Origin: Prochlorococcus marinus CUG1438
GTDB lineage: Bacteria; Cyanobacteriota; Cyanobacteriia; PCC-6307; Cyanobiaceae
Direction: 5' to 3'
Length of the DNA stretch: 64,000 nt
Assembly: GCA_017644325.1 (NCBI GenBank)
Contig: JAEPLS010000001.1
Location: 124,001-188,000 of the forward strand
Position numbers and translations under genes: made by a program. Positions 1 to 64,000 of the stretch are shown piece by piece; position 1 is the stretch's first letter; every line of letters begins with the position of its first letter. The notes below the pieces were generated by a model. The model ran no database searches. It saw nothing but the letters and a program-made list of their open reading frames with translations, and was not told the DNA's origin.

Positions 1-135
1 GTATTCCTTTATCCTTGGGCTGTTGCCTTTAATAGATTAGGCTTATTAGCGTTTATTGAGGCATTGATTTTTATCGCGATACTTGTGATTGCCTTAGCTT
101 ACGCTTGGAGAAAAGGTGCTTTAGAATGGAGTTAA
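1..135 (+). CDS. ndhC: NAD(P)H-quinone oxidoreductase subunit 3 (NdhC), C-terminal part
   Basis: Only the last 44 codons and the TAA stop lie in the window; the start is upstream. The fragment reads as a hydrophobic helix and ends in [10 protein letters not shown], the usual NdhC/NuoA tail. NdhC is a membrane-arm subunit of thylakoid NDH-1, which works in respiration and cyclic electron flow around photosystem I. The stop lies 4 nt before ndhK, so ndhC, ndhK and ndhJ form one operon, the standard cyanobacterial order. Confidence 0.9.
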
Positions 136-139
136 AAAA

Positions 140-874
140 TTGAACCAACAATTATCCCCAAAAGCAATCAGAGAAATTAGAGAAGGAAATTGCAACCCTC
201 TTGGTGCCCCACAAGTTACAACAGATTTAAGCGAAAATATCATATTAACAAGCTTAGACGATCTTCATAATTGGGCTAGATTAAGTAGTCTTTGGCCCCT
301 TCTATACGGTACAGCTTGTTGTTTTATTGAATTTGCTGCCTTAATCGGCTCTAGATTTGATTTTGACAGGTTTGGACTAGTGCCAAGAAGCTCTCCTAGA
401 CAAGCAGACTTATTAATAGTTGCAGGGACAGTAACAATGAAGATGGCTCCAGCTTTAGTAAGACTTTATGAGCAGATGCCCGAGCCAAAATATGTTATTG
501 CAATGGGTGCCTGTACAATCACAGGAGGAATGTTTAGCGCAGATTCTACTACTGCTGTAAGGGGTGTTGATAAACTTATTCCTGTTGATTTGTATCTTCC
601 TGGATGTCCGCCAAGACCAGAAGCAATTTTTGATGCTGTAATCAAATTAAGAAAGAAAGTTGGCAATGAATCAATAGCTGAGAGAATAAAAACAGAACAG
701 ACTCATAGATACATAACATCTGATCACGAAATGAATCTTGTTTTTTCTGAAAATACTGGTGAATACCTCAGTAAAACTGCAACGAATGTTATTCCTTCAT
801 CTAAGAAAGAAAAAATAACTGAAATATCAGAGGTAAGCGAAACATCTAAAATTATTAATTCGGAAGAAAAGTAA
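140..874 (+). CDS. ndhK: NAD(P)H-quinone oxidoreductase subunit K (NdhK)
   Basis: This is the 244-residue NuoB/PSST-type subunit of NDH-1. It carries the last iron-sulfur cluster (N2 type) at the junction of the peripheral and membrane arms. The cluster cysteines are visible: adjacent Cys60 and Cys61 in GTACCFIEF, Cys125 in GACT, and Cys156 in PGCPPRPEA. The start is TTG at 140, 4 nt after the ndhC stop. The last 60 or so residues are polar and low-complexity, a variable tail beyond the conserved fold. The stop overlaps the ndhJ ATG by one base, suggesting translational coupling. Confidence 0.97.
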
Positions 875-1404
875 TGGAAAAAGACGGTCTAGACAAATCC
901 ACTGATGAGTTAACTAAACAAGATGGATTTGTAAGTCAAAATTTAACTAAAGATGGGATTCCAAACCAATCATTAAATAATGACCATATAGGAATAGAAA
1001 ATATATCTATAGAACCACAAAACTTATATAAAGCAGTATCTGCCTTAAGAAATTACGGTTTCAACTACCTCCAATGCCAAGGAGGTTATGACGAAGGGCC
1101 TGGAAAGAATCTTGTTAGTTTTTATCACTTTATAACTGTTGATGATTTACAAAAAATTGAAGAAATTAAAGAAGTTAGATTAAAAGTCTTCCTAAAAAGA
1201 GATTCTAATTTGTCAATACCTAGCTTATATAAAATTTTTAAAGGAAGTGATTGGCAAGAAAGAGAGACATATGACATGTATGGGATAAATTTCATTGACC
1301 ATCCAAATCCTAAAAGGTTGCTAATGCCTGAAGATTGGAGAGGATGGCCATTACGAAAAGACTATATCCAACCAGACTTTTACGAACTGCAAGACGCTTA
1401 TTAG
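874..1404 (+). CDS. ndhJ: NAD(P)H-quinone oxidoreductase subunit J (NdhJ)
   Basis: This is the 176-residue NuoC/30-kDa subunit of the NDH-1 peripheral arm. The first 45 residues are polar and unconserved. The NuoC fold follows and ends with the family signature around [10 protein letters not shown], then [13 protein letters not shown] and GWPLRKDY. The ATG overlaps the ndhK stop by one base. The gene converges with the YvcK-like gene on the other strand, overlapping it by 4 bp, so no separate terminator fits between them. Confidence 0.96.
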
Positions 1405-2786
1405 TTTAACTTCTTTAATTTACGATATATAAACATAACTGCTCTTGCTAATCTCCTTGGATCATGTCTTAAGGTTGGAGTTATTCTTTTTGAATAAAGT
1501 GGGGCCTGCAAAACATAATATCCATCTGATAATAATTTTTCTTTATTACATCGGACAGGCTCTGCACCTTTACTTTCGTAATAGTCTACTAATGGAGACT
1601 TCTCGAATTGACTCTGAGATAAGATTGAGTTAAAAATTCTTGTATTAACGCCAAAATTTGATAATTGTTTTTCAATTGCTTTGATGTGTTGATACACGTC
1701 AAGTCCATCAGTCTCTCCAGGCTGTGTCATTAAATTACTTATGTAAATTTTGGGAGCATCTGTTTTCAATAAGGCATCAACTATTTCAGGTACCAATAAG
1801 TTTGGCAATAAAGAGGTGTATAAACTTCCGGGTCCAAGAACTATTAAGTCAGCATCTTTTATGGCATCGAGAGCACTAGGTAGCGCAGAAGGATTTTCTG
1901 GTAGATAACCAATCCTTGAAATTAATTGTTTAGATTTACTTATATTACTTTCGCCAAAAATCTTTTCACCATCTTCTAATTCAGCCCATAACATAACATC
2001 AATATTTGTTGCTGGCAGAACCTGACCTTGTACTGCCAAAACTTTACTAGAAGCTTGAACTGCTTTTTCTAAACTACCTGTAATTGTTGTTAAAGCAGAA
2101 ATAAATAGATTCCCAAAACTATGGCCCTCTAGACCACTTCCTTCTGAAAATCTATATTGAAATAATCTAGTTAAGGTAGGTTCTTCGTTTGATAAAGCAG
2201 CTAAACAATTTCTAATATCTCCTGGAGGTTGCACACCTAATTGTTTTCTAAGAATTCCACTACTTCCACCATCATCTGATACGGTTACAATTGCTGTAAT
2301 ATTATTGCTGTAATTTTTTAAACCTTTTAATAAAGTAGATAACCCTGTACCTCCGCCAATTGCAACAATATTAGGACCTCTGTTTAATTTACTCTTAACT
2401 CTTAATGCATCAACTAAAAAAGTATTTTTTTCAGGAACAAGCGCTTTCTGAATAGAGTTAATACTTCTATTTTGTCCAACCCCAATCAATAAAAGTCCAA
2501 TAATAAAAATTAATGGTCCCAATAATGAAACAGGCAATATACTAGTCAGGTCTGTCATTAAACCAAAAAATAATTCGATAAGCCAATAGAGAGGTCTTAA
2601 ATTTGTCCAAATCGCCAATCCTAATAATGCAGTAAGAAATCCAATTGCAGATGTAAGCATCCATCTTTTTATTACCAGTCCCGGCAAAAGCCAACTCAAA
2701 ATCCTTAAAATTTTATTGAGTAAAACAAAATTAGATTTTTTGTAACGTTGGTAATATCTTCTTACTCTTTTTTTTCGCTTATTCAT
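1401..2786 (-). CDS. YvcK/CofD-like (UPF0052) protein with N-terminal membrane segment
   Basis: The protein has 461 residues. The YvcK/CofD-fold domain begins near residue 138 with the nucleotide-binding loop [15 protein letters not shown]. It continues with [38 protein letters not shown] and MTQPGETDG, all typical of the YvcK branch. YvcK binds UDP-sugars and affects carbon use and cell-wall synthesis in other bacteria; its role in cyanobacteria is not settled. Residues 40-105 hold two or three hydrophobic stretches, so the domain is probably tethered to a membrane, unlike Bacillus YvcK. It is not a true CofD, since nothing nearby concerns F420. Confidence 0.88.
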
Positions 2787-2921
2787 TAAAAACCTCTTAA
2801 ATTATCTTCTCAAATTTAAATAATTTACTTAGTTTCATTATAAATCAAATTAATACCTCCTTTTTTTATTTCTAAAAATAGGCAAAATATAATTGAAGAT
2901 AACTTTTTCTTAAAAAAGGTT

Positions 2922-3707
2922 TTGAAAAAATCAAAGTATGCAGTTGAAACAAAAAACCTCACAATAAGCTGGGGAACAATTAATGTACTCGATAAACTGA
3001 ATTTTGAACTTAATACTGGGGAGAGATTAGCCATTGTTGGGCCATCAGGTTCTGGTAAATCAACAATTTTAAAAATATTGGCAGGTCTTATTTTACCTAC
3101 CGAAGGAGAATTAAGGATATTTGGGGAAAAGCAAACATACTTAAGATTAGATCAAAATAATCCTCCTGATGTAAGACTAGTTTTTCAAAACCCAGCATTA
3201 CTAGGATCTTTAACTATTGAAGAGAACGTAGGTTTTCTCCTCAGAAGGAATAAAAACTTATCAAAAAAGTCAATCCATGAAATAGTATGTGAATGCTTAG
3301 CGGAGGTAGGATTATTTAATATTGAAAAAAAATTACCGAATGAATTAAGCGGAGGTATGCAAAAAAGAGTAAGTTTTGCTAGAGCTTTAATTACAGATCA
3401 AACTCTTAATGCAAAAACTAAACCTTTATTACTTTTTGATGAACCGACTGCAGGTCTTGACCCAATTGCCTCATCAAGAATTGAAGATTTAATTAATAAA
3501 ACAAATGAAAAAGCTAAAGGCTCATCTATTGTGGTTAGCCATGTTCTTAGTACTATAGAAAGGACATCTGATAAAGTTTTAGTGCTTTATGGAGGTAGAT
3601 TTAGATGGGCAGGTTCTACTGATGAATTTAAAAAAAGTAACGATCCCTATGTATTTCAATTTAGAAATGGGAAACTTGATGGTCCTATGCAACCCAATGA
3701 CATCTAG
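2922..3707 (+). CDS. ABC transporter ATP-binding protein, MlaF-like
   Basis: This is a 261-residue ABC ATPase. Walker A GPSGSGKST is at 40-48, the signature LSGGM at 142-146, and Walker B LLLFDEPTAGLDP near 169-181. A substrate-binding MCE protein starts 5 nt after the stop, which points to the Mla/TGD family of phospholipid transporters (MlaF role) rather than a nutrient importer. No permease (MlaE/TGD1 type) is adjacent, so it must be encoded elsewhere. The start is TTG at 2922; no in-frame ATG lies near the conserved beginning. Confidence 0.9.
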   Translation: MKKSKYAVETKNLTISWGTINVLDKLNFELNTGERLAIVGPSGSGKSTILKILAGLILPTEGELRIFGEKQTYLRLDQNNPPDVRLVFQNPALLGSLTIEENVGFLLRRNKNLSKKSIHEIVCECLAEVGLFNIEKKLPNELSGGMQKRVSFARALITDQTLNAKTKPLLLFDEPTAGLDPIASSRIEDLINKTNEKAKGSSIVVSHVLSTIERTSDKVLVLYGGRFRWAGSTDEFKKSNDPYVFQFRNGKLDGPMQPNDI

Positions 3708-3712
3708 AAATT

Positions 3713-4558
3713 ATGCGTAGAAGTTTACGAGATTCAATAGTTGGATTTTCCTTACTAGGGGGGATTTTAATATTCACATTTTTTTCTTTTTGGTTAAGAG
3801 GAGTAAAATTATCAAAAAAAAATTGGCACCTCTTCGCCGAATTCAATAACGCAAGTGGTTTATCAAAAAAATCTCCAGTAACTTATAGAGGAATTTTAGT
3901 AGGCTCAGTAGAAGATATCTTTTTTACCAATGAATCAATTCAAGCAAAAATAGTCTTAAATGATCCTGCAATTATTCTTCCAAAGCCAGCATTCGCGAAA
4001 GTAACAACTAATTCATTCCTTGGAGGCGATGTTCAAGTAGCTTTAGAGACTAGTGAAAAAACAATTCCTAAAAACATAGAGACCCCTACATCCGAAGAAT
4101 GTAACTCCAAATTAATTATTTGCAAGGGAGATATTATCCCTGGCAAACAACTATCAAGCCTCTCAAATGTAACAAATAGAATTAGTCAATTTTTAAAAGA
4201 ATCAAATCAAGAAAACTTAATTGAGAACATAGTTAAGTCAATAGATCAATTTGATAAAACACAAGAAAACCTTGATGAACTAATTTATTTATCAAAAAAA
4301 GAAGTATTGAGAGTTAAACCTTTAATAAAAGAAATTACTATTGCTGCTAATAATTTAAATGATATTTTATCTACCATCAATGACAAAGAAACCCTTAGTG
4401 ATATTAAATCAACAATTAATGCAGCAAGATCTATTTCCAGAAAAATAGACGATATGAGCGATGATTTTGAAAAGTTAACTAAAGATAAAGAATTAACTAA
4501 ATCTATAAGAGATTTAACTATTGGACTTTCAAAATTTCTTAATGAAATTTATCCATAA
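3713..4558 (+). CDS. MCE-domain protein (MlaD/TGD2-like)
   Basis: The protein has 281 residues. One N-terminal membrane helix lies at about residues 10-30. An MCE domain follows at about 38-115, with VTYRGILVGSVEDI and the SFLGGDVQVAL region. The C-terminal half is helical and probably coiled-coil. MCE proteins bind lipid and hand it between membranes, and in chloroplasts TGD2 does this at the envelope. Pairing with the upstream ATPase supports a lipid-transport role. It converges with chlD, whose stop is 6 bp away. Confidence 0.88.
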   Translation: MRRSLRDSIVGFSLLGGILIFTFFSFWLRGVKLSKKNWHLFAEFNNASGLSKKSPVTYRGILVGSVEDIFFTNESIQAKIVLNDPAIILPKPAFAKVTTNSFLGGDVQVALETSEKTIPKNIETPTSEECNSKLIICKGDIIPGKQLSSLSNVTNRISQFLKESNQENLIENIVKSIDQFDKTQENLDELIYLSKKEVLRVKPLIKEITIAANNLNDILSTINDKETLSDIKSTINAARSISRKIDDMSDDFEKLTKDKELTKSIRDLTIGLSKFLNEIYP

Positions 4559-4564
4559 TTAATA

Positions 4565-6748
4565 TTAGAGTTCATTAATAGCATTTAAAGCCATAGCTGC
4601 GATTGTTTTATCTGTAGCTTTTGGTAATTGGACGTATTTACCATTAGCTGCCTCTGCCAATTCTTTACCAAAGCCACTTGCTATAAATTTTCTCTCTGTA
4701 TCAATAATCAATAATTTTATCCCAAGCATGGGATATTTTGCAGCAATATCAAGAACCTCTTGCTTTAAATTAACATTATTTTCTACATTATCTTTTTCAT
4801 CAAAATCATTTTGGCCTAAAGATAATCCCAAAGGTACATTTCCTCTTCCATCAGTAATCCCAACAACAATAACTTGACCTATGTCTCCTGTAGAAAGGGC
4901 ATTTTTAGCTACTTTTGCTGATTGTGTTAGTCCATGGGCTAAAGGCGATCCGCCCCCGCAAGGCATTGTTTCTAACCTTCTTTTTGCTGCAGTTATGGAT
5001 CTTGTGGGTGGCAACAATACTTCTGCCTGATTACCTCTGAATGGAATGAGAGCAACTTCATCTCTATTCTCATAAGCCTCTGTTAAAAGTCTGATTACTG
5101 CTCCTTTAGCACTTTGCATTCTGTTAAGAGCCATAGAACCACTTGCATCAACCAGGAAAATAACTAAAGCTCCCGCTTTTTTTTGAAGAAGCTTTGCCCT
5201 AAAATCATTTTCTTCAATAATTATCGATTTATTAGGATTCCTTAATCTTCTTGATTTTTGATAAGGAGCTGCTGCTCGCAAAGTTGCATCAACCGCAATT
5301 CTTTTCACTTTGCCTCTTGGAATAATAGGTTTTACATATCTTCCTCTACTGTCACTAAATATCACTGATCTACTTCCACTATTTCCTGATTTTGCTTTTG
5401 CTGATGAAAAAAGTAATAAGTCAGGATCAACAACACAAGTCTCAGGGTCTAATATAAATTCTTCGGGTATTTCAGGCGTAGATTCATCTTCTCCATTAGA
5501 GTTATCTTCTTCTTGTTCTTGCTCTTGATTATCATCATTTTCATTAGCTTCAGGTTGAGAATCCTCATTGTTTGATTGAGGTGGAGGTGGCGGGCTCTGA
5601 TCTTCTGGAGGAGGTGGTTGAATATCATCATCTTCAGGTGGTATTTGCATCGCTCTTGGAAGAATAACTAATCTTACTGCGACTTTTAGGTCTTCAGAAT
5701 TTACATTCTCATCGCCTCGAAGAGCTGCATTAGCCTTTGCTACTTTTACTGCAAATAATTCTGACCTATGCCCTTCTACTCCTCCTCTAAGAGCTTCATT
5801 CACTAAATAGGTTATTTGCTCTTTTGTTATCTTGACATCCTTTAACCATTGCCTTGCCAAAATTAATTGAGTAGATAAATTATCAGATTCCTCGGACCAT
5901 TTTTCTGAAAATTTAATGTTATTTTCTGCGTGCGATAAAACAGATTTTGTAATCTCAACTCTTTGAGCATTATCAATAGATTGATCTGCGGAAAGAACGA
6001 TGGCAAAACGATCTAAAACATGATCTCTTAGAGCACCTTCTTGAGGATTATATGTCGCTATTAATAGTGACTTACAAGGATGAGAAAGGCTTAAACCATC
6101 TCTTTCAATATTATTTTTCTCTCTTCCTGTGGCTTCAAGAATTAAATTTACAATGCCATCATCCAATAAATTTATATCGTCTACATAAAGAACACCTCTA
6201 TGAGCCTCTGCTAAAATTCCAGGTTGAAAAACTTGTTCCCCAGTACTTAATGATGCAGCGACGTCAATTGATCCAACAAGCCTGTCTTCAGTTATACCAA
6301 TGGGAACTTGGATAAATGGAGCCTCTCTGACTTTTTTCGGAATTTCTTCAATTTGATTCAAATAATCACTTCCAATTACCTCCTCCAACAATTTATTAGT
6401 ACTAAGATCCCATTCCTCTGGTTTATCTGGATCTAGGTTCCTACCAATAGGTCTTAATGAAGTATTACTATTTCTAATAATTAGCTTTTCCAGTATTGAT
6501 TCATTATCTAATACCTCTATAGGAGGAAGCAAAGTATGCAAACCCCTAGCTAATACTGACTTTCCAGTACCTCTTCCACCAGCGATAATCACTCCTCCTA
6601 AACTGGGATCAACTGCTGCTAAAAGCAAAGACAACTTCAACAAACTATGACCCGTAATTGCCGCCAAAGGAAAAGCTCTAAAAGAATCTTTTGACTTCAT
6701 TAAATCTTTTACTTCTCCTTTTTCTTGTAACTCGCTGTTCAAAATCAC
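4565..6748 (-). CDS. chlD: Magnesium chelatase subunit D (ChlD)
   Basis: ChlD is the 727-residue AAA+/von Willebrand subunit of magnesium chelatase. With ChlI and ChlH it inserts Mg into protoporphyrin IX, the first committed step of chlorophyll synthesis. The AAA+ domain carries a Walker-A-like GGRGTGKS at 57-64. A proline-rich stretch and then an acidic stretch, at about 380-440, form the usual linker. The C-terminal integrin-I domain has the MIDAS motif DASGS ([17 protein letters not shown]). Length and domain order are normal. folK begins divergently 36 bp or more away, so the promoters must be compact. Confidence 0.97.
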
Positions 6749-6796
6749 TTTAAAAATGCCTGATATAGAATTTATCCAATAACTTTGTTTTTTGTA

Positions 6797-7363
6797 GTGG
6801 AATTATCAAATCTTAATATCAAAAATGGACTATGTATATCCCTCGGAGCAAATATTGATAGTAAATTTGGAAGCCCTCTTGAGTCACTATTAATGTGCAA
6901 ACCAAAAATAGAAGAAATAATAAATGAATGGGGAGATAATTCCCAGAAACAAAAAGAAGATAAAAGAAAATTTCATGCAAACTTTTTTTGGTCTTCAATT
7001 TATGAGACATTACCTCATGGAGTTGAAAATGAGCAGCCAAATTATTTAAATACTCTTTTGCTTATAAAAAGTAATTCTTTTCCAAAACCATCAAATAAAA
7101 AGGCGAAATTACTTTTAAAAGAGCTAAAAAAGTTAGAGAGATTTTTCGGAAGAGAAAAGACGCCAAAAGGTAAGAAATGGCTATCAAGATGTCTCGATTT
7201 AGATATTCTTTGGTGGGAAGATTTTCATACCGTTGATGAGGAATTAACCTTGCCTCACCCAAGATTTATGAATCGTAATTTCGTTATTACGCCACTATCA
7301 GAAATCTTAAGTAGAAGCCAAAAAATCAAAAAGTTTGATGCCCCCAAATGGTCTATTCAATGA
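6797..7363 (+). CDS. folK: 2-amino-4-hydroxy-6-hydroxymethyldihydropteridine pyrophosphokinase (FolK)
   Basis: FolK transfers pyrophosphate from ATP to hydroxymethyl-dihydropterin in folate synthesis. The N-terminal [15 protein letters not shown] and the signature [11 protein letters not shown], then [18 protein letters not shown], are diagnostic. The reading frame opens with TTG at 6785 and GTG at 6797. I prefer GTG, which puts about 13 residues before the conserved beta strand (188 residues in all); the TTG start would add four hydrophobic residues. The central region around 45-105 is longer than in short FolK proteins. It is monocistronic and divergent from chlD. Confidence 0.9.
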
Positions 7364-7411
7364 TTTACAAAACAAAAAAATAACTGTTAGGCTATTTTTA
7401 TTTAAAAAATT

Positions 7412-7975
7412 ATGGGCAATGAAAACCTTATAAAAAGATCCATTTTTAAAGAAAAATTATCTGAGTTAAAATCTAAAAAATTTAGTTTTGAAATTAATAG
7501 AATTGAGCTTCCAAATGGACATGAAGGTGAATATGGATACATTAAGCATCCAGGCGCTGCCTTAGCCGTACCTATTACAAAAGACAATAAAGTTATCATT
7601 CTTCGACAATATAGATTTGCAGTTTCCAGGTATTTATTAGAATTTCCAGCAGGTACATTGGAAATAGGTGAAACGCCTATTGATTCAATTAAAAGAGAAA
7701 TACAAGAAGAGACTGGATTTAGTGCAAACAAATGGGATGAACTAGGCACTCTTGTCCCTGCTCCTGGTTATGCAGACGAAGAAATTTATTTATTTTTAGC
7801 CCGTAATTTGAGCAAACTAAATTTCGAGGTTAAAGGAGATTCAGATGAAGATATAGAAGTATTAATTTTAGATCCCCACGAACTAGATAATCTTATTTCT
7901 AGTGGGAACGAAATTCTTGATGCAAAAACTGTGACAGCTTGGTTTAGAGCTAAACAATTTTTAGATAAATTATGA
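7412..7975 (+). CDS. Nudix hydrolase, ADP-ribose pyrophosphatase type
   Basis: The protein has 187 residues. The Nudix box reads G-TLEIG-E-TPIDSIK-REIQEETGF, fitting GX5EX7REUXEEXGU, where the glutamates bind Mg. It is followed 17 or so residues later by PAPGYADE, typical of the ADP-ribose/NudF group that hydrolyses nucleoside diphosphate sugars. The stop overlaps the photolyase start (ATGA), so the two genes are likely co-translated. The exact substrate cannot be told from sequence. Confidence 0.9.
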   Translation: MGNENLIKRSIFKEKLSELKSKKFSFEINRIELPNGHEGEYGYIKHPGAALAVPITKDNKVIILRQYRFAVSRYLLEFPAGTLEIGETPIDSIKREIQEETGFSANKWDELGTLVPAPGYADEEIYLFLARNLSKLNFEVKGDSDEDIEVLILDPHELDNLISSGNEILDAKTVTAWFRAKQFLDKL

Positions 7976-9408
7976 ATAAACCTAGAATACTTTTTTGGCA
8001 TAGAAAGGATTTAAGAATATTTGATAATCAAGCTTTAATCAAAGCATTTTCATTATCAAATGCTGTTACATCGACTTACATATTAGATAAAAATTACACA
8101 CACGATTTCGATGCCAACTCAAGAGCTTGGTTTCTAGGAAATTCGCTTCAAGAATTAGGAAATAATTGGAAAAAAATGGGCAGTAGACTCGTTATAGAAG
8201 AAGGAGATCCTGTACTAATAATTCCTCAATTAGCAAAGACAATAGATGCTAAATTTGTTTTTTGGAATAAATCAATTGAACCTTATGAGATTAATCGAGA
8301 TTTACAAATAAAAAAAATTTTAAAAGAAAAAAATATTCAAGTTATTGAATCTTGGGATCACTTATTAATAGAGCCTTTAAAAATATATTCAGGTAGTAAC
8401 AAACCTTATTCGGTTTATGGACCTTTTTACAAAAACCTTAAATCAAAAATGAATTTATTAGGTTCATACAATCAAGATAAAGTTATTTTCCAGTTTAAAG
8501 ATATAGATAATAAACTCAAAGAAAATAGGAAAATAAATTCATCTGATTCGGTTCTAAAGAAATTTCTCAAAAATATCAAATTTACTGGTTCGAATATTTG
8601 CCCATGTAGACCTGGAGAGAATGCGGCAGAAACATTACTAAAAAACTTCATTAACGAAAAAAAAATATATTCTTATAATTCTGCGAGAGATTTACCTTCC
8701 CATAATGGAACATCTTTTTTAAGTGCATCTCTCAGATTCGGTACCATCAGCATTAGAAAAGTTTGGAATGCCACATTAAATTTAAATTCAGTTTTTGAAA
8801 ATCAAGAAAATTACCTTTCAATTGAAACTTGGCAAAAAGAACTTTTTTGGCGTGAATTTTATCAACATTGCTTATTCCATTTCCCAGAGCTAGAGAGAGG
8901 TCCATATAGAAAAAAATGGAATAAATTTCCCTGGCAAAACAATAATGAATGGTTTCAACATTGGAGCAATGGAGAGACCGGAGTTCCTATAGTTGATGCA
9001 GCAATGCGTCAACTAAATAGTACTGGCTGGATGCATAACAGATGTCGCATGATAGTCGCTTCATTTCTGGTAAAAGATCTTATATGCAATTGGCAACTTG
9101 GCGAGAAAAAATTTATGGAGACTTTGGTTGATGGAGACTTGGCTGCAAATAATGGGGGATGGCAGTGGAGTGCCAGTAGCGGTATGGATCCAAAACCACT
9201 TAGAATTTTTAATCCATATACCCAAGCAAAAAAATTTGATCCTATATGTGAATATATAAAATATTGGATTCCTGAGTTATCTAAAGTGTCAAATTCTGAC
9301 CTATTAAATGGGGAGATATCTAATTTAGAAAAAAATAATTATTCAAGCCCTATCGTCAATCACAACATACAACAAAAATTATTTAAGTCACTTTATGCTG
9401 AAATTTGA
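7972..9408 (+). CDS. phr: Deoxyribodipyrimidine photolyase (class I)
   Basis: This is a 478-residue photolyase that uses blue light to split cyclobutane pyrimidine dimers. The N-terminal antenna domain opens with RILFWHRKDLRIFDN. The FAD-binding domain shows WQKELFWREFYQH, PIVDAAMRQLNSTGWMHNR and NNGGWQWSASSGMDPKP, ending in RIFNPYTQAKKFD. These favour a CPD photolyase over a cryptochrome, though the two cannot be separated with certainty by eye. The start overlaps the Nudix stop by 4 nt. The 3' end overlaps the convergent aminotransferase gene by 16 bp. Confidence 0.94.
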   Translation: MNKPRILFWHRKDLRIFDNQALIKAFSLSNAVTSTYILDKNYTHDFDANSRAWFLGNSLQELGNNWKKMGSRLVIEEGDPVLIIPQLAKTIDAKFVFWNKSIEPYEINRDLQIKKILKEKNIQVIESWDHLLIEPLKIYSGSNKPYSVYGPFYKNLKSKMNLLGSYNQDKVIFQFKDIDNKLKENRKINSSDSVLKKFLKNIKFTGSNICPCRPGENAAETLLKNFINEKKIYSYNSARDLPSHNGTSFLSASLRFGTISIRKVWNATLNLNSVFENQENYLSIETWQKELFWREFYQHCLFHFPELERGPYRKKWNKFPWQNNNEWFQHWSNGETGVPIVDAAMRQLNSTGWMHNRCRMIVASFLVKDLICNWQLGEKKFMETLVDGDLAANNGGWQWSASSGMDPKPLRIFNPYTQAKKFDPICEYIKYWIPELSKVSNSDLLNGEISNLEKNNYSSPIVNHNIQQKLFKSLYAEI

Positions 9409-10598
9409 ATTTCCTCTATACAATTCTTTAAAACTTTATTTAAATTTTCTGCTACATAAACTTGCTCTTCATAAGAAATTTCAGGAAACATTGGAAGACT
9501 AAGAACTTCTGTACAAATTCTCTCTGTATTGATAAGTTTTGTTCTAGAGAAATTTTTATTTTTGTAAGCTGTTTGTGCGTGTATTGGAATTGGATAATAA
9601 ATAATTGAATTAATACCTTTTTCAAAAAGTTGTTGTTTTACCAAATTCCTTAAGGAATAGTATTTTTTGCAATCTGTATCAAATAAATTTGAAAAATCTT
9701 CATTTAAAAAATATTTATCGTTTCTTAATTTGATGACAAATTGATTCCAAGAATGGGAAATTGAATCAGAGCTAATTTTTGGAAAACTAATAAATGGATT
9801 TTTTTCTAATAAATTAAGATAATTATTGGCGATTTTTTGACGATTATTAATCCACTTAGAAATATATTTAATTTTGATATTTAATATGGCGGCTTGAATC
9901 GTATCAAGTCTGCTGTTATATCCAATTTGAGTGTGGTGATATCTTATTGGGCTACCATGAACAGCTAGTTCTCTAATTTTTTTGGCAATCTTCTGATCTG
10001 AAGTTGTTACTGCTCCACCATCTCCAGCAGCCCCTAAATTTTTAGTAGGGAAAAAGCTAAAACAACCTATATCTCCGATACTACCAACTTTGGAATTTTC
10101 CCACATTGTGCATGTTGCCTGAGCACAATCTTCTATTACTTTTAAGTCATATTTATTGGCCAATGATTTTATTAAGGTCATATTCACTGCATTCCCAAAT
10201 AGATGAACTGGCATAATTGCCTTGGTATTAGAATTTATTTCTTGTTCTATTAGTTCGGTATTAATGAGATAAGTTTCAGGATCTATATCTACCAGAATAG
10301 GATTAGCGCCAACTGCACTAATAGCCTCTGCAGTCGCAAAAAAGCTGAAAGATGAGGTAATAACTTCATCACCAACACCAATATCTAATGCGCGCAAAGC
10401 TAAAACTAAAGCATCAGTTCCACTGTTACATCCAATAGTATTATTAACGCCAATCAGATTAGAAAAACTCTCCTCAAATTTGGCGATCTCTTGTCCTCCA
10501 ATATACTGGCCCCCTCTTAAAACTTTAAAAACCTCACTCTCAATTTCAGAGCCAATTTCCTGGAACTGCCTATTTAAAGTAAATGGAGGTATTTGCAT
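9393..10598 (-). CDS. DegT/DnrJ/EryC1/StrS family aminotransferase
   Basis: This is a 401-residue PLP-dependent sugar aminotransferase-fold protein. The PLP lysine is Lys186 in FSFFPTKNLGAAGDGG. An acidic cofactor contact lies in VIEDCAQA at 155-161, and SGTDAL near 59-64 contacts phosphate. The family aminates keto-sugars for surface polysaccharide or O-antigen; a dehydratase-like role is also known. The C-terminal half carries an insertion of about 20 residues around 300-325 with Cys and Lys residues. No sugar-biosynthesis genes are next to it, so the substrate is unknown. Confidence 0.9.
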   Translation of the reverse strand: MQIPPFTLNRQFQEIGSEIESEVFKVLRGGQYIGGQEIAKFEESFSNLIGVNNTIGCNSGTDALVLALRALDIGVGDEVITSSFSFFATAEAISAVGANPILVDIDPETYLINTELIEQEINSNTKAIMPVHLFGNAVNMTLIKSLANKYDLKVIEDCAQATCTMWENSKVGSIGDIGCFSFFPTKNLGAAGDGGAVTTSDQKIAKKIRELAVHGSPIRYHHTQIGYNSRLDTIQAAILNIKIKYISKWINNRQKIANNYLNLLEKNPFISFPKISSDSISHSWNQFVIKLRNDKYFLNEDFSNLFDTDCKKYYSLRNLVKQQLFEKGINSIIYYPIPIHAQTAYKNKNFSRTKLINTERICTEVLSLPMFPEISYEEQVYVAENLNKVLKNCIEEIQISA

Positions 10599-10651
10599 AT
10601 TGAATATATTAACCCTAAACCATATTTCTATGGGTAAAAAAACATCTTAAT

Positions 10652-11245
10652 TCATTTAAACCAACTCGGTTCTTTTCCAGGAGTCCATTTAATATTGCAA
10701 CCTAAAGAGGGCATCTGATTTGAGGGATAAGAATTATCTTCATTCAAATCTCTTACCGCAGAGCGCAAATCTTCACCAGACAAAGGGATATTATTACCTG
10801 GTCTACTATCGTCTAATTGGCCATGATAAAACAATAAAAAATCACCATCTCCTTCATTTGAAAAAAGATAAAAATCTGGGGTGCAAGCTGCTTTTAACTC
10901 CTTAGCAAATTTTTGATTTTCATCATACAGATAAGGAAAACTCCATCCCTGTGATTGTGCTTGCAATCTCAATTTTTCAGGAGAATCTGAAGGATGAGTG
11001 ACAATATCATTACTTGAAATTGCAACCGTTTGAACTGTAGTTTCAATTTCTTTACTTAAGATAAAAATTTGATTCTCAATATATTTAACAAATGGACAAT
11101 GGGCACAAATAAACATTAAAAGTAAATGCCGATTATCTAGATTACAAGAATTAAAGTATTGATTATTTGAAGAATTAGCATTTAACATTTCGAAATTAGG
11201 TAATTGAAAACCTAATTCCAAAATCATAGAATTTGTTCTGACCAT
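10652..11245 (-). CDS. Thioredoxin-fold (AhpC/TSA-like) protein
   Basis: The protein has 197 residues, starting at the ATG at 11245. The frame stays open upstream to 11401, but that part overlaps fabI and is not conserved-looking. The N-terminus GFQLPNFEML is peroxiredoxin-like, and CxxC (CAHC, residues 47-50) sits after a beta strand. Later CTPDFYLF and GQLDDSRPGN match the group often annotated as thiol-disulfide isomerase and thioredoxin-like proteins. The role is probably redox but the substrate is unknown. It is divergent from fabI, leaving about 106 bp for both promoters. Confidence 0.85.
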   Translation of the reverse strand: MVRTNSMILELGFQLPNFEMLNANSSNNQYFNSCNLDNRHLLLMFICAHCPFVKYIENQIFILSKEIETTVQTVAISSNDIVTHPSDSPEKLRLQAQSQGWSFPYLYDENQKFAKELKAACTPDFYLFSNEGDGDFLLFYHGQLDDSRPGNNIPLSGEDLRSAVRDLNEDNSYPSNQMPSLGCNIKWTPGKEPSWFK

Positions 11246-11351
11246 GTTTAGATTAAATATCCTTTGATATTTGAAAATTATTGTATATTTTGCAGTAATC
11301 CGTAAAGATGGGTACTTTGATATAGGAGAATATATAGAAATAATAAACAAA

Positions 11352-12134
11352 ATGCTTCTTAATCTAACTGGCAAAAGAATTCTTGTTACAGGAATTGCCA
11401 ATAATCGTTCAATAGCATGGGGTATTGCTCAACAACTTTCAAAAGCTGGCGCAGAACTTGGAATCACATATTTGCCGGATGATAAGGGAAGATTCGAATC
11501 TAAAGTTAGAGAACTAACTGAACCTTTAAAACCATCGTTATTTTTGCCTCTTGACGTACAAAATCCGGTTCAAATAGAAGAAATCTTTCAAAATATAAAA
11601 AACAATTGGGGGCAAATCGACGGATTAGTTCACTGCTTAGCATTTGCAGGACGAGACGAATTGATTGGAGATTATAGTGCTACTACTTCAGAAGGTTTTG
11701 ATAGGGCTCTTAATATAAGTGCTTATTCATTAGCACCTTTATGTAAAGCTGCAAAACCACTATTTAGTGATGGTGCTGGCGTTGTCTCATTAACTTATTT
11801 AGGATCAGAAAGAGCGATTCCTAACTATAACGTGATGGGAGTCGCTAAAGCAGCTTTAGAAGCTTCAGTCAGATATCTTTCTGCAGAACTTGGTCCAGAA
11901 AAACAAGTAAGAGTTAATGCAATAAGTGCTGGACCTATAAGAACACTTGCTAGTTCTGCTATAGGTGGCATTTTAGATATGATTCACAATGTTGAAGAAA
12001 AGGCTCCTTTACGCAGAACAGTCACTCAAACAGAAGTAGGTAATACTGCTGCTTTTTTATTAAGTGATCTCTCTAGCGGCATTTCAGGCCAAACAATTTA
12101 TGTTGATGCGGGTTACTGCATTAATGGAATGTAA
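11352..12134 (+). CDS. fabI: Enoyl-[acyl-carrier-protein] reductase (FabI)
   Basis: FabI performs the last reduction of each fatty-acid elongation cycle, using NAD(P)H. I start it at the ATG at 11352, giving 260 residues beginning [14 protein letters not shown]. The frame opens earlier at a TTG (11271), but the extra 27 residues are not FabI-like. The sequence shows the FabI version of the Rossmann motif ([13 protein letters not shown]), the active-site region [20 protein letters not shown] with the catalytic Tyr and Lys, and [12 protein letters not shown]. hisB follows 20 bp downstream and may be co-transcribed. Confidence 0.95.
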
Positions 12135-12154
12135 ACAAAGTTTTTTGTATAAAA

Positions 12155-12760
12155 ATGTCATCTCCAAGGCAATCTGAAATAAAAAGAAAAACGAATGAAA
12201 CAGATATTTCTGTATTTATAAACTTGGATGGAAATGGTATTTCCGAGATTGATACCGGGATACCATTCTTAGATCATATGCTTCAACAAATATCCAGTCA
12301 TGGTTTATTTGATTTAAATATAAAAGCTATTGGAGATACCCATATTGATGATCATCATACAAATGAAGATGTAGGAATCGCATTAGGCAAAGCATTTTCA
12401 AAAGCCCTGGGCGAAAGAAAAGGAATAAACAGATTTGGACATTTCTTTGCCCCATTAGATGAAGCATTAGTACAAGTCACTTTAGACTGCTCTGGTAGAC
12501 CACATCTGTCTTATGATCTTCAATTAAAGGCTCCTAGAATAGGAAATTATGATACTGAACTAGTAAAAGAGTTTTTTACTGCCTTTGTAAATAACAGCGG
12601 AATTACGCTGCATATTAATCAAATACAAGGTAGTAATTCACATCATATAGTTGAGGCTTGCTTTAAAGCTTTTTCCAGAGGTTTACGTATGGCTACAGAA
12701 ATAGATCTAAGAAGATCTGATTCAATTCCAAGCAGTAAAGGAATTCTAGAAAATCAATAA
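12155..12760 (+). CDS. hisB: Imidazoleglycerol-phosphate dehydratase (HisB)
   Basis: This is the 201-residue monofunctional dehydratase of histidine biosynthesis. The metal-binding histidine motifs are present: [25 protein letters not shown] and [18 protein letters not shown]. No phosphatase domain is fused, as expected outside enterobacteria. It lies 20 bp after fabI with no functional link to it; other his genes are not in the window. Confidence 0.97.
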
Positions 12761-12832
12761 AATAGGAATTTTTTCTAATTAGCCACAATTCAGTTGATTT
12801 TCGGCGAAGATATATAAAATGATTGTTTTGTT

Positions 12833-14317
12833 GTGACTAATTTACAAGATAAAAAAATTGATAAAATTAAAAGTTTTAATAAAGAAGATTGGTCCAGTGC
12901 TTATCAAAATGTAGAAAAGGAGATAACTAAAGAGCCTCTTACAGTTAGAAAAGGTAATAATATTAAAAATTTAAATGGAACATTATTAAGAAATGGACCA
13001 GGAATATTAGAGAGAGGTGGGCAATGGGTTCATCACCCATTTGATGGTGATGGAATGGTAACATCCATTAAATTCGAAAATGGTCAGCCATTCTTAACAA
13101 ATAGATTTGTTAAAACTAAGGGCTATTTGGAAGAAGAAAAAATAAATAAATTTATTTATAGAGGTGTTTTTGGGACACAAAAAAATGGAGGAATTTTAAA
13201 TAATGCATTAGATCTAAAATTCAAGAATATCGCTAATACCCATGTCGTTAAATTAGGAGATGAGATTCTCGCATTATGGGAAGCAGCTGGTCCGCATGCA
13301 ATGGATCCTAATAGTCTTGAAACTATTGGTTTAACAACATTAAAAGGGGTACTGAAGCCCAACGAAGCATTCAGTGCTCATCCCAAAACAGACCTAAACT
13401 CAAATGCATCTTCAGAACTTTTAGTCACTTTTGGAGTACAAACCGGGCCAAAAAGTACCATTAGATTAATGGAATTTAATAATGCTGGTAAAAATTCTGG
13501 AGAGCTCATTTTCGACAGAAAAGATAGCTTTAATGGCTTTGCTTTCCTTCATGATTTCGCAATTACAACTAATTGGGCAATTTTTTTACAAAATGCTATT
13601 GATTTCAATCCTCTTCCATTTGTAATGGGTCAAAGAGGAGCAGCACAATGTCTAAAGTCAAACCCAAATAAAAAGGCAAAGTTTTTTATCATCCCTAGAG
13701 AAAGTGGATTATTTAGAGGTCAGCCACCGTTAACAATAGATGCTCCAGAAGGATTCGTTTTTCATCATGTAAATGCATTTGAAAAAGATTCCAAAATCGT
13801 ATTAGATAGTATTTTTTATGATGATTTCCCATCAGTTGGTCCAGACGAGAATTTTAGGGATATTGACTTTGATAAATATCCAGAAGGAAAACTGAAAAGA
13901 TCAATTATCGATCTAAAGAAAAAAACTAGTGAACTTGAAACTATAAGTGAACAATGTTGTGAATTTGCTGTTGTCAATCCTAAAAACTTAGGATTAAAAG
14001 CAACTTTTAGTTGGATGGCAAGCACATCTCAAAAGCTGGGAAACGCTCCACTTCAAGCAATAAAAAAAATAAATTTAACTTCTAAAGAAGAGATTTCTTG
14101 GTCAGCAGGTCCAAGTGGATTCGTAAGTGAACCAATTATGGTTCCATCAAAAAACTATTCTAAAGAAGATGAGGGATTTTTATTTATAATTTTATGGAAT
14201 GGAGAAAGAAGAGGTAGCGATTTAGTGATATTAGACGCAAAAGACTTAAAAGAATTAGCTGTTTATGAATTACCAATTTCAATTCCTCATGGCCTTCATG
14301 GATCTTGGGTTAATTAA
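12833..14317 (+). CDS. Carotenoid cleavage oxygenase (RPE65 family)
   Basis: This is a 494-residue non-heme iron oxygenase that splits carotenoids or apocarotenoids. The four iron-binding histidines of the family appear in the expected contexts: AHPKTD, FLHDFAIT, VFHHVNAFE and the C-terminal HGLHGSWV. The N-terminal GTLLRNGPGILERGG and HHPFDGDGMV are also typical. The start is GTG at 12833. Cleavage position and substrate (for example to retinal or an ionone) cannot be told. It converges with rdgB, whose stop is 2 bp away. Confidence 0.92.
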   Translation: MTNLQDKKIDKIKSFNKEDWSSAYQNVEKEITKEPLTVRKGNNIKNLNGTLLRNGPGILERGGQWVHHPFDGDGMVTSIKFENGQPFLTNRFVKTKGYLEEEKINKFIYRGVFGTQKNGGILNNALDLKFKNIANTHVVKLGDEILALWEAAGPHAMDPNSLETIGLTTLKGVLKPNEAFSAHPKTDLNSNASSELLVTFGVQTGPKSTIRLMEFNNAGKNSGELIFDRKDSFNGFAFLHDFAITTNWAIFLQNAIDFNPLPFVMGQRGAAQCLKSNPNKKAKFFIIPRESGLFRGQPPLTIDAPEGFVFHHVNAFEKDSKIVLDSIFYDDFPSVGPDENFRDIDFDKYPEGKLKRSIIDLKKKTSELETISEQCCEFAVVNPKNLGLKATFSWMASTSQKLGNAPLQAIKKINLTSKEEISWSAGPSGFVSEPIMVPSKNYSKEDEGFLFIILWNGERRGSDLVILDAKDLKELAVYELPISIPHGLHGSWVN

Positions 14318-14319
14318 AT

Positions 14320-14895
14320 TTAAGAAAAAATTTCAATTAAATCTGGAATAATTTTTTTTAATGCTTTACCTCTATGACTACAAGAGTCTTTAATATCATT
14401 ATTCATTTCTGCGAAAGTTAACCTGGTAGAACTCTCCTCAAAAATTGGGTCATACCCAAAACCACCTTTTCCTCTCGGGATTAAAATAATATTGCCATGA
14501 CATTTGGCCTCAGATTCAATAATCACTTCACCATTTGGGGAACAAACACAAATATTGGCAATAAAGAAAGCACTTCTATTTTTTACTCCATCAAGTTCTT
14601 TTAAAACTCTTTCAATTCTCTTCTGATCATTTTCTGCATATCTAGATGAGTAAATGCCAGGCTTACCATCTAGTGCTTCAATACAAATTCCCGAATCGTC
14701 TGCTATTGAAAAATCATTTGTTTTTCTCGAAACTTCACTCGCTTTTTTAATTGCATTATCTCTAAATGTCAGTCCATCCTCTTCAACTTCTAAGGATTCT
14801 GGCTGAAGTAATAATTTACAATTAACTCTTGCAAGCAATTTCTTATATTCTTCAATTTTACCTTTATTCTTACTCGCTAAATATAAATTTTTCAT
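14320..14895 (-). CDS. rdgB: Non-canonical purine NTP pyrophosphatase (RdgB/HAM1)
   Basis: RdgB removes dITP, XTP and similar nucleotides from the pool. I start it at the ATG at 14895, giving 191 residues beginning MKNLYLASKNKGKIEEY. A longer frame to 14934 runs into the upstream gene. Motifs: ASKNKGK binds triphosphate, ADDSGICIEALDGKPGIYSSRYA is the signature, and GFGYDPIF and SHRGKAL follow. It sits 2 nt downstream of the phosphohexomutase gene, so the two are surely one transcript. Confidence 0.95.
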   Translation of the reverse strand: MKNLYLASKNKGKIEEYKKLLARVNCKLLLQPESLEVEEDGLTFRDNAIKKASEVSRKTNDFSIADDSGICIEALDGKPGIYSSRYAENDQKRIERVLKELDGVKNRSAFFIANICVCSPNGEVIIESEAKCHGNIILIPRGKGGFGYDPIFEESSTRLTFAEMNNDIKDSCSHRGKALKKIIPDLIEIFS

Positions 14896-14897
14896 CT

Positions 14898-16352
14898 TTA
14901 TTTTCCTGCCAAATTTATAAATACTTGACCCCATTCTAATAACTCATTTAAATAAGATTCTTTTGGTGCTTCACAATATAACCTTAAAAGAGGTTCCGTT
15001 CCTGAAAACCTAAAAAGAAGCCAAAAATTTTTATCAATTCTCAACTTTATTCCATCGATCTTTGAGATACTTTTTAACTTGTGACTATTAATATTCTCAG
15101 GAATATTATCTATGATAAATTCTTTTACATTATTTTTTTCTGACTGATTTGGAAATTTAATATCAATTCTTTTATAAAAACTTGGCCCAAAATCTTTTTG
15201 AATTTCATCTAGAGTTTCATATAAATATTGAGATTTTTCAGCAATTCCATTTAATAAAACCATTGCTGCATACAAAGCATCCCTTTCAGGCATAAAGTCA
15301 CCAAAACCAACTCCCCCAGATTCCTCTCCTCCAATAAATATTTTCTCTTTAATCATTTTTTCAGCAATATATTTAAAGCCAACTGGCAGTTCAAAAACAT
15401 CTCTATTTTGACTCTCTGATATATTTTTAATAATATCTGAACCACTAACAGTCTTTAAAACTGGATAAGAATTATTTTTAATTTCCCCCAAATAGCTAAT
15501 GAAGTATGGGAGTAAATCTTGAGTACTAGAATATCTTCCTTTTTCATCAATTGCCGCAATTCTATCACCATCGCCATCAAAGATAATTCCTAGAGTTTTC
15601 ACTTCAACTGTTGAATTTTTTATTAGTATTTGCTTTAGATCATCTGCATAATTTAAAAGAGGTTCAGGAGGTTTTCCTCCAAAAAAAGGATCAGCATCAT
15701 TTCTGATTTCTGAAATAACTTCAAAATCATTAGAAGCAAAAATCTCAGCCATACAATTTGCAGCTGAGCCATGCATAGAGTCTACAAAAATTCTCAATTT
15801 CATTTTTTTCAATCTATTAGAAATAAAGTCAATATCAAAAAGGGATTTAATTCTATCTAAATGAAATTTCTTAATATCTACTAAGTGATTAACACCATCT
15901 TTTTTTTCAATTGAATTTCCAAGCACTAGTCTTTTTTCAACTTCACTTGTAAAAGATTCGTCAACAGAACATCCATTAAAGCTCTTTATTTTCAGACCTA
16001 GCCAATTATATGGATTATGACTTGCTGTTATTACTAACGCTCCAAGACAACCCACTTCTTTGGCATAGAAACTACAAGAGGGGGTCGTAACAAAGCTACC
16101 AGATAAGATCGGTTCGAAACCACATCCTCTCACAAAAGGAACTATTTGTTTGGCAAATTCACAAGCCATAAACCTACGATCATACCCAATAACAATTTTC
16201 TTTGAATTAACTTCTTTATAGTATTGATAATTCAACTCTTGGCACGCAGCAACTACAACTCTTGAAAGATTAGATAAATTAAAATCAAATCCAATAATTC
16301 CTCTCCACCCATCAGTTCCAAATTTTATCTTATCTAATTTATAAGCTGTCAA
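14898..16352 (-). CDS. Phosphoglucomutase/phosphomannomutase family protein
   Basis: This is a 484-residue alpha-D-phosphohexomutase. The phosphoserine loop is ITASHNPYNWLGLK, the metal loop FDGDGDRIAA, the sugar-binding loop GGEESGGVG, and the C-terminal phosphate loop RFSGTEPLLR. The fold order is complete. It is a different branch from GlmM (47791-49143 in this window). Specificity for glucose or mannose phosphate is not clear; either would feed glycogen, sucrose or nucleotide-sugar synthesis. It is followed directly by rdgB. Confidence 0.93.
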   Translation of the reverse strand: MTAYKLDKIKFGTDGWRGIIGFDFNLSNLSRVVVAACQELNYQYYKEVNSKKIVIGYDRRFMACEFAKQIVPFVRGCGFEPILSGSFVTTPSCSFYAKEVGCLGALVITASHNPYNWLGLKIKSFNGCSVDESFTSEVEKRLVLGNSIEKKDGVNHLVDIKKFHLDRIKSLFDIDFISNRLKKMKLRIFVDSMHGSAANCMAEIFASNDFEVISEIRNDADPFFGGKPPEPLLNYADDLKQILIKNSTVEVKTLGIIFDGDGDRIAAIDEKGRYSSTQDLLPYFISYLGEIKNNSYPVLKTVSGSDIIKNISESQNRDVFELPVGFKYIAEKMIKEKIFIGGEESGGVGFGDFMPERDALYAAMVLLNGIAEKSQYLYETLDEIQKDFGPSFYKRIDIKFPNQSEKNNVKEFIIDNIPENINSHKLKSISKIDGIKLRIDKNFWLLFRFSGTEPLLRLYCEAPKESYLNELLEWGQVFINLAGK

Positions 16353-16432
16353 ATTTAAAATTTCCTTTATTTCTTCTATTTATCTATACTAATTTATATG
16401 CGTAAATTTTAAAACCGCCCTTAAAAAATAAT

Positions 16433-17851
16433 TTGAATTCTCTTCATTTAAAAAGTTTTACAAGATGCAAAAGAAAAGCATGGCTAGATTTTAAGGGTAA
16501 AAAATCTTATGAAGTTTGGTCTCCCCATAAAGCTATAGATAAAATTAATCAGTTTCAAATTTTCTCTGAATTTTGTAATAGTGAAATATATTCAGGATTA
16601 AAAGCCTGTGAAAATGGTTATCAAGGGGTAATTGGATTATCAATCAAAGGTAATCTTTTCCAAAATATTAACGCAGAGATACGTCCTCAATTACTTGTAA
16701 AGACAAAAGGTAAAAGTAAATGGGGACAATATAAATATTTACCTGCTGTTTATAAGTTAGGCCAAAAAACTACCAAAGAACATTTATTCGACTTAGCTTT
16801 TAGTTCTATGCTCTTGGAATCTTTTCAAGAATCTAAAATTGAGAAGGGATTAGTAATTTCTAGTTCTGATAAAAAAGTTAATGTTGAAGAAATTTATTTA
16901 AATAAAAAATTAAGAAAAAAAGTTTTTAATGTTTTATTAAGTTTGAATGAATGCTTGGAGGGATTTATACCAGAAATAACTCAAGATAGAAAAAAATGTA
17001 CTATTTGTTCATGGCAAAAATTTTGTGACAAAGAAGCAAAAGAAAATGGATATTTAACAGATATAGATGGAATAGGATCCAAAACGGCATCATTACTCAT
17101 AACAAATGGAATATCTGATACCCGAACATTAGCTTCGTATAGCGAGAAACAACTTGGCGAGAAATTATCTAAATTCAAAGATCAAAAGTTTGAAAAGGCC
17201 TCTACATTTATAAAGCAAGCTCAAGCATATATCTCTGGAGAACCATACTTTATTTCCAATAAGAATGATATGGACGATCTATTAAAAAAAATATGCTCGG
17301 GATTTTATGTATTCGATATTGAGTCAAATCCAGATGATAAGCATGATTTTTTATATGGTTTTTTAAAAATAAATAATTTGTTTATAGAAAAAGAAAATCT
17401 TATTTATGAGCCAATCTTAAATCTTAAAAACAATAAAGGAGAATCTTATAGTCAAATTATAGAAATACTTTTTTCAAACAAGGAATGGCCAGTCTTACAT
17501 TATGGAGAAACTGAAAAAATAGCCATAATTAATATTGCTAAAGAACTAAATTTTAGTTTTAAAGAAATTGATTCACTGACCTCTAGATTTATAGACTTAC
17601 ATACCTTAATAAGAAAGTCGTGGATATTACCACTAAAAAACTATGGCTTAAAAACCGTTTCAAATTGGCTTGGCTTTGAATGGATGCAGAAAAATGTAAG
17701 TGGCTCGAAAGCCGTTTATTGGTGGATTCAATATCAAATTACAGAAAACGAAATATTTTTAAAAAAGATTATCGAATATAACAAAGATGATTGTTTGGCT
17801 ACTCTAAAAATTGCAGAATATTTAATCAAAAATCAATTAAAGAAAAATTGA
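16433..17851 (+). CDS. RecB-like nuclease of the TM0106 family
   Basis: The protein has 472 residues and three recognisable parts. The N-terminal half is a RecB/Cas4-like PD-(D/E)XK domain, with Cys12 (FTRCKRKAW) and a distant cluster Cys189, Cys192 and Cys198 (CTICSWQKFC). Together they are placed like the Fe-S cysteines of Cas4 and AddB. A helix-hairpin-helix follows (DIDGIGSKTASLL, about 209-222). The C-terminal half is an RNase H-like exonuclease domain with a DIES motif near 295 and a terminal KDDCLATLKIAEYL. It is probably a DNA repair or processing nuclease; no CRISPR genes are near. The start is TTG at 16433. The 3' end overlaps ygfZ by 15 bp. Confidence 0.8.
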   Translation: MNSLHLKSFTRCKRKAWLDFKGKKSYEVWSPHKAIDKINQFQIFSEFCNSEIYSGLKACENGYQGVIGLSIKGNLFQNINAEIRPQLLVKTKGKSKWGQYKYLPAVYKLGQKTTKEHLFDLAFSSMLLESFQESKIEKGLVISSSDKKVNVEEIYLNKKLRKKVFNVLLSLNECLEGFIPEITQDRKKCTICSWQKFCDKEAKENGYLTDIDGIGSKTASLLITNGISDTRTLASYSEKQLGEKLSKFKDQKFEKASTFIKQAQAYISGEPYFISNKNDMDDLLKKICSGFYVFDIESNPDDKHDFLYGFLKINNLFIEKENLIYEPILNLKNNKGESYSQIIEILFSNKEWPVLHYGETEKIAIINIAKELNFSFKEIDSLTSRFIDLHTLIRKSWILPLKNYGLKTVSNWLGFEWMQKNVSGSKAVYWWIQYQITENEIFLKKIIEYNKDDCLATLKIAEYLIKNQLKKN

Positions 17852-18673
17852 TCCTACAGATTTATTTATAATAATTTTTCCAAACATTTCTGAAAAAAAA
17901 TAACTTCCTTCTTCTAAATATTTTCTTTTTATCATTGCTAAGCCTTTTATTTGAGAATCTGATTTAAAAATACTAGTGATTTTGCCTACAGAAATATCTT
18001 TAGCAGAATTTATATATAAATTTTTATCTTCAACATCTAAATTCAAATTAGATTCAAATAATCTCCAAGTTCTTATTTCCTGTTTTAAAGACGCAACATT
18101 TTTTATTTTTGACATTGTTTCTTGTCCTAAATAACAACCTTTATTAAAATCTATAAGATCTTTTAATCCGAGCTCAAGAGGATTATTTTTTCCGTTTATT
18201 TCCATTTCTAAAGAGGGTATTGCCTGATTAATCTTCCAGATTTTTAAATCATAGGAATTCAGTAAATTTAGTTTATTTTTGTATATTTCAAATTCTTTAT
18301 CTTCTGTTTTAAAGAAAATAGGCAGGTAAGTTCTCCATGAACTAGATTCATCAACTTCCTGAATTCTATTTATCAAGAAAGGTTCACTTAAAAGTACATC
18401 ATCCGCTGGAAAGATAATTTGATTAAAGTAATCAATTATTTCATAAGTATTACCCGCCAAGATGATTACTTCTAAGTTTCTTTCTGAAACAAAAATTTCA
18501 ATTAATGCCCTTAGAACTCCATTTGGAGTGAGCCAACAAGTTTTTATAACTTTTTTTTCTGAATTTAGAATATTACTTGTTGTTATTCCATTCAAAAATT
18601 TCCTGGAATCTTTTCCAGTAACTGAAAAACAATCAAATTTTTCAAGCCAAAACTTTTTTTCTATACCTTGCAT
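17837..18673 (-). CDS. Folate-binding YgfZ/GcvT-like protein
   Basis: This is a 278-residue protein of the YgfZ/IBA57 family, which helps build or repair Fe-S clusters in certain enzymes in a folate-dependent way. The family signature K-G-C-Y-x-G-Q-E is at 178-185 (KGCYLGQE), preceded by a GcvT-like fold with FLNGITTSNI near the N-terminus. It is not the glycine-cleavage T protein, which lacks this cysteine motif. pyrE lies 10 bp upstream on the same strand. Confidence 0.88.
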   Translation of the reverse strand: MQGIEKKFWLEKFDCFSVTGKDSRKFLNGITTSNILNSEKKVIKTCWLTPNGVLRALIEIFVSERNLEVIILAGNTYEIIDYFNQIIFPADDVLLSEPFLINRIQEVDESSSWRTYLPIFFKTEDKEFEIYKNKLNLLNSYDLKIWKINQAIPSLEMEINGKNNPLELGLKDLIDFNKGCYLGQETMSKIKNVASLKQEIRTWRLFESNLNLDVEDKNLYINSAKDISVGKITSIFKSDSQIKGLAMIKRKYLEEGSYFFSEMFGKIIINKSVGSIFL

Positions 18674-18683
18674 TCTAAAATAA

Positions 18684-19250
18684 TTATAAAAAGTCTTTTA
18701 TCGTAAAAAGACTTTTCAATTTAACATTTTCTTCGCTAAGAGCTTCAAATCCTCCTTCTTGCCTATCTACGATAGACAAAACCTCCTGAACAACATAATT
18801 ATTTTCGCGTAGCTTATTTATAGCTTTTATTACTGAACCAGCCGTTGTAACAACATCCTCTAAAACAGATACTAAAGTGCCTTTTTCTAAAACAGGTCCC
18901 TCTATTCCAGCCTTGGTACCGTATTTTTTAATATCTTTGCGAATTATTAAACCATTCAGGTCTAAGCCCTGCGAGGTTGCTTTAACGATTAATCCACTTA
19001 CAAGAGGATCCGCACCTAATGTCATTCCTGCAACAGCTTTTGACCTTGAGTCTTTTAAATCTAAAAATAAATCACTTATTAAGTTTAGCCCTTCGCCATT
19101 CAAAGAGACCGGTTTGCAATTTAAGTAATGACTACTTTTTTTACCGGAAGCCAATGTAAAGTCTCCCTTCTTATAAGATTTTTCAATTAACTGTTTTAAC
19201 AATTTGGCTTTATTGGAATCATACTTTTCAGAAAAATTAACCATCAGCAA
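18684..19250 (-). CDS. pyrE: Orotate phosphoribosyltransferase (PyrE)
   Basis: PyrE joins orotate to PRPP, giving orotidine monophosphate in pyrimidine synthesis. The protein has 188 residues. The PRPP-binding motif is [14 protein letters not shown], and [20 protein letters not shown] is the N-terminal orotate-site signature. MVN at 19244 is an alternative start to the annotated ATG at 19250. It is co-directional with ygfZ, 10 bp away. Another pyrimidine gene, pyrB, is far off at 56710. Confidence 0.95.
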
Positions 19251-19385
19251 AAGTTTAATTTATAGTTAAAGATTAGAAGAAAAAAAAGAAATCTCACAAA
19301 AACTTACTAATAAGGTATTTTTTGAAATATTATTTTTATATTGTATATTGAAAAACAATGTAATTTAATTTAATTCAATTCCCTT

Positions 19386-19458
19386 GGGGGTGTAGCAATC
19401 TGGTGAATGCACCAAACTCATAATTTGGCTAAGGCGAGTTCGATCCTCGCCACCCCCA
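19386..19458 (+). tRNA. tRNA-Met (anticodon CAT)
   Basis: A full cloverleaf can be drawn. The acceptor stem GGGGGTG pairs with CACCCCC, the anticodon stem CCAAA pairs with TTTGG around loop CTCATAA (anticodon CAT), and the T arm is GCGAG-TTCGATC-CTCGC. The discriminator base is A and CCA is not encoded. The acceptor begins with a normal G-C pair and the anticodon stem lacks the GGG/CCC pairs of initiators, so it is the elongator tRNA. A tRNA-Ile2 with modified C34 is the other possibility. Confidence 0.93.
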
Positions 19459-19476
19459 TCATCCATTTGTCATTGA

Positions 19477-20745
19477 ATGAAAATAACTCTACTTATATTT
19501 ATTTTATTTTTCCCAGCTTTTTTCGCAGCTAGTGAACTCTCTTTTTTATTAATAAGGCCAAGCAAGGTTTTAAGGCTAATAGAAGAAAAAAAGAAAGGAG
19601 CATTTTCAATTCTAAAAATTCAAAAAAGATTTAGATCTTCCTTAATTGCTTCTCAATTTGGAGTAACAATTTCATTAATTGCAATAGGATGGCTTAGTAA
19701 TAGTGTCGCAAATGATTATTGGAAAAGAAATATATTGCCAAATAGATTTTATGATCTTCTGCTATTTTTATTTATTGTTTTTGTAGTTACTCTCATCTCT
19801 GGACTGATTCCTAAAGCCCTAGTAATTAATAACCCAGAATCTGCTGCATTAAGGTTAACCACCATATTCGACGCGGTAAGAAAAGGTATGCAACCTATAG
19901 TCACGATAATCGAATTTTTTGCCAGCGCCTGCTTAGGTTTATTCAACTTAAATAACAAGTGGGACTCTTTAAATTCGGGATTATCCGCCAGCGAATTAGA
20001 AACTCTTATAGAAACAGATAATGTTACAGGTTTAAAACCAGATGAGAAGAATATTCTTGAAGGTGTTTTTGCTTTAAAAGATACTCAGGTAAAAGAAGTA
20101 ATGATTCCAAGATCAGAGATGGTAACTTTGCCCAGAAACATAACTTTTTCAGAACTTATGAAACAAGTAGACAAAACTCGACATGCACGCTTTTTTGTTA
20201 TTGACGAGTCTCTAGATGATGTATTAGGTGTATTAGATTTACGTTATTTAGCAAAGCCAATATCGAAGGGTGAAATGGAAGCCGATACATTATTGGAGCC
20301 CTTTCTTTTACCAGTTACTAAAATAATAGAAACAAGTTCATTAGCAGAAATATTACCAATAGTTAGAGAATATAATCCCTTTTTACTGGTAGTTGATGAA
20401 CACGGAGGCACAGAAGGTTTGATAACTGCTGCTGATCTTAATGGAGAAATAGTTGGAGAGGAAATGCTCAGTAGTAGAATTTATTCCGATATGAAAATGT
20501 TAGATAATTTTTCTAAAAAATGGTCAATAGCTGGAAAATCAGAAATTATAGATATCAATAAAAAGTTAAATTGTTCGATTCCAGAGGGTTCTGACTACCA
20601 TACCCTAGCTGGATTTCTGCTAGAAAAATTTCAAATGGTTCCAAAAATTGGCGACGTTCTAGATTTTGATGACATTAAATTTGAAGTTATCTCTATGTCA
20701 GGTCCGAAGATTGATCGTGTTAAAATTATCCTTCCTAAAAGCTAA
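19477..20745 (+). CDS. CNNM/CBS-domain membrane protein (CorC/HlyC family)
   Basis: The protein has 422 residues. The N-terminal DUF21/CNNM domain has about four hydrophobic segments (residues 1-20, 58-75, 90-115, 130-155). Two CBS motifs follow at about 205-330, with VMIPRSEMVTLP and LLVVDEHGGTEGLIT, then a C-terminal CorC_HlyC domain with the DYHTLAGFLLEKF signature. The family is linked to Mg and Co export or homeostasis; it is not a haemolysin in any tested sense. It starts 18 bp after tRNA-Met. Confidence 0.9.
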   Translation: MKITLLIFILFFPAFFAASELSFLLIRPSKVLRLIEEKKKGAFSILKIQKRFRSSLIASQFGVTISLIAIGWLSNSVANDYWKRNILPNRFYDLLLFLFIVFVVTLISGLIPKALVINNPESAALRLTTIFDAVRKGMQPIVTIIEFFASACLGLFNLNNKWDSLNSGLSASELETLIETDNVTGLKPDEKNILEGVFALKDTQVKEVMIPRSEMVTLPRNITFSELMKQVDKTRHARFFVIDESLDDVLGVLDLRYLAKPISKGEMEADTLLEPFLLPVTKIIETSSLAEILPIVREYNPFLLVVDEHGGTEGLITAADLNGEIVGEEMLSSRIYSDMKMLDNFSKKWSIAGKSEIIDINKKLNCSIPEGSDYHTLAGFLLEKFQMVPKIGDVLDFDDIKFEVISMSGPKIDRVKIILPKS

Positions 20746-20795
20746 ATGGGGCTTCCTATGGAGGATAATGATACTTAATATTTGGATTTAAAGTT

Positions 20796-21800
20796 ATGCA
20801 ACCAACCTCATCACCAGTAAAGGTTGGAGTTATAGGTATTGGAAATATGGGATGGCATCATGCTCGAGTTCTGAGTTTACTCAAAGATGCTAATCTCATT
20901 GGGGTTGCAGATCCAAATGAAGAGAGAGGCAAGCTAGCTATTGAGCAATTTCAATGTGAATGGTTCGAAGATTATAGGGACTTAATACCAAAAGTTGATG
21001 CTATTTGTATCGCTGTCCCAACACTACTTCATCAAGAAGTTGGACTCGATTGTCTTAAAGAAGGTATCAATGTTCTAATTGAAAAACCAATTGCAGCTAA
21101 CGAGTTAGAAGCAAAATCTTTAATAGAGGCAGCGAATACAAGTAATTGTCTATTACAAGTTGGTCATATTGAAAGATTTAATCCTGCTTTTAGAGAATTA
21201 AATAAAATAGTAAATAACGAAGAAATTGTTGTTTTAGAAGCAAGAAGACATAGCCCTCATGCAGATAGAGCAAATGATGTTTCTGTGGTAATGGATTTAA
21301 TGATTCATGATATTGATCTTGTTTTAGAGCTTGTAAACTCTAAAATTCAAAAACTAGCAGCTGTTGGGGGTAGAAATAGCGAAGGATTAATAGATTATGT
21401 GAATGCTACTTTAGTTTTTAAAAATAATGTTATTGCAAGCTTAACTGCCAGCAAGATGAGTCACAAAAAAATTAGGAGCTTAAGTGCTCACTGTCAAAAT
21501 GGGCTAGTTGAAACTGATTTCTTAAATCACTCTCTTCAAATACATCGAAAGTCCCATGAATCATATACAGCAGAGCATGGCGAATTAGTTTATAGGAATG
21601 ATGGCTATGTCGAAGAAGTCAGCACAACTTCAATTGAGCCTCTATATGCAGAGTTGGAACATTTTCTTAAATGCGTTCAAGGCAAAGAAATACCTGAGGT
21701 AGATGGTGAGCAAGCCTCAAGAGCGCTTAAAATAGCAGATTTTATAGAAAGTGCTGTAGAAAATTCGGGAGATGCAATTTTACTTGAAAATCCCTTCTAA
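20796..21800 (+). CDS. Gfo/Idh/MocA family oxidoreductase
   Basis: This is a 334-residue NAD(P)-dependent dehydrogenase-like protein. The Rossmann motif is GVIGIGNMGWHHARVL at residues 10-25. The EKPIA motif near 98 carries the family lysine, and HDIDLVLEL near 167 corresponds to the catalytic region. The substrate is probably a sugar or sugar acid, as for UDP-N-acetylglucosamine 3-dehydrogenases, but this cannot be fixed from sequence. It lies 50 bp after the CNNM gene. Confidence 0.88.
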   Translation: MQPTSSPVKVGVIGIGNMGWHHARVLSLLKDANLIGVADPNEERGKLAIEQFQCEWFEDYRDLIPKVDAICIAVPTLLHQEVGLDCLKEGINVLIEKPIAANELEAKSLIEAANTSNCLLQVGHIERFNPAFRELNKIVNNEEIVVLEARRHSPHADRANDVSVVMDLMIHDIDLVLELVNSKIQKLAAVGGRNSEGLIDYVNATLVFKNNVIASLTASKMSHKKIRSLSAHCQNGLVETDFLNHSLQIHRKSHESYTAEHGELVYRNDGYVEEVSTTSIEPLYAELEHFLKCVQGKEIPEVDGEQASRALKIADFIESAVENSGDAILLENPF

Positions 21801-21826
21801 GACTGACTATTCCAAAAAAAAGAATT

Positions 21827-21967
21827 TTATTTAAATCCAACGGCCGCCTGCCAAACAAATACCAATAAAAAGAAAAATAAAGGTATTAGTGGAAGAACAT
21901 CTACAGTTGGAGCGAAAGCCTTGTAAGCTTCTGGCAATTCAGCGAATGTATTTAATAGAATGAGCAC
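21827..21967 (-). CDS. psbK: Photosystem II reaction centre protein K (PsbK)
   Basis: This 46-residue protein reads [20 protein letters not shown], then a single hydrophobic helix, ending [10 protein letters not shown]. This matches PsbK, a small PSII core subunit near CP43. The start used is GTG at 21967, since no ATG lies in frame between it and the tgt stop. The only Shine-Dalgarno-like bases (AAAAAGG) abut the GTG. It lies 33 bp downstream of tgt on the same strand, in the same frame, so it is probably on the tgt transcript. Confidence 0.93.
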
Positions 21968-22000
21968 CTTTTTAATAATTAAATTAATTATGATAAGACG

Positions 22001-23119
22001 TTACCATGTATGGTGAGCAATAGAGGATGTTTTCCAAGGAGCGAAATCAATTGTAAAACAATTATCTTCGATTGCCTTAGAAATTGCATTGGTAAATCTT
22101 ATTAAATGAGCAATATTATGCAAGCTAATTAAGGTGAGACCTAATATTTCATCATTTCTAATTAGATGATGCAAATATGCACGCGAATAGGATTTACAGG
22201 TTTCACATTTACAAGTTTTATCAATCGGAGAAAAGTCATTTCTAAATCGAGCATTTCGCAAATTCAATCTTTCGTTATTAAACAGTGCAGTTCCATGTCT
22301 TCCCAGTCTTGTAGGTAAAACACAGTCAAATATATCGAATCCTTTAGCAACAGCTAAAGAAATTTCTCTTAAAGAGCCAATTCCCATTAGATATCTTGGT
22401 TTATTTATTGGTAAGAATTTCGAGACGTAATTAATTACACTATGGATTTCTTCAACTGCCTCTCCAACGCTCACTCCTCCTACCGCTATGCCAGGCAGAT
22501 CAAAAGAACTTGTAAATTTTGCACTATATTCTCTTAAACTTGGATACTTTCCACCTTGAACTATTCCGAATAATGCTTGATTTGATTTCTGATGAGTATC
22601 AACACATTTTTGCAACCATGAATGAGTCTTTTCTAAAGAATCCTCAATATCATTTTCGTTAGCTGTGTGAGGCGGACAATGATCAAAAGCCATCGCAACA
22701 TCAGAGCCAAGATCCATTTGTATCTGCATTACTTTTTCGGGTGATAAAAATACATGACTACCATCTCTTGGATTTTTAAATTCCACTCCTTTATCAGAAA
22801 TATTATTTAATTTGGCCAAACTAAAAACTTGATACCCACCTGAATCAGTCAGAATAGGCTTAGGCCAATTCATGAACTTATGTATTCCTCCAGATTCTTT
22901 AACTAGTTTTTCTCCAGGTTGTAGATGTAGATGGAAGGTATTTGAAAGGATCATTTCTGATCCTGTACAAGTTAACTGCTTAGATGAAATTCCTTTAACC
23001 GTTGCCAAAGTTCCCACAGGCATGAATCTTGGAGTTTTTACCTCACCATTTGGGGTATGAAATATACCAGTTCTTGCCTTTGTATTATTGCAATTTGATG
23101 TAATTTCAAATTCAAACAC
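22001..23119 (-). CDS. tgt: Queuine tRNA-ribosyltransferase (Tgt)
   Basis: This 372-residue enzyme swaps guanine 34 for a queuine precursor in certain tRNAs. Active-site motifs: [12 protein letters not shown] carries one catalytic Asp, and [15 protein letters not shown] carries the nucleophilic Asp. Zinc ligands are in CKCETC (CxCxxC) with a His about 25 residues on in LISLHN. It is followed by psbK on the same strand, an order known from other marine picocyanobacteria. Confidence 0.97.
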
Positions 23120-23178
23120 GATAAATTAAAAAATTTTTTGGTCTTTTTCTATTAATTTAACCTATTATGAAATATTGA

Positions 23179-23958
23179 ATCTATTTTTACCTCATCAAAA
23201 AATATTTAATAAAAAACTTTGCAGGGTCTTGGATTTTTTATACGACATTTCCAAAGATACCTTTTATTAATCCTGAATTTAAAAATATTGCACAATTTGC
23301 GCCGCCTTTGGGATTCTTTATAGGAACAATACAGGGTTATATTTTTATTTTTTTAAGAGAAAACTCCTGGTCTATTTATGGATCAACATTAATTTGTTTA
23401 GCTTCAGGATATTTAATTACTGGTGGTTTACACCTCGATGGGTTAATGGATACTTTCGATGGTATTTTTGCAGGCAAAAAGAAACGTTTAAAAGCCATGA
23501 AAGATAGTAAAGTTGGGTCTTTTGGGGTTCAAGCTTTTGTTTTCATAACTTTAATTCAGATTGCTTGCATACTCAAAATCCAAAACCAAATAATTATTGT
23601 TTTGCCAATGTGCTTATTTTGGGGAAGATTTTCAAATTTATTCTTTATAGAAAAGTTTAAATATTTGAGCTATAAGAAAAAATCTATTAGTCATAAAAAG
23701 TTTTGGAATGGATTTAAGAAAGAATCTTTAATTTCCATTGTTTTTATAGTAATTTTAATAGGTTACAGATTAGTTTCATTTACATCCGAACCAATATTAA
23801 TTAATTTTTTATTTCTCATATTGATTGGTATTTTTTTAAGTTATTCTATTCCAAACATTCTAGGGAACAAAATTGGAGGCTTCAATGGAGATGCTTGCGG
23901 AGCGAGTGTTGTACTAGTTGAAACAACAATGTTATTTATGCATGCAATTCTCTTATAG
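23179..23958 (+). CDS. cobS: Adenosylcobinamide-GDP ribazoletransferase (CobS), start codon unclear
   Basis: CobS joins the lower nucleotide loop to adenosylcobinamide-GDP in the membrane, the last stage of cobalamin synthesis. GGLHLDGLMDTFDG, GSFGVQAF and the C-terminal GGFNGDACGA are family motifs, with several membrane helices. The first conventional start in frame is TTG at 23308. However, the 29 codons before it encode conserved CobS sequence (GSWIFYTTFPKIPFI). The frame is open from 23179 after a TGA at 23176, without ATG, GTG or TTG. The coordinates given are the longest open frame; see findings. The 3' end overlaps the kinase gene by 23 bp. Confidence 0.88.
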   Translation: MYFYLIKKYLIKNFAGSWIFYTTFPKIPFINPEFKNIAQFAPPLGFFIGTIQGYIFIFLRENSWSIYGSTLICLASGYLITGGLHLDGLMDTFDGIFAGKKKRLKAMKDSKVGSFGVQAFVFITLIQIACILKIQNQIIIVLPMCLFWGRFSNLFFIEKFKYLSYKKKSISHKKFWNGFKKESLISIVFIVILIGYRLVSFTSEPILINFLFLILIGIFLSYSIPNILGNKIGGFNGDACGASVVLVETTMLFMHAILL

Positions 23959-25072
23959 GAAGTTCTAAATAGAAAATATTTTTCTTTTTAAGATTTCTTA
24001 ATTCCTCAATATTATCGATCGAGTGATTTTCCAGCAATCTCAATTCGCCTCCTATTTGTTTTGCTAATTTCCTCGCTAAAAAAAGACCCACACCTGTACC
24101 GTCTTTCTTTTTAGCAGCAGATCCTCTAAAGCCTTTTTGAAAAATTTTCTCATTTTCACTCTTAGTTATTTTTTTACCATTATCAAATATGCACAAACCT
24201 TTACTAGTAAATATGAGACCAATCTCAGCATCTTTTTGAGCGTATTTAAAGGCATTTTCTAGTAAATTAGCAACAATTTCAGCAATCACAGCATATCTAA
24301 CATTTAATGGCGATACAGTCCAATTAGGCCACAGAGAAGGTTCAGTCCAATCTCTATTATCTAAGTTCGCATTAGCTTTGCCCCTTTCTAGAATTGGCTT
24401 TAATAAACTCTGAACAGTTATTTCTTTTTTATTATCTAGATTTGGGGGTAATAATAATCTTTCTTCTCCAATTTCTAGAGGCAGTTTAATAGATTTATTT
24501 AATTGGGCAAAAGAGTCCATATATTGATTAATTTGCTTTTGCTCAGTTATCATGCGTTCCACTATTTGAATAGAGTCATCATCTGTACCAAGTCTTTTTA
24601 TAAGTAATTTTGCATATGTCCTAAGCGCAGCCAATGGATTCCTTAATTGATGGATTATGATATTAACCTGATTTTTTAAATAATTTATTTCTTCATTTTT
24701 ATTTTGACGATCTAATTCGATAGAAACGCACTTAGCTAAAGATAGTGAAAGTGCTTTTAATCTATGATCAAGAGATACTGGCCAATTACCCCCTTTTAAA
24801 TCAGTTTCTACTCTGAGGACACCTAGTAGAATATCGTTCTCTTGAAGCGGGTACCATCTTCTATTAGGAGAAGAAACTTTCAATGAAGGATCATCTTCGA
24901 TTGATATTAAAATCCTATCAATTTGTGGCCACTGACCTATTTCTTCAAAAGATGCCTTGGTTCCTTGCTTAGCTGAAGCAAGATACATAACTAAATGTGT
25001 CACTCCCATTGAGCAACCAAAACTCTCAAGTTGTTTTATTATTAATTCTTCAAATTTTTTTGAGAGATTCAT
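23936..25072 (-). CDS. Two-component sensor histidine kinase (soluble)
   Basis: The protein has 378 residues. The phospho-accepting His141 is in the H-box IIHQLRNPLAALRTYAKLL. The N-box VANLLENAFKYA (Asn273), the G1 box IFDNGKKI and the G2 box DGTGVGLFLARKLA complete the ATP-binding domain. The N-terminal 120 residues look like a cytoplasmic sensing domain of the GAF type; no membrane helix is seen. No response regulator is adjacent. The signal it senses is unknown. The divergent DUF3155 gene is about 240 bp away, across a structured intergenic region. Confidence 0.9.
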   Translation of the reverse strand: MNLSKKFEELIIKQLESFGCSMGVTHLVMYLASAKQGTKASFEEIGQWPQIDRILISIEDDPSLKVSSPNRRWYPLQENDILLGVLRVETDLKGGNWPVSLDHRLKALSLSLAKCVSIELDRQNKNEEINYLKNQVNIIIHQLRNPLAALRTYAKLLIKRLGTDDDSIQIVERMITEQKQINQYMDSFAQLNKSIKLPLEIGEERLLLPPNLDNKKEITVQSLLKPILERGKANANLDNRDWTEPSLWPNWTVSPLNVRYAVIAEIVANLLENAFKYAQKDAEIGLIFTSKGLCIFDNGKKITKSENEKIFQKGFRGSAAKKKDGTGVGLFLARKLAKQIGGELRLLENHSIDNIEELRNLKKKNIFYLELPIRELHA

Positions 25073-25142
25073 AATGAGTAAAATTTCAAAAATTTTAGAA
25101 AAAATTTGAAAAAGGGCTTGTAAAATATGAAAAAAGTATTAA

Positions 25143-25232
25143 GATGTAGGGAGCTGTGCAATGCCAGCCTTAAATATGAACTTTTGATCATATTTTAAGC
25201 TACATCAGGGGTTGATGGGTCCTCTATGTAAT
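25143..25232 (+). ncRNA. Candidate structured RNA element (three-way junction), function unknown
   Basis: Base pairing can be drawn by hand. The closing stem is GATGTAG (25143-25149) with CTACATC (25200-25206). Inside it is a short hairpin GCTG-TGCAATGC-CAGC (25153-25168). Next is a longer hairpin TTAAATATGA (25170-25179) with TCATATTTTAA (25188-25198). Just downstream, AGGGG and CCTCT flank a GTTGATGGGT loop. The element lies between two divergent genes, about 110 bp before DUF3155 on the plus strand. It may be a leader or a free-standing small RNA; the strand is not certain, since stems read on both strands. It does not match a riboswitch class that I recognise. Confidence 0.4.
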
Positions 25233-25316
25233 TTAAAGTGAAATTAAAATCACTGATATAAGATTAGTAAAAATAAATAAGACTAATCTCATTAATAATT
25301 TCGGGAGTACCAATCA

Positions 25317-25685
25317 ATGTCAAAAAAAAGAAAAAGAATCAGCAGAAGAAGATTAGCTGGGCAGAGAGTAATGGCCCATGTACCTATTTATCATATCGAA
25401 ACTGGTAAACATAAACCAGTTACAGCCGCAAGAAGATTCATAGCTGAAAACGCCCTATCTGCACCTTCAGTTTTCAATGTCCGAAGGAACGAACATACCA
25501 CTGATAGGTTCTTTTGGGGAGAAAAAGGTTTATTTAGTGCCCAATACGCAGAGGAAAATCATTTTTTATTTCCATCGTTAAAAGTTGTCGTTGAGGGAAT
25601 TGGTGAAGATAAAATCTTTGAGGGTCTAGAACTTACTGCGGATGATTGGGAAGAAATTGAAGAATATGAATATGCTTTCGTTTAA
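25317..25685 (+). CDS. DUF3155 family protein
   Basis: This is a 122-residue protein known only from cyanobacteria, of unknown function. The N-terminus is very basic (KKRKRISRRRLAGQRVM), followed by HVPIYHIETGKHKPVTAARR and the highly conserved-looking NVRRNEHTTDRFFWGEKGLF. The C-terminus is acidic. The basic start suggests nucleic acid or ribosome contact, which is inference only. GGGAG about 8 bases before the ATG is a good ribosome binding site. A hairpin AGATTAG/CTAATCT (25261-25289) lies in the leader. The 3' end overlaps the convergent esterase gene by 4 bp. Confidence 0.85.
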   Translation: MSKKRKRISRRRLAGQRVMAHVPIYHIETGKHKPVTAARRFIAENALSAPSVFNVRRNEHTTDRFFWGEKGLFSAQYAEENHFLFPSLKVVVEGIGEDKIFEGLELTADDWEEIEEYEYAFV

Positions 25686-26299
25686 AAAATATTAGCCATT
25701 CTTAAACTTATAAGATCGATTAAATTTGAATCAATTTGATGAAAACCATCAAATTCTACTAATTCACATAATTTAGAGGACTTATTTTTAACTTTTTCAT
25801 AAATAAGCCTAGAAGCTCCAATAGGAACTACATTATCGAATAAGCCATGGCTAAGAATCAATGGAGGACATTGTTCACCTGGAAGCCAGCTTGGGTGTGG
25901 ATAACCACTACAAGAAACAATTAATCCTAGATTTAATTTAAATCCTACATCTATTGCCATAGCTGCTCCCTGAGAGAAACCCAACAAAATTGTTTTTGTG
26001 AGTGGAATCTGCTTTGTATTTAACTTTTTTAATGTAACTAAAAGTTTATTCACTTCAATCTTAGCTCTATTCCAATCATGAGGATATAATCCATACCACT
26101 GTCTTCCATGACCACTTGGGTGTAATCCTGGGGCTCTTAAGGAAATTACCTCGAAGTCAAAATTTGTTTTATCTGTCATCTCCTTTCCTAGAGTTAAAAG
26201 ATCATCTGAATCTGCTCCCCAACCATGTATCAAAATAATTCTATGAGTTGCAGTTTGAGAGCTAATCCGGACAAACTCATGATCGATATCATATTTCAT
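25682..26299 (-). CDS. Alpha/beta-hydrolase, phospholipase/carboxylesterase family
   Basis: This is a 205-residue serine hydrolase of the YpfH/Abhydrolase_2 type. LIHGWGADSDDL forms the oxyanion region, the nucleophile is the Ser of GFSQGAAMA, and DGFHQID holds the catalytic His. ILSHGLFDNVVPI supplies the catalytic Asp. It probably hydrolyses small esters or thioesters; the real substrate is unknown. It is divergent from purH with about 33 bp between the starts, so the promoters must overlap. Confidence 0.85.
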   Translation of the reverse strand: MKYDIDHEFVRISSQTATHRIILIHGWGADSDDLLTLGKEMTDKTNFDFEVISLRAPGLHPSGHGRQWYGLYPHDWNRAKIEVNKLLVTLKKLNTKQIPLTKTILLGFSQGAAMAIDVGFKLNLGLIVSCSGYPHPSWLPGEQCPPLILSHGLFDNVVPIGASRLIYEKVKNKSSKLCELVEFDGFHQIDSNLIDLISLRMANIF

Positions 26300-26332
26300 G
26301 TGTATATTCTTAAGTAAGTAAACTTTCCCATA

Positions 26333-27886
26333 ATGTCACCATTAGCCTTAATAAGTGTTTCTGATAAAAAAAATATAATTCCATTTTGTAGAGACTTGGT
26401 AGAAAAATATAATTATCAAATTCTATCAAGTGGAGGAACTGCCAAACATCTTACAGAGGCAAACATCTCAGTTATTAAAGTTGCAGATTTTACCAATTCT
26501 CCAGAAATTCTTGGAGGGAGAGTTAAAACTCTTCATCCAAAAATACATGGAGGAATATTAGCGAAGAGAACTGATGAAGAACATAAAAAAGATATAGAAT
26601 CTAACGATCTTGAACTAATTGACTTGGTAGTTGTCAATTTATATCCTTTTAAAAAAACTGTTGAACAGGGATCTAAATGGGAAGATGCTATTGAAAATAT
26701 CGATATTGGAGGGCCATCAATGATTCGTTCTGCGGCTAAAAATCATAGAGAAGTGTCAGTTTTAGTCGATCCTAATCAATATCAAGAGTTTCTTGAAGAA
26801 AGTAAAAAAGGACCATTAAAGGAATCATATAAAGCAAAATTAGCCCTTGAAGCTTTTCAACATACAGCTGACTATGACACTGCTATATCTAATTGGATAA
26901 GTAAAGAAAAAAGTCTACAATCTTCTCAACATATTGAATCTTATCCACTAATTAAAACTTTAAGATATGGGGAAAATCCTCATCAAAAAGCTTTTTGGTA
27001 TGGTTTAAGTAATATTGGATGGAACTCAGCAGAGCAATTACAAGGTAAAGAGTTAAGTTATAACAATTTATTGGACCTAGATTCAGCAATTTCAACAGTT
27101 TTAGAGTTTGGGTATCAAGAAAAAGAAGAACTTACAACAAATTCGTTTGCTTCTGTTATCTTAAAGCACAATAATCCTTGTGGTGCATCTATAAGTAATA
27201 CAGCCTCTCAAGCATTTTTGAATGCTTTGAAATGTGACTCTGTTAGTGCATTTGGGGGAATAGTTGCTTTTAATTCAAATGTGGATAAAGAAGCTGCAAT
27301 TAATCTCAAGGATATTTTTTTAGAGTGTATCGTAGCTCCATCTTTTGATGCAGAAGCTTTAGAAATTTTAAAAGTCAAAAAGAATTTAAGAATTTTAAAA
27401 TTATCAAAAGATCAACTTCCAAAAAAGAACAATACTTCCACTAAATCAATAATGGGAGGATTACTAGTTCAAGACTCTGACGATAGTGAAGAAAAAACTG
27501 AAAATTGGATTTCAGTAACTAAAACAAATCCGAACGATCAAATGAACTTAGATCTAAATTTTGCATGGAAAATTTGTAAACATGTGAAATCAAATGCGAT
27601 TGTTATTGCTAAGGACCAAAAAACTATTGGGATAGGAGCTGGGCAAATGAATAGGGTTGGAGCTGCGAAAATTTCATTACAAGCAGCTGGAAATTTATGT
27701 TCTGATGCTGTTTTGGCAAGCGATGGTTTTTTTCCATTTGCAGATACTGTAGAACTTGCAAATGAGTATGGTATAAAAGCTATTGTCCAACCTGGAGGTA
27801 GTCTAAGAGATCAAGAGAGTATTGATATGTGTAATTCAAAAGGTATCTCGATGGTATTTACGCAAAAAAGGCATTTCTTACATTAG
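26333..27886 (+). CDS. purH: Bifunctional AICAR transformylase/IMP cyclohydrolase (PurH)
   Basis: PurH performs the last two steps of purine synthesis, AICAR to formyl-AICAR to IMP. The protein has 517 residues. The N-terminal MGS-like cyclohydrolase domain shows ALISVSDKK, SGGTAKHL and GRVKTLHPKIHGGIL. The transformylase domain shows TLRYGENPHQKA, LKHNNPCGAS and the C-terminal DGFFPFADTVELA. Length and order are normal. It converges with the DoxX gene, with one base between their ends. Confidence 0.97.
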   Translation: MSPLALISVSDKKNIIPFCRDLVEKYNYQILSSGGTAKHLTEANISVIKVADFTNSPEILGGRVKTLHPKIHGGILAKRTDEEHKKDIESNDLELIDLVVVNLYPFKKTVEQGSKWEDAIENIDIGGPSMIRSAAKNHREVSVLVDPNQYQEFLEESKKGPLKESYKAKLALEAFQHTADYDTAISNWISKEKSLQSSQHIESYPLIKTLRYGENPHQKAFWYGLSNIGWNSAEQLQGKELSYNNLLDLDSAISTVLEFGYQEKEELTTNSFASVILKHNNPCGASISNTASQAFLNALKCDSVSAFGGIVAFNSNVDKEAAINLKDIFLECIVAPSFDAEALEILKVKKNLRILKLSKDQLPKKNNTSTKSIMGGLLVQDSDDSEEKTENWISVTKTNPNDQMNLDLNFAWKICKHVKSNAIVIAKDQKTIGIGAGQMNRVGAAKISLQAAGNLCSDAVLASDGFFPFADTVELANEYGIKAIVQPGGSLRDQESIDMCNSKGISMVFTQKRHFLH

Positions 27887-27887
27887 G

Positions 27888-28448
27888 CTATGTTGATTTT
27901 GGATAATATGTGATCTTGTTAGTCTTTCTAAATAAAGAAAGCTTGCCTGGGCCTGCGCATAAAAAGTAGAGAGAAATAGCACCATATATAAAAGACAACT
28001 CGAAGGCATAATTATGCCCTTCAACTACTGCTAAAGGAAAACCTTCTAGTCCAGTATCTAGGAGATGAAAATAAACCGCAAATGCCATTGTGGAGAATAG
28101 ACCAAGAGAGGAGAGCCTTGCAAAAATTCCTACAGCTAATCCTACTGGGCATACCAATTGGGTGATTGCTGCTCCAAAAGTCCAAATAACAGGATCACCC
28201 GGCAAAAATGGGAAGTACTTACCAACTACAAATTCAGCAAAACCCTCTGGATCCTGAAGTTTCTCTAGGCCATGATGAATCATCAAAGCACAAAACCCAA
28301 TTCTTAAAACAAATATAGATAGTTCTCCGAGAATGTTTACTTCTGACCCTGAAGATGGATTAGCAACTACAACTTCCACTTTTTGGGGAGCTTTAGTTCT
28401 ATTCATACTTGCAGTTTGAACCTCATTAGTTTGTGCTTTGTCTTCCAT
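27888..28448 (-). CDS. DoxX family membrane protein
   Basis: This is a 186-residue protein with a polar N-terminal tail of about 40 residues and then four hydrophobic segments. The DoxX pattern LRIGFCALMIHHGLEKL near 50-66 is followed by FGAAITQLVCPVGLAVGIFARLSSL. DoxX proteins are poorly understood, and some are linked to redox or thiosulfate metabolism. There is no partner gene here. ispH lies upstream on the same strand behind a 104-bp AT-rich gap holding small inverted repeats. Confidence 0.8.
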   Translation of the reverse strand: MEDKAQTNEVQTASMNRTKAPQKVEVVVANPSSGSEVNILGELSIFVLRIGFCALMIHHGLEKLQDPEGFAEFVVGKYFPFLPGDPVIWTFGAAITQLVCPVGLAVGIFARLSSLGLFSTMAFAVYFHLLDTGLEGFPLAVVEGHNYAFELSFIYGAISLYFLCAGPGKLSLFRKTNKITYYPKST

Positions 28449-28552
28449 ACTTTATAATTTTTTATTATTCTAAATAATAAAGTGGATATTTTGGAATTAT
28501 CTGACTAATAAATTAAAAAAACTAAGTAAATTTATAAAATTAGATAACAAAT

Positions 28553-29749
28553 TCAAGAAGCAATATCTACTAGTTTCTCAATAACATCTGCAACAACCTT
28601 ATCAGGAGTTGATGCTCCTGATGTAATTCCAACATTAATTTTTCCATTAGGTAAAAAGTTATTTTTAAGTTCTAAATCTGCTCCAAGTGGCTTATGTAAT
28701 ATTGAGTTTTTTTCCACTGATATCCTCTCTGGCGTATCTATGTGAAAAGAAGAAATATTTTTTGTAATTGCTATTTCTTGTAAGTGAGTAGTATTAGAAG
28801 AATTAAAGCCTCCTATAACCACAAGAATATCAAGGTCTTCATCAACCAAAGAGAACATTGCATCTTGCCTTTCTTCAGTTGCATCACAAATTGTATTAAA
28901 AGCTAAGAAGTGGCTATTTAATTTTTCTGGTCCGAATTTTTTTAACATCGTTCTTTCAAAAACTTTTCCAATTTCTTCGGTCTCGCTTTTAAGCATAGTT
29001 GTCTGGTTAGCAACTCCAACTCTATCTAAATCTTTATCAGGATCAAATCCATTAGAACAAGCTTTAGCAAATTTATTCATAAATTCATTTCTATTACCTC
29101 TACCCATAATGTATTCAGACACATAATTAGCTTCTTCTAGATCGAGTACAACTAAATATTTACCGGCAAATGAACTTGTAGCGAGAGTTTCTTCATGCTT
29201 AAATTTACCATGAATAATAGAAGTAAAGACATGTTTTTTATGTTTCTCGACGGTATGCCAAACCTTAGAAACCCATGGACAAGTTGTATCTATGATATGA
29301 CATCCTTTTTCATGAAGAAGTTTCATTTCTTGAACCGTAGCCCCGAAAGCAGGCAGTATCACTACATCCCCATTAGAAACTAACGAAAAATCTTTAATTC
29401 CATTTTTAGCTGAAATGAATTTTACATTCATTTTCCTTAGATGATCATTAACTGAGGGGTTATGAATTATTTCGTTTGTTATCCAAATATTCTCGTTAGG
29501 GTAATGCCTCCTCGTCTCATAAGCCATTGCTACAGCTCTTTCAACTCCCCAGCAGAAGCCAAAGGCCTTGGCCAGCTTAATATTTAGTCTACCTTTGTTG
29601 TAAGTAAAACCATTATCCCTAATTGAACTTATCAAATCACTTTGATATGCTTCTTCTAACGCTTGGGCTCTTTTTGTTGGAGAATCGAAACCCCTTCTAT
29701 TGTATCTATCAGAATGATGAAGAGATCTTCTAAAAGCTTGAGTATCCAT
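28553..29749 (-). CDS. ispH: 4-hydroxy-3-methylbut-2-enyl diphosphate reductase (IspH)
   Basis: IspH makes IPP and DMAPP in the last step of the MEP isoprenoid pathway, supplying carotenoids, the phytol tail of chlorophyll and quinones. The protein has 398 residues, the long cyanobacterial and plastid form with an N-terminal extension of about 55 residues. Three cluster cysteines stand in family contexts: Cys66 in [11 protein letters not shown], Cys157 in [11 protein letters not shown] and Cys288 in [11 protein letters not shown]. It depends on ferredoxin in cyanobacteria. Confidence 0.96.
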
Positions 29750-29784
29750 TTTTGTATATTACAACGTTTTAAATAATTTTTCGT

Positions 29785-29819
29785 AAAAAAAAAGAAACCT
29801 GACATAAGTCAGGTTTCTT
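29785..29819 (-). terminator. Intrinsic terminator of amt
   Basis: A perfect 12-bp stem, AAGAAACCTGAC with GTCAGGTTTCTT, closes a 4-nt loop ATAA. On the minus strand it is followed by a run of nine or so T residues. It sits 19 bp after the amt stop, exactly where a terminator for amt is expected. It also insulates ispH downstream. Confidence 0.92.
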
Positions 29820-29838
29820 AAATGAATTTTTAGTTAGA

Positions 29839-31299
29839 TTATTTAGCAGATGCAAAGTCTGGATATGCTTCCATCCCATGCTCTCCTATATCTAAGCCTT
29901 GGGTCTCTTCCTCTTCAGAAACTCGGATTCCACCGAATAATCCTCCAATTACAGACCAGGCAATCCAGCAAGTAACTAGTGTCCAAATAGCATAAGCCGC
30001 GGCACCAAGAGCTTGAACAAGAAGAAGGTTGATACCTCCACCGTTGAACAATCCCATACCTGCTCCATCACCTTGTACAGCTGTACCCCAAAGACCGATA
30101 ACTACAGTACCCCATACACCACAAACTCCGTGAACAGAGAATGCACCTACAGGATCATCGATCTCAGCGGCATCAAGTGCTGCAACAGAAAATACAACGA
30201 TAATTCCGCCTACTAGTCCTGCGAACCAGGCTCCAGCAAGAGTCATGTCTCCACAACCGGCGGTAATACTCACCAAACCGGCAAGGATTCCGTTAATTAT
30301 CATTGTAAGATCAGGCTTTCCAGAAGTTAATGTTGAAACAATAGTTGCTCCAATAGCACCTGCTGCTGCTGCTAAAGTAGTTGTTACAGCAACATATGGA
30401 ACCCACTGGTCCATTTGAAGTTGAGAACCAGGGTTAAATCCATACCAACCTATCCATAAAACTAAAGCTCCCAAAGTAGCTATAGCCATATTATGTCCAG
30501 GCATAGCCTGAGGTTTGCCATCAGAGTATTTACCAATTCTTGGCCCAAGAAGCATAGCTCCTACAAGACCCGCCCATGCTCCAACTGAGTGAACAATTGA
30601 AGAACCAGCAAAATCAACAAAACCTAATGCATCTAGCCATCCACCATTCCACTTCCAGCTTCCAGCAATAGGGTAAATAAATGCTGTTAATACAATTGCA
30701 AAAACAACAAATTCTCCAAATTTAACTCTTTCAGCTACCAGACCGGAAACGATAGTAGCCGCAGTTCCTGCGAAAGCAGACTGGAATAAGAAATCAACTG
30801 TTGGGACTAATCCAGCATCAGCAACTGTTTCTGCAGTAACTGTTGGATCAAAAAATAGGCCCGTAAAATATAGCCATCCACCAGCAATACTGTCTCCGTA
30901 CATTAGCGAGTAGCCTATTACCCAATAGGAAGTAACAGCAAGAGCAAATACGAATAGGTTTTTAGCAAGAATGTTGACGGCGTTCTTAGAACGACACATA
31001 CCTGCTTCTACCATAGCGAAGCCGGCGTTCATGAAGATCACTAAAATAGTAGCGATCAATAGCCATAAATTGTTAGCAAGAAAAGCTGCATTCAACTCAG
31101 GTAAATCAGCTGCATGAGCTGAAAGATTAAAAATACCTAAACCAAACAAAGCTAAAGGAACAGTTGCAAGCCACAACATAGAGCGGTTTGAACTAAATCC
31201 TCGAATACTCCTCAAAAGGAGCATAGGACCGTTGACAAGACTTGCGTCTTGTAATTTGGACCTAGAGCGCCTTTGAGGCGTTTGCAAAGCAGTGGTCAT
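29839..31299 (-). CDS. amt: Ammonium transporter (Amt family)
   Basis: This is a 486-residue membrane transporter for ammonium, the main nitrogen source of Prochlorococcus. There is a charged N-terminal tail, a segment that may be a signal sequence (LATVPLALFGLGIF), and then about 11 helices. Family signatures include FMNAGFAMVEAGMCRSKNA, DFAGSSIVHSVGAWAGLVGA and DDPVGAFSVHGVCGVWG. GC and codon use are richer than in most neighbours, as expected for a highly expressed gene. It has a perfect NtcA site in its promoter and a clear terminator, so it is a single-gene transcript. Confidence 0.97.
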   Translation of the reverse strand: MTTALQTPQRRSRSKLQDASLVNGPMLLLRSIRGFSSNRSMLWLATVPLALFGLGIFNLSAHAADLPELNAAFLANNLWLLIATILVIFMNAGFAMVEAGMCRSKNAVNILAKNLFVFALAVTSYWVIGYSLMYGDSIAGGWLYFTGLFFDPTVTAETVADAGLVPTVDFLFQSAFAGTAATIVSGLVAERVKFGEFVVFAIVLTAFIYPIAGSWKWNGGWLDALGFVDFAGSSIVHSVGAWAGLVGAMLLGPRIGKYSDGKPQAMPGHNMAIATLGALVLWIGWYGFNPGSQLQMDQWVPYVAVTTTLAAAAGAIGATIVSTLTSGKPDLTMIINGILAGLVSITAGCGDMTLAGAWFAGLVGGIIVVFSVAALDAAEIDDPVGAFSVHGVCGVWGTVVIGLWGTAVQGDGAGMGLFNGGGINLLLVQALGAAAYAIWTLVTCWIAWSVIGGLFGGIRVSEEEETQGLDIGEHGMEAYPDFASAK

Positions 31300-31322
31300 A
31301 AAAAAAAATTAGATCCGCAAAA

Positions 31323-31339
31323 AAACAGTTTTACTGTTT
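31323..31339 (-). promoter_or_regulatory. Terminator-like hairpin in the amt leader
   Basis: On the minus strand AAACAG and CTGTTT flank a TAAAA loop, followed directly by a run of about seven T. It lies between the predicted amt start site and the start codon. The stem is only 6 bp and weak, so attenuation is a suggestion at most. Confidence 0.25.
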
Positions 31340-31352
31340 CCTTTCAAATTTA

Positions 31353-31395
31353 AATTTATTCAAAAAACTTATAGGTGTCTAGTAGTTGTTGATAC
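31353..31395 (-). promoter_or_regulatory. NtcA-activated promoter of amt
   Basis: On the minus strand the site GTATCAACAACTAC (31382-31395) matches GTA-N8-TAC perfectly. After exactly 23 nt comes TAAATT (31353-31358), which fits the TA-N3-T minus-10 box. This is the known layout of NtcA-activated cyanobacterial promoters. The start site should fall near 31346, about 47 nt before the ATG. amt is an established NtcA target in cyanobacteria, so the reading is likely to be right. Confidence 0.85.
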
Positions 31396-31468
31396 CATTT
31401 TTATAGTTGCACCTTAAATAATTATTTGTTAAATTAAAAAATTTTATTTTTTAGAAGATTTAAAAATA

Positions 31469-32221
31469 TCAAGATTTTATTGATTTCAAAGGTTTAATTC
31501 CCCTCCATGATATGTGGTCTTTATGAAATTCAAAGGAACAAGGAATAGTTATCATTCCTGCACTTAAAGATTCTCTAAAAAGATTGCCGTATAAGGGATC
31601 TGCCTCATCTCCGGGGGCAAAAAAACAAGCGTCTTTTCTTGTAATACAAAGTACTAAAACACTTTTACTTGTAGGAATTAATTTCTTTAATTCTATGAGG
31701 TGTTTTTGGCCTCTTTTCGTTACTGTATCAGGGAATAGAGCTACATTTTCTCTAATCCAAGTCGTATTTTTAACCTCTATGTAAATGTTACGTTTATCAG
31801 GATTTGAAGATTTTGGAGTTAAAAAAAAGTCAATTCTGCTTTTTTTATCTTTTCCATAAGGAACTTCAGATTTAATTGTCTCTATTTCTCCTATTATTTC
31901 GTCAAGCAAATTTTTCTCAATAACCTTTTTGATTATCTTATTTGCAAATAGAGTATTAATACCAACCCAAACCTCCTCATTTTTTGCACTTAAAACACAT
32001 ATCTGTTCCCAAGTAAAAGGTAATTTTCTTTTTGGAGAAGGGGAAACACTTATTCTTACCTTTGCTCCCTCACTCAAAAGTCCCTTCATTGGGCCTGTGT
32101 TTGCACAATGCGCAGTTACTACTTCTCCGCTCTCTAATTTTATATCTGCAAAAAATCTTTTATACCTCTTAATTAAAACTCCTTCAATTAATGGATCAAA
32201 TTCAATTATCCGATCATTCAT
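31469..32221 (-). CDS. sfsA: SfsA family sugar-fermentation-stimulation protein
   Basis: This is a 250-residue protein of the SfsA family. Signatures are [15 protein letters not shown] near 36-50, SRIDFFL near 127-133, and [10 protein letters not shown] near 146-155. The D-E-K arrangement resembles a PD-(D/E)XK nuclease core. The family name comes from a weak effect on maltose genes in E. coli, and its biochemical activity is not settled. The start lies 31 bp from divergent murJ. Confidence 0.88.
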
Positions 32222-32252
32222 AAATATGTCGTTAGTTAAAAATCAAATATAA

Positions 32253-33875
32253 TTGAAACTTAATCTTCTTGAAAAATTTAGACAAATCCAAATGCATTCA
32301 TTTTTAAAAAATAATGTTTTTTCAATTTCATTTGGTACAAGTCTTAGTAAATTAGCAGGATGCATAAGACAAATATTTATAGCTGCTGCTTTTGGAGTTG
32401 GGGTAACATACGACGCATTTAATTATGCCTATATAATTCCAGGTTTTTTGCTAATAATCATTGGAGGGATTAATGGTCCCTTGCATAACGCAGTCGTTGC
32501 AGTTCTAACTCCCCTTAACAAAAAAGATGGAGGGATCGTTTTAACTCAAGTAAGCATAAAACTTTCAATATTATTAATTGGTTTAGCTATATTTATATAC
32601 TTTAATTCCAGTTTCTTGATTGAATTATTAGCACCCAATTTAAGTTACGAAGCTAAATCTATTGCCACTTACCAATTAAAAATACTCACACCTTGTATCC
32701 CTTTATCCGGATTCATAGGTTTAAGCTTTGGCGCCTTAAATGCCCAAAGAAAATTCTTTTTATCAAGTATAAGTCCAGCGATAACAAGCCTAACTACCAT
32801 TGTTTTTATTTTATTAAGTTGGATTTTCAACCAAGAAAATGCATATTCTCATTTCTTTACTTATACGGGATTACTAGCTTTTGCAACTTTGACTGGAACT
32901 TTAATTCAGTTTGTTGTTCAAATTTCGGAAATAAATAAAATCGGTCTCTTGAGATTAAAGTCAAACTTTAAATTATTTAATGATGAAGAGAGGAGGATTT
33001 TCAAACTAATTATTCCAGCATCAATTTCATCAGGTCTCAGTCAAATTAATGTATTTATCGATATGTTTTTCGCTTCAAGTTTTCAAGGAGCAGCATCGGG
33101 ACTAGCTTACGGAAACTTTCTGATTCAAGCGCCATTAGGCATATTATCTAACTCTTTGATTTTGCCATTACTTCCAAAATTCTCTAAATTGAGAAATGAT
33201 AAAGACTATATAGGCCTCCAAAGAAAACTTATCTCTGGAATAGAGTACTGTTTCTTAACAACTATTTTTTTAACCGCATTTTTCATAACATTTAATAATC
33301 AAATAGTACAGTTAGTTTTTCAGAGAGGATCTTTTGATTATTCAGCGGCTTTAAAAGTAAAGAATATATTAATTGCTTATGCAGTTGGCATACCGTTTTA
33401 TCTTTATAGAGATTTATTAGTAAGAACTTACTATTCAATAGAAAAAACAAACTTCCCTTTTAAGTCATCGTTTGCAGGGATAATATTAAATATTTTTTTT
33501 GATTGGTTTTTAATTGGTGCCCCAATTAATAATTTTGGGAATCTTTCTCCATATAATTTTGGAGTTGTAGGAATAATTTTTTCTTCAGTAATAGTCAACT
33601 TTATAGTTTGTGTTTTACTTTCTTTTAATCTGAGAAATGAAAATATCCATTTGCCTAACTTGGATTTATTAAGGAAAATTATCCTCATGTCATTAGCGGC
33701 ATTTATAGATAGCACCCTTTGTTTTACTATTCTTAAAACTACAAATAACTTCAATTCAAATCTAGGAGTATTTTTATTATTACTATTTGGATCTCTAACT
33801 TTTTTTGTAATCTATTTTTTTCTTACAAAATGTCTGAAAGTAAATAGATTTAAAGTTTATAAAAAAAAGATTTAG
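32253..33875 (+). CDS. murJ: Lipid II flippase MurJ (MviN)
   Basis: This 540-residue integral membrane protein of the MOP superfamily flips the peptidoglycan precursor lipid II. About 14 hydrophobic segments are visible. The N-terminal SFGTSLSKLAGCIRQIFIAAAFG and the later GLAYGNFLIQAPLGILSNSLILPLLP and LVFQRGSFD are family signatures. The start used is TTG at 32253; the ATG 13 codons on (MHSFLKN) is also plausible. The 3' end overlaps the DUF3181 gene by 4 bp. Confidence 0.93.
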   Translation: MKLNLLEKFRQIQMHSFLKNNVFSISFGTSLSKLAGCIRQIFIAAAFGVGVTYDAFNYAYIIPGFLLIIIGGINGPLHNAVVAVLTPLNKKDGGIVLTQVSIKLSILLIGLAIFIYFNSSFLIELLAPNLSYEAKSIATYQLKILTPCIPLSGFIGLSFGALNAQRKFFLSSISPAITSLTTIVFILLSWIFNQENAYSHFFTYTGLLAFATLTGTLIQFVVQISEINKIGLLRLKSNFKLFNDEERRIFKLIIPASISSGLSQINVFIDMFFASSFQGAASGLAYGNFLIQAPLGILSNSLILPLLPKFSKLRNDKDYIGLQRKLISGIEYCFLTTIFLTAFFITFNNQIVQLVFQRGSFDYSAALKVKNILIAYAVGIPFYLYRDLLVRTYYSIEKTNFPFKSSFAGIILNIFFDWFLIGAPINNFGNLSPYNFGVVGIIFSSVIVNFIVCVLLSFNLRNENIHLPNLDLLRKIILMSLAAFIDSTLCFTILKTTNNFNSNLGVFLLLLFGSLTFFVIYFFLTKCLKVNRFKVYKKKI

Positions 33876-34162
33876 TTTTCAAAAAAACCTTCCAAAATCT
33901 CCTCTAATTCTAGAATTTGTGAGGAAGTGATTAAATTAATGAGTGGAATACTGTTAACACCGTCCCCTACTTTTACATTTATTGCTTTCAAACTTATTTT
34001 CGCGGCCTCCAATGGGCCTTGATCTTTATTGCTGATACATTCAATAGCAAGATTTCTAGCTAGGCCAGCGTCTCCAAGATATAAATTCCACTTTTCTATT
34101 TTGATAAAAACCTTTTCTGAAATAATATTTTCTAGCTCACTTATTCGTATCTGAGAGTTCAT
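33872..34162 (-). CDS. DUF3181 family protein
   Basis: This is a 96-residue soluble protein of a small cyanobacterial family. The best-conserved-looking part is IEKWNLYLGDAGLARNLAIE at about 22-41, followed by a helical C-terminal half. It has no signal peptide and no catalytic motif that I can name. It is co-directional with the small membrane protein gene upstream (14 bp) and the two are probably one transcript. Confidence 0.7.
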   Translation of the reverse strand: MNSQIRISELENIISEKVFIKIEKWNLYLGDAGLARNLAIECISNKDQGPLEAAKISLKAINVKVGDGVNSIPLINLITSSQILELEEILEGFFEN

Positions 34163-34176
34163 AAATTAAAATTTAA

Positions 34177-34428
34177 TTAAGTTGATTGTTTTGAAGTATC
34201 TTTTGGTTTTTTTATAATTACAAACAGTAAATGGGAGGCTAGAAGAATTGACCAGAAAATTGCAAAATTATTAAAAAAAGCGATTTCATATTTAATTTCT
34301 TTTAAAAGCCAAGTGCCACTTACTATCGCAGTAAATATCATGCAATGAATAACAAAATTTACTATTCGAGAAAAATGTTTATAGATGGGATCTTCTAAAT
34401 CTCCATTTCCGTACCACTTTATAGGCAT
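34177..34428 (-). CDS. Small two-helix membrane protein, conserved hypothetical
   Basis: This 83-residue protein starts MPIKWYGNGDLEDPIYKHF, followed by two hydrophobic segments at about 23-42 and 52-71 and a polar tail. This fits a small cyanobacterial 2TM-domain family of unknown function. The gene is real by context: it starts at an ATG and is closely followed by DUF3181. Confidence 0.65.
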   Translation of the reverse strand: MPIKWYGNGDLEDPIYKHFSRIVNFVIHCMIFTAIVSGTWLLKEIKYEIAFFNNFAIFWSILLASHLLFVIIKKPKDTSKQST

Positions 34429-34514
34429 ATTAATAATTAGATTGTTAATAATAGATATTTTACCTGAAATCTAGTTGACTAAGAGACCCTGAAACAGAGA
34501 TATTACATAATTAT

Positions 34515-34588
34515 GCGCCTGTAGCTCAGTGGATTAGAGCACCTGACTACGGATCAGGGTGTCGGGAGTTCGAATCTCTCCAGGCGCG
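34515..34588 (+). tRNA. tRNA-Arg (anticodon ACG)
   Basis: The acceptor stem GCGCCTG pairs with CAGGCGC. The D arm is GCTC-AGTGGATTA-GAGC, and the anticodon stem CCTGA pairs with TCAGG around CTACGGA (anticodon ACG). The T arm is CGGGA-GTTCGAATC-TCTC-like. The discriminator is G and CCA is not encoded. A34 is normally converted to inosine by TadA, so this tRNA reads CGN codons. Confidence 0.95.
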
Positions 34589-34665
34589 TTTAAAATTATG
34601 AAATATTCTTTTTATATTTTTCTAAAAAATATCGTCTATATTATGGTTATTAGTTATCAAATTCA

Positions 34666-35937
34666 ATGAATATCCTTCAAAATCTTAAAGATAGTGATCC
34701 AGTAATATCCAATTTTATTAACTCTGAAAAAAATAGACAGGAAACTCATCTTGAGTTAATTGCAAGCGAAAATTTCGCATCAATTGCCGTCATGCAGGCT
34801 CAAGGATCAGTCCTTACAAATAAATACGCAGAGGGATTACCTCAAAAAAGATACTATGGGGGATGTGAATTTGTTGATGAAATCGAAGAATTAGCTATTC
34901 AAAGAGCGAAAAAATTATTTAATGCAAATTGGGCTAATGTGCAACCCCATAGTGGAGCACAGGCAAATGCTGCTGTTTTCCTAAGTTTACTTAAACCTGG
35001 TGACACAATCCTGGGGATGGATTTATCTCATGGTGGGCACCTAACTCATGGATCTCCAGTAAATATGAGTGGTAAGTGGTTTAATGCAGTTCACTATGGT
35101 GTAAACAAAGAAACTAGTGAATTAAATTTTGATGAGATAAGAGAGATAGCACTTGAAACAAAACCAAAATTGATCATATGCGGATATTCAGCTTATCCAA
35201 GAACAATTGATTTTGAATCATTTAGAAAAATTGCAGATGAAGTTGGTGCATTCTTAATGGCTGATATTGCACACATTGCAGGTCTTGTAGCAAGTAAACT
35301 TCATCCAAATCCAATTCCCTATTGTGATGTAGTAACTACAACTACTCATAAAACATTAAGAGGTCCTAGAGGAGGACTTATCATGTGTAAAGATCCAGAA
35401 TTTGGAAAGAATTTTGATAAATCTGTTTTCCCAGGGACTCAAGGGGGGCCCCTAGAACATATTATTGCAGCTAAAGCAGTTGCATTTGGAGAAGCCTTAC
35501 AGCCAGATTTCGTTAATTATTCCCATCAAGTAATAAAAAATGCCAAAGTTCTAGCTTCAACTTTAATAAATAGAGGTATTAATATCGTTAGTGGAGGCAC
35601 TGATAATCATATTGTTTTAGTCGATTTAAGAAGCATCAACATGACTGGTAAAATTGCTGACTTGCTCGTAAGTGAAGTGAATATCACTGCAAATAAAAAT
35701 ACTGTTCCATTTGACCCTGAATCACCTTTTGTAACCAGCGGGCTAAGGTTGGGTACTGCTGCTTTAACTACTAGAGGCTTTAATGAGAATGCTTTTGCTG
35801 AAGTTGGTGAAATTATTGCTGATAGATTACTTAACCCAAACGATTCACTGATTGAAAGTCAATGTAAAGAAAGAGTATTAGCATTATGTAATCGTTTTCC
35901 TCTTTATGAAGGAAAACTTGAAGCATCAATTAAATGA
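34666..35937 (+). CDS. glyA: Serine hydroxymethyltransferase (GlyA)
   Basis: This is a 423-residue PLP enzyme that interconverts serine and glycine and feeds one-carbon units to folate. The PLP lysine is in [15 protein letters not shown]. The N-terminal LIASENFAS and [15 protein letters not shown] and the glycine-rich [11 protein letters not shown] are diagnostic. It forms a tight operon with cinA (ATGA overlap), then leuC and leuD. Confidence 0.98.
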
Positions 35938-37208
35938 GTCCTAATTCCAAGGGAGTTGAAATTCTTTCTATTGGAACAGAGCTACTTTTAGGAAATATCA
36001 TAAACACAAATGCTCAATGGATTTCTGAACAGTTGTCGCTATTAGGCTTGAATCACTTTAGGCAATCAACTATAGGTGATAATTGTGATCGAATTATAAA
36101 AGTAATTCAAGAAATATCGAAAAGAAGTAATCTTCTAATTACAACGGGTGGATTGGGACCCACCCCAGATGACTTAACTACTGAAGCGATAGCCAAATCC
36201 TTTAATGTATCTCTTTTTGAAAGACCGCACTTATGGGATGAAATCAAACAAAAGCTTCCAAACTCAAAGCTCAAAGACGATTCCTCTAGCTTAAGGAAAC
36301 AATGTTTCTTCCCAAAAAATGCCCAAATAATTAATAACCCCAGGGGTACTGCCCCAGGAATGATTTGGGAACCAGTAAAAGGATTCACTATTCTTACTTT
36401 CCCAGGAGTCCCCAGTGAAATGAAAACTATGTGGGAAGAGACGGCGTATGATTTCATTAAAACCAAATTCTCAGATAGTTATTCCTTTTTTTCAAATACT
36501 CTTAAATTTGCAGGAATTGGAGAATCTAGTGTTACGGAAAAAATTAACGATCTATTAAATCTTAAAAACCCGACTGTTGCTCCATATGCAAACTTGGGAG
36601 AGGTTAAACTCAGAATCACAGCGCGAGCAAAGAATAACTTAGAAGCAAAAAGTATAATTAAACCTGTCAAAGAAAAATTAAAAAAAGAGTTTTCGAAATT
36701 TATTTTTGGAGAGGATAATGATACTTTGCCAAGCGTTTTAATAAAAGAGTTAACTAAGAGGAACCAAACTATTGTTTTTGCTGAATCCTGTACAGGAGGT
36801 CTTCTATCTTCATCTCTAACATCAATATCAGGTTCATCTCGAGTTTTTCAAGGTAGTATTATTTCCTATAGTAATGAGCTGAAAAATTCATTATTAAATA
36901 TTTCTGAAGAAAAGCTTACAAAATATGGAGCTGTTTCTAAAGAAGTTTGTGAGGCTATGGCAATTAATGTAAAAGAGAAATTAAGAGCAGATTGGGCAAT
37001 AGCGATTAGTGGAATAGCTGGTCCTAATGGAGGCAGTCCAGATAAACCAGTTGGACTTGTCTATATTTCAATTTCAGGACCAAATAATCATATAACTAAT
37101 ATTAAAAAAATATTTAACTCAACCCAAAACAGAATTGAAATTCAAACACTAAGTGTAAATGTGTGTTTGAACAGCCTCAGAATAATCTTATTATCAAATA
37201 GTAAGTAG
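35934..37208 (+). CDS. cinA: CinA-like protein (competence/damage-inducible; nicotinamide-nucleotide amidase type)
   Basis: This 424-residue protein has two parts. An N-terminal MoCF-like domain shows [20 protein letters not shown] and [15 protein letters not shown]-terminal CinA/PncC domain shows [17 protein letters not shown] and [15 protein letters not shown]. PncC deamidates nicotinamide mononucleotide in NAD recycling; the N-terminal domain of related proteins hydrolyses ADP-ribose. The start overlaps the glyA stop by 4 nt. Confidence 0.93.
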
Positions 37209-37221
37209 TTTTTTTTACAAA

Positions 37222-38628
37222 TTGAGTAAAGATACCTTATTTGATAAAGTTTGGGATTTACACAAAGTTTCCAGTCTTCCTGGTGGCTCAGATCAAATTT
37301 TTATTGGTCTTCACTTAATCCATGAAGTGACAAGTCCTCAAGCATTTGGCGCTTTAAAAGACAAAAATTTAACAGTAAAATTCCCTAGCAGAACTGTGGC
37401 TACAGTCGATCACATTGTGCCAACAGATGATCAAAGCAGACCTTTCAAAGATAATCTTGCAGAGCAAATGATTGAAACACTGGAAAAGAACTGCTTAGAA
37501 CATAAAATAAAATTTTTTAATATTGGTAGTGGTAGTCAAGGAATAGTACATGTAGTAGCCCCAGAACTGGGGCTAACTCAACCTGGTATGACAATCGCTT
37601 GTGGAGATTCACATACTTCAACTCATGGAGCTTTTGGTTCAATTGCTTTTGGGATAGGCACAAGCCAAGTAAGAGATGTTCTTGCAACCCAAACCTTAGC
37701 CATGAATAAATTAAAGGTAAGGCAGATTTGGTGTGAAAATCAATTATCTAATGGGGTTTATGCTAAGGATTTAGTTCTTCATATTATTAATAAACTCGGT
37801 GTAAAAGCTGGGGTAGGTTTTGCATATGAGTTCGCAGGGCCTGCAATCAATGTATTATCAATGGAAGAGAGAATGACTATATGCAATATGTCTATTGAAG
37901 GAGGAGCAAGATGCGGCTACATAAACCCAGATGAAAAGACCTTCAGTTATATGAAAAATAAATTATGCGCACCAAAAAATGAGCATTGGGAAAAAGCTCT
38001 CGTATGGTGGAAATCATTAAAAAGCGATGAAGACTCAGTTTATGATGATGTAATTAAAATAGATGCCTCTAAAATAGAACCAACCGTTACCTGGGGGATT
38101 ACTCCAGGCCAAAGTATAGGCATTAATCAACAAATCCCTCTTTTAGATGAATTGTCCCCAAATGACAAATTAGTTGCTGAAGAGGCTTATCAGTATATGA
38201 GTTTCAAGCCAGGACAATCAATAAAAGATATTCCCGTAGAGGTTTGTTTCATAGGCAGTTGCACAAATGGGCGAATCAGTGACTTAAGAGTTGCAGCTAA
38301 AGTATTAAAAGACAAAAAAGTATCTAAGAATGTAAAAGCATTTGTAGTTCCTGGTTCAGAAAAAGTAGCCAATGAAGCGAAACAAGAAGGTCTAGATCAG
38401 ATATTTAAGGATTCTGGATTTCAATGGAGAGAACCAGGTTGCTCAATGTGTTTAGCAATGAATTCAGATAAGCTAATAGGTAATCAAATTAGTGCTAGTT
38501 CTAGTAATAGAAATTTCAAAGGAAGACAGGGATCTCCTAGCGGGAGAACACTACTAATGAGTCCAGCAATGGTTGCTGCTGCTGCAATAAATGGCAAAGT
38601 CAGTGACGTTCGAGAATTTATTAACTAA
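37222..38628 (+). CDS. leuC: 3-isopropylmalate dehydratase large subunit (LeuC)
   Basis: LeuC is the Fe-S subunit of isopropylmalate isomerase in leucine synthesis. The protein has 468 residues. [30 protein letters not shown] and [11 protein letters not shown] carry the 4Fe-4S cysteines. The start is TTG at 37222, 13 nt after cinA. The stop overlaps the leuD start by one base. There is no leader peptide or attenuator. Confidence 0.97.
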
Positions 38629-39257
38629 TGAAATCCGAGTTTACCCCACCTATTGGAAAAATCACACAAATAAACGGAAAATGTATATCCTTGATTGGTA
38701 ACGACATTGATACAGATCGAATAATTCCTGCTCGTTTCTTAAAGTGTGTAAACTTTGATTCATTGGGTGAGTCTGTTTTCGAGGACGATAGAGCAACTTT
38801 AAAGGGAAGGCATCCTTTCGATCTAGATGAAAATAAAAATGCCACAATACTAATTGTTAATAGCAATTTTGGATGTGGTTCAAGTAGAGAACATGCCCCT
38901 CAGGCACTTATGAGATGGGGTATAAAAGCAATAATAGGTGAGAGTTTTGCCGAAATTTTTTATAGCAATTGTATTGCAATTGGAATTCCTTGTTTTACAC
39001 TTCCAAAAAAATCTATCCATGATATTCAAAAATATAACAATCAGAAAAGTCTTTTCTTAGAAATTGATTTAGAACATTCCTTAGCAACATCAAAAGATCT
39101 AAATTTTAACCTTGAGATTAAGGAAAGCTCAAAAAAAATGTTCTTAACTGGAGAATGGGACGCAACTTCAACGCTACTTGATAATCAAAATCTTATTGAA
39201 AAAAAATATAATAATTTGCCCTATTTAGAATTTAATACTAATTTCTTAGCTATTTAA
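38628..39257 (+). CDS. leuD: 3-isopropylmalate dehydratase small subunit (LeuD)
   Basis: This is a 209-residue swivel-domain subunit that partners LeuC. GNDIDTDRIIPARFLK and FGCGSSREHAPQAL are the family signatures. The ATG overlaps the leuC stop by one base. The 3' end overlaps the convergent LptD-like gene by 8 bp. This is the last gene of the glyA-cinA-leuC-leuD run. Confidence 0.97.
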   Translation: MKSEFTPPIGKITQINGKCISLIGNDIDTDRIIPARFLKCVNFDSLGESVFEDDRATLKGRHPFDLDENKNATILIVNSNFGCGSSREHAPQALMRWGIKAIIGESFAEIFYSNCIAIGIPCFTLPKKSIHDIQKYNNQKSLFLEIDLEHSLATSKDLNFNLEIKESSKKMFLTGEWDATSTLLDNQNLIEKKYNNLPYLEFNTNFLAI

Positions 39258-41229
39258 ATCCAAAGAGATTGAAAGAAATTCCTCCTGATTGGTTATGAGG
39301 TTGATAGAACATACCTAATTCATATGATCTTTTTTTCCAAATTAATGAGATTTTAGAATTTATAATTTCACCGTAATTTGTTGAATCATTTGTCAGATTT
39401 AGAGTACCATTACTTTTGAGAATAACTGGACCAAATAATTGCTGATCAAAAGCAATATCTAAAGTAAACTTATCATCATTTTGATCGAATCTAAAAATAC
39501 TTTCACCACTATTAAATCGATAGAAAGGGAAAAGACTTATACGAGTATAGTCAAAAGTTTTCTTTTTAAAATCACCAACTGTTAATTGTGGCCCCATACC
39601 CAAACCTAAATATTCTTGATGATCTCCACTTTCATAAAGAGAGTATGAGGCTTCTATTCTTGTCTTAAGACTTAACCCTTTTGTGATTGGTTCAGGAATA
39701 TACTTATATGAAATATCAACAGATTTATTTATAGGATCATTAATCCATAGAGGAAATTCTTGATCTAAAGCATAAAATAAGTTCCCTTTTAAGTTTTTCA
39801 CCAAAGTTTTTGTCTTTAAGGCCTCTGCTGTAATATCGGCCAAACCTAAAGAAAAAGATTCTTTCTTTTTAATGCCATTAACAACCCAAGCTTTTTCTTT
39901 TTTTAGTTTTGAACCATAACCAGAGTAAATTTCGGCTTCACCCAATGAGCCATTCCAGACCCTCTCGCGATATATTCCATAAATACTTTTATCCCATTCT
40001 GTATTTAAGAAATTAATCTCTTTACTCAATTTAGTTTTTAATCTAAATGCATCTGAAAACTTATTCAAATCCAATGAATTTAAATTCTTATCTATCTGTA
40101 AATCCCAATTATTAATCTTACCTTTTAACTGTGATTTAATAGCAAAATAATCTTCTGAACTTACATTCCTCTTAATCCTTTCTGAAGTTATAGATTCATT
40201 CTTCTTTACAAAACTTTTTGTGTACCCTTTGAGAGAGCGTTGAATTAAAAATTGAGGCTCTAAATCCAGAACAAAATTATCAGATATATCTATAGGGTTA
40301 AATTTCCTGCCGATAAAATACCCATCCTTATCTAAGTTTTCATATCCAAAAGTCCATCTATTATCAAAGTTAGAGAGTCCTCCCTTCCTATTTAACGTTC
40401 TATCTCCAACCCAAAAAGGAATTGACACTTTTTCATCAAAAATTAAATTATTTATAGATGACCTAAATCGTAATTTTTCTTCTTCAGGAATAACTTCTAG
40501 TGAATTGATTACTATTTTAACTTGTTTCAATTCAAGTAAATCGTTACTAAATACAGCCTTCTTGCTTTTCCATTTTTCACCATCTATGGTTATTTTATTT
40601 GAGAGAAATAACCAATTTTCAACCTTTCCAGGAGTATTGAATACTTCTTTTTTTTTAAAATTGAGAAGACTTTCTAACTTTTTAGAATCTGAAAAAGTGA
40701 AATTTGATGATAAGTCTCTTATCAAGCTACTGGTATTAACAGATCCCTTAACATCTATCAAATACCCTTTTTTATTAGCAAAGCTATACTCTAGTTCAGA
40801 AGATTTAAAAAATTGATCTCCTATTATTAAAACAATATTGCCCTCAGCTCTTATTTTTTTATTTGACTTATCATAAATTAAATTATCAGCCTTAAGAACT
40901 TTTCCGCGATATTCAATTATTACGTTGCCTTCTGCATATATGACACCATTAATTTCAGATTGTTGATCAGATTGGATTACTATTTCACTTTTATTTTCAC
41001 TGATTTTTGCTAATAAAGGGTTTGTAAATTGATTTAAATTATTGTTAATCAGCTTATCATAGGATTTTCGCTTAAGATTTTTAAATGATAATTTTGGCCA
41101 ACTTCGTTTTGTGACCAAATTATTTTCGGGTTTATTGATTTTTTTAAAATCAGATGATCTTGATGGCTGTATTAAATTAATAAATAAAAAGTAAGTAAAT
41201 ATTAATTTTTTCGCAATTCCTAGAATCAA
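39250..41229 (-). CDS. LptD-like outer-membrane protein (OstA/DUF3769 type)
   Basis: The protein has 659 residues. The N-terminus MILGIAKKLIFTYFLFINLI is a signal peptide. An OstA-type periplasmic domain follows at about 85-180 (NGVIYAEGNVIIEYRGKVLKA is its core). The rest alternates like a beta barrel and ends in Phe-Gly-Phe-Lys. Cyanobacterial LptD homologues carry this DUF3769 barrel and are taken to place lipopolysaccharide in the outer membrane. The gene is AT-rich and lysine-rich. psbI begins 21 bp upstream on the same strand. Confidence 0.8.
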   Translation of the reverse strand: MILGIAKKLIFTYFLFINLIQPSRSSDFKKINKPENNLVTKRSWPKLSFKNLKRKSYDKLINNNLNQFTNPLLAKISENKSEIVIQSDQQSEINGVIYAEGNVIIEYRGKVLKADNLIYDKSNKKIRAEGNIVLIIGDQFFKSSELEYSFANKKGYLIDVKGSVNTSSLIRDLSSNFTFSDSKKLESLLNFKKKEVFNTPGKVENWLFLSNKITIDGEKWKSKKAVFSNDLLELKQVKIVINSLEVIPEEEKLRFRSSINNLIFDEKVSIPFWVGDRTLNRKGGLSNFDNRWTFGYENLDKDGYFIGRKFNPIDISDNFVLDLEPQFLIQRSLKGYTKSFVKKNESITSERIKRNVSSEDYFAIKSQLKGKINNWDLQIDKNLNSLDLNKFSDAFRLKTKLSKEINFLNTEWDKSIYGIYRERVWNGSLGEAEIYSGYGSKLKKEKAWVVNGIKKKESFSLGLADITAEALKTKTLVKNLKGNLFYALDQEFPLWINDPINKSVDISYKYIPEPITKGLSLKTRIEASYSLYESGDHQEYLGLGMGPQLTVGDFKKKTFDYTRISLFPFYRFNSGESIFRFDQNDDKFTLDIAFDQQLFGPVILKSNGTLNLTNDSTNYGEIINSKISLIWKKRSYELGMFYQPHNQSGGISFNLFGFK

Positions 41230-41250
41230 TGTAAAAATTAAGTTAATAAA

Positions 41251-41379
41251 TTAATCTTGAGGACTTTCCAGATCTTTTCTATTAGGAGTTCTTGTTGGAT
41301 CACTTGCCAAAAATCCGAAAAGAAAAATGCCTACGAAGAAAAAAACAATTGTGTATACAGAAATTTTGAGAGCTAGCAT
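41251..41379 (-). CDS. psbI: Photosystem II reaction centre protein I (PsbI)
   Basis: The translation is 42 residues, starting [20 protein letters not shown] and ending [18 protein letters not shown]. It is a single membrane helix with the nearly invariant PsbI ends. PsbI sits beside D1 and CP43 and acts early in PSII assembly. The gene lies 125 bp downstream of psbN on the same strand. Confidence 0.96.
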
Positions 41380-41504
41380 GGAAATAATTTTGCTGACAGA
41401 TTTATATCCTATTAAATTTATATTTAAATTATGGTAAAAGGTTTACTTTTTGTATTTTTGGTAAATTTTGAAATACTTTTTAAAAGTTATAGATTAATAC
41501 AAAT

Positions 41505-41657
41505 TCAATCATCATGATCATCCCAAGGATCTGTTAGCTTTGCCGCTTTGGGCCCAAAAGCAGTCCAAAGACCAAAGCCTGTTAAAGCGAGTAAAAGTGC
41601 CAGTATTGTAACTGCTATTGAAACTGCAGGATCTGGAGCTGATGATAAAGTTTGCAT
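41505..41657 (-). CDS. psbN: Protein PsbN (photosystem II assembly/repair)
   Basis: This 50-residue protein starts MQTLSSAPDPAVSIAVTILA and ends in LTDPWDDHDD, with one membrane helix. This is PsbN, which is not a PSII subunit but is needed for PSII assembly and recovery from photoinhibition. It is divergent from psbH, the usual arrangement in cyanobacteria and plastids; the 80 bp between them must hold both promoters. Confidence 0.95.
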   Translation of the reverse strand: MQTLSSAPDPAVSIAVTILALLLALTGFGLWTAFGPKAAKLTDPWDDHDD

Positions 41658-41737
41658 CAATTTTGCTAAGTTTGTAAACAATTTATGTATTAGTTCTTAT
41701 ACAATAGCGAAATAATATTCGATTTAGTGAATTCATC

Positions 41738-41938
41738 ATGGGTCAAAAAACTGCTTTAGGAAGCCTTTTAAAAGCAATTGGCAATTCTGGTCAAGGTAAA
41801 GTTGTTCCAGGTTGGGGCGCTGTTCCAATTATGACAGTCATAGGACTACTACTTTTAGTATTTTTAGTTATTCTTCTACAAATTTATAACCAATCTCTTT
41901 TGTTACAAGGCTTTTCAGTTGATTGGAATGGCAACTAG
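41738..41938 (+). CDS. psbH: Photosystem II reaction centre protein H (PsbH)
   Basis: This 66-residue protein has the PsbH pattern: a polar N-terminus, [13 protein letters not shown], one membrane helix, and [11 protein letters not shown] at the lumenal end. PsbH stabilises quinone binding and bicarbonate in PSII. A TATACA sequence at 41698-41703 is a candidate minus-10 box. The plastid phosphorylation site is absent, as usual in cyanobacteria. Confidence 0.95.
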
Positions 41939-42069
41939 ATTAAACACTAAAAATTTATTTGATTTAAATATCCATAAATAAACTTTTAGGACACTTGTCT
42001 TAAGTTACTTAGTTATATTCTGTTTGTATATTTATAATCCTTTTATAAAGGGAGATTTAGTAATAAGTC

Positions 42070-42672
42070 ATGAATGAAGTATATTTGATAGGTTTAGGAA
42101 ATCCTGGTAAAAAATATTCTAAAAATAGACATAATATAGGATTTTTAGTTCTTGAAAATCTCTCAAGAAAACATAATTCAAATTTTATATTGAAAGATAA
42201 ACTTAAAAGTTATTGCTCAGAATTCAAAATCAACCATTACACATACAGGTTATTTTTACCAAATACATTTATGAATAATAGTGGTGATGCTGTTCGAGCG
42301 ATAGTAGATTGGTACAAGATTAGTTTAGATCAGCTTTTTGTGATAGTTGATGATAAAGATCTACCTCTTGGAAAAATCAGATTTAGAAAAAAAGGCAGAT
42401 CAGGAGGACATAATGGGTTAAAAAGCATTATTGAAACATTGCAAACTCAAGAATTTAATAGAATCAGAATTGGTATTGGTTCACCTCCTGCAATAAATAG
42501 AACAAATAATTTAAATACTATTTCACATGTACTGGGAAATATATCTTCTGAAGAGCAAACAATATTAGATAAAGTGTATATAAAAGTAATTGAATCCCTC
42601 GAACAATTAATTTCTAAAAAAGAAGAATTTATAGTAAACGAATTGAATTCTTTTGACAAAGACCGAATCTAA
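42070..42672 (+). CDS. pth: Peptidyl-tRNA hydrolase (Pth)
   Basis: This 200-residue enzyme frees tRNA from dropped-off peptidyl-tRNA. YLIGLGNPGKKYSKNRHNIGF, FMNNSGDAVRAIVDWYKI and DDKDLPLGKIRFRKKGRSGGHNGLKSI are the catalytic and substrate-binding motifs. A purine-rich AAAGGGAG, 16 or so bases before the ATG, lies within a small CCTTT/AAAGG hairpin. DUF3146 follows 3 bp later. Confidence 0.97.
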   Translation: MNEVYLIGLGNPGKKYSKNRHNIGFLVLENLSRKHNSNFILKDKLKSYCSEFKINHYTYRLFLPNTFMNNSGDAVRAIVDWYKISLDQLFVIVDDKDLPLGKIRFRKKGRSGGHNGLKSIIETLQTQEFNRIRIGIGSPPAINRTNNLNTISHVLGNISSEEQTILDKVYIKVIESLEQLISKKEEFIVNELNSFDKDRI

Positions 42673-42675
42673 AAA

Positions 42676-42933
42676 ATGCGGCGCAAACCAGAAACAATTG
42701 CCCATTTAAGCGTTAAAGAATATTGCTTTTCAAAAAAGCAAATTAAGGGCGTTGTGCAAGCTAGTCAATTCAAATGGACTTTTACATGGTCTTTTAATAA
42801 AGGGGTATTATTAGTGAATCCTCCTTTGGGAAGAGCATTAATTGAAGATTCCTTATTAAGATTTTTATTGAAAAAAGATTATGAACTAGAAGCAGGCAAT
42901 GAATATAAATTCACTATTTCAGCCAAGTTTTAA
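42676..42933 (+). CDS. DUF3146 family protein
   Basis: This is an 85-residue protein of a cyanobacterial family without known function. ETIAHLSVKEYCFS, then GVVQASQFKWTFTW, and LGRALIEDSLLRFLLKKDY are the recognisable parts. It is predicted to be mostly beta strands with one helix. It follows pth by 3 bp and its 3' end overlaps the YqgF-like gene by 20 bp. Confidence 0.75.
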   Translation: MRRKPETIAHLSVKEYCFSKKQIKGVVQASQFKWTFTWSFNKGVLLVNPPLGRALIEDSLLRFLLKKDYELEAGNEYKFTISAKF

Positions 42934-43351
42934 AATCTATATTTTGATTCAAAGTAAACTTTACTTTGCAATAATCCTCTAAAATTATTAATGCGGATAA
43001 TGCATCGAGATTTTTATTTAAAATAAACACCTCCCTTGGCATTAAAAACTTCAAGCCGCTAATTGGAAAAAGTTCGAAATATCTTTCTTTTGCTCTAAAA
43101 GTAGTATTTTTTTCTTCAAAAGTTACTATATCTTTTTTAAAAAAATTCAGTTTTTCTATAATCTCTTTACTGGTTGTACCGTTACCGATAATAATTTTAG
43201 ATATATCTTCAACAATATTTAAATTTTTTACATAACTTACAATCAATTCACTTTTAAGAATGATAGCTTCATAAACTTTTTGTTCATTTATATCAGCTAC
43301 AACCAACCCACATTTACTTTTTCCAGGATCAATAGTTAATACTCTAGACAT
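42914..43351 (-). CDS. RuvX/YqgF-like RNase H-fold protein
   Basis: This 145-residue protein begins LTIDPGKSKCGLVVAD, the first strand of an RNase H fold with the catalytic Asp, as in RuvX/YqgF. KIIIGNGTTSKEI and FILNKNLDALSALIILEDY are further parts. Sequence drift suggests it is not the housekeeping pre-16S nuclease, but a related one. The ATG directly follows the stop of DUF3084, so ntcA, DUF3084 and this gene probably share a transcript. Confidence 0.7.
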   Translation of the reverse strand: MSRVLTIDPGKSKCGLVVADINEQKVYEAIILKSELIVSYVKNLNIVEDISKIIIGNGTTSKEIIEKLNFFKKDIVTFEEKNTTFRAKERYFELFPISGLKFLMPREVFILNKNLDALSALIILEDYCKVKFTLNQNIDFKTWLK

Positions 43352-44317
43352 TTAAGATACTATCTTTAAGATATTAATTTCAACAACTATGGGTTCTGCA
43401 GTTTTACTATCCCTTAAAGAGACTACCTCTAACTTAAATTTGATATTCTGATTGTTTTTAAGAAAGTCACTTATTTTTTTTACAAAATTCCCACTTGTTT
43501 TAATTTCATTAGCTTGTGACCCTTTTGACTTAATTTCATCTCTTGTTTCTCTTAATAATGATTGAATTTTTAAGTTTATAGATTTACGATTTAAATCACT
43601 TTTTCCAAAAATAGAGCTTTTAATGACATCTCCTTTTCTAACTATAAGTTTATTCTCTAATAAATCAGGTGATACAAATACATAATTATCACCCTTCAAG
43701 ACATTTGTTGCTGATTTAATTAATAAAATCCAATTACCACCTTTAGCTGTTACATTCTCAATTTTTTTGATATCACTAGGTCTCCATAAAAGAATATTTT
43801 TTGCATCTTTATTACTCGGAATAACAAGTTTCCTTACAAATTCATCTGCTTGATTATAAAAATTTGCCAAGTCTAATTTTACATTCGAAGTAGAATCAAC
43901 TTCAGCAATAAATAAAGTTTGACCTCTTTTAATAACTACATTACCTTTTCTAAATTCATTAACATCACTTTTTAACTTATTTAATTCCTTTTCTTTTTGA
44001 ATTATTTTATCTTCAAGTTTTTTTCTTTCTGCTTGCAAAGGTATAAGAGCCCTTTTACTCTCATCTAATGTTTTTTGCAAAAACGGAATATCAACAAAAA
44101 GTCTTTGTCGAAATTCCTCGCTAACTAATATCAATAACCCTATTGATATTGAACTAATAAAACCTCCAGTTATTACCGTAACGATTGTGGCCGTTTTCTT
44201 TGGTCTTAATTTTAAGATACTAAATCTTGCTTTACCAATTTTTGTGCCAAGCAAATCCCCAAATGGCGCAATTAAACCTCCAAGTAATATTAAAAAACCG
44301 ATTAAAATCCAAGCCAC
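43352..44317 (-). CDS. DUF3084 family membrane protein
   Basis: This 321-residue protein has two N-terminal membrane helices (about 3-20 and 45-65), a coiled-coil segment at about 85-125 rich in Lys and Glu, and a soluble beta-rich C-terminal domain. It matches the cyanobacterial DUF3084 family, function unknown. The layout (membrane anchor, coiled coil, extracytoplasmic domain) resembles envelope proteins. It lies 39 bp after ntcA and directly before the YqgF-like gene. Confidence 0.75.
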   Translation of the reverse strand: MAWILIGFLILLGGLIAPFGDLLGTKIGKARFSILKLRPKKTATIVTVITGGFISSISIGLLILVSEEFRQRLFVDIPFLQKTLDESKRALIPLQAERKKLEDKIIQKEKELNKLKSDVNEFRKGNVVIKRGQTLFIAEVDSTSNVKLDLANFYNQADEFVRKLVIPSNKDAKNILLWRPSDIKKIENVTAKGGNWILLIKSATNVLKGDNYVFVSPDLLENKLIVRKGDVIKSSIFGKSDLNRKSINLKIQSLLRETRDEIKSKGSQANEIKTSGNFVKKISDFLKNNQNIKFKLEVVSLRDSKTAEPIVVEINILKIVS

Positions 44318-44356
44318 TTTGTCTCATATTCTCAATACATCATAATTAATGATGAA

Positions 44357-45091
44357 TCAATTAAATCTTTTTGCAAGAGCTATTGGATCAAATACTGTAA
44401 TCTTTTTTCTCTCAATAGTCAGAAGACCCGAATCCTTTAAATCACCTAATAATCTTGTAATAGTTACTCTTGTTGAACCAATCGCTTCAGCAATAGCTTG
44501 ATGAGATAGCCTCAAATCTATTGTAATACCCTTTTCGCTTGCAACTCCAAAGTCTCTACAGAGGACCATTAAAAAGCTTACTAAACGAGAAGACATATCT
44601 CTATGAGTGAGGGTTTCTATCATTGTTTCGGTTTGTAGAATCCTACTTGAAAGGCCCTGCAACAATAATAGTCCTACTGATGCGTCATCCTCTATTGCTC
44701 TTAAAACAGAATGAGCAGGTGCTGTTATCATTTCAACTCGTGTAAAAGCTATGGAATGATAAAAACGATCAGATCTATGGCCTGTAAGGAGAGATAAAAC
44801 ACCAAAAAGGCTATTCTCTCTTAAAAGTGCGACAGTTATTTCTTCACCTGACTCGTAAACTCTTGATAGCCTTACTGCTCCTCTTTTTATTAAATAAACT
44901 CTCTCTGCCGGATCCCCTGGGAAAAATATTGTTTTCGATCTCTCAACCATTTCTGTGCTAGCACCTTCAAGACCCTTAATTACTTCCATTAAGGTTCTAT
45001 TGATTGGGAAACGTTCTCCAACAGAGTTGATTTTATTTTGTCCGGACAGTTGCGAACTAAAACTGCTGAATCCTCGAGAAGAAGGTATCAT
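44357..45091 (-). CDS. ntcA: Global nitrogen regulator NtcA
   Basis: NtcA is the 244-residue CRP/FNR-type regulator that, with 2-oxoglutarate and PipX, turns on nitrogen-scavenging genes. The effector domain shows [21 protein letters not shown] and [18 protein letters not shown]-like sequence. The C-terminal helix-turn-helix is [20 protein letters not shown]. The first 35 residues are a variable tail. Its own promoter carries a near-perfect NtcA site, so it is self-activated. The gene is divergent from the CobO-like/dcd/thyX operon. Confidence 0.98.
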
Positions 45092-45111
45092 AAATATCTT
45101 TAATATTAAAA

Positions 45112-45154
45112 AATTTAAGAAGACAACCTAAAATATCTTGTATCAACAGTAACA
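45112..45154 (-). promoter_or_regulatory. NtcA-type autoregulatory promoter of ntcA
   Basis: On the minus strand GTTACTGTTGATAC (45140-45153) matches GTA-N8-TAC with one mismatch. Exactly 22 nt later comes TAAATT (45112-45117), fitting TA-N3-T. The start site should fall near 45105, about 14 nt before the ATG. The half TGTTGATAC is also found in the amt site read on its opposite strand. Autoregulation of ntcA is known in cyanobacteria. Confidence 0.75.
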
Positions 45155-45232
45155 ATTTTGAATTCTTTTTGGTTTCCCTAGCAATGTCCCTAGGTTAACT
45201 TCAACTTTCCCAGCTGTTTTTTAAGTAACATT

Positions 45233-45279
45233 ACACTATATGCAGTGTAATTAAATTCAAATTATACTGCATATAGACA
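45233..45279 (+). promoter_or_regulatory. Candidate tandem NrdR boxes and promoter of the CobO-like/dcd/thyX operon
   Basis: Box 1, ACACTATATGCAGTGT (45233-45248), matches the NrdR consensus acaCwAtATaTwGtgt at 14 of 16 positions. Box 2, ATACTGCATATAGACA (45264-45279), matches at 10 of 16, with 8 of 10 in the core. The two cores (CTATATGCAG and CTGCATATAG) are exact reverse complements, and their start-to-start spacing is 31 bp, three helical turns, as in known paired NrdR sites. A TATACT minus-10 box (45263-45268) overlaps box 2, as repression needs. The region is also a 17-bp inverted repeat with one mismatch. Confidence 0.65.
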
Positions 45280-45293
45280 AGAAACCTACAATA

Positions 45294-45875
45294 ATGGTAA
45301 TTAGTTCAAATAATAATTATTCAAAAAATAATTTTGATGTTGCAAGAATAGGTAGTCCTAACAAAATAAATTTAAAAAGATTCACACAAAACGGACAAAT
45401 CCAAATCTATCAATCTTCTTATAGAGGAAGTTATTCCTCCATCATTAGTGACTCTCTTAGAAATGCTGCTCTTGGCAGGAAAGTACTTTTGGCACAATTT
45501 ATGAAAGGAGGAGTAAAGCAAGGAATTGATAATGCGGTTAAGCTTTGTGGGAATCTAACCTGGGTAAGATCATCTCATTCCTATGATCAATATGATTCTG
45601 AAGAAATTGAAAAAAATAAAAATTTAAAAAAAATTATTGATCAAGCTGTTTATGAATTATGGAATTTTTGTAAAAAAGAATTACTATCAGGTGTACATGA
45701 TCAGATCATTCTCGATGAGATTTTTCTTGCAATTGAATTAAAGCTTATCGATAAGGATGATTTGATTTCAACACTTGAAAACCGATTTATCCCAGGAGAT
45801 GTAATCCTTACTGGTACAAGTATCCCCAAAGATTTATTATTAATGGCCAATCAAATTACTGAACTTCGCTCATAA
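45294..45875 (+). CDS. CobO/BtuR-like cobalamin adenosyltransferase homologue with a degenerate P-loop
   Basis: This is a 193-residue protein of the CobO/CobA/BtuR fold. Clear family marks are LLAQFMKGG, the DEIFLAIELKLI stretch (CobO: DExxxAL), and the C-terminal FIPGDVILTGTSIPKDLLLMAN and ITELR. Where CobO has GxGKGKTT, this protein has SSYRGSYS (about residues 41-48), so the Walker A lysine and threonines are gone. ATP binding in the CobO manner is doubtful. It opens the operon with dcd and thyX (4 bp and 0 bp gaps). It could be a regulator or partner of B12-dependent dNTP synthesis. Confidence 0.75.
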   Translation: MVISSNNNYSKNNFDVARIGSPNKINLKRFTQNGQIQIYQSSYRGSYSSIISDSLRNAALGRKVLLAQFMKGGVKQGIDNAVKLCGNLTWVRSSHSYDQYDSEEIEKNKNLKKIIDQAVYELWNFCKKELLSGVHDQIILDEIFLAIELKLIDKDDLISTLENRFIPGDVILTGTSIPKDLLLMANQITELRS

Positions 45876-45879
45876 AATA

Positions 45880-46473
45880 ATGCTAAAGAACGATCTCTGG
45901 ATAAATAAAAAAGCATCAGAAGGAATGATAAATCCCTTTCAGTCAAATTTGGTGCGACATCTCGAGCCTAATAATCAACAAAAGCCAGTCTTAAGTTATG
46001 GATGTTCATCTTATGGCTATGATCTAAGACTTTCATCAAAAGAGTTCCTAATTTTTAGGCATATCCCTGGAACTGTTATGAATCCTAAAAAGTTTAATCC
46101 TAATAATTTAGAAAAAACAGTTCTTCATCATGATGAAGATGGAGAATTTTTCATTCTTCCAGCACATTCTTATGGTTTAGGAGTGGCTCTAGAAAAAATG
46201 AAGGTACCAGAGAATATAACCGTGATTTGTATAGGTAAAAGTACTTACGCCCGCTTAGGGATTATTGTTAATACAACCCCCGCAGAGGCAGGATGGGAAG
46301 GTCACTTAACTTTAGAGTTTAGTAATAGTTCAGGTGCAGATTGTAGAATTTACGCTAATGAGGGTATCTGCCAATTACTCTTTTTTGAGGGTGATCCATG
46401 CTCTACAACTTATCAAGATAGAAAAGGTAAATATCAAAATCAACCAGAACAAGTTACTCTTGCAAAGATTTAA
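45880..46473 (+). CDS. dcd: dCTP deaminase (Dcd)
   Basis: This is a 197-residue enzyme that deaminates dCTP to dUTP, the source of dUMP for thymidylate synthesis. Motifs: SYGCSSYGYDLRLS at the N-terminal side, IGKSTYARLGIIVNTTPAEAGWEGHLTLEFSN holding the active-site Glu and Arg, and NEGICQLLFF. The gene starts 4 bp after the CobO-like gene and ends directly at thyX. Confidence 0.95.
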   Translation: MLKNDLWINKKASEGMINPFQSNLVRHLEPNNQQKPVLSYGCSSYGYDLRLSSKEFLIFRHIPGTVMNPKKFNPNNLEKTVLHHDEDGEFFILPAHSYGLGVALEKMKVPENITVICIGKSTYARLGIIVNTTPAEAGWEGHLTLEFSNSSGADCRIYANEGICQLLFFEGDPCSTTYQDRKGKYQNQPEQVTLAKI

Positions 46474-47106
46474 ATGAGTAAAGTTGAACTAATTTCGCTA
46501 ACTCCTGATGCAGAAAAAACAATGGCTTACATTGCGAGAGTTAGTAATCCAAGCAATCAGAAAAATGAAGACTATTCAAAACTATTGAGCTATTGCATTA
46601 AAAATGAGCATTGGAGTGTCTTTGAACAGGCATTTATGACATTACAAATAGAAACCAACAGAGGAATTGCAGCTCAAATTTTAAGACATAGATCATTTAC
46701 TTTCCAGGAATTTTCACAGAGATATGCAGATAGTTCTCAACTAGGGAATATCCCACTGCCAGATTTAAGAAGACAAGATTTTAAAAATAGGCAAAATTCT
46801 ATCCCAGACCTTTCTGATGAGTTAAAAAAAAGATTCAATCAAAGAATTGCCTCTCATTTTAAAGCAGCTTCAGAATTATATGAAGATTTACTCGCTGAAG
46901 GTATTGCCAAAGAATGTGCGAGATTTGTTTTACCATTAGCAACTCCTACCAGAATCTATATGTCTGGATCATGCCGATCGTGGATACACTACATTCATTT
47001 AAGATCAGCTCATGGGACTCAAAAAGAACACAAATCTATTGCCGAGAATTGCAAGTCTATTTTTAAAAAAAGTTTTCCAATTGTATCAAAATCTCTAGAT
47101 TGGTAA
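46474..47106 (+). CDS. thyX: Flavin-dependent thymidylate synthase (ThyX)
   Basis: ThyX methylates dUMP to dTMP using FAD and methylene-tetrahydrofolate. The protein has 210 residues. The ThyX motif RHRSFTFQEFSQRY matches RHRxxSxxExSxRY with one substitution. ARFVLPLATPTRIYMSGSCRSWIHYIHLR is the C-terminal family block. Its ATG directly follows the dcd stop, making a dUTP-to-dTMP unit with the upstream gene. No thyA is seen here. It converges with txlA. Confidence 0.96.
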   Translation: MSKVELISLTPDAEKTMAYIARVSNPSNQKNEDYSKLLSYCIKNEHWSVFEQAFMTLQIETNRGIAAQILRHRSFTFQEFSQRYADSSQLGNIPLPDLRRQDFKNRQNSIPDLSDELKKRFNQRIASHFKAASELYEDLLAEGIAKECARFVLPLATPTRIYMSGSCRSWIHYIHLRSAHGTQKEHKSIAENCKSIFKKSFPIVSKSLDW

Positions 47107-47109
47107 AAA

Positions 47110-47658
47110 TTATCCATGACTTCTTGGGTTAACCTCATAATTTTTATTTTCTTCTAAAACTGAAAATTCAGCATTGAGAATTTCTTCTTGAGATTTAGTT
47201 CCACTGTCTAGTCGATCTAGAGATTCTTTTATAGTTATTTCTTTTTGCTTACCAATAAAAGTAGATATTAAATTTCCTTTTCTGTCCAAAAGATTAACTT
47301 GAGGAATTCCATTTACCTCAAATTTACGGATGTAATAGTCCCATTTTTGATTATCAACATTTAGAAAAACAAAATTAATATCTTTTTCATATTCCTTTTT
47401 TAAAGCAGATACTTTGGGAGCCATCTCTTTACAAACTTCACACCACTCAGCATAAAATTCAAGAAAAGTTGGCTTATTATTACTAAAAGCTATTTCAGGA
47501 TCAACAGATAATTCTCCAAAGCTCTTGAGGAGGTAAGTTGATTGATAAAAGAGGTTTCCGAATAAAATGAAAGAAACAATAACTACACCTAAAAGCAAAA
47601 CAAGCATTACTTTTAAATTTTTATTTAAGAGTGGTTCTTTACTCTCAGATTGCACCAT
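47110..47658 (-). CDS. txlA: Membrane-anchored thioredoxin-like protein (TxlA/HCF164 type)
   Basis: This is a 182-residue protein with one N-terminal membrane helix (about 15-36), then a thioredoxin domain with the redox motif EWCEVCKEM (C-x-x-C) and the cis-proline region NGIPQVNLLD. In Synechococcus TxlA and in plant HCF164, this domain faces the lumen and passes reducing power for cytochrome assembly. The polarity seen here fits that topology. It converges with thyX, 3 bp away. Confidence 0.85.
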   Translation of the reverse strand: MVQSESKEPLLNKNLKVMLVLLLGVVIVSFILFGNLFYQSTYLLKSFGELSVDPEIAFSNNKPTFLEFYAEWCEVCKEMAPKVSALKKEYEKDINFVFLNVDNQKWDYYIRKFEVNGIPQVNLLDRKGNLISTFIGKQKEITIKESLDRLDSGTKSQEEILNAEFSVLEENKNYEVNPRSHG

Positions 47659-47790
47659 GAATGAGTAATAACTAAAAACATCTTAAATAAGATAAAGAAA
47701 CAAAGAGAACTTTAATCCTTTACCTTTTAATCAACTGATAAAATTAAAACTAAATAATATAACAATCTCTTTAATTCCTACAATCTAATT

Positions 47791-49143
47791 ATGCAATCAA
47801 TCTTTGGAACTGATGGAATAAGAGGAAAATATAATGAGGAAATAACCTTTTCTTTGGCATATAAAGTCGGCTATGCTCTTGGTTTAACTATAGAAAGTAA
47901 TAATCCAATATTAATAGGTAGGGATACTAGAATTAGTGGAGACTTACTACTTCAGGCATTAGCTGCAGGTATAAATGCAAGCGGGAAAAAATTCATTAAT
48001 GTTGGGATCTGCCCAACTCCAGCCATTCCTTTTTTAATCAAGCAAGAGAAAATGAGTAGCGGAATAATGATATCTGCGAGTCATAATCCCCCAGAATATA
48101 ATGGCATAAAAATCTTTGATAATAATGGCCAGAAAATTACCAAGAATTATGAAAATAAAATTCAAAAATTAATTGAAAGATCAAATCAAAATAGATCTTT
48201 TTCTACAAATGATATCTCTCTTCAAACTAATGAGGAGCTATTAGATATTTATATAAAAGGTCTCATCCAAACAATAAAAGGGGAGAATTTAAGCGGTATG
48301 AAAATCATATTAGACACATGCTACGGATCGGCAACAACATGCGCCAAAAAAATTTTTCAGAAACTTGGAGCAGATGTAAGAGTTATCAATAACACTAAAA
48401 ATGGTTTAAAAATTAATATGAATTGCGGCTCTACTAATCTTGAACCATTAAAAAAAGCATTAAAAGATAATCCAGCCGATATGGGATTTAGTTTTGATGG
48501 AGACGCCGATAGAGTAATTGGGTTAGACTCCGAAGGTAATGAATTAAATGGGGATCATATACTTTTTCTATGGGGTAGAGAACTTAAGGACCAAAAAATA
48601 CTCACGAATAATTTACTAATCTCAACTCAAATGGCAAATATAGGCTTTGAAAAAGCCTGGAACAAACTTGGTGGAATCTTATATAGAACTGATGTTGGAG
48701 ATAAATTTGTTTATGACGCAATTAAGGAAAAAAATGCAGTTTTAGGTGGTGAACAATCAGGACATATACTTTCAAAGATTAATAACTTTTCTGGAGATGG
48801 AATATTGACTGCAATTCAAATTTCTAAATACTGTAAAAAGAAAAATATTACTTTAAATGAGTGGCTTAAAAGTAGTTTCGAACCTTTTCCTCAGAAATTA
48901 ACCAATATTAATTTGGAATTTAATATTAATAAAATAAATCAGAAAGCTAAAAGCTTAATTAAACAAACGATTGACAATTATCAAAAAATTTATTCCGAAG
49001 ATTGCAGAGTATACATAAGGCTTAGTGGTACAGAGCCTCTAATGCGAGTGCTTGTGGAAGCCAAAGATCAAATAAAAGTGGATTCTTTATCAAGAGAAAT
49101 AACGAGCGAACTCAGTTTAGAAATTAATAAAATACTAAGTTAG
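47791..49143 (+). CDS. glmM: Phosphoglucosamine mutase (GlmM)
   Basis: GlmM makes glucosamine-1-phosphate for UDP-GlcNAc, peptidoglycan and lipopolysaccharide. The protein has 450 residues. [13 protein letters not shown] starts it, the phosphoserine loop is [17 protein letters not shown], the metal loop is [10 protein letters not shown], the sugar loop is GGEQSGHI, and the end loop is [15 protein letters not shown]. These match GlmM rather than PGM. It converges with trmB. Confidence 0.96.
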
Positions 49144-49150
49144 TTAAGAA

Positions 49151-49780
49151 CTATATTTTTTCATAAATCCTCTCAAAAACATCAAGTTGATTAGCGTGCA
49201 CATAATTTTCCCTATTGGTTTGAATTTTAATTGGATTAAAACTTTTGGAATAATTAAAATTTCTTTTTTCTATTTTCTGAAATTTCAAATTACTTAATAT
49301 GGTGAAATCCATATATTCAAATAGATCCTGTACGTCAGTTTTAACAAAAATTAGGGCCCCTTTTTGCATCGAATTTGAGAGAATATTAATAAACTCTGGT
49401 TGAATTACACGCCTTTTATGATGTCTCTTCTTAAACCATGGATCTGGGAAGTTAAAAGAAATACTTTTTAAATTTCTGACTATAAATTTACTTTGGAAAT
49501 CATTAAAAATATTATTTGCATTACCAAATACAAAATATAAATTTTTTATTTCTCTTTCTTGAACTTTCAATTTAGCAGTTTTTACTAATCTCTCACGGAT
49601 TTCAATTCCTAAGTAATTCCAATTGGGATTAACCATAGCTAAATCAAATAAAAATTGACCAGATGCACAACCAATATCCAAATGAAGATTTAATTTGGAA
49701 TTATTAAACATTTGCATTAAAGAAGGAATTCTCTCAGTTTCGTTAAAATTTTTACTAAGTGGATTTACATGCTGTCTCAT
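49151..49780 (-). CDS. trmB: tRNA (guanine-N7-)-methyltransferase (TrmB)
   Basis: This 209-residue SAM-dependent enzyme methylates G46 of tRNAs. [16 protein letters not shown] is the SAM-binding motif and [16 protein letters not shown] the TrmB signature. The gene is complete and begins with an ATG. It converges with glmM, 7 bp away. Confidence 0.95.
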
Positions 49781-49901
49781 GAAATAAAAATTGATTTCTA
49801 GTCAATAATTTAAAAATGAATAATATTCATAACTATGACAATAGTAAGTTAAAAAGTAACAGTTTGATGTTTAATTATTATGTAATTAAAAAGTAAAAGT
49901 T

Positions 49902-50525
49902 TTGTACATTCTTAATCAAATTTCTGTGTGGCTATCTTTTCAACTTACGATAATTTTCCTTATTGGTATTCCTATTTCATTATTCTTATGGTCAATAAAA
50001 AAAAAGAATATTGCTGTTAAAAAACTTTTATCTATTTATTGGAAAATATCCATTTTATTCTTTATAAGCCTTTTACTTTTGATAGGAAAGTATAATTTCG
50101 CGCTTCTCGTTACCAATATTTCAATAGTACTAATGACAATTTCCGTTTGGTTTTGGAATGACATAAATGATGAATTAAAAGAATATGATTTTTCTTACGC
50201 CCTCACTACAACGACCAAAATATGGAGATGGGCACTAATTTTTATCTCCATCAATTTCTTAATTCAAAGTTTACAAAACTTTAGTTGTATTTATTTTATA
50301 AATTCGGATAAATGTACACTGTGGCTCCAGCCTTCTTCAAATTTATATGTTTTTATCAAAAATCTATTTAATTTTTTATTTGGCGCTAACTTTACTCAGC
50401 CCATTGCCAAATTTATAGGTTTGTTTTCATTGTTAATCTATATTATCGGTTTTATACAATGGTCAATAATTAAATTGCCTAAGAATGGAAGAAATTCTTG
50501 CTTCTCAAAAAATGGGGAAAATTGA
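49902..50525 (+). CDS. DUF3177 family membrane protein
   Basis: This is a 207-residue membrane protein with five hydrophobic segments, about 12-32, 45-65, 68-85, 108-125 and 168-188. SIVLMTISVWFWNDINDELKEYDFSYALTTT-like sequence and CIYFINSDKCTLWLQPSS match the cyanobacterial DUF3177 family, function unknown. The start is TTG at 49902. No operon partner is seen. Confidence 0.7.
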   Translation: MYILNQISVWLSFQLTIIFLIGIPISLFLWSIKKKNIAVKKLLSIYWKISILFFISLLLLIGKYNFALLVTNISIVLMTISVWFWNDINDELKEYDFSYALTTTTKIWRWALIFISINFLIQSLQNFSCIYFINSDKCTLWLQPSSNLYVFIKNLFNFLFGANFTQPIAKFIGLFSLLIYIIGFIQWSIIKLPKNGRNSCFSKNGEN

Positions 50526-50810
50526 TTTCATAAGTCGCCTAGAAAAATAAGATCTAAGATATCAAATAGGATCCTTAAGCTAAAGGGTATATTTTTAAAA
50601 AACACACAAAGATAAATTACAAATAATTATTTTCACGGTTTTCAGTAGCTCTACCACTTATCCAATTGAAATGGATTTAAAAAAAAGTTTTAGAATGTTA
50701 TTTTATATCTACAAATTTTAGACTTTATTAGAGGCCCTAATAAAAACGGAAAATAACCTTATCAGAGAAAATCAAAACTCAGTTTTCTTTTTGAATCAAA
50801 AAAACTGGAT
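50526..50810. other. Gene-free stretch with inverted repeats between DUF3177 and ileS
   Basis: Nothing coding was seen in these 285 bp, which lie between two converging genes. A perfect 8-bp inverted repeat, TTTATTAG and CTAATAAA around AGGCC, stands at 50724-50744 without a T run. On the minus strand the 11-mer AGTGGTAGAGC (about 50648-50658) equals a tRNA D arm, but no acceptor or anticodon arm can be paired with it. AAAACTCAGTTTT (near 50780) is a palindrome with a loop too short for a terminator. Confidence 0.5.
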
Positions 50811-53717
50811 TTAAATAAATTCAAAATTAATAATATTTGAACATCTTTTACATAATTTTGTATTTTGGATTCCATTAAAAGTTTCTTTTTGATAATGCCA
50901 ACATCTATCACATTTTGTGCCTTGAGCTTTCATAATTTGAATTTTACCAAGTTCGTTGTTATCTATGACCAGAGAATTCTCCACCAAATCAGATGCCACT
51001 TGGAAGTTTGATACTATAAGCCAATCCCTAAATAAATCTACTTCTTGATTGCCAAATTCTTTTAGCCAAATAAGTGAATCTTTTAAAGCTTTATCTTCAG
51101 GTAAATAATTAACTTCAGTCTCCAAAGCAGCTCCAATTATTTGTTTGTTCCTACATCCTTCTATTGCCTTGTTAATTTCAACTCTCAAATTTCTTAAATT
51201 TGCAATGTGCTCATTAAGCGTTTGATTTTTCCATGACTGCGAAAATATTGGCCATCCTCTTTGAAAGACTGATTTTTCTGTAGTTGAATATGGAATATTT
51301 TGCCAAATATCTTCGGCCATATGACAAAGCACTGGAGAAATAAGTACGGCTAAATTTTCAACAACTTTTGACATGACGAACTGACAAGATCTTCTCCTAA
51401 ATTGTGATTTAGAACTTACATATAACCTATCCTTCGCAATATCCAAATAAAAATTTGATAAATCTACAACGCAAAAACTTTGCAAGATTTGGAAAAATTT
51501 TGAAAACTCATAATTTTCATAAGCATTTGATATTTGATCTGTAACCTCAACTAATCTGCCTAACATCCATTGATCTAAGAGAGGTAATTGATCAATTTCA
51601 AAACTATCAATTTTAGGATCATAATCATGAATATTACCTAGGAGATATCTTGCAGTATTTCTAACTTTTCTATAAACGTCTGAAAGTTGCTTGAGTATAT
51701 TTGAACCAATTGGAACATCTACTGAATAATCTACAGAGCTTACCCATAGCCTTAAAACATCAGCACCATAAGCAGGGTCAGTTTTTTTATTGTTACCTCC
51801 ATTAATAATTATATTTGGATCAACAACATTTCCTAAAGATTTGCTCATTTTTCTTCCATTTTCATCAAGTGCAAAACCATGAGTTAAAACTTTCTTATAT
51901 GGAGGTTTATTATTGACTGCAACTGATGTTAGCAAAGAAGACTGGAACCATCCTCTATGTTGATCTGAGCCCTCTAAATAAAGATCCGCTGGATACTTTA
52001 ATTCACTTCTTAGTTCACATACTGCGGCCCAGCTAGATCCTGAATCGAACCAAACATCCATTGTATCTGTTCCTTTTTTCCATAGATCCGATTCTTTTGC
52101 ATAACTTTCTGGCAAAAGATTCTTAACATCCCAATCCCACCAAATATCTGCTCCATGTTCACTAAATAGTTCTTGAATGTGATTAATGATCTCTTTATTG
52201 AGGAGAATGTCATTACCATTTTTTTTATAAAAAACTGGAATAGGGACTCCCCATGACCTTTGTCTAGAAATACACCAGTCACCTCTACCAACAACCATAG
52301 AATAAATTCTTTTCTTTCCAGTATCTGGCATCCATTCAACATCTTCGATTGCTTTTAATGCAGATGATCGAAAGCCATTTACAGATGCAAACCATTGTTC
52401 TGTTGCCCTAAAAATAGTTGGTTTTTTGGTTCTCCAATCATAGGGATATCTATGCTTATATTTTTCTTGTAATATAAGCAAATTATTTCCTTTTAAATGT
52501 TCAATAATTAGATCATTTGCATCTTTAAGGACATTTGATCCTTTGAATTGACCAGAATATTCATTTAAGTTACCTTTTTCATCAACGACACATGTTATTG
52601 GCAAATCATATTTTTGACCCACATTAAAATCATCTATCCCATGACCAGGCGCAGTATGAACAATTCCAGTCCCTGATTCTGTAGTAATATAATCTCCTCC
52701 TATTACAATTCTGCAATTTTTATTCTTAGAGGGATGTTGATATTCAATATTTTCCAATTTGGAGCCCTTAACCTCTAATAGCACCTTGAAATCTTTATTA
52801 AATTTCTTACTTATCTGAGAAGATAAATCCTTAGCAAAAAGGTAAATTCGCTTCTCTTCATCCATAGCAAAAACGTAATTTATTTTTGGATTTACTGCTA
52901 CAGCCTCATTTGCAGGTATAGTCCAAGGAGTAGTGGTCCAAATAGTTATGAAAGAATTATTTTGAAAAAAATCTTTTTTGATATTAAGATTTTCTTGGAT
53001 GAAATTTAATAGAATTTCCTCAGATATTTTAGTGATTTTTAATGAAACATAAATACTTTTTGAATAATGTTCATCAGGGTATTCTAATTCTGCTTCAGCA
53101 AGTGCAGTCCTTGAACTTGGACTCCAATGTACAGGTTTAAGACCTCGATATATATAGCCATTTAAAAACATTTTCCCAAATACTCCAATCTGAGCAGATT
53201 CATAACTTTTCTTCAGAGTTAAGTAAGGATTATTCCAATCTCCCCATATGCCCCACCTTTTGAAACCCTCCTTTTGATTATTAATTTGGATATGAGCATA
53301 ATCTGTTGCTTTTTTTCTTAAATTTAAAGTGTCAAGATTCTTTCTTTCTTCAGATTTTAAATTCTGAAGAACTTTTAATTCAATAGGTAATCCATGACAG
53401 TCCCAACCAGGTACGAAATGCACCCTAAATCCTCTTAAGGTTTTGTACTTGTTTATTATGTCTTTTAAAACTTTATTAAGGGCATGACCCATATGAAGCG
53501 CCCCATTTGCATATGGAGGACCATCATGTAATGTAAATATTTCGCCTGAATTACTTGAACCTAATTGGAAATCAATATGGTTCTTAGCCCAAAAATTCTG
53601 AATCTCGGGTTCTCTTACAACTGAGTTAGCACGCATTGAGAAGTCAGTTTTTAGTAGATTTAGAGTCTCTTTATAAGAAAAGTCTGATTTTTGTTCTTTG
53701 CTATTTTGAGATTTCAT
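50811..53717 (-). CDS. ileS: Isoleucyl-tRNA synthetase (IleS)
   Basis: This is a 968-residue class I synthetase. The HIGH motif is HMGH at 75-78 ([16 protein letters not shown]), KMSKS is at about 622 (RKMSKSLGN), and the editing domain includes [11 protein letters not shown]. The C-terminal zinc ribbon is CDRCWHYQ and CKRCSN. Length and order are those of the bacterial enzyme. It is monocistronic with a 285-bp gap after it. Confidence 0.98.
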
Positions 53718-53838
53718 ACGACGATATAAGAAATATTGGTGATCAAAAGAATTATTTAAATAAATTTAATTTATTATATTCTTTCTTAATTGAGATGTAG
53801 TTTTTTGGAGATGTTTCAAATAACCAATTTATTTTATT

Positions 53839-54288
53839 TCAGACTTTTATATTATCATTTTTATCATTTCTTACCCACTTTTTTTGGGTTGCATTTTTAT
53901 TATCACCACCAAAATTAAAAAAATTTGAAGGTTTCGTGAAATCAGCAAATACGAGATTAATAGATTCTAATATTTTCAAAAAGTTATTTTTCAACTCCAA
54001 AAAGGTAGTTAATTTTTTCTTTTCGTTATCTGTCAATTGGTACCATCTAGATAAAAAAAGCTCTACTAGATAAAAAATAACTAGTACTGTTAAAAAAAGG
54101 AAAATTACTAAAAATGATTCATCTAATGTTTTATTTTTAATTATTAATATCAAACCTATTAATAAATTTAAAAAAGCTTTTATTAAATCTTTTGGTTTAC
54201 CCAGCTCAAGATAAATTATCGGTACAGTTAAAAAAATGGTCCCAACTAAAATGTAAAAAGTTCCCAAATAAAATATCAAACTATTCAT
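53839..54288 (-). CDS. Ycf66-like membrane protein, tentative
   Basis: This 149-residue protein has three hydrophobic segments (about 5-25, 40-55, 62-82) and a polar C-terminal tail of about 60 residues. The pattern around LNLLIGLILIIKNKTLDESF and FYLVELFLSRWYQL resembles the Ycf66 family of cyanobacteria and plastids, function unknown. The match is by pattern only. It stands upstream of ileS on the same strand. Confidence 0.45.
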   Translation of the reverse strand: MNSLIFYLGTFYILVGTIFLTVPIIYLELGKPKDLIKAFLNLLIGLILIIKNKTLDESFLVIFLFLTVLVIFYLVELFLSRWYQLTDNEKKKLTTFLELKNNFLKILESINLVFADFTKPSNFFNFGGDNKNATQKKWVRNDKNDNIKV

Positions 54289-54359
54289 TAAAAAAACTAC
54301 TTGATTAAATTATAAGAGTTGATATAGATAAGCAAACCATATTTCAGAATTTCTTTAAG

Positions 54360-54441
54360 TGCGGTCGGGGAGACTTGAACTCCCACACCCGAAGATACGA
54401 GTACCTAAAACTCGCGCGTCTACCAATTCCGCCACGACCGC
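54360..54441 (-). tRNA. tRNA-Leu (anticodon TAG)
   Basis: On the minus strand the acceptor stem GCGGTCG pairs with CGACCGC. The D arm is GGCGGAATTGGTAGACGCG-like, the anticodon stem CGAGT pairs with ACTCG around TTTAGGT (anticodon TAG), and the T arm is GGGAG-TTCAAGT-CTCCC. A variable arm of class II type (TATCTTCGGGTG) fits leucine. The discriminator is A, which LeuRS needs. There is no intron, unlike the tRNA-Leu(UAA) of many cyanobacteria. Confidence 0.95.
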
Positions 54442-54610
54442 TCAAATAAAATAATAATTGAAATAGGTATATTTTAAAAATTTTTTTTCTTAAGATGATT
54501 AATTTGACACATTAAAATTAAATTTTTAACACCTTAAAAGAAATTTTTTATGTTTATGGATGCAATCATCTTAAAATATTAGTTATATTATTTAAAGAAT
54601 AAAAGAAACG

Positions 54611-55630
54611 ATTTCAAACTTAACCAGTAAAAATACAACGAAAAATACTAATTCTTCAAAAACATTTAATTGGCAAAAAGAGATTAAAAATTACGTAGAT
54701 CCGCCAAGTTTTTGGAATCCAACATTAGGGTTATTTTTCGGTGGTTATTTTCTTGCTTTTCTTAGCATTTGGCAATGGTATAGAGGTGTTTGGCCTTTAC
54801 CTTTACTTGTAGCCACTGCGTTTTTAGCTTTACATATTGAAGGTACTGTAATTCATGATGCCTGTCATAAGGCTGCTCATCCAGTTCCTTGGATAAATCA
54901 AGCAATGGGCCATGGCTCAGCTATTCTATTAGGGTTTAGCTTTCCAGTTTTTACAAGAGTTCATTTGCAACATCATATTCATGTAAATCACCCAAAAAAT
55001 GATCCTGATCATATAGTCAGTACTTTTGGTCCAATTTGGCTAATTGCACCAAGATTTTTTTATCATGAGGTGTTTTTCTTTCAAAGAAAACTCTGGCGAA
55101 GATATGAATTACTACAATGGGGAATTGAAAGATCTATATTCATAACAATTATCTTGGCAGGTTTAAAATTTGACTTTATGAATTTAATTTATAATTTGTG
55201 GTTCGGCCCGGCATTAATGGTAGGAGTCACTCTAGGAATATTTTTTGATTATTTACCCCATAGACCATTTCGATCAAGAAATAAATGGATAAATTCTCGA
55301 GTTTATCCAAGCAAATTTATGAATTTATTAATAATGGGACAAAATTACCATCTCATTCATCATCTTTGGCCTTCTATTCCTTGGTTTGAATACAAAATAG
55401 CTTATGAAAAAACTAAGCCTTTATTAGATAAAAAAGGCTCCCCTCAAAGGGTTGGGATATTTGAAAGTAAAGAAGACATTTTTAACTTTATTTATGATTT
55501 ATTGATAGGTGTAAGGAGTCATAGCAAAAAGAGGGGGAAAATAAGAAAAATCATAAATTTATATCCAGGCTTTAAAATAAAAAAATTTTTATTAAAGATA
55601 GTCAACAAAACATTTATTGGAAGCAACTAA
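54611..55630 (+). CDS. crtR: Beta-carotene hydroxylase (CrtR), start codon unclear
   Basis: CrtR hydroxylates beta-carotene to zeaxanthin, the main photoprotective carotenoid of Prochlorococcus. It is a desaturase-fold membrane protein with three histidine boxes: HDACHKAAH, HLQHHIHVNHP and HLIHHLWP. Conserved N-terminal sequence (WNPTLGLFFGGYF, IWQWYRGVWPLP) lies well upstream of the first ATG in frame at 54905. No ATG, GTG or TTG lies in frame between the stop at 54593 and that ATG. I give ATT at 54611 as start (339 residues), with ACG at 54608 next. The first histidine box would be lost with the ATG. Confidence 0.88.
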   Translation: MSNLTSKNTTKNTNSSKTFNWQKEIKNYVDPPSFWNPTLGLFFGGYFLAFLSIWQWYRGVWPLPLLVATAFLALHIEGTVIHDACHKAAHPVPWINQAMGHGSAILLGFSFPVFTRVHLQHHIHVNHPKNDPDHIVSTFGPIWLIAPRFFYHEVFFFQRKLWRRYELLQWGIERSIFITIILAGLKFDFMNLIYNLWFGPALMVGVTLGIFFDYLPHRPFRSRNKWINSRVYPSKFMNLLIMGQNYHLIHHLWPSIPWFEYKIAYEKTKPLLDKKGSPQRVGIFESKEDIFNFIYDLLIGVRSHSKKRGKIRKIINLYPGFKIKKFLLKIVNKTFIGSN

Positions 55631-55638
55631 CCACTTTC

Positions 55639-55932
55639 TCATTCATTAATGATTTTTGGTACTTTAAAATATTTATCTTCTCTCGATGGACCCAATTCTA
55701 AGAGTTCTTCATTGCAATCAGAATCTTTCTTTTCGTCTTTTCTAAATACATTTACAACCTCTATAGCTCTCGTTGTACAGGGGATATCATCTGTATCAAT
55801 TTTTTCAAGTTGTTTTATATAGTCCAATATCTTTTCTAATTGTTCTGCATGATTATTAATTTCATTCTCGTTAAGTTCTAATCTCGCTAAATGAGCAACT
55901 TTTTTTACTTCCTCTTTAGTTATTTTTGTCAT
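55639..55932 (-). CDS. gatC: Aspartyl/glutamyl-tRNA amidotransferase subunit C (GatC)
   Basis: This is the 97-residue small subunit of the GatCAB amidotransferase, which makes Gln-tRNA(Gln) from mischarged Glu-tRNA(Gln). ITKEEVKKVAHLARLELNENE is the conserved start, and LEKIDTDDIPCTT and the end DKYFKVPKIINE complete the family pattern. gatA and gatB are elsewhere. It converges with crtR, 8 bp away. Confidence 0.93.
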   Translation of the reverse strand: MTKITKEEVKKVAHLARLELNENEINNHAEQLEKILDYIKQLEKIDTDDIPCTTRAIEVVNVFRKDEKKDSDCNEELLELGPSREDKYFKVPKIINE

Positions 55933-56103
55933 ACCTTTAATGTCTTTCTTATTAAATAATAGTTTATCAAGAACAACTTATTTACATATCCTTTGAATTT
56001 CGAATAATTTTAAAAAATAATCACATCTTTTTGAAAATCAATATCAATTAATAGCCTTAGTTATTTTTCTCAGCTAAATATGTTACTAGATAGGTATTGA
56101 AAA

Positions 56104-56688
56104 ATAGAAGAAGAATTATTTCCAAAAAATTTTTTTTATCGGCACTCTAAACTTGTTGCTCCTGATTTAATAGGCTGTCACCTCATAAAAAAAAATAATG
56201 AGATAGATCAAGTTAAAGGGGTTATTGTTGAAACTGAAGCTTATTCACAGGAAGAAGAGGCCTGTCATGGCTACCGCAAAATGACTGAATCAAACAAATC
56301 ATTATTTGGCAAACCTGGCACATTTTATATTTACAAATCTTATGGCATTCATCATTGTTTAAACATTGTTACTGATAGAGAAAATTTTGCGAGTGGTGTT
56401 TTAATAAGATCAGTTTTTATCTCTAATAAAAACGAAAGATTAGCTTCTGGACCTGGCCTGGTAACTAAAACATTCAGTGTAGACATTTCATTTAACTCGC
56501 TTGAAGTTCTTAATAACAAATCTCTATGGATTTCTCCACGAAAATCCACTCTAGAAGAAAAAGATCTCATTCAAACTACGAGAATTGGCATATCAAAGGC
56601 AAAAAATATAAAATGGCGTTGGTATCTCAAAAATAGTAGGAGTGTAAGTAAAAGATTAAAAGGTGATAGAACACCTAAATTTCAATGA
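56104..56688 (+). CDS. 3-methyladenine DNA glycosylase (MPG/AAG family), start codon unclear
   Basis: This base-excision glycosylase removes alkylated purines. LFPKNFFYRHSKLVAPDLIG (LPxxFFxR), VIVETEAYSQEEEACHG and FYIYKSYGIHHCLNIV are AAG motifs, and the last holds the active-site Tyr region. The first ATG in frame is 56281, in the middle of the catalytic part. The coding frame reaches back to 56101, after a TGA at 56098, without ATG, GTG or TTG. I give ATA at 56104 (194 residues), the usual family length. A TTG at 56097 lies one base out of frame. Confidence 0.85.
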   Translation: MEEELFPKNFFYRHSKLVAPDLIGCHLIKKNNEIDQVKGVIVETEAYSQEEEACHGYRKMTESNKSLFGKPGTFYIYKSYGIHHCLNIVTDRENFASGVLIRSVFISNKNERLASGPGLVTKTFSVDISFNSLEVLNNKSLWISPRKSTLEEKDLIQTTRIGISKAKNIKWRWYLKNSRSVSKRLKGDRTPKFQ

Positions 56689-56709
56689 TCATTTATCTTT
56701 TTAAGCGTA

Positions 56710-57726
56710 ATGCAAATTTGGCCTCATAAACATATACACACACTCGCTAATTTTTCAATTGAAGATTATGAGTCAGTATTTGAATTAGCTAATAGATTTG
56801 ATGCACTAAAGAATGCAGGAACAAAAAAGCTACCGGCCTTACAAGGGACTTTGGTAACTTCTTTATTTTTTGAAGCTAGTACAAGAACAAAAAATAGTTT
56901 TGAGCTTGCAGCAAAAAGACTTTCTGCTGATGTCCAAACTTTTGCGCCATCATCCAGCTCTTTAACAAAAGGCGAAACAATAATTGATACAGCTATAACT
57001 TATTCTGCTATGGGGGCGGATACATTAGTTATCAGACATTCATCAAGTTACATAACCTTTGAGATCGCAAAAAAACTTGATGCAATAAATTCAAAGACTT
57101 CTGTTCTTAATGCGGGAGATGGATTACATAGTCACCCCAGCCAAGGATTGCTTGACATCTATACATTGATAAAGTTCTTTTCCCAAAAAACATTGAATCC
57201 AAAGGTTTTAAATTCCAAAAAAATTTTAATAATTGGAGACGTTAATCATTCAAGGGTTGCCAGGTCAAATCTTTGGGCTTTGAGTGCATTCGGCGCAGAT
57301 ATAATCTTATGTGGGCCTAAGACATTAATACCTGATGAATTTATCAATTTTTTAAAAACCCCTGCGCCAAATCAAACAGAAGATCCTGTTAAATCAAGAG
57401 GCTCCATAACAATTTCTAGATCATTGGAAGAATCAATAAAAATTGCAGATGCGATTATTGTTTTAAGACTCCAGAAAGAGAGAATGATGGAAAATTTACT
57501 AAATAGCATTGATTCATATAGTTTGGATTATGGCTTAACCCCAGAGAAATTATCATTAAATAATAAAGAAATTCCAATTCTACATCCTGGTCCTATTAAC
57601 AGAGATATTGAAATAAGTAGCAAAGTGGTAGATCGATATCCTAATTGCTTAATTAATAATCAAGTTGCAAATGGTATCCCTATAAGAATGGCTTTGCTTT
57701 ATCTATTGCAAAAACACAAAAATTAA
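56710..57726 (+). CDS. pyrB: Aspartate carbamoyltransferase catalytic subunit (PyrB)
   Basis: This is a 338-residue enzyme that joins carbamoyl phosphate and aspartate in pyrimidine synthesis. [16 protein letters not shown] is the carbamoyl-phosphate loop (STRTR with Arg changed to Lys), [12 protein letters not shown] the family block, and [13 protein letters not shown] the aspartate loop. pyrI is not present, as usual in cyanobacteria. It lies 21 bp after the glycosylase and converges with DUF565. Confidence 0.96.
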
Positions 57727-57728
57727 AT

Positions 57729-58070
57729 TTATAGCAACTTAAGACTTTCAGTAAAGAAACCATAAAATAATCCCAATCTTAAAGAATCTAATAAAAGTAA
57801 TAAAAATTTCTTTTTCCTTTCAAATCTAAAATTTCGTCTTAGAACTATTAAAAACTCAATAAAAACTACTGATAAAAAAGCGGCTACAGGATCCATTAGT
57901 TCCACAACGGCACTTACCATACCAAGAGAACTTCCAAAAAAGTAGCCTATTAAAAGTGTAATCAATGATATTGAATATCTTCGCCATGGATTATTAGCCC
58001 AAATACTTAATGTCTGAATATTTTCCACAATTTTTAGCTGAAATTTTGTCTTTTGAGGTTCAAAAACCAT
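57729..58070 (-). CDS. DUF565 family protein (Ycf20-like)
   Basis: This is a 113-residue protein with hydrophobic stretches at about 33-52 and 60-78, and a third at about 88-110. NPWRRYSISLITLLIGYFFGSS is the recognisable part and matches the DUF565/Ycf20 family, found in cyanobacteria and plastids. In algae and plants the relative affects non-photochemical quenching; that link is not shown here. It is co-directional with the 66-residue gene 11 bp upstream. Confidence 0.75.
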   Translation of the reverse strand: MVFEPQKTKFQLKIVENIQTLSIWANNPWRRYSISLITLLIGYFFGSSLGMVSAVVELMDPVAAFLSVVFIEFLIVLRRNFRFERKKKFLLLLLDSLRLGLFYGFFTESLKLL

Positions 58071-58081
58071 TTTGCATTAAA

Positions 58082-58282
58082 CTAAGCCGCTTCAGAGTTT
58101 GATTGAATTTTAGTATTTCCTTCTATTAATTCAAGTAATGCTTCCAACTGAGCCATTAATCCTCTTAATTCACCTGGTTCAGGGAAAAGGTCATCTTCTT
58201 TTATGCCTAAATGAATTTCTCTGAGCTCTTGCCTTAAATAGCGTATGTGACTAATGACTTGCTCTCTTTTGGTTTGCGACAT
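58082..58282 (-). CDS. Conserved small cyanobacterial protein
   Basis: This 66-residue soluble protein is rich in Glu and Leu and predicted to be two helices (IRYLRQELREIHLGI and LRGLMAQLEALLELI). I do not recognise a named family with certainty. It starts at an ATG, is closely followed by DUF565, and is probably in one transcript with it. Confidence 0.6.
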   Translation of the reverse strand: MSQTKREQVISHIRYLRQELREIHLGIKEDDLFPEPGELRGLMAQLEALLELIEGNTKIQSNSEAA

Positions 58283-58500
58283 GATAAAATTTTGATACCG
58301 ACATTTTAAGAAAGAATATTTTTGAAACGGAGAGTTTGCATATTTATGACTGAGAATGAAGATAAATGACCTAACAACAATTTGAAAAGATTATGAGATT
58401 TGAAGATTATCATATCCTTGAAAATATGTACTTAATTCTTATATAAATTTTAAATAATTACTTGAGGCATTATTATTAGATTATATTGACTTTACTCAAT

Positions 58501-58722
58501 ATGAAATTCATTTCTGAAAATAAAATAAGTGAAGATTTAGTAAATTCTTTTGATGAAGAAATGACCCTTGAGCTTGCTAAAAGGCTAGAGGAAGATAACT
58601 ATAATACTCCATTTGATGGTTTAAAAGACTGGCACTTACTGAGGGCTCTTGCAATCAATAGACCTGAATTAACAACTAATTATACCCATCTCCTCGATCA
58701 GGAACCTTTCGATGAAAACTAA
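58501..58722 (+). CDS. DUF2555 family protein
   Basis: This 73-residue protein matches the cyanobacterial DUF2555 family: ELAKRLEEDNYNTPFDGLKDWHLLRALAINRPELT. Function unknown. I start it at the ATG at 58501; a TTG at 58486 would add five residues. Its 3' end overlaps the start of coaBC by 11 bp, which suggests coupled translation. Confidence 0.78.
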   Translation: MKFISENKISEDLVNSFDEEMTLELAKRLEEDNYNTPFDGLKDWHLLRALAINRPELTTNYTHLLDQEPFDEN

Positions 58723-59968
58723 AAGTAAGGACTCCAAAATAAAGGTTCTTTTATTAATAACTGGGAGTATTGCGGCTGTAAGAATTCCATTATTAGTTAG
58801 CCAATTAGCAAAAGAAAATTATGAAATAAGATGCGTTTTATCAAAAAATGCAGAAAAATTAATAAAGCCTCTTTCTCTTTCTATCTTAAGTAGAAACCCG
58901 TGCATTTTAGAAAATGATCAATGGTCTGATAGTCAATCAAAACCTATTCATATAGAACTAAGTAATTGGGCTGATATTTTAATCATCGCCCCTTTAACAG
59001 CGACAACATTAGCAAAATGGGTAACTGGAAATGCAGAGGGATTAATCCCAAGCATCTTAATAGCAAATATAAAGCCAATTATTGTTGCACCAGCAATGAA
59101 TACACAAATGTGGCTAAATAAAGCTGTCCAAAAAAATTATGAGAATTTACAGAATTACGAAAATGTTTTGTCTTTGCAACCAAGTGAAGGCCTCTTAGCA
59201 TGTGATGCTATTGGCATCGGTAAGATACCTCCAAATGATCTAATCCAATTAGCTCTCGAATTTATAGCTTCACACAAACAAAATGAATATCGCAAAGATT
59301 TACTTAATAAAGAAATTTTAATAACTGGAGGGTGTACCTCAGAGAAAATCGATGCGGCAAGACAAATTACTAACAAAAGTTCTGGAGCTATGGGACTACT
59401 TCTCTCTCAAGTAGCGAGGTTTAGAGGAGCACAAGTAAAATATGTTCATGGGCCTCTGAAAATCGATAAGAATCTTACTGATGGAATAAAAAGATATGAA
59501 ATTGAAACTAGTGTCGATTTAATTAGGGCACTTAATAATGAAATATCAAATTGCGATTATTTTTTCATGAATGCAGCAGTATCTGATTTCAAAATAAAAT
59601 CTGATACTTTAGCTAAAATTCCAAAAAATCAAATTAATGCTCATTTGAATCAAAACTTTGAGCTAGTCCCAGATATTTTAAAAACAATTAGTAAATCAAA
59701 AAAAGATAACCAAGTTTTTGTAGGCTTTTGTGCTTTTACAGGATCTATCGAGGAAGCACGAATGACAATTAAAGAAAAGATTATCCAAAAGGGTTGTGAT
59801 TATCTATTCGCCAATCCAATTGATCTTGAAGGTCAAGGATTTGGCTTTTTGGCACAAAATGAAGGATGGCTATTCGATACTAACAATATGGAACACTACA
59901 TTAACAAAACATCAAAAATTGATTTAGCAAATAAGTTAATAACCCAAATTATTTCATTAAAAAAATAA
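58712..59968 (+). CDS. coaBC: Bifunctional CoaBC (phosphopantothenoylcysteine decarboxylase/synthetase)
   Basis: This 418-residue enzyme performs two steps of coenzyme A synthesis. The N-terminal flavoprotein (CoaC) has LLLITGSIAAVRIP, then PLTATTLAKWVTGNAEGL and APAMNTQMW (the His is replaced by Asn-Thr context; catalytic residues are not fully checked). The C-terminal CoaB domain has ILITGGCTSEKIDAARQITNKSSGAMG and NAAVSDFK. It overlaps DUF2555 by 11 bp. Confidence 0.92.
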   Translation: MKTKSKDSKIKVLLLITGSIAAVRIPLLVSQLAKENYEIRCVLSKNAEKLIKPLSLSILSRNPCILENDQWSDSQSKPIHIELSNWADILIIAPLTATTLAKWVTGNAEGLIPSILIANIKPIIVAPAMNTQMWLNKAVQKNYENLQNYENVLSLQPSEGLLACDAIGIGKIPPNDLIQLALEFIASHKQNEYRKDLLNKEILITGGCTSEKIDAARQITNKSSGAMGLLLSQVARFRGAQVKYVHGPLKIDKNLTDGIKRYEIETSVDLIRALNNEISNCDYFFMNAAVSDFKIKSDTLAKIPKNQINAHLNQNFELVPDILKTISKSKKDNQVFVGFCAFTGSIEEARMTIKEKIIQKGCDYLFANPIDLEGQGFGFLAQNEGWLFDTNNMEHYINKTSKIDLANKLITQIISLKK

Positions 59969-60184
59969 AAAAAAATTTTTAATTTGTATTTTTTTGTAAT
60001 CTTAATCATTAAAAATAATGTGATAGCTTAAAATAATTCCAGTTTTTTAAAATCTAAAAAGCTACGGGTTGTTTCGAGGATTTAATAGTCCTATCTTTTA
60101 TGGTCCTTTCCCTTGTAATATCCGTACTGAACTTATTAGATGACCTTTAATCTATCGTCACAGAACTTTACTGCAACTTTAATT

Positions 60185-60979
60185 ATGAGAATTCGTTCTT
60201 TCTTAGCTTTTGTTATTTCATTTTGTATAACTTTTGCTTTCGTTCCTGTTAAAACATTTGCTTTTTCTGAAAGAGGAAATGCACAATTCACAGATGTTGT
60301 TAATACAGGAAAAGCTAATGATTGTCCTACATTAGACTCATCTCTTGTCGGATCAATATCTCTAGGGAATGGAGATAGCCTCAAAGGAATATGCATGCAC
60401 CCAACAGAAGTTTACGTAAAAGTGCCAGGAACAAAACGAAAAGCTGCAGAATTTGTTTCTACAAAAATTATTAGTCCTAGAAATAACACCACAGTAACAG
60501 AAGTTTATGGAGATATAGATTCAGGAACTTTCACTGAAAAGGGTGGTATTGATTTTCAACTTATTACTGTATTAACTCCTGGTGGTTTAGAGGTGCCATT
60601 TGCATTCTCAGCAAAAGATCTTACAGCTGATTTACCTTCATCTATTGAGCCAGGAACTGAGGTTAGTGGTTCAACATTTACACCTAACTACAGAACTGGT
60701 GACTTTCTAGATCCTAAGGCAAGAGCTAAAAATACTGGTGTTGAATATGCTCAAGGTTTAGTTGCATTAGGAGGAGACGACGAAGAACTTGCAAAAGAAA
60801 ATATTAAAGTTGATGTAAACGGTACTGGCGTTATTACTCTTTCAATCAACAATGTAGATTCTGACACAGACGAATTTGCTGGTACTTTTGAAGCTATCCA
60901 ACCTTCAGATACAGATATGGGTTCAAAGGATCCACTTGATGTAAAAATAATTGGGGAGCTTTACGGAAGAAAAGCTTAA
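60185..60979 (+). CDS. psbO: Photosystem II manganese-stabilising protein PsbO
   Basis: PsbO stabilises the Mn4CaO5 cluster on the lumenal side of PSII. I start it at the ATG at 60185 (264 residues), which gives a proper signal peptide MRIRSFLAFVISFCITFAFV. The frame opens at an ATG at 60140, but the 15 extra residues precede the charged start of the signal. The disulfide cysteines stand in NDCPTLD and KGICMHP. The C-terminus ends GELYGRKA. A strong terminator follows, so it is a single-gene unit. Confidence 0.96.
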   Translation: MRIRSFLAFVISFCITFAFVPVKTFAFSERGNAQFTDVVNTGKANDCPTLDSSLVGSISLGNGDSLKGICMHPTEVYVKVPGTKRKAAEFVSTKIISPRNNTTVTEVYGDIDSGTFTEKGGIDFQLITVLTPGGLEVPFAFSAKDLTADLPSSIEPGTEVSGSTFTPNYRTGDFLDPKARAKNTGVEYAQGLVALGGDDEELAKENIKVDVNGTGVITLSINNVDSDTDEFAGTFEAIQPSDTDMGSKDPLDVKIIGELYGRKA

Positions 60980-60993
60980 ATCTTACTTAAGAG

Positions 60994-61023
60994 AAAAAGG
61001 GGGTTAAACCCCTTTTTTTTTTT
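60994..61023 (+). terminator. Intrinsic terminator of psbO
   Basis: AAAAAGGGG pairs with CCCCTTTTT around a GTTAAA loop, followed by a run of eleven T, starting 15 bp after the psbO stop. It is among the two clear intrinsic terminators seen in the window. Confidence 0.93.
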
Positions 61024-61051
61024 CAAAATTTATCTTTATCAATTTAAAAAA

Positions 61052-62227
61052 ATGGAATTACAACAAAAAACTAAAACAGATACTAATGGACTAATACCGC
61101 CTTATGGAGGGGAACTAAAAAATTTAATTATCCAAGATAAAAATCTTAAAAATGATCTTATCTCTAAAGCTACTTATGAGTTTGAATGTAGCGAGAGAAA
61201 TGCATGCGATGTAGAACTTTTGATGGTTGGAGCTTTTTCTCCATTAGAAGGTTTTATGGATGAAAATAACTACAATTCGGTAATTAAAAATAATAGAAAT
61301 ACAAATGGGTTGCTTTTTGGCTTGCCTATAGTATTTGATTCAAATAATGAAAAAGTAAAAGCTGGAGAGACAATATTGCTTACTTATAAAAAACAAAAAA
61401 TAGCAGTTTTAGAAGTTAGCTCTAAATGGGAGCCTGACAAATCCTTAGAAGCTGAACTTTGTTATGGTACTAATTCTTTAGATCATCCTGCGGTTAAGAT
61501 GATTTTTAACGAGAGAGGGAGATTTTATATAGGAGGAAGAGTTTATGGTTTCGAACTACCAATTAGAGAATTCCCCTGCAAAACCCCTGAAGAAGTTAGA
61601 TCTACACTACCATCAAATCATGATGTAGTTGCATTTCAATGCAGAAATCCAATTCATAGAGCACATTATGAATTATTTACTAATGCCTTACTTTCAGATA
61701 ATGTCTCCTCTAACTCAGTTGTTTTAGTTCATCCAACTTGTGGGCCAACTCAACAAGATGATATTCCTGGAAAAGTTAGATATTTGACCTACAAAGAATT
61801 AGAAGAGGAAATATCTGATGAAAGAATAAAATGGGCTTTTTTACCTTATTCAATGCATATGGCAGGGCCAAGAGAAGCTCTTCAACATATGATAATAAGA
61901 AGAAATTATGGCTGCACTCACTTTATTATTGGTAGAGATATGGCTGGTTGTAAGTCGTCGTCAACTGGTGAAGATTTTTATGGTCCATATGAAGCCCAAA
62001 ATTTCGCGAATAAGTGTGCAGATGAATTGATGATGCAAACTGTTCCTTCAAAAAATTTAGTTTATACGAAGGAAAAAGGATACATAACAGCTGAAGAAGC
62101 CAAAGAATTTAATTATGAAATTATGAAACTTAGTGGTACTGAATTTAGAAAGAAATTGAGGAATGGCGAACCAATTCCTGAATGGTTTGCATTCAAAAGT
62201 GTAGTAGATGTTCTAAGACGCTCTTAA
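61052..62227 (+). CDS. sat: ATP sulfurylase (Sat, sulfate adenylyltransferase)
   Basis: This is a 391-residue enzyme that makes adenosine phosphosulfate from sulfate and ATP, the entry of sulfate assimilation. FQCRNPIHRAHYELF carries the QxRNPxHxxH ATP-binding motif, HPTCGPTQQDDIPG and GRDMAGCKSSSTGEDFYG complete the active site, and LSGTEFRKKLRNGEPIPEWF is the C-terminal block. There is no fused APS kinase. cys genes are not near. It stands between psbO and ftsH with its own promoter presumably near 61025-61050. Confidence 0.96.
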   Translation: MELQQKTKTDTNGLIPPYGGELKNLIIQDKNLKNDLISKATYEFECSERNACDVELLMVGAFSPLEGFMDENNYNSVIKNNRNTNGLLFGLPIVFDSNNEKVKAGETILLTYKKQKIAVLEVSSKWEPDKSLEAELCYGTNSLDHPAVKMIFNERGRFYIGGRVYGFELPIREFPCKTPEEVRSTLPSNHDVVAFQCRNPIHRAHYELFTNALLSDNVSSNSVVLVHPTCGPTQQDDIPGKVRYLTYKELEEEISDERIKWAFLPYSMHMAGPREALQHMIIRRNYGCTHFIIGRDMAGCKSSSTGEDFYGPYEAQNFANKCADELMMQTVPSKNLVYTKEKGYITAEEAKEFNYEIMKLSGTEFRKKLRNGEPIPEWFAFKSVVDVLRRS

Positions 62228-62273
62228 TATTGTTTTATTATTAGTATTATAGATTTATTAAAGATTTTTTATC

Positions 62274-64000
62274 GTGAACAAACGTTGGAGAAACGTAGGA
62301 CTTTATGTCCTAGCTGTCATTACTGTAATTTTCATTGGTACTTCAGTTTTTGATAAACCTAATACTGAAAGTTCTACAAAAACCTTGAGATATAGTGATT
62401 TTATAGAGGCAGTTCAAGATAAAGAAATCAGTAGAGTCTTAATATCTCCAGATAATGCCACAGCTCAAGTTGTTGAAAATGATGGGAGCAGGTCTGAGGT
62501 CAATTTAGCCCCTGACAAAGATTTATTAAAAATTCTGACTGAGAATAATGTAGATATCGCTGTAACTCCTACAAAGTTAGCTAATCCATGGCAACAGGCT
62601 TTAAGTAGCTTAATTTTCCCAGTACTTTTAATTGGAGGCCTATTTTTTCTTTTCAGAAGATCCCAAAGTGGTAATGCTGGAGGTGGTAACCCTGCCATGA
62701 GTTTTGGCAAGAGCAAAGCTAGACTTCAAATGGAACCATCTACACAAGTAACCTTTTCAGATGTTGCTGGTGTAGAAGGTGCAAAATTAGAACTCACAGA
62801 AGTTGTAGATTTTCTTAAGAGCCCAGATAGATTTACTGCAGTCGGAGCAAAAATTCCAAAAGGAGTTCTTCTTGTTGGTCCTCCTGGTACTGGGAAAACA
62901 TTGTTAGCTAAAGCAGTAGCTGGAGAAGCAGGTGTACCTTTTTTCTCAATATCTGGTTCAGAATTTGTAGAGATGTTTGTTGGGGTTGGTGCTAGTAGAG
63001 TTAGAGATCTTTTTGAACAAGCCAAAAAGAATGCTCCTTGTATTGTGTTTATTGACGAAATAGATGCAGTTGGAAGACAAAGAGGAGCTGGTATGGGCGG
63101 AGGAAATGATGAAAGAGAACAAACATTAAATCAACTCTTAACCGAAATGGATGGTTTTGAAGGTAATTCAGGAATAATAATAGTTGCCGCAACCAACAGA
63201 CCAGACGTCTTAGATTCAGCTTTAATGCGTCCTGGAAGATTCGATAGACAGGTAACAGTAGATCGACCAGATTATGCTGGAAGATTGCAGATATTAAATG
63301 TTCATGCGAAAGATAAAACTCTTTCAAAAGACGTTGATTTAGATAAAGTTGCCAGAAGAACACCAGGATTTACTGGTGCAGATTTAGCTAATCTTTTAAA
63401 TGAAGCAGCAATACTAGCAGCTAGAAAAGATCTAGATAAAGTAAGTAATGATGAAGTCGGTGATGCCATTGAAAGGGTTATGGCTGGCCCAGAAAAGAAA
63501 GATAGAGTCATCAGTGATAAGAAAAAAGAATTAGTTGCTTATCACGAAGCAGGTCATGCACTCGTTGGAGCATTAATGCCTGATTATGACCCAGTAGCAA
63601 AAGTCTCAATCATTCCAAGAGGTCAAGCTGGGGGTCTAACTTTCTTTACTCCAAGTGAAGAAAGAATGGAATCTGGTCTTTACTCTCGTTCTTACCTTCA
63701 GAATCAAATGGCTGTAGCTCTCGGTGGAAGAGTTGCTGAAGAAATAGTCTATGGCGAAGAAGAGGTAACAACCGGAGCTTCAAATGATTTACAACAAGTT
63801 GCCAATGTAGCAAGACAAATGATCACTAAATTCGGCATGAGTGACAAAATAGGTCCAGTCGCTCTAGGTCAATCTCAAGGTGGAATGTTTCTTGGAAGAG
63901 ATATGAGTTCTACAAGAGACTTCTCTGAAGACACTGCCGCAACAATTGATGTAGAGGTTTCAGAACTTGTTGATGTTGCTTATAAGAGAGCTACAAAAGT
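62274..64000 (+). CDS. ftsH: ATP-dependent zinc metalloprotease FtsH, 3' end outside the window
   Basis: FtsH degrades membrane proteins; cyanobacterial FtsH complexes remove photodamaged D1 from PSII. The gene starts with GTG at 62274 and runs past the window end; 575 codons are seen. There are two membrane helices (about 8-25 and 105-122), a Walker A GPPGTGKT at about 203, Walker [14 protein letters not shown] region [18 protein letters not shown], and the zinc motif HEAGH at about 424. Its start is 46 bp after sat. The antisense frames inside it are shadows. Confidence 0.95.

Follow-up and report, generated by a model that had tools for sequence, protein, structure and literature searches.

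Paired NrdR operators are described for ribonucleotide reductase (RNR) operons: the promoters of nrdAB, nrdHIEF and nrdDG in Escherichia coli and of the class Ia and class II operons in Streptomyces coelicolor each carry two 16-bp palindromes, as does the locus analysed here. Recent accounts portray NrdR as an ATP/dATP-sensing repressor (PMC9110341; PMC12176259), and one of them terms it RNR-specific (PMC9110341). As reported for synthetic sites in vitro, NrdR binds box pairs with spacers of 14-17 or 24-27 bp, binds pairs with other spacers two orders of magnitude more weakly, and leaves single boxes unbound (PMC12051234). Because one box attracts no NrdR, the whole case for an operator at the locus analysed here depends on box 2 being functional.

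We analysed the window, the whole 64,000-nucleotide stretch of Prochlorococcus marinus CUG1438 DNA, in which a paired NrdR-type operator very probably overlies the promoter of an operon made up of a cobO-like gene, dcd and thyX. Match counts refer to the 16 positions of ACACWATATWTWGTGT, which we take to be the NrdR consensus, and bit scores come from a matrix made solely from nrdJ boxes of other genera. The features of the locus are as follows.

45217..45232, no strand assigned: T-rich block of the TTTTTTAAGTAAAATT type, immediately 5' of box 1.
45233..45248, no strand assigned: NrdR-type box 1 (ACACTATATGCAGTGT), at the place expected for a -35 element; 14/16 against the consensus, 15.6 bits with the nrdJ-trained matrix.
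45263..45268, plus strand: putative -10 element TATACT, overlapping box 2.
45264..45279, no strand assigned: NrdR-type box 2 (ATACTGCATATAGACA), the weaker of the two; 10/16 against the consensus, -14.6 bits with the nrdJ-trained matrix.
45294..45875, plus strand: CobO/BtuR-like paralog, PRK07414-like; PF02572 above cut-off, NF005648 at 134.6 bits and under its cut-off of 248.
45880..46473, plus strand: dcd, dCTP deaminase; TIGR02274 above cut-off.
46474..47106, plus strand: thyX, FAD-dependent thymidylate synthase; TIGR02170 above cut-off.
44357..45091, minus strand: ntcA, the divergent neighbour, given for context and not as a target; TIGR03697 above cut-off.

The window reads ...TTTAAGTAACATT, box 1, spacer AATTAAATTCAAATT, box 2, then AGAAACCTACAATAATG.... 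Box starts lie 31 bp apart, leaving a spacer of 15 bp, and the 10-bp cores, CTATATGCAG in box 1 and CTGCATATAG in box 2, are exact reverse complements. These coordinates, match counts, offset, core symmetry and TATACT overlap had all been given in an earlier sequence-only reading, and they held when we re-read and rescored the sequence. No -35 element of the dcd-operon promoter was recognisable by eye in the window. In a helical-phase test, the spacer fits the 14-17 bp class and box 2 itself is weak.

Box 1 is the only 16-mer in the window that scores at least 14. Simulation of 400 first-order Markov windows produced a single 16-mer of this quality in 79 of them, and a pair scoring at least 14 and at least 10 with starts 30-33 bp apart in 6; box 1 alone is therefore unremarkable and the pair moderately striking, which makes the window's sequence by itself suggestive only. 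A whole-genome 16-mer search allowing up to 3 mismatches returned 11 strand-matches against 11 for a reversed control, with box 1 as the best match. It is conservation across loci, not single-window statistics, that settles the reality of the box pair. We aligned loci of high-light (HL) Prochlorococcus, a label assigned by resemblance to MIT 9401 and MIT 9107, which we take to be high-light strains; the loci are the best 80 of 196 relatives and hence biased toward close ones. The pair and 31-bp spacing, on whose recurrence across strains the earlier reading had staked its case, are kept throughout these best 80 of 196: box 1 in 80/80, box 2 at exactly +31 in 80/80 and TATACT at +30 from box 1 in 80/80. 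Within the same best 80 of 196 loci, box columns are conserved at 89-100%, apart from a single column at 55% in one box and at 71% in the other; of the spacer columns, the first six are looser (56-91%) and the nine beside the -10 mostly are not, and the 45217-45232 block matches the boxes with 96-100% at every column. Box 2 of HL loci mostly agrees with the consensus at 9-11 of 16 positions and scores about -15 bits with the nrdJ matrix.

The operon is tightly packed, with 4 bases between the cobO-like gene and dcd and the thyX ATG placed immediately after the dcd stop codon. Across the family Cyanobiaceae, dcd follows the cobO-like gene in 92/92 loci, and a dcd match was present in 21/30 outgroup loci. 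ThyX lies within the fetched stretch in at least 53/92 family genomes, many stretches being too short to tell, and had no match in the 30 outgroup loci, where the operon consists of the cobO-like gene and dcd. The CobO-like protein matches four NCBIfam models and falls under the cut-off in all four. It is homologous to the PRK07414 'P-loop NTPase family protein' within the CobA_CobO_BtuR family, from which it differs in having no CobO-type Walker A motif (Gx[GA]xGK[TS]); the window protein reads SSYRGSYSS at that place, and the motif was found in 0/92 family paralogs and in none of 30 outgroup N-termini of CobO-like proteins. The protein is thus unlikely, as judged from its sequence, to adenosylate cobalamin. 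Further CobO-like copies occur in the same genome, for example at G000:C3:54022. The sequence-only reading had placed dNTP supply and the B12 cofactor of the reductase under one repressor; with the Walker A motif missing here and in the relatives examined, the cofactor half of that idea is unsupported. What we do observe is a conserved CobO paralog without Walker A tied to dcd, a dNTP gene.

The regulator that the earlier reading presupposed is encoded in the genome as one nrdR (Zn ribbon PF22811, 71.7 bits; ATP-cone PF03477, 80.1 bits), and the TIGR02505 profile identified one class II RTPR, nrdJ; the class I/II model PF02867 matched no RNR in the same genome, nor any in S. elongatus. The window pair sits at cobO-like/dcd/thyX and not at an RNR operon, and nrdJ lies elsewhere with its own pair. 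We examined 62 nrdJ upstream regions from the 100 family genomes with an nrdJ match, and 49 of the 62 carry paired boxes at a distance of 31 or 32 bp that score at least 27 bits. The nrdJ matrix was trained on 92 boxes from 46 of these 49 genomes, with HL excluded. The 13 regions below 27 bits belong to seven HL genomes, G004, G013, G078 and three g12 genomes; G004 and G013 are without nrdR. In all seven HL nrdJ upstreams a pair persists at 31 bp in degenerate form, AACCGTTAAATAGTGG (-7.9 bits) and ACGCCACAGRTAGAGT (13.3 bits in its common form). Six extra genomes viewed at nrdJ showed the pair in two g9 genomes, and no good nrdJ pair was seen in four g5 or three g12 genomes. The earlier claim that the target here is not nrd therefore fails in that form: nrdJ bears a pair too, which is strong in the majority of Cyanobiaceae examined and, in this genus, degenerate yet conserved, so dcd/thyX joins nrdJ as a target and does not replace it.

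The Zn-ribbon/linker length of NrdR is the same in two HL sequences as in 29 other aligned family sequences. At nrdR itself, the start codon is overlapped by a box-like CAC..ATGCAGTGT in seven HL genomes (L001 at about 1458-1509; L205, L324-L328), and inspection by eye suggests a possible partner some 32 bp further upstream. This site surfaced in the 16-mer search with up to 3 mismatches; two HL genomes were scored for it and gave only 1.6 and 7.3 bits. Since these scores are low and the sequence is partly coding, autoregulation of nrdR in HL genomes is possible and only a weak lead.

We then asked how far the nrdJ-type box extends on the dcd operon, running the nrdJ matrix at a threshold of 9.7 bits over the 450 bp that precede the cobO-like gene, in 92 family genomes outside HL. 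G031 and G073, 2 of the 101 family genomes, have no clear operon locus and stand outside the counts. A box reached threshold in 86/92 genomes within 450 bp, and a longer upstream search in eight genomes added G041 and G063 (14.3 bits, same -10 signature), giving 88/92. Four genomes were counted as boxless, G004, G013, G037 and G027; the last has nrdR, and its only match, 13.9 bits at -451 without the -10 signature, was counted as none. Best scores in control windows (n = 183) had their 95% point at 6.3 bits and a maximum of 9.4. Markov-shuffled upstreams had a 95th percentile of 10.1 bits, so that the lowest-scoring true boxes are not significant when taken singly. We also searched for ACACYRTNNATRGTGT in 20 whole genomes, chosen with their promoters known, and found it in 12/20; of its 15 distinct locations, 10 are at the dcd operon, 2 at nrdJ and 3 elsewhere, and there were 27 strand-matches against 4 for a reversed control. 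The three exact matches away from nrdJ and dcd are in L391, L402 and L401 at 1501-1516; two of them, from two g17 genomes, consist of the palindrome ACACTATAAATAGTGT (or its complement), and no obvious dNTP gene lies near any of the three.

Two side observations concern these promoters. A LexA-like site, for which we assume the form [AG]GTACNNN[AGT]GT[AT][CT], stands directly 5' of the NrdR box in 29/86 above-threshold family promoters (for example L251, L224, L167 and L227), at a fixed offset of -13 in 24 promoters and -17 in 5, counted without a chance control; this arrangement suggests that some family members combine SOS control with that by NrdR. Separately, an IMG/VR contig of 4503 bases, L323, holds host-type paired boxes, cobO-like, dcd and thyX at 1-2060 and, at 2085-4503, genes that look phage-like by eye, among them one for a PhoH-like ATPase. 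The switch apparently falls inside thyX, and the contig is either an assembly chimera or a real recombinant.

Loss of the site accompanies loss of the regulator. NrdR was not found in four family genomes, G004, G037, G013 and G063, where the ATP-cone is also missing; the cone is present in the other eight genomes tested for it. The dcd-operon box is absent in G004, G037 and G013, also with the longer upstream search, and G063 (93% complete) is the exception, with a box at -535 though nrdR was not found. Family-wide, the box occurs in 87/88 nrdR-bearing against 1/4 nrdR-less genomes (Fisher p = 0.00013, shared ancestry ignored). The promoter of G004 and G037 can be aligned with those of nrdR-bearing congeners, and by eye the right half of box A alone remains. 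Outside the family, a look-up in 80 outgroup genomes found nrdR in 74 and none in six, namely five f30 genomes and G107. A pattern search had given no box in 10/30 outgroup loci, five from f30 and five from nrdR-bearing genomes, and four of the latter five reach at least 21/32 at a permitted distance. The f30 genomes were thus boxless by pattern before they proved nrdR-less on look-up, so the prediction held, and the pattern alone is not clean. Pairs of at least 21/32 at the permitted distances occur in 59/74 nrdR-bearing against 0/6 nrdR-less outgroup genomes (Fisher p = 0.00018, with a threshold set after the scores were seen and ancestry ignored); the 15/74 nrdR-bearing genomes below 21/32 include all five f4.

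These results bear on the idea that the palindromes serve some other regulator whose site resembles theirs in its ACAC...GTGT form, such as a DNA damage or cell-cycle sensor. The poor NrdR match of box 2 speaks for it, and the LexA-like sites mean that a second regulator may act in some genera. Against it, a matrix trained on nrdJ boxes alone still finds the dcd-operon boxes, absence of the site tracks absence of nrdR in 3/4 nrdR-less genomes in the family and 6/6 outside it (by the 21/32 pair criterion in the outgroup), and the spacing classes described below fit NrdR. We regard a different regulator as improbable.

The preferred reading, an NrdR operator, draws further on the distance between boxes. 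We scanned 74 nrdR-bearing outgroup upstreams for pairs of at least 23/32 at start distances of 17-70 bp. Pairs were enriched at 41, 42 and 43 bp only (8, 16 and 3 genomes, against 0-2 at other distances), and one Markov shuffle per genome yielded 0 such pairs. A start distance of 41-43 bp corresponds to a spacer of 25-27 bp. At 21/32 the best pair fell at 41-43 bp in 50 of the 59 passing outgroup genomes, with a background of 28/74 passing at nine other distances and 20/370 shuffles passing; given that high background, we base the spacing argument on the 23/32 scan. Separate box A and box B matrices, built from 48 outgroup genomes and run on the 92 family genomes with no limit on distance, placed 41 in the 41-44 bp range and 5 at 32 bp; a further 26 were scattered over distances none of which recurred more than three times, and the other 20/92 were same-site calls and uninformative. 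Applied to the HL loci (best 80 of 196), the two matrices called the same site for both boxes and are therefore silent on HL box 2. All five family genomes at 32 bp belong to genus g4, and in 6/6 g4 genomes the -10 lies 9-11 bp nearer box A. The spacing classes are thus about one helical turn apart with phase kept, 31 bp in HL and 32 bp in g4 against 41-43 bp, and their spacers of 15-16 and 25-27 bp agree with both in vitro NrdR classes. We had entertained non-HL dcd promoters as single-box sites and dropped this, as the 24-27 bp class and the outgroup sequences point to a second box over the -10.

Could the conserved sequence be simply a core promoter, with -35, -10 and an UP-like stretch, and the palindromes mere by-products? 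TATACT lies in box 2, conservation of the T-rich block 5' of box 1 matches that of the boxes, and among pairs of the 41-43 bp class the -10 falls within box B and the -35 lies directly against box A, a coincidence with promoter geometry that explains part of the fixed distance. Yet the ACAC..GTGT arms of box 1 are no promoter element, and by eye G004 and G037, both nrdR-less, retain the promoter but not box A. The spacing also shortens by about one turn in the dcd promoters of g4 and HL, where no -35 was recognisable by eye. Taken together, this makes a core promoter alone a highly improbable account. That the element serves the divergently transcribed ntcA is scarcely credible: ntcA is the divergent neighbour here and was found in 85/92 family loci, yet 0/30 outgroup loci have an ntcA match near the cobO-like gene while most have pairs, and the boxes hold their distance to the operon's own -10.

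We consider it highly likely that the pair is an NrdR operator that shuts down cobO-like/dcd/thyX together with nrdJ at high dATP. The boxes, their spacing and conservation, the nrdJ match, the co-absence with nrdR and the spacing classes are sequence evidence; binding, nucleotide sensing and repression are carried over from published NrdR work in other bacteria. At high dATP, ATP/dATP-loaded NrdR would occupy both boxes on one helix face, covering the -35 region through box 1 and the -10 and probable start region through box 2, and would block polymerase. DCTP deaminase and thymidylate synthase would be lowered together with nrdJ, turning down dCTP-to-dTMP conversion, and once dATP fell NrdR would leave and the operon would be expressed. 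What survives of the sequence-only reading is its paired NrdR-type operator, with nrdR present and the spacing conserved; what does not is the exclusion of nrd and the B12 link.

Beyond this locus, we lean towards a picture in which NrdR in cyanobacteria represses the whole dNTP supply and not RNR alone. Control of cobO-like/dcd would be old in the phylum, with g5 and g12 having a recognisable site at the dcd promoter alone of the two, and the operator would evolve by gain or loss of one helical turn, from 25-27 bp in most lineages to an apparently independent contraction to 15-16 bp in HL Prochlorococcus and in g4. If true, such one-turn evolution would be a natural counterpart of the in vitro helix-phase rule. 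With the same type of site on genes that set the dCTP-to-dTMP share, one dATP sensor would govern how large the dNTP pool is as well as how it is balanced, in a photosynthetic organism that ranks among the most abundant. The finding offers a testable second NrdR target, genomes that have lost repressor and sites, and a test by nature of the rule on spacing. Among titles and the opening lines of abstracts in the open literature, we found no paper linking NrdR to dcd/thyX or dealing with cyanobacterial NrdR targets; RegPrecise includes a cyanobacterial collection as well as NrdR, and there is the earlier study of Rodionov and Gelfand (2005), so the sites may already be listed.

Set beside known systems, the locus shares with RNR-operon pairs the two helical-phase spacer classes and the overlap with the promoter, in a genome that has both nrdR and nrdJ. 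It is unlike them in its target, which comprises dCTP deaminase, ThyX and a Walker A-less CobO paralog, and in the unusually degenerate box 2 of HL Prochlorococcus. The proposed non-RNR target topA of Pseudomonas aeruginosa likewise lies outside the RNR genes (PMC12051234). As presented there, topA has one box and a presumed activation that is called questionable (PMC12051234), whereas the operon described here has two boxes in the geometry of a repressor.
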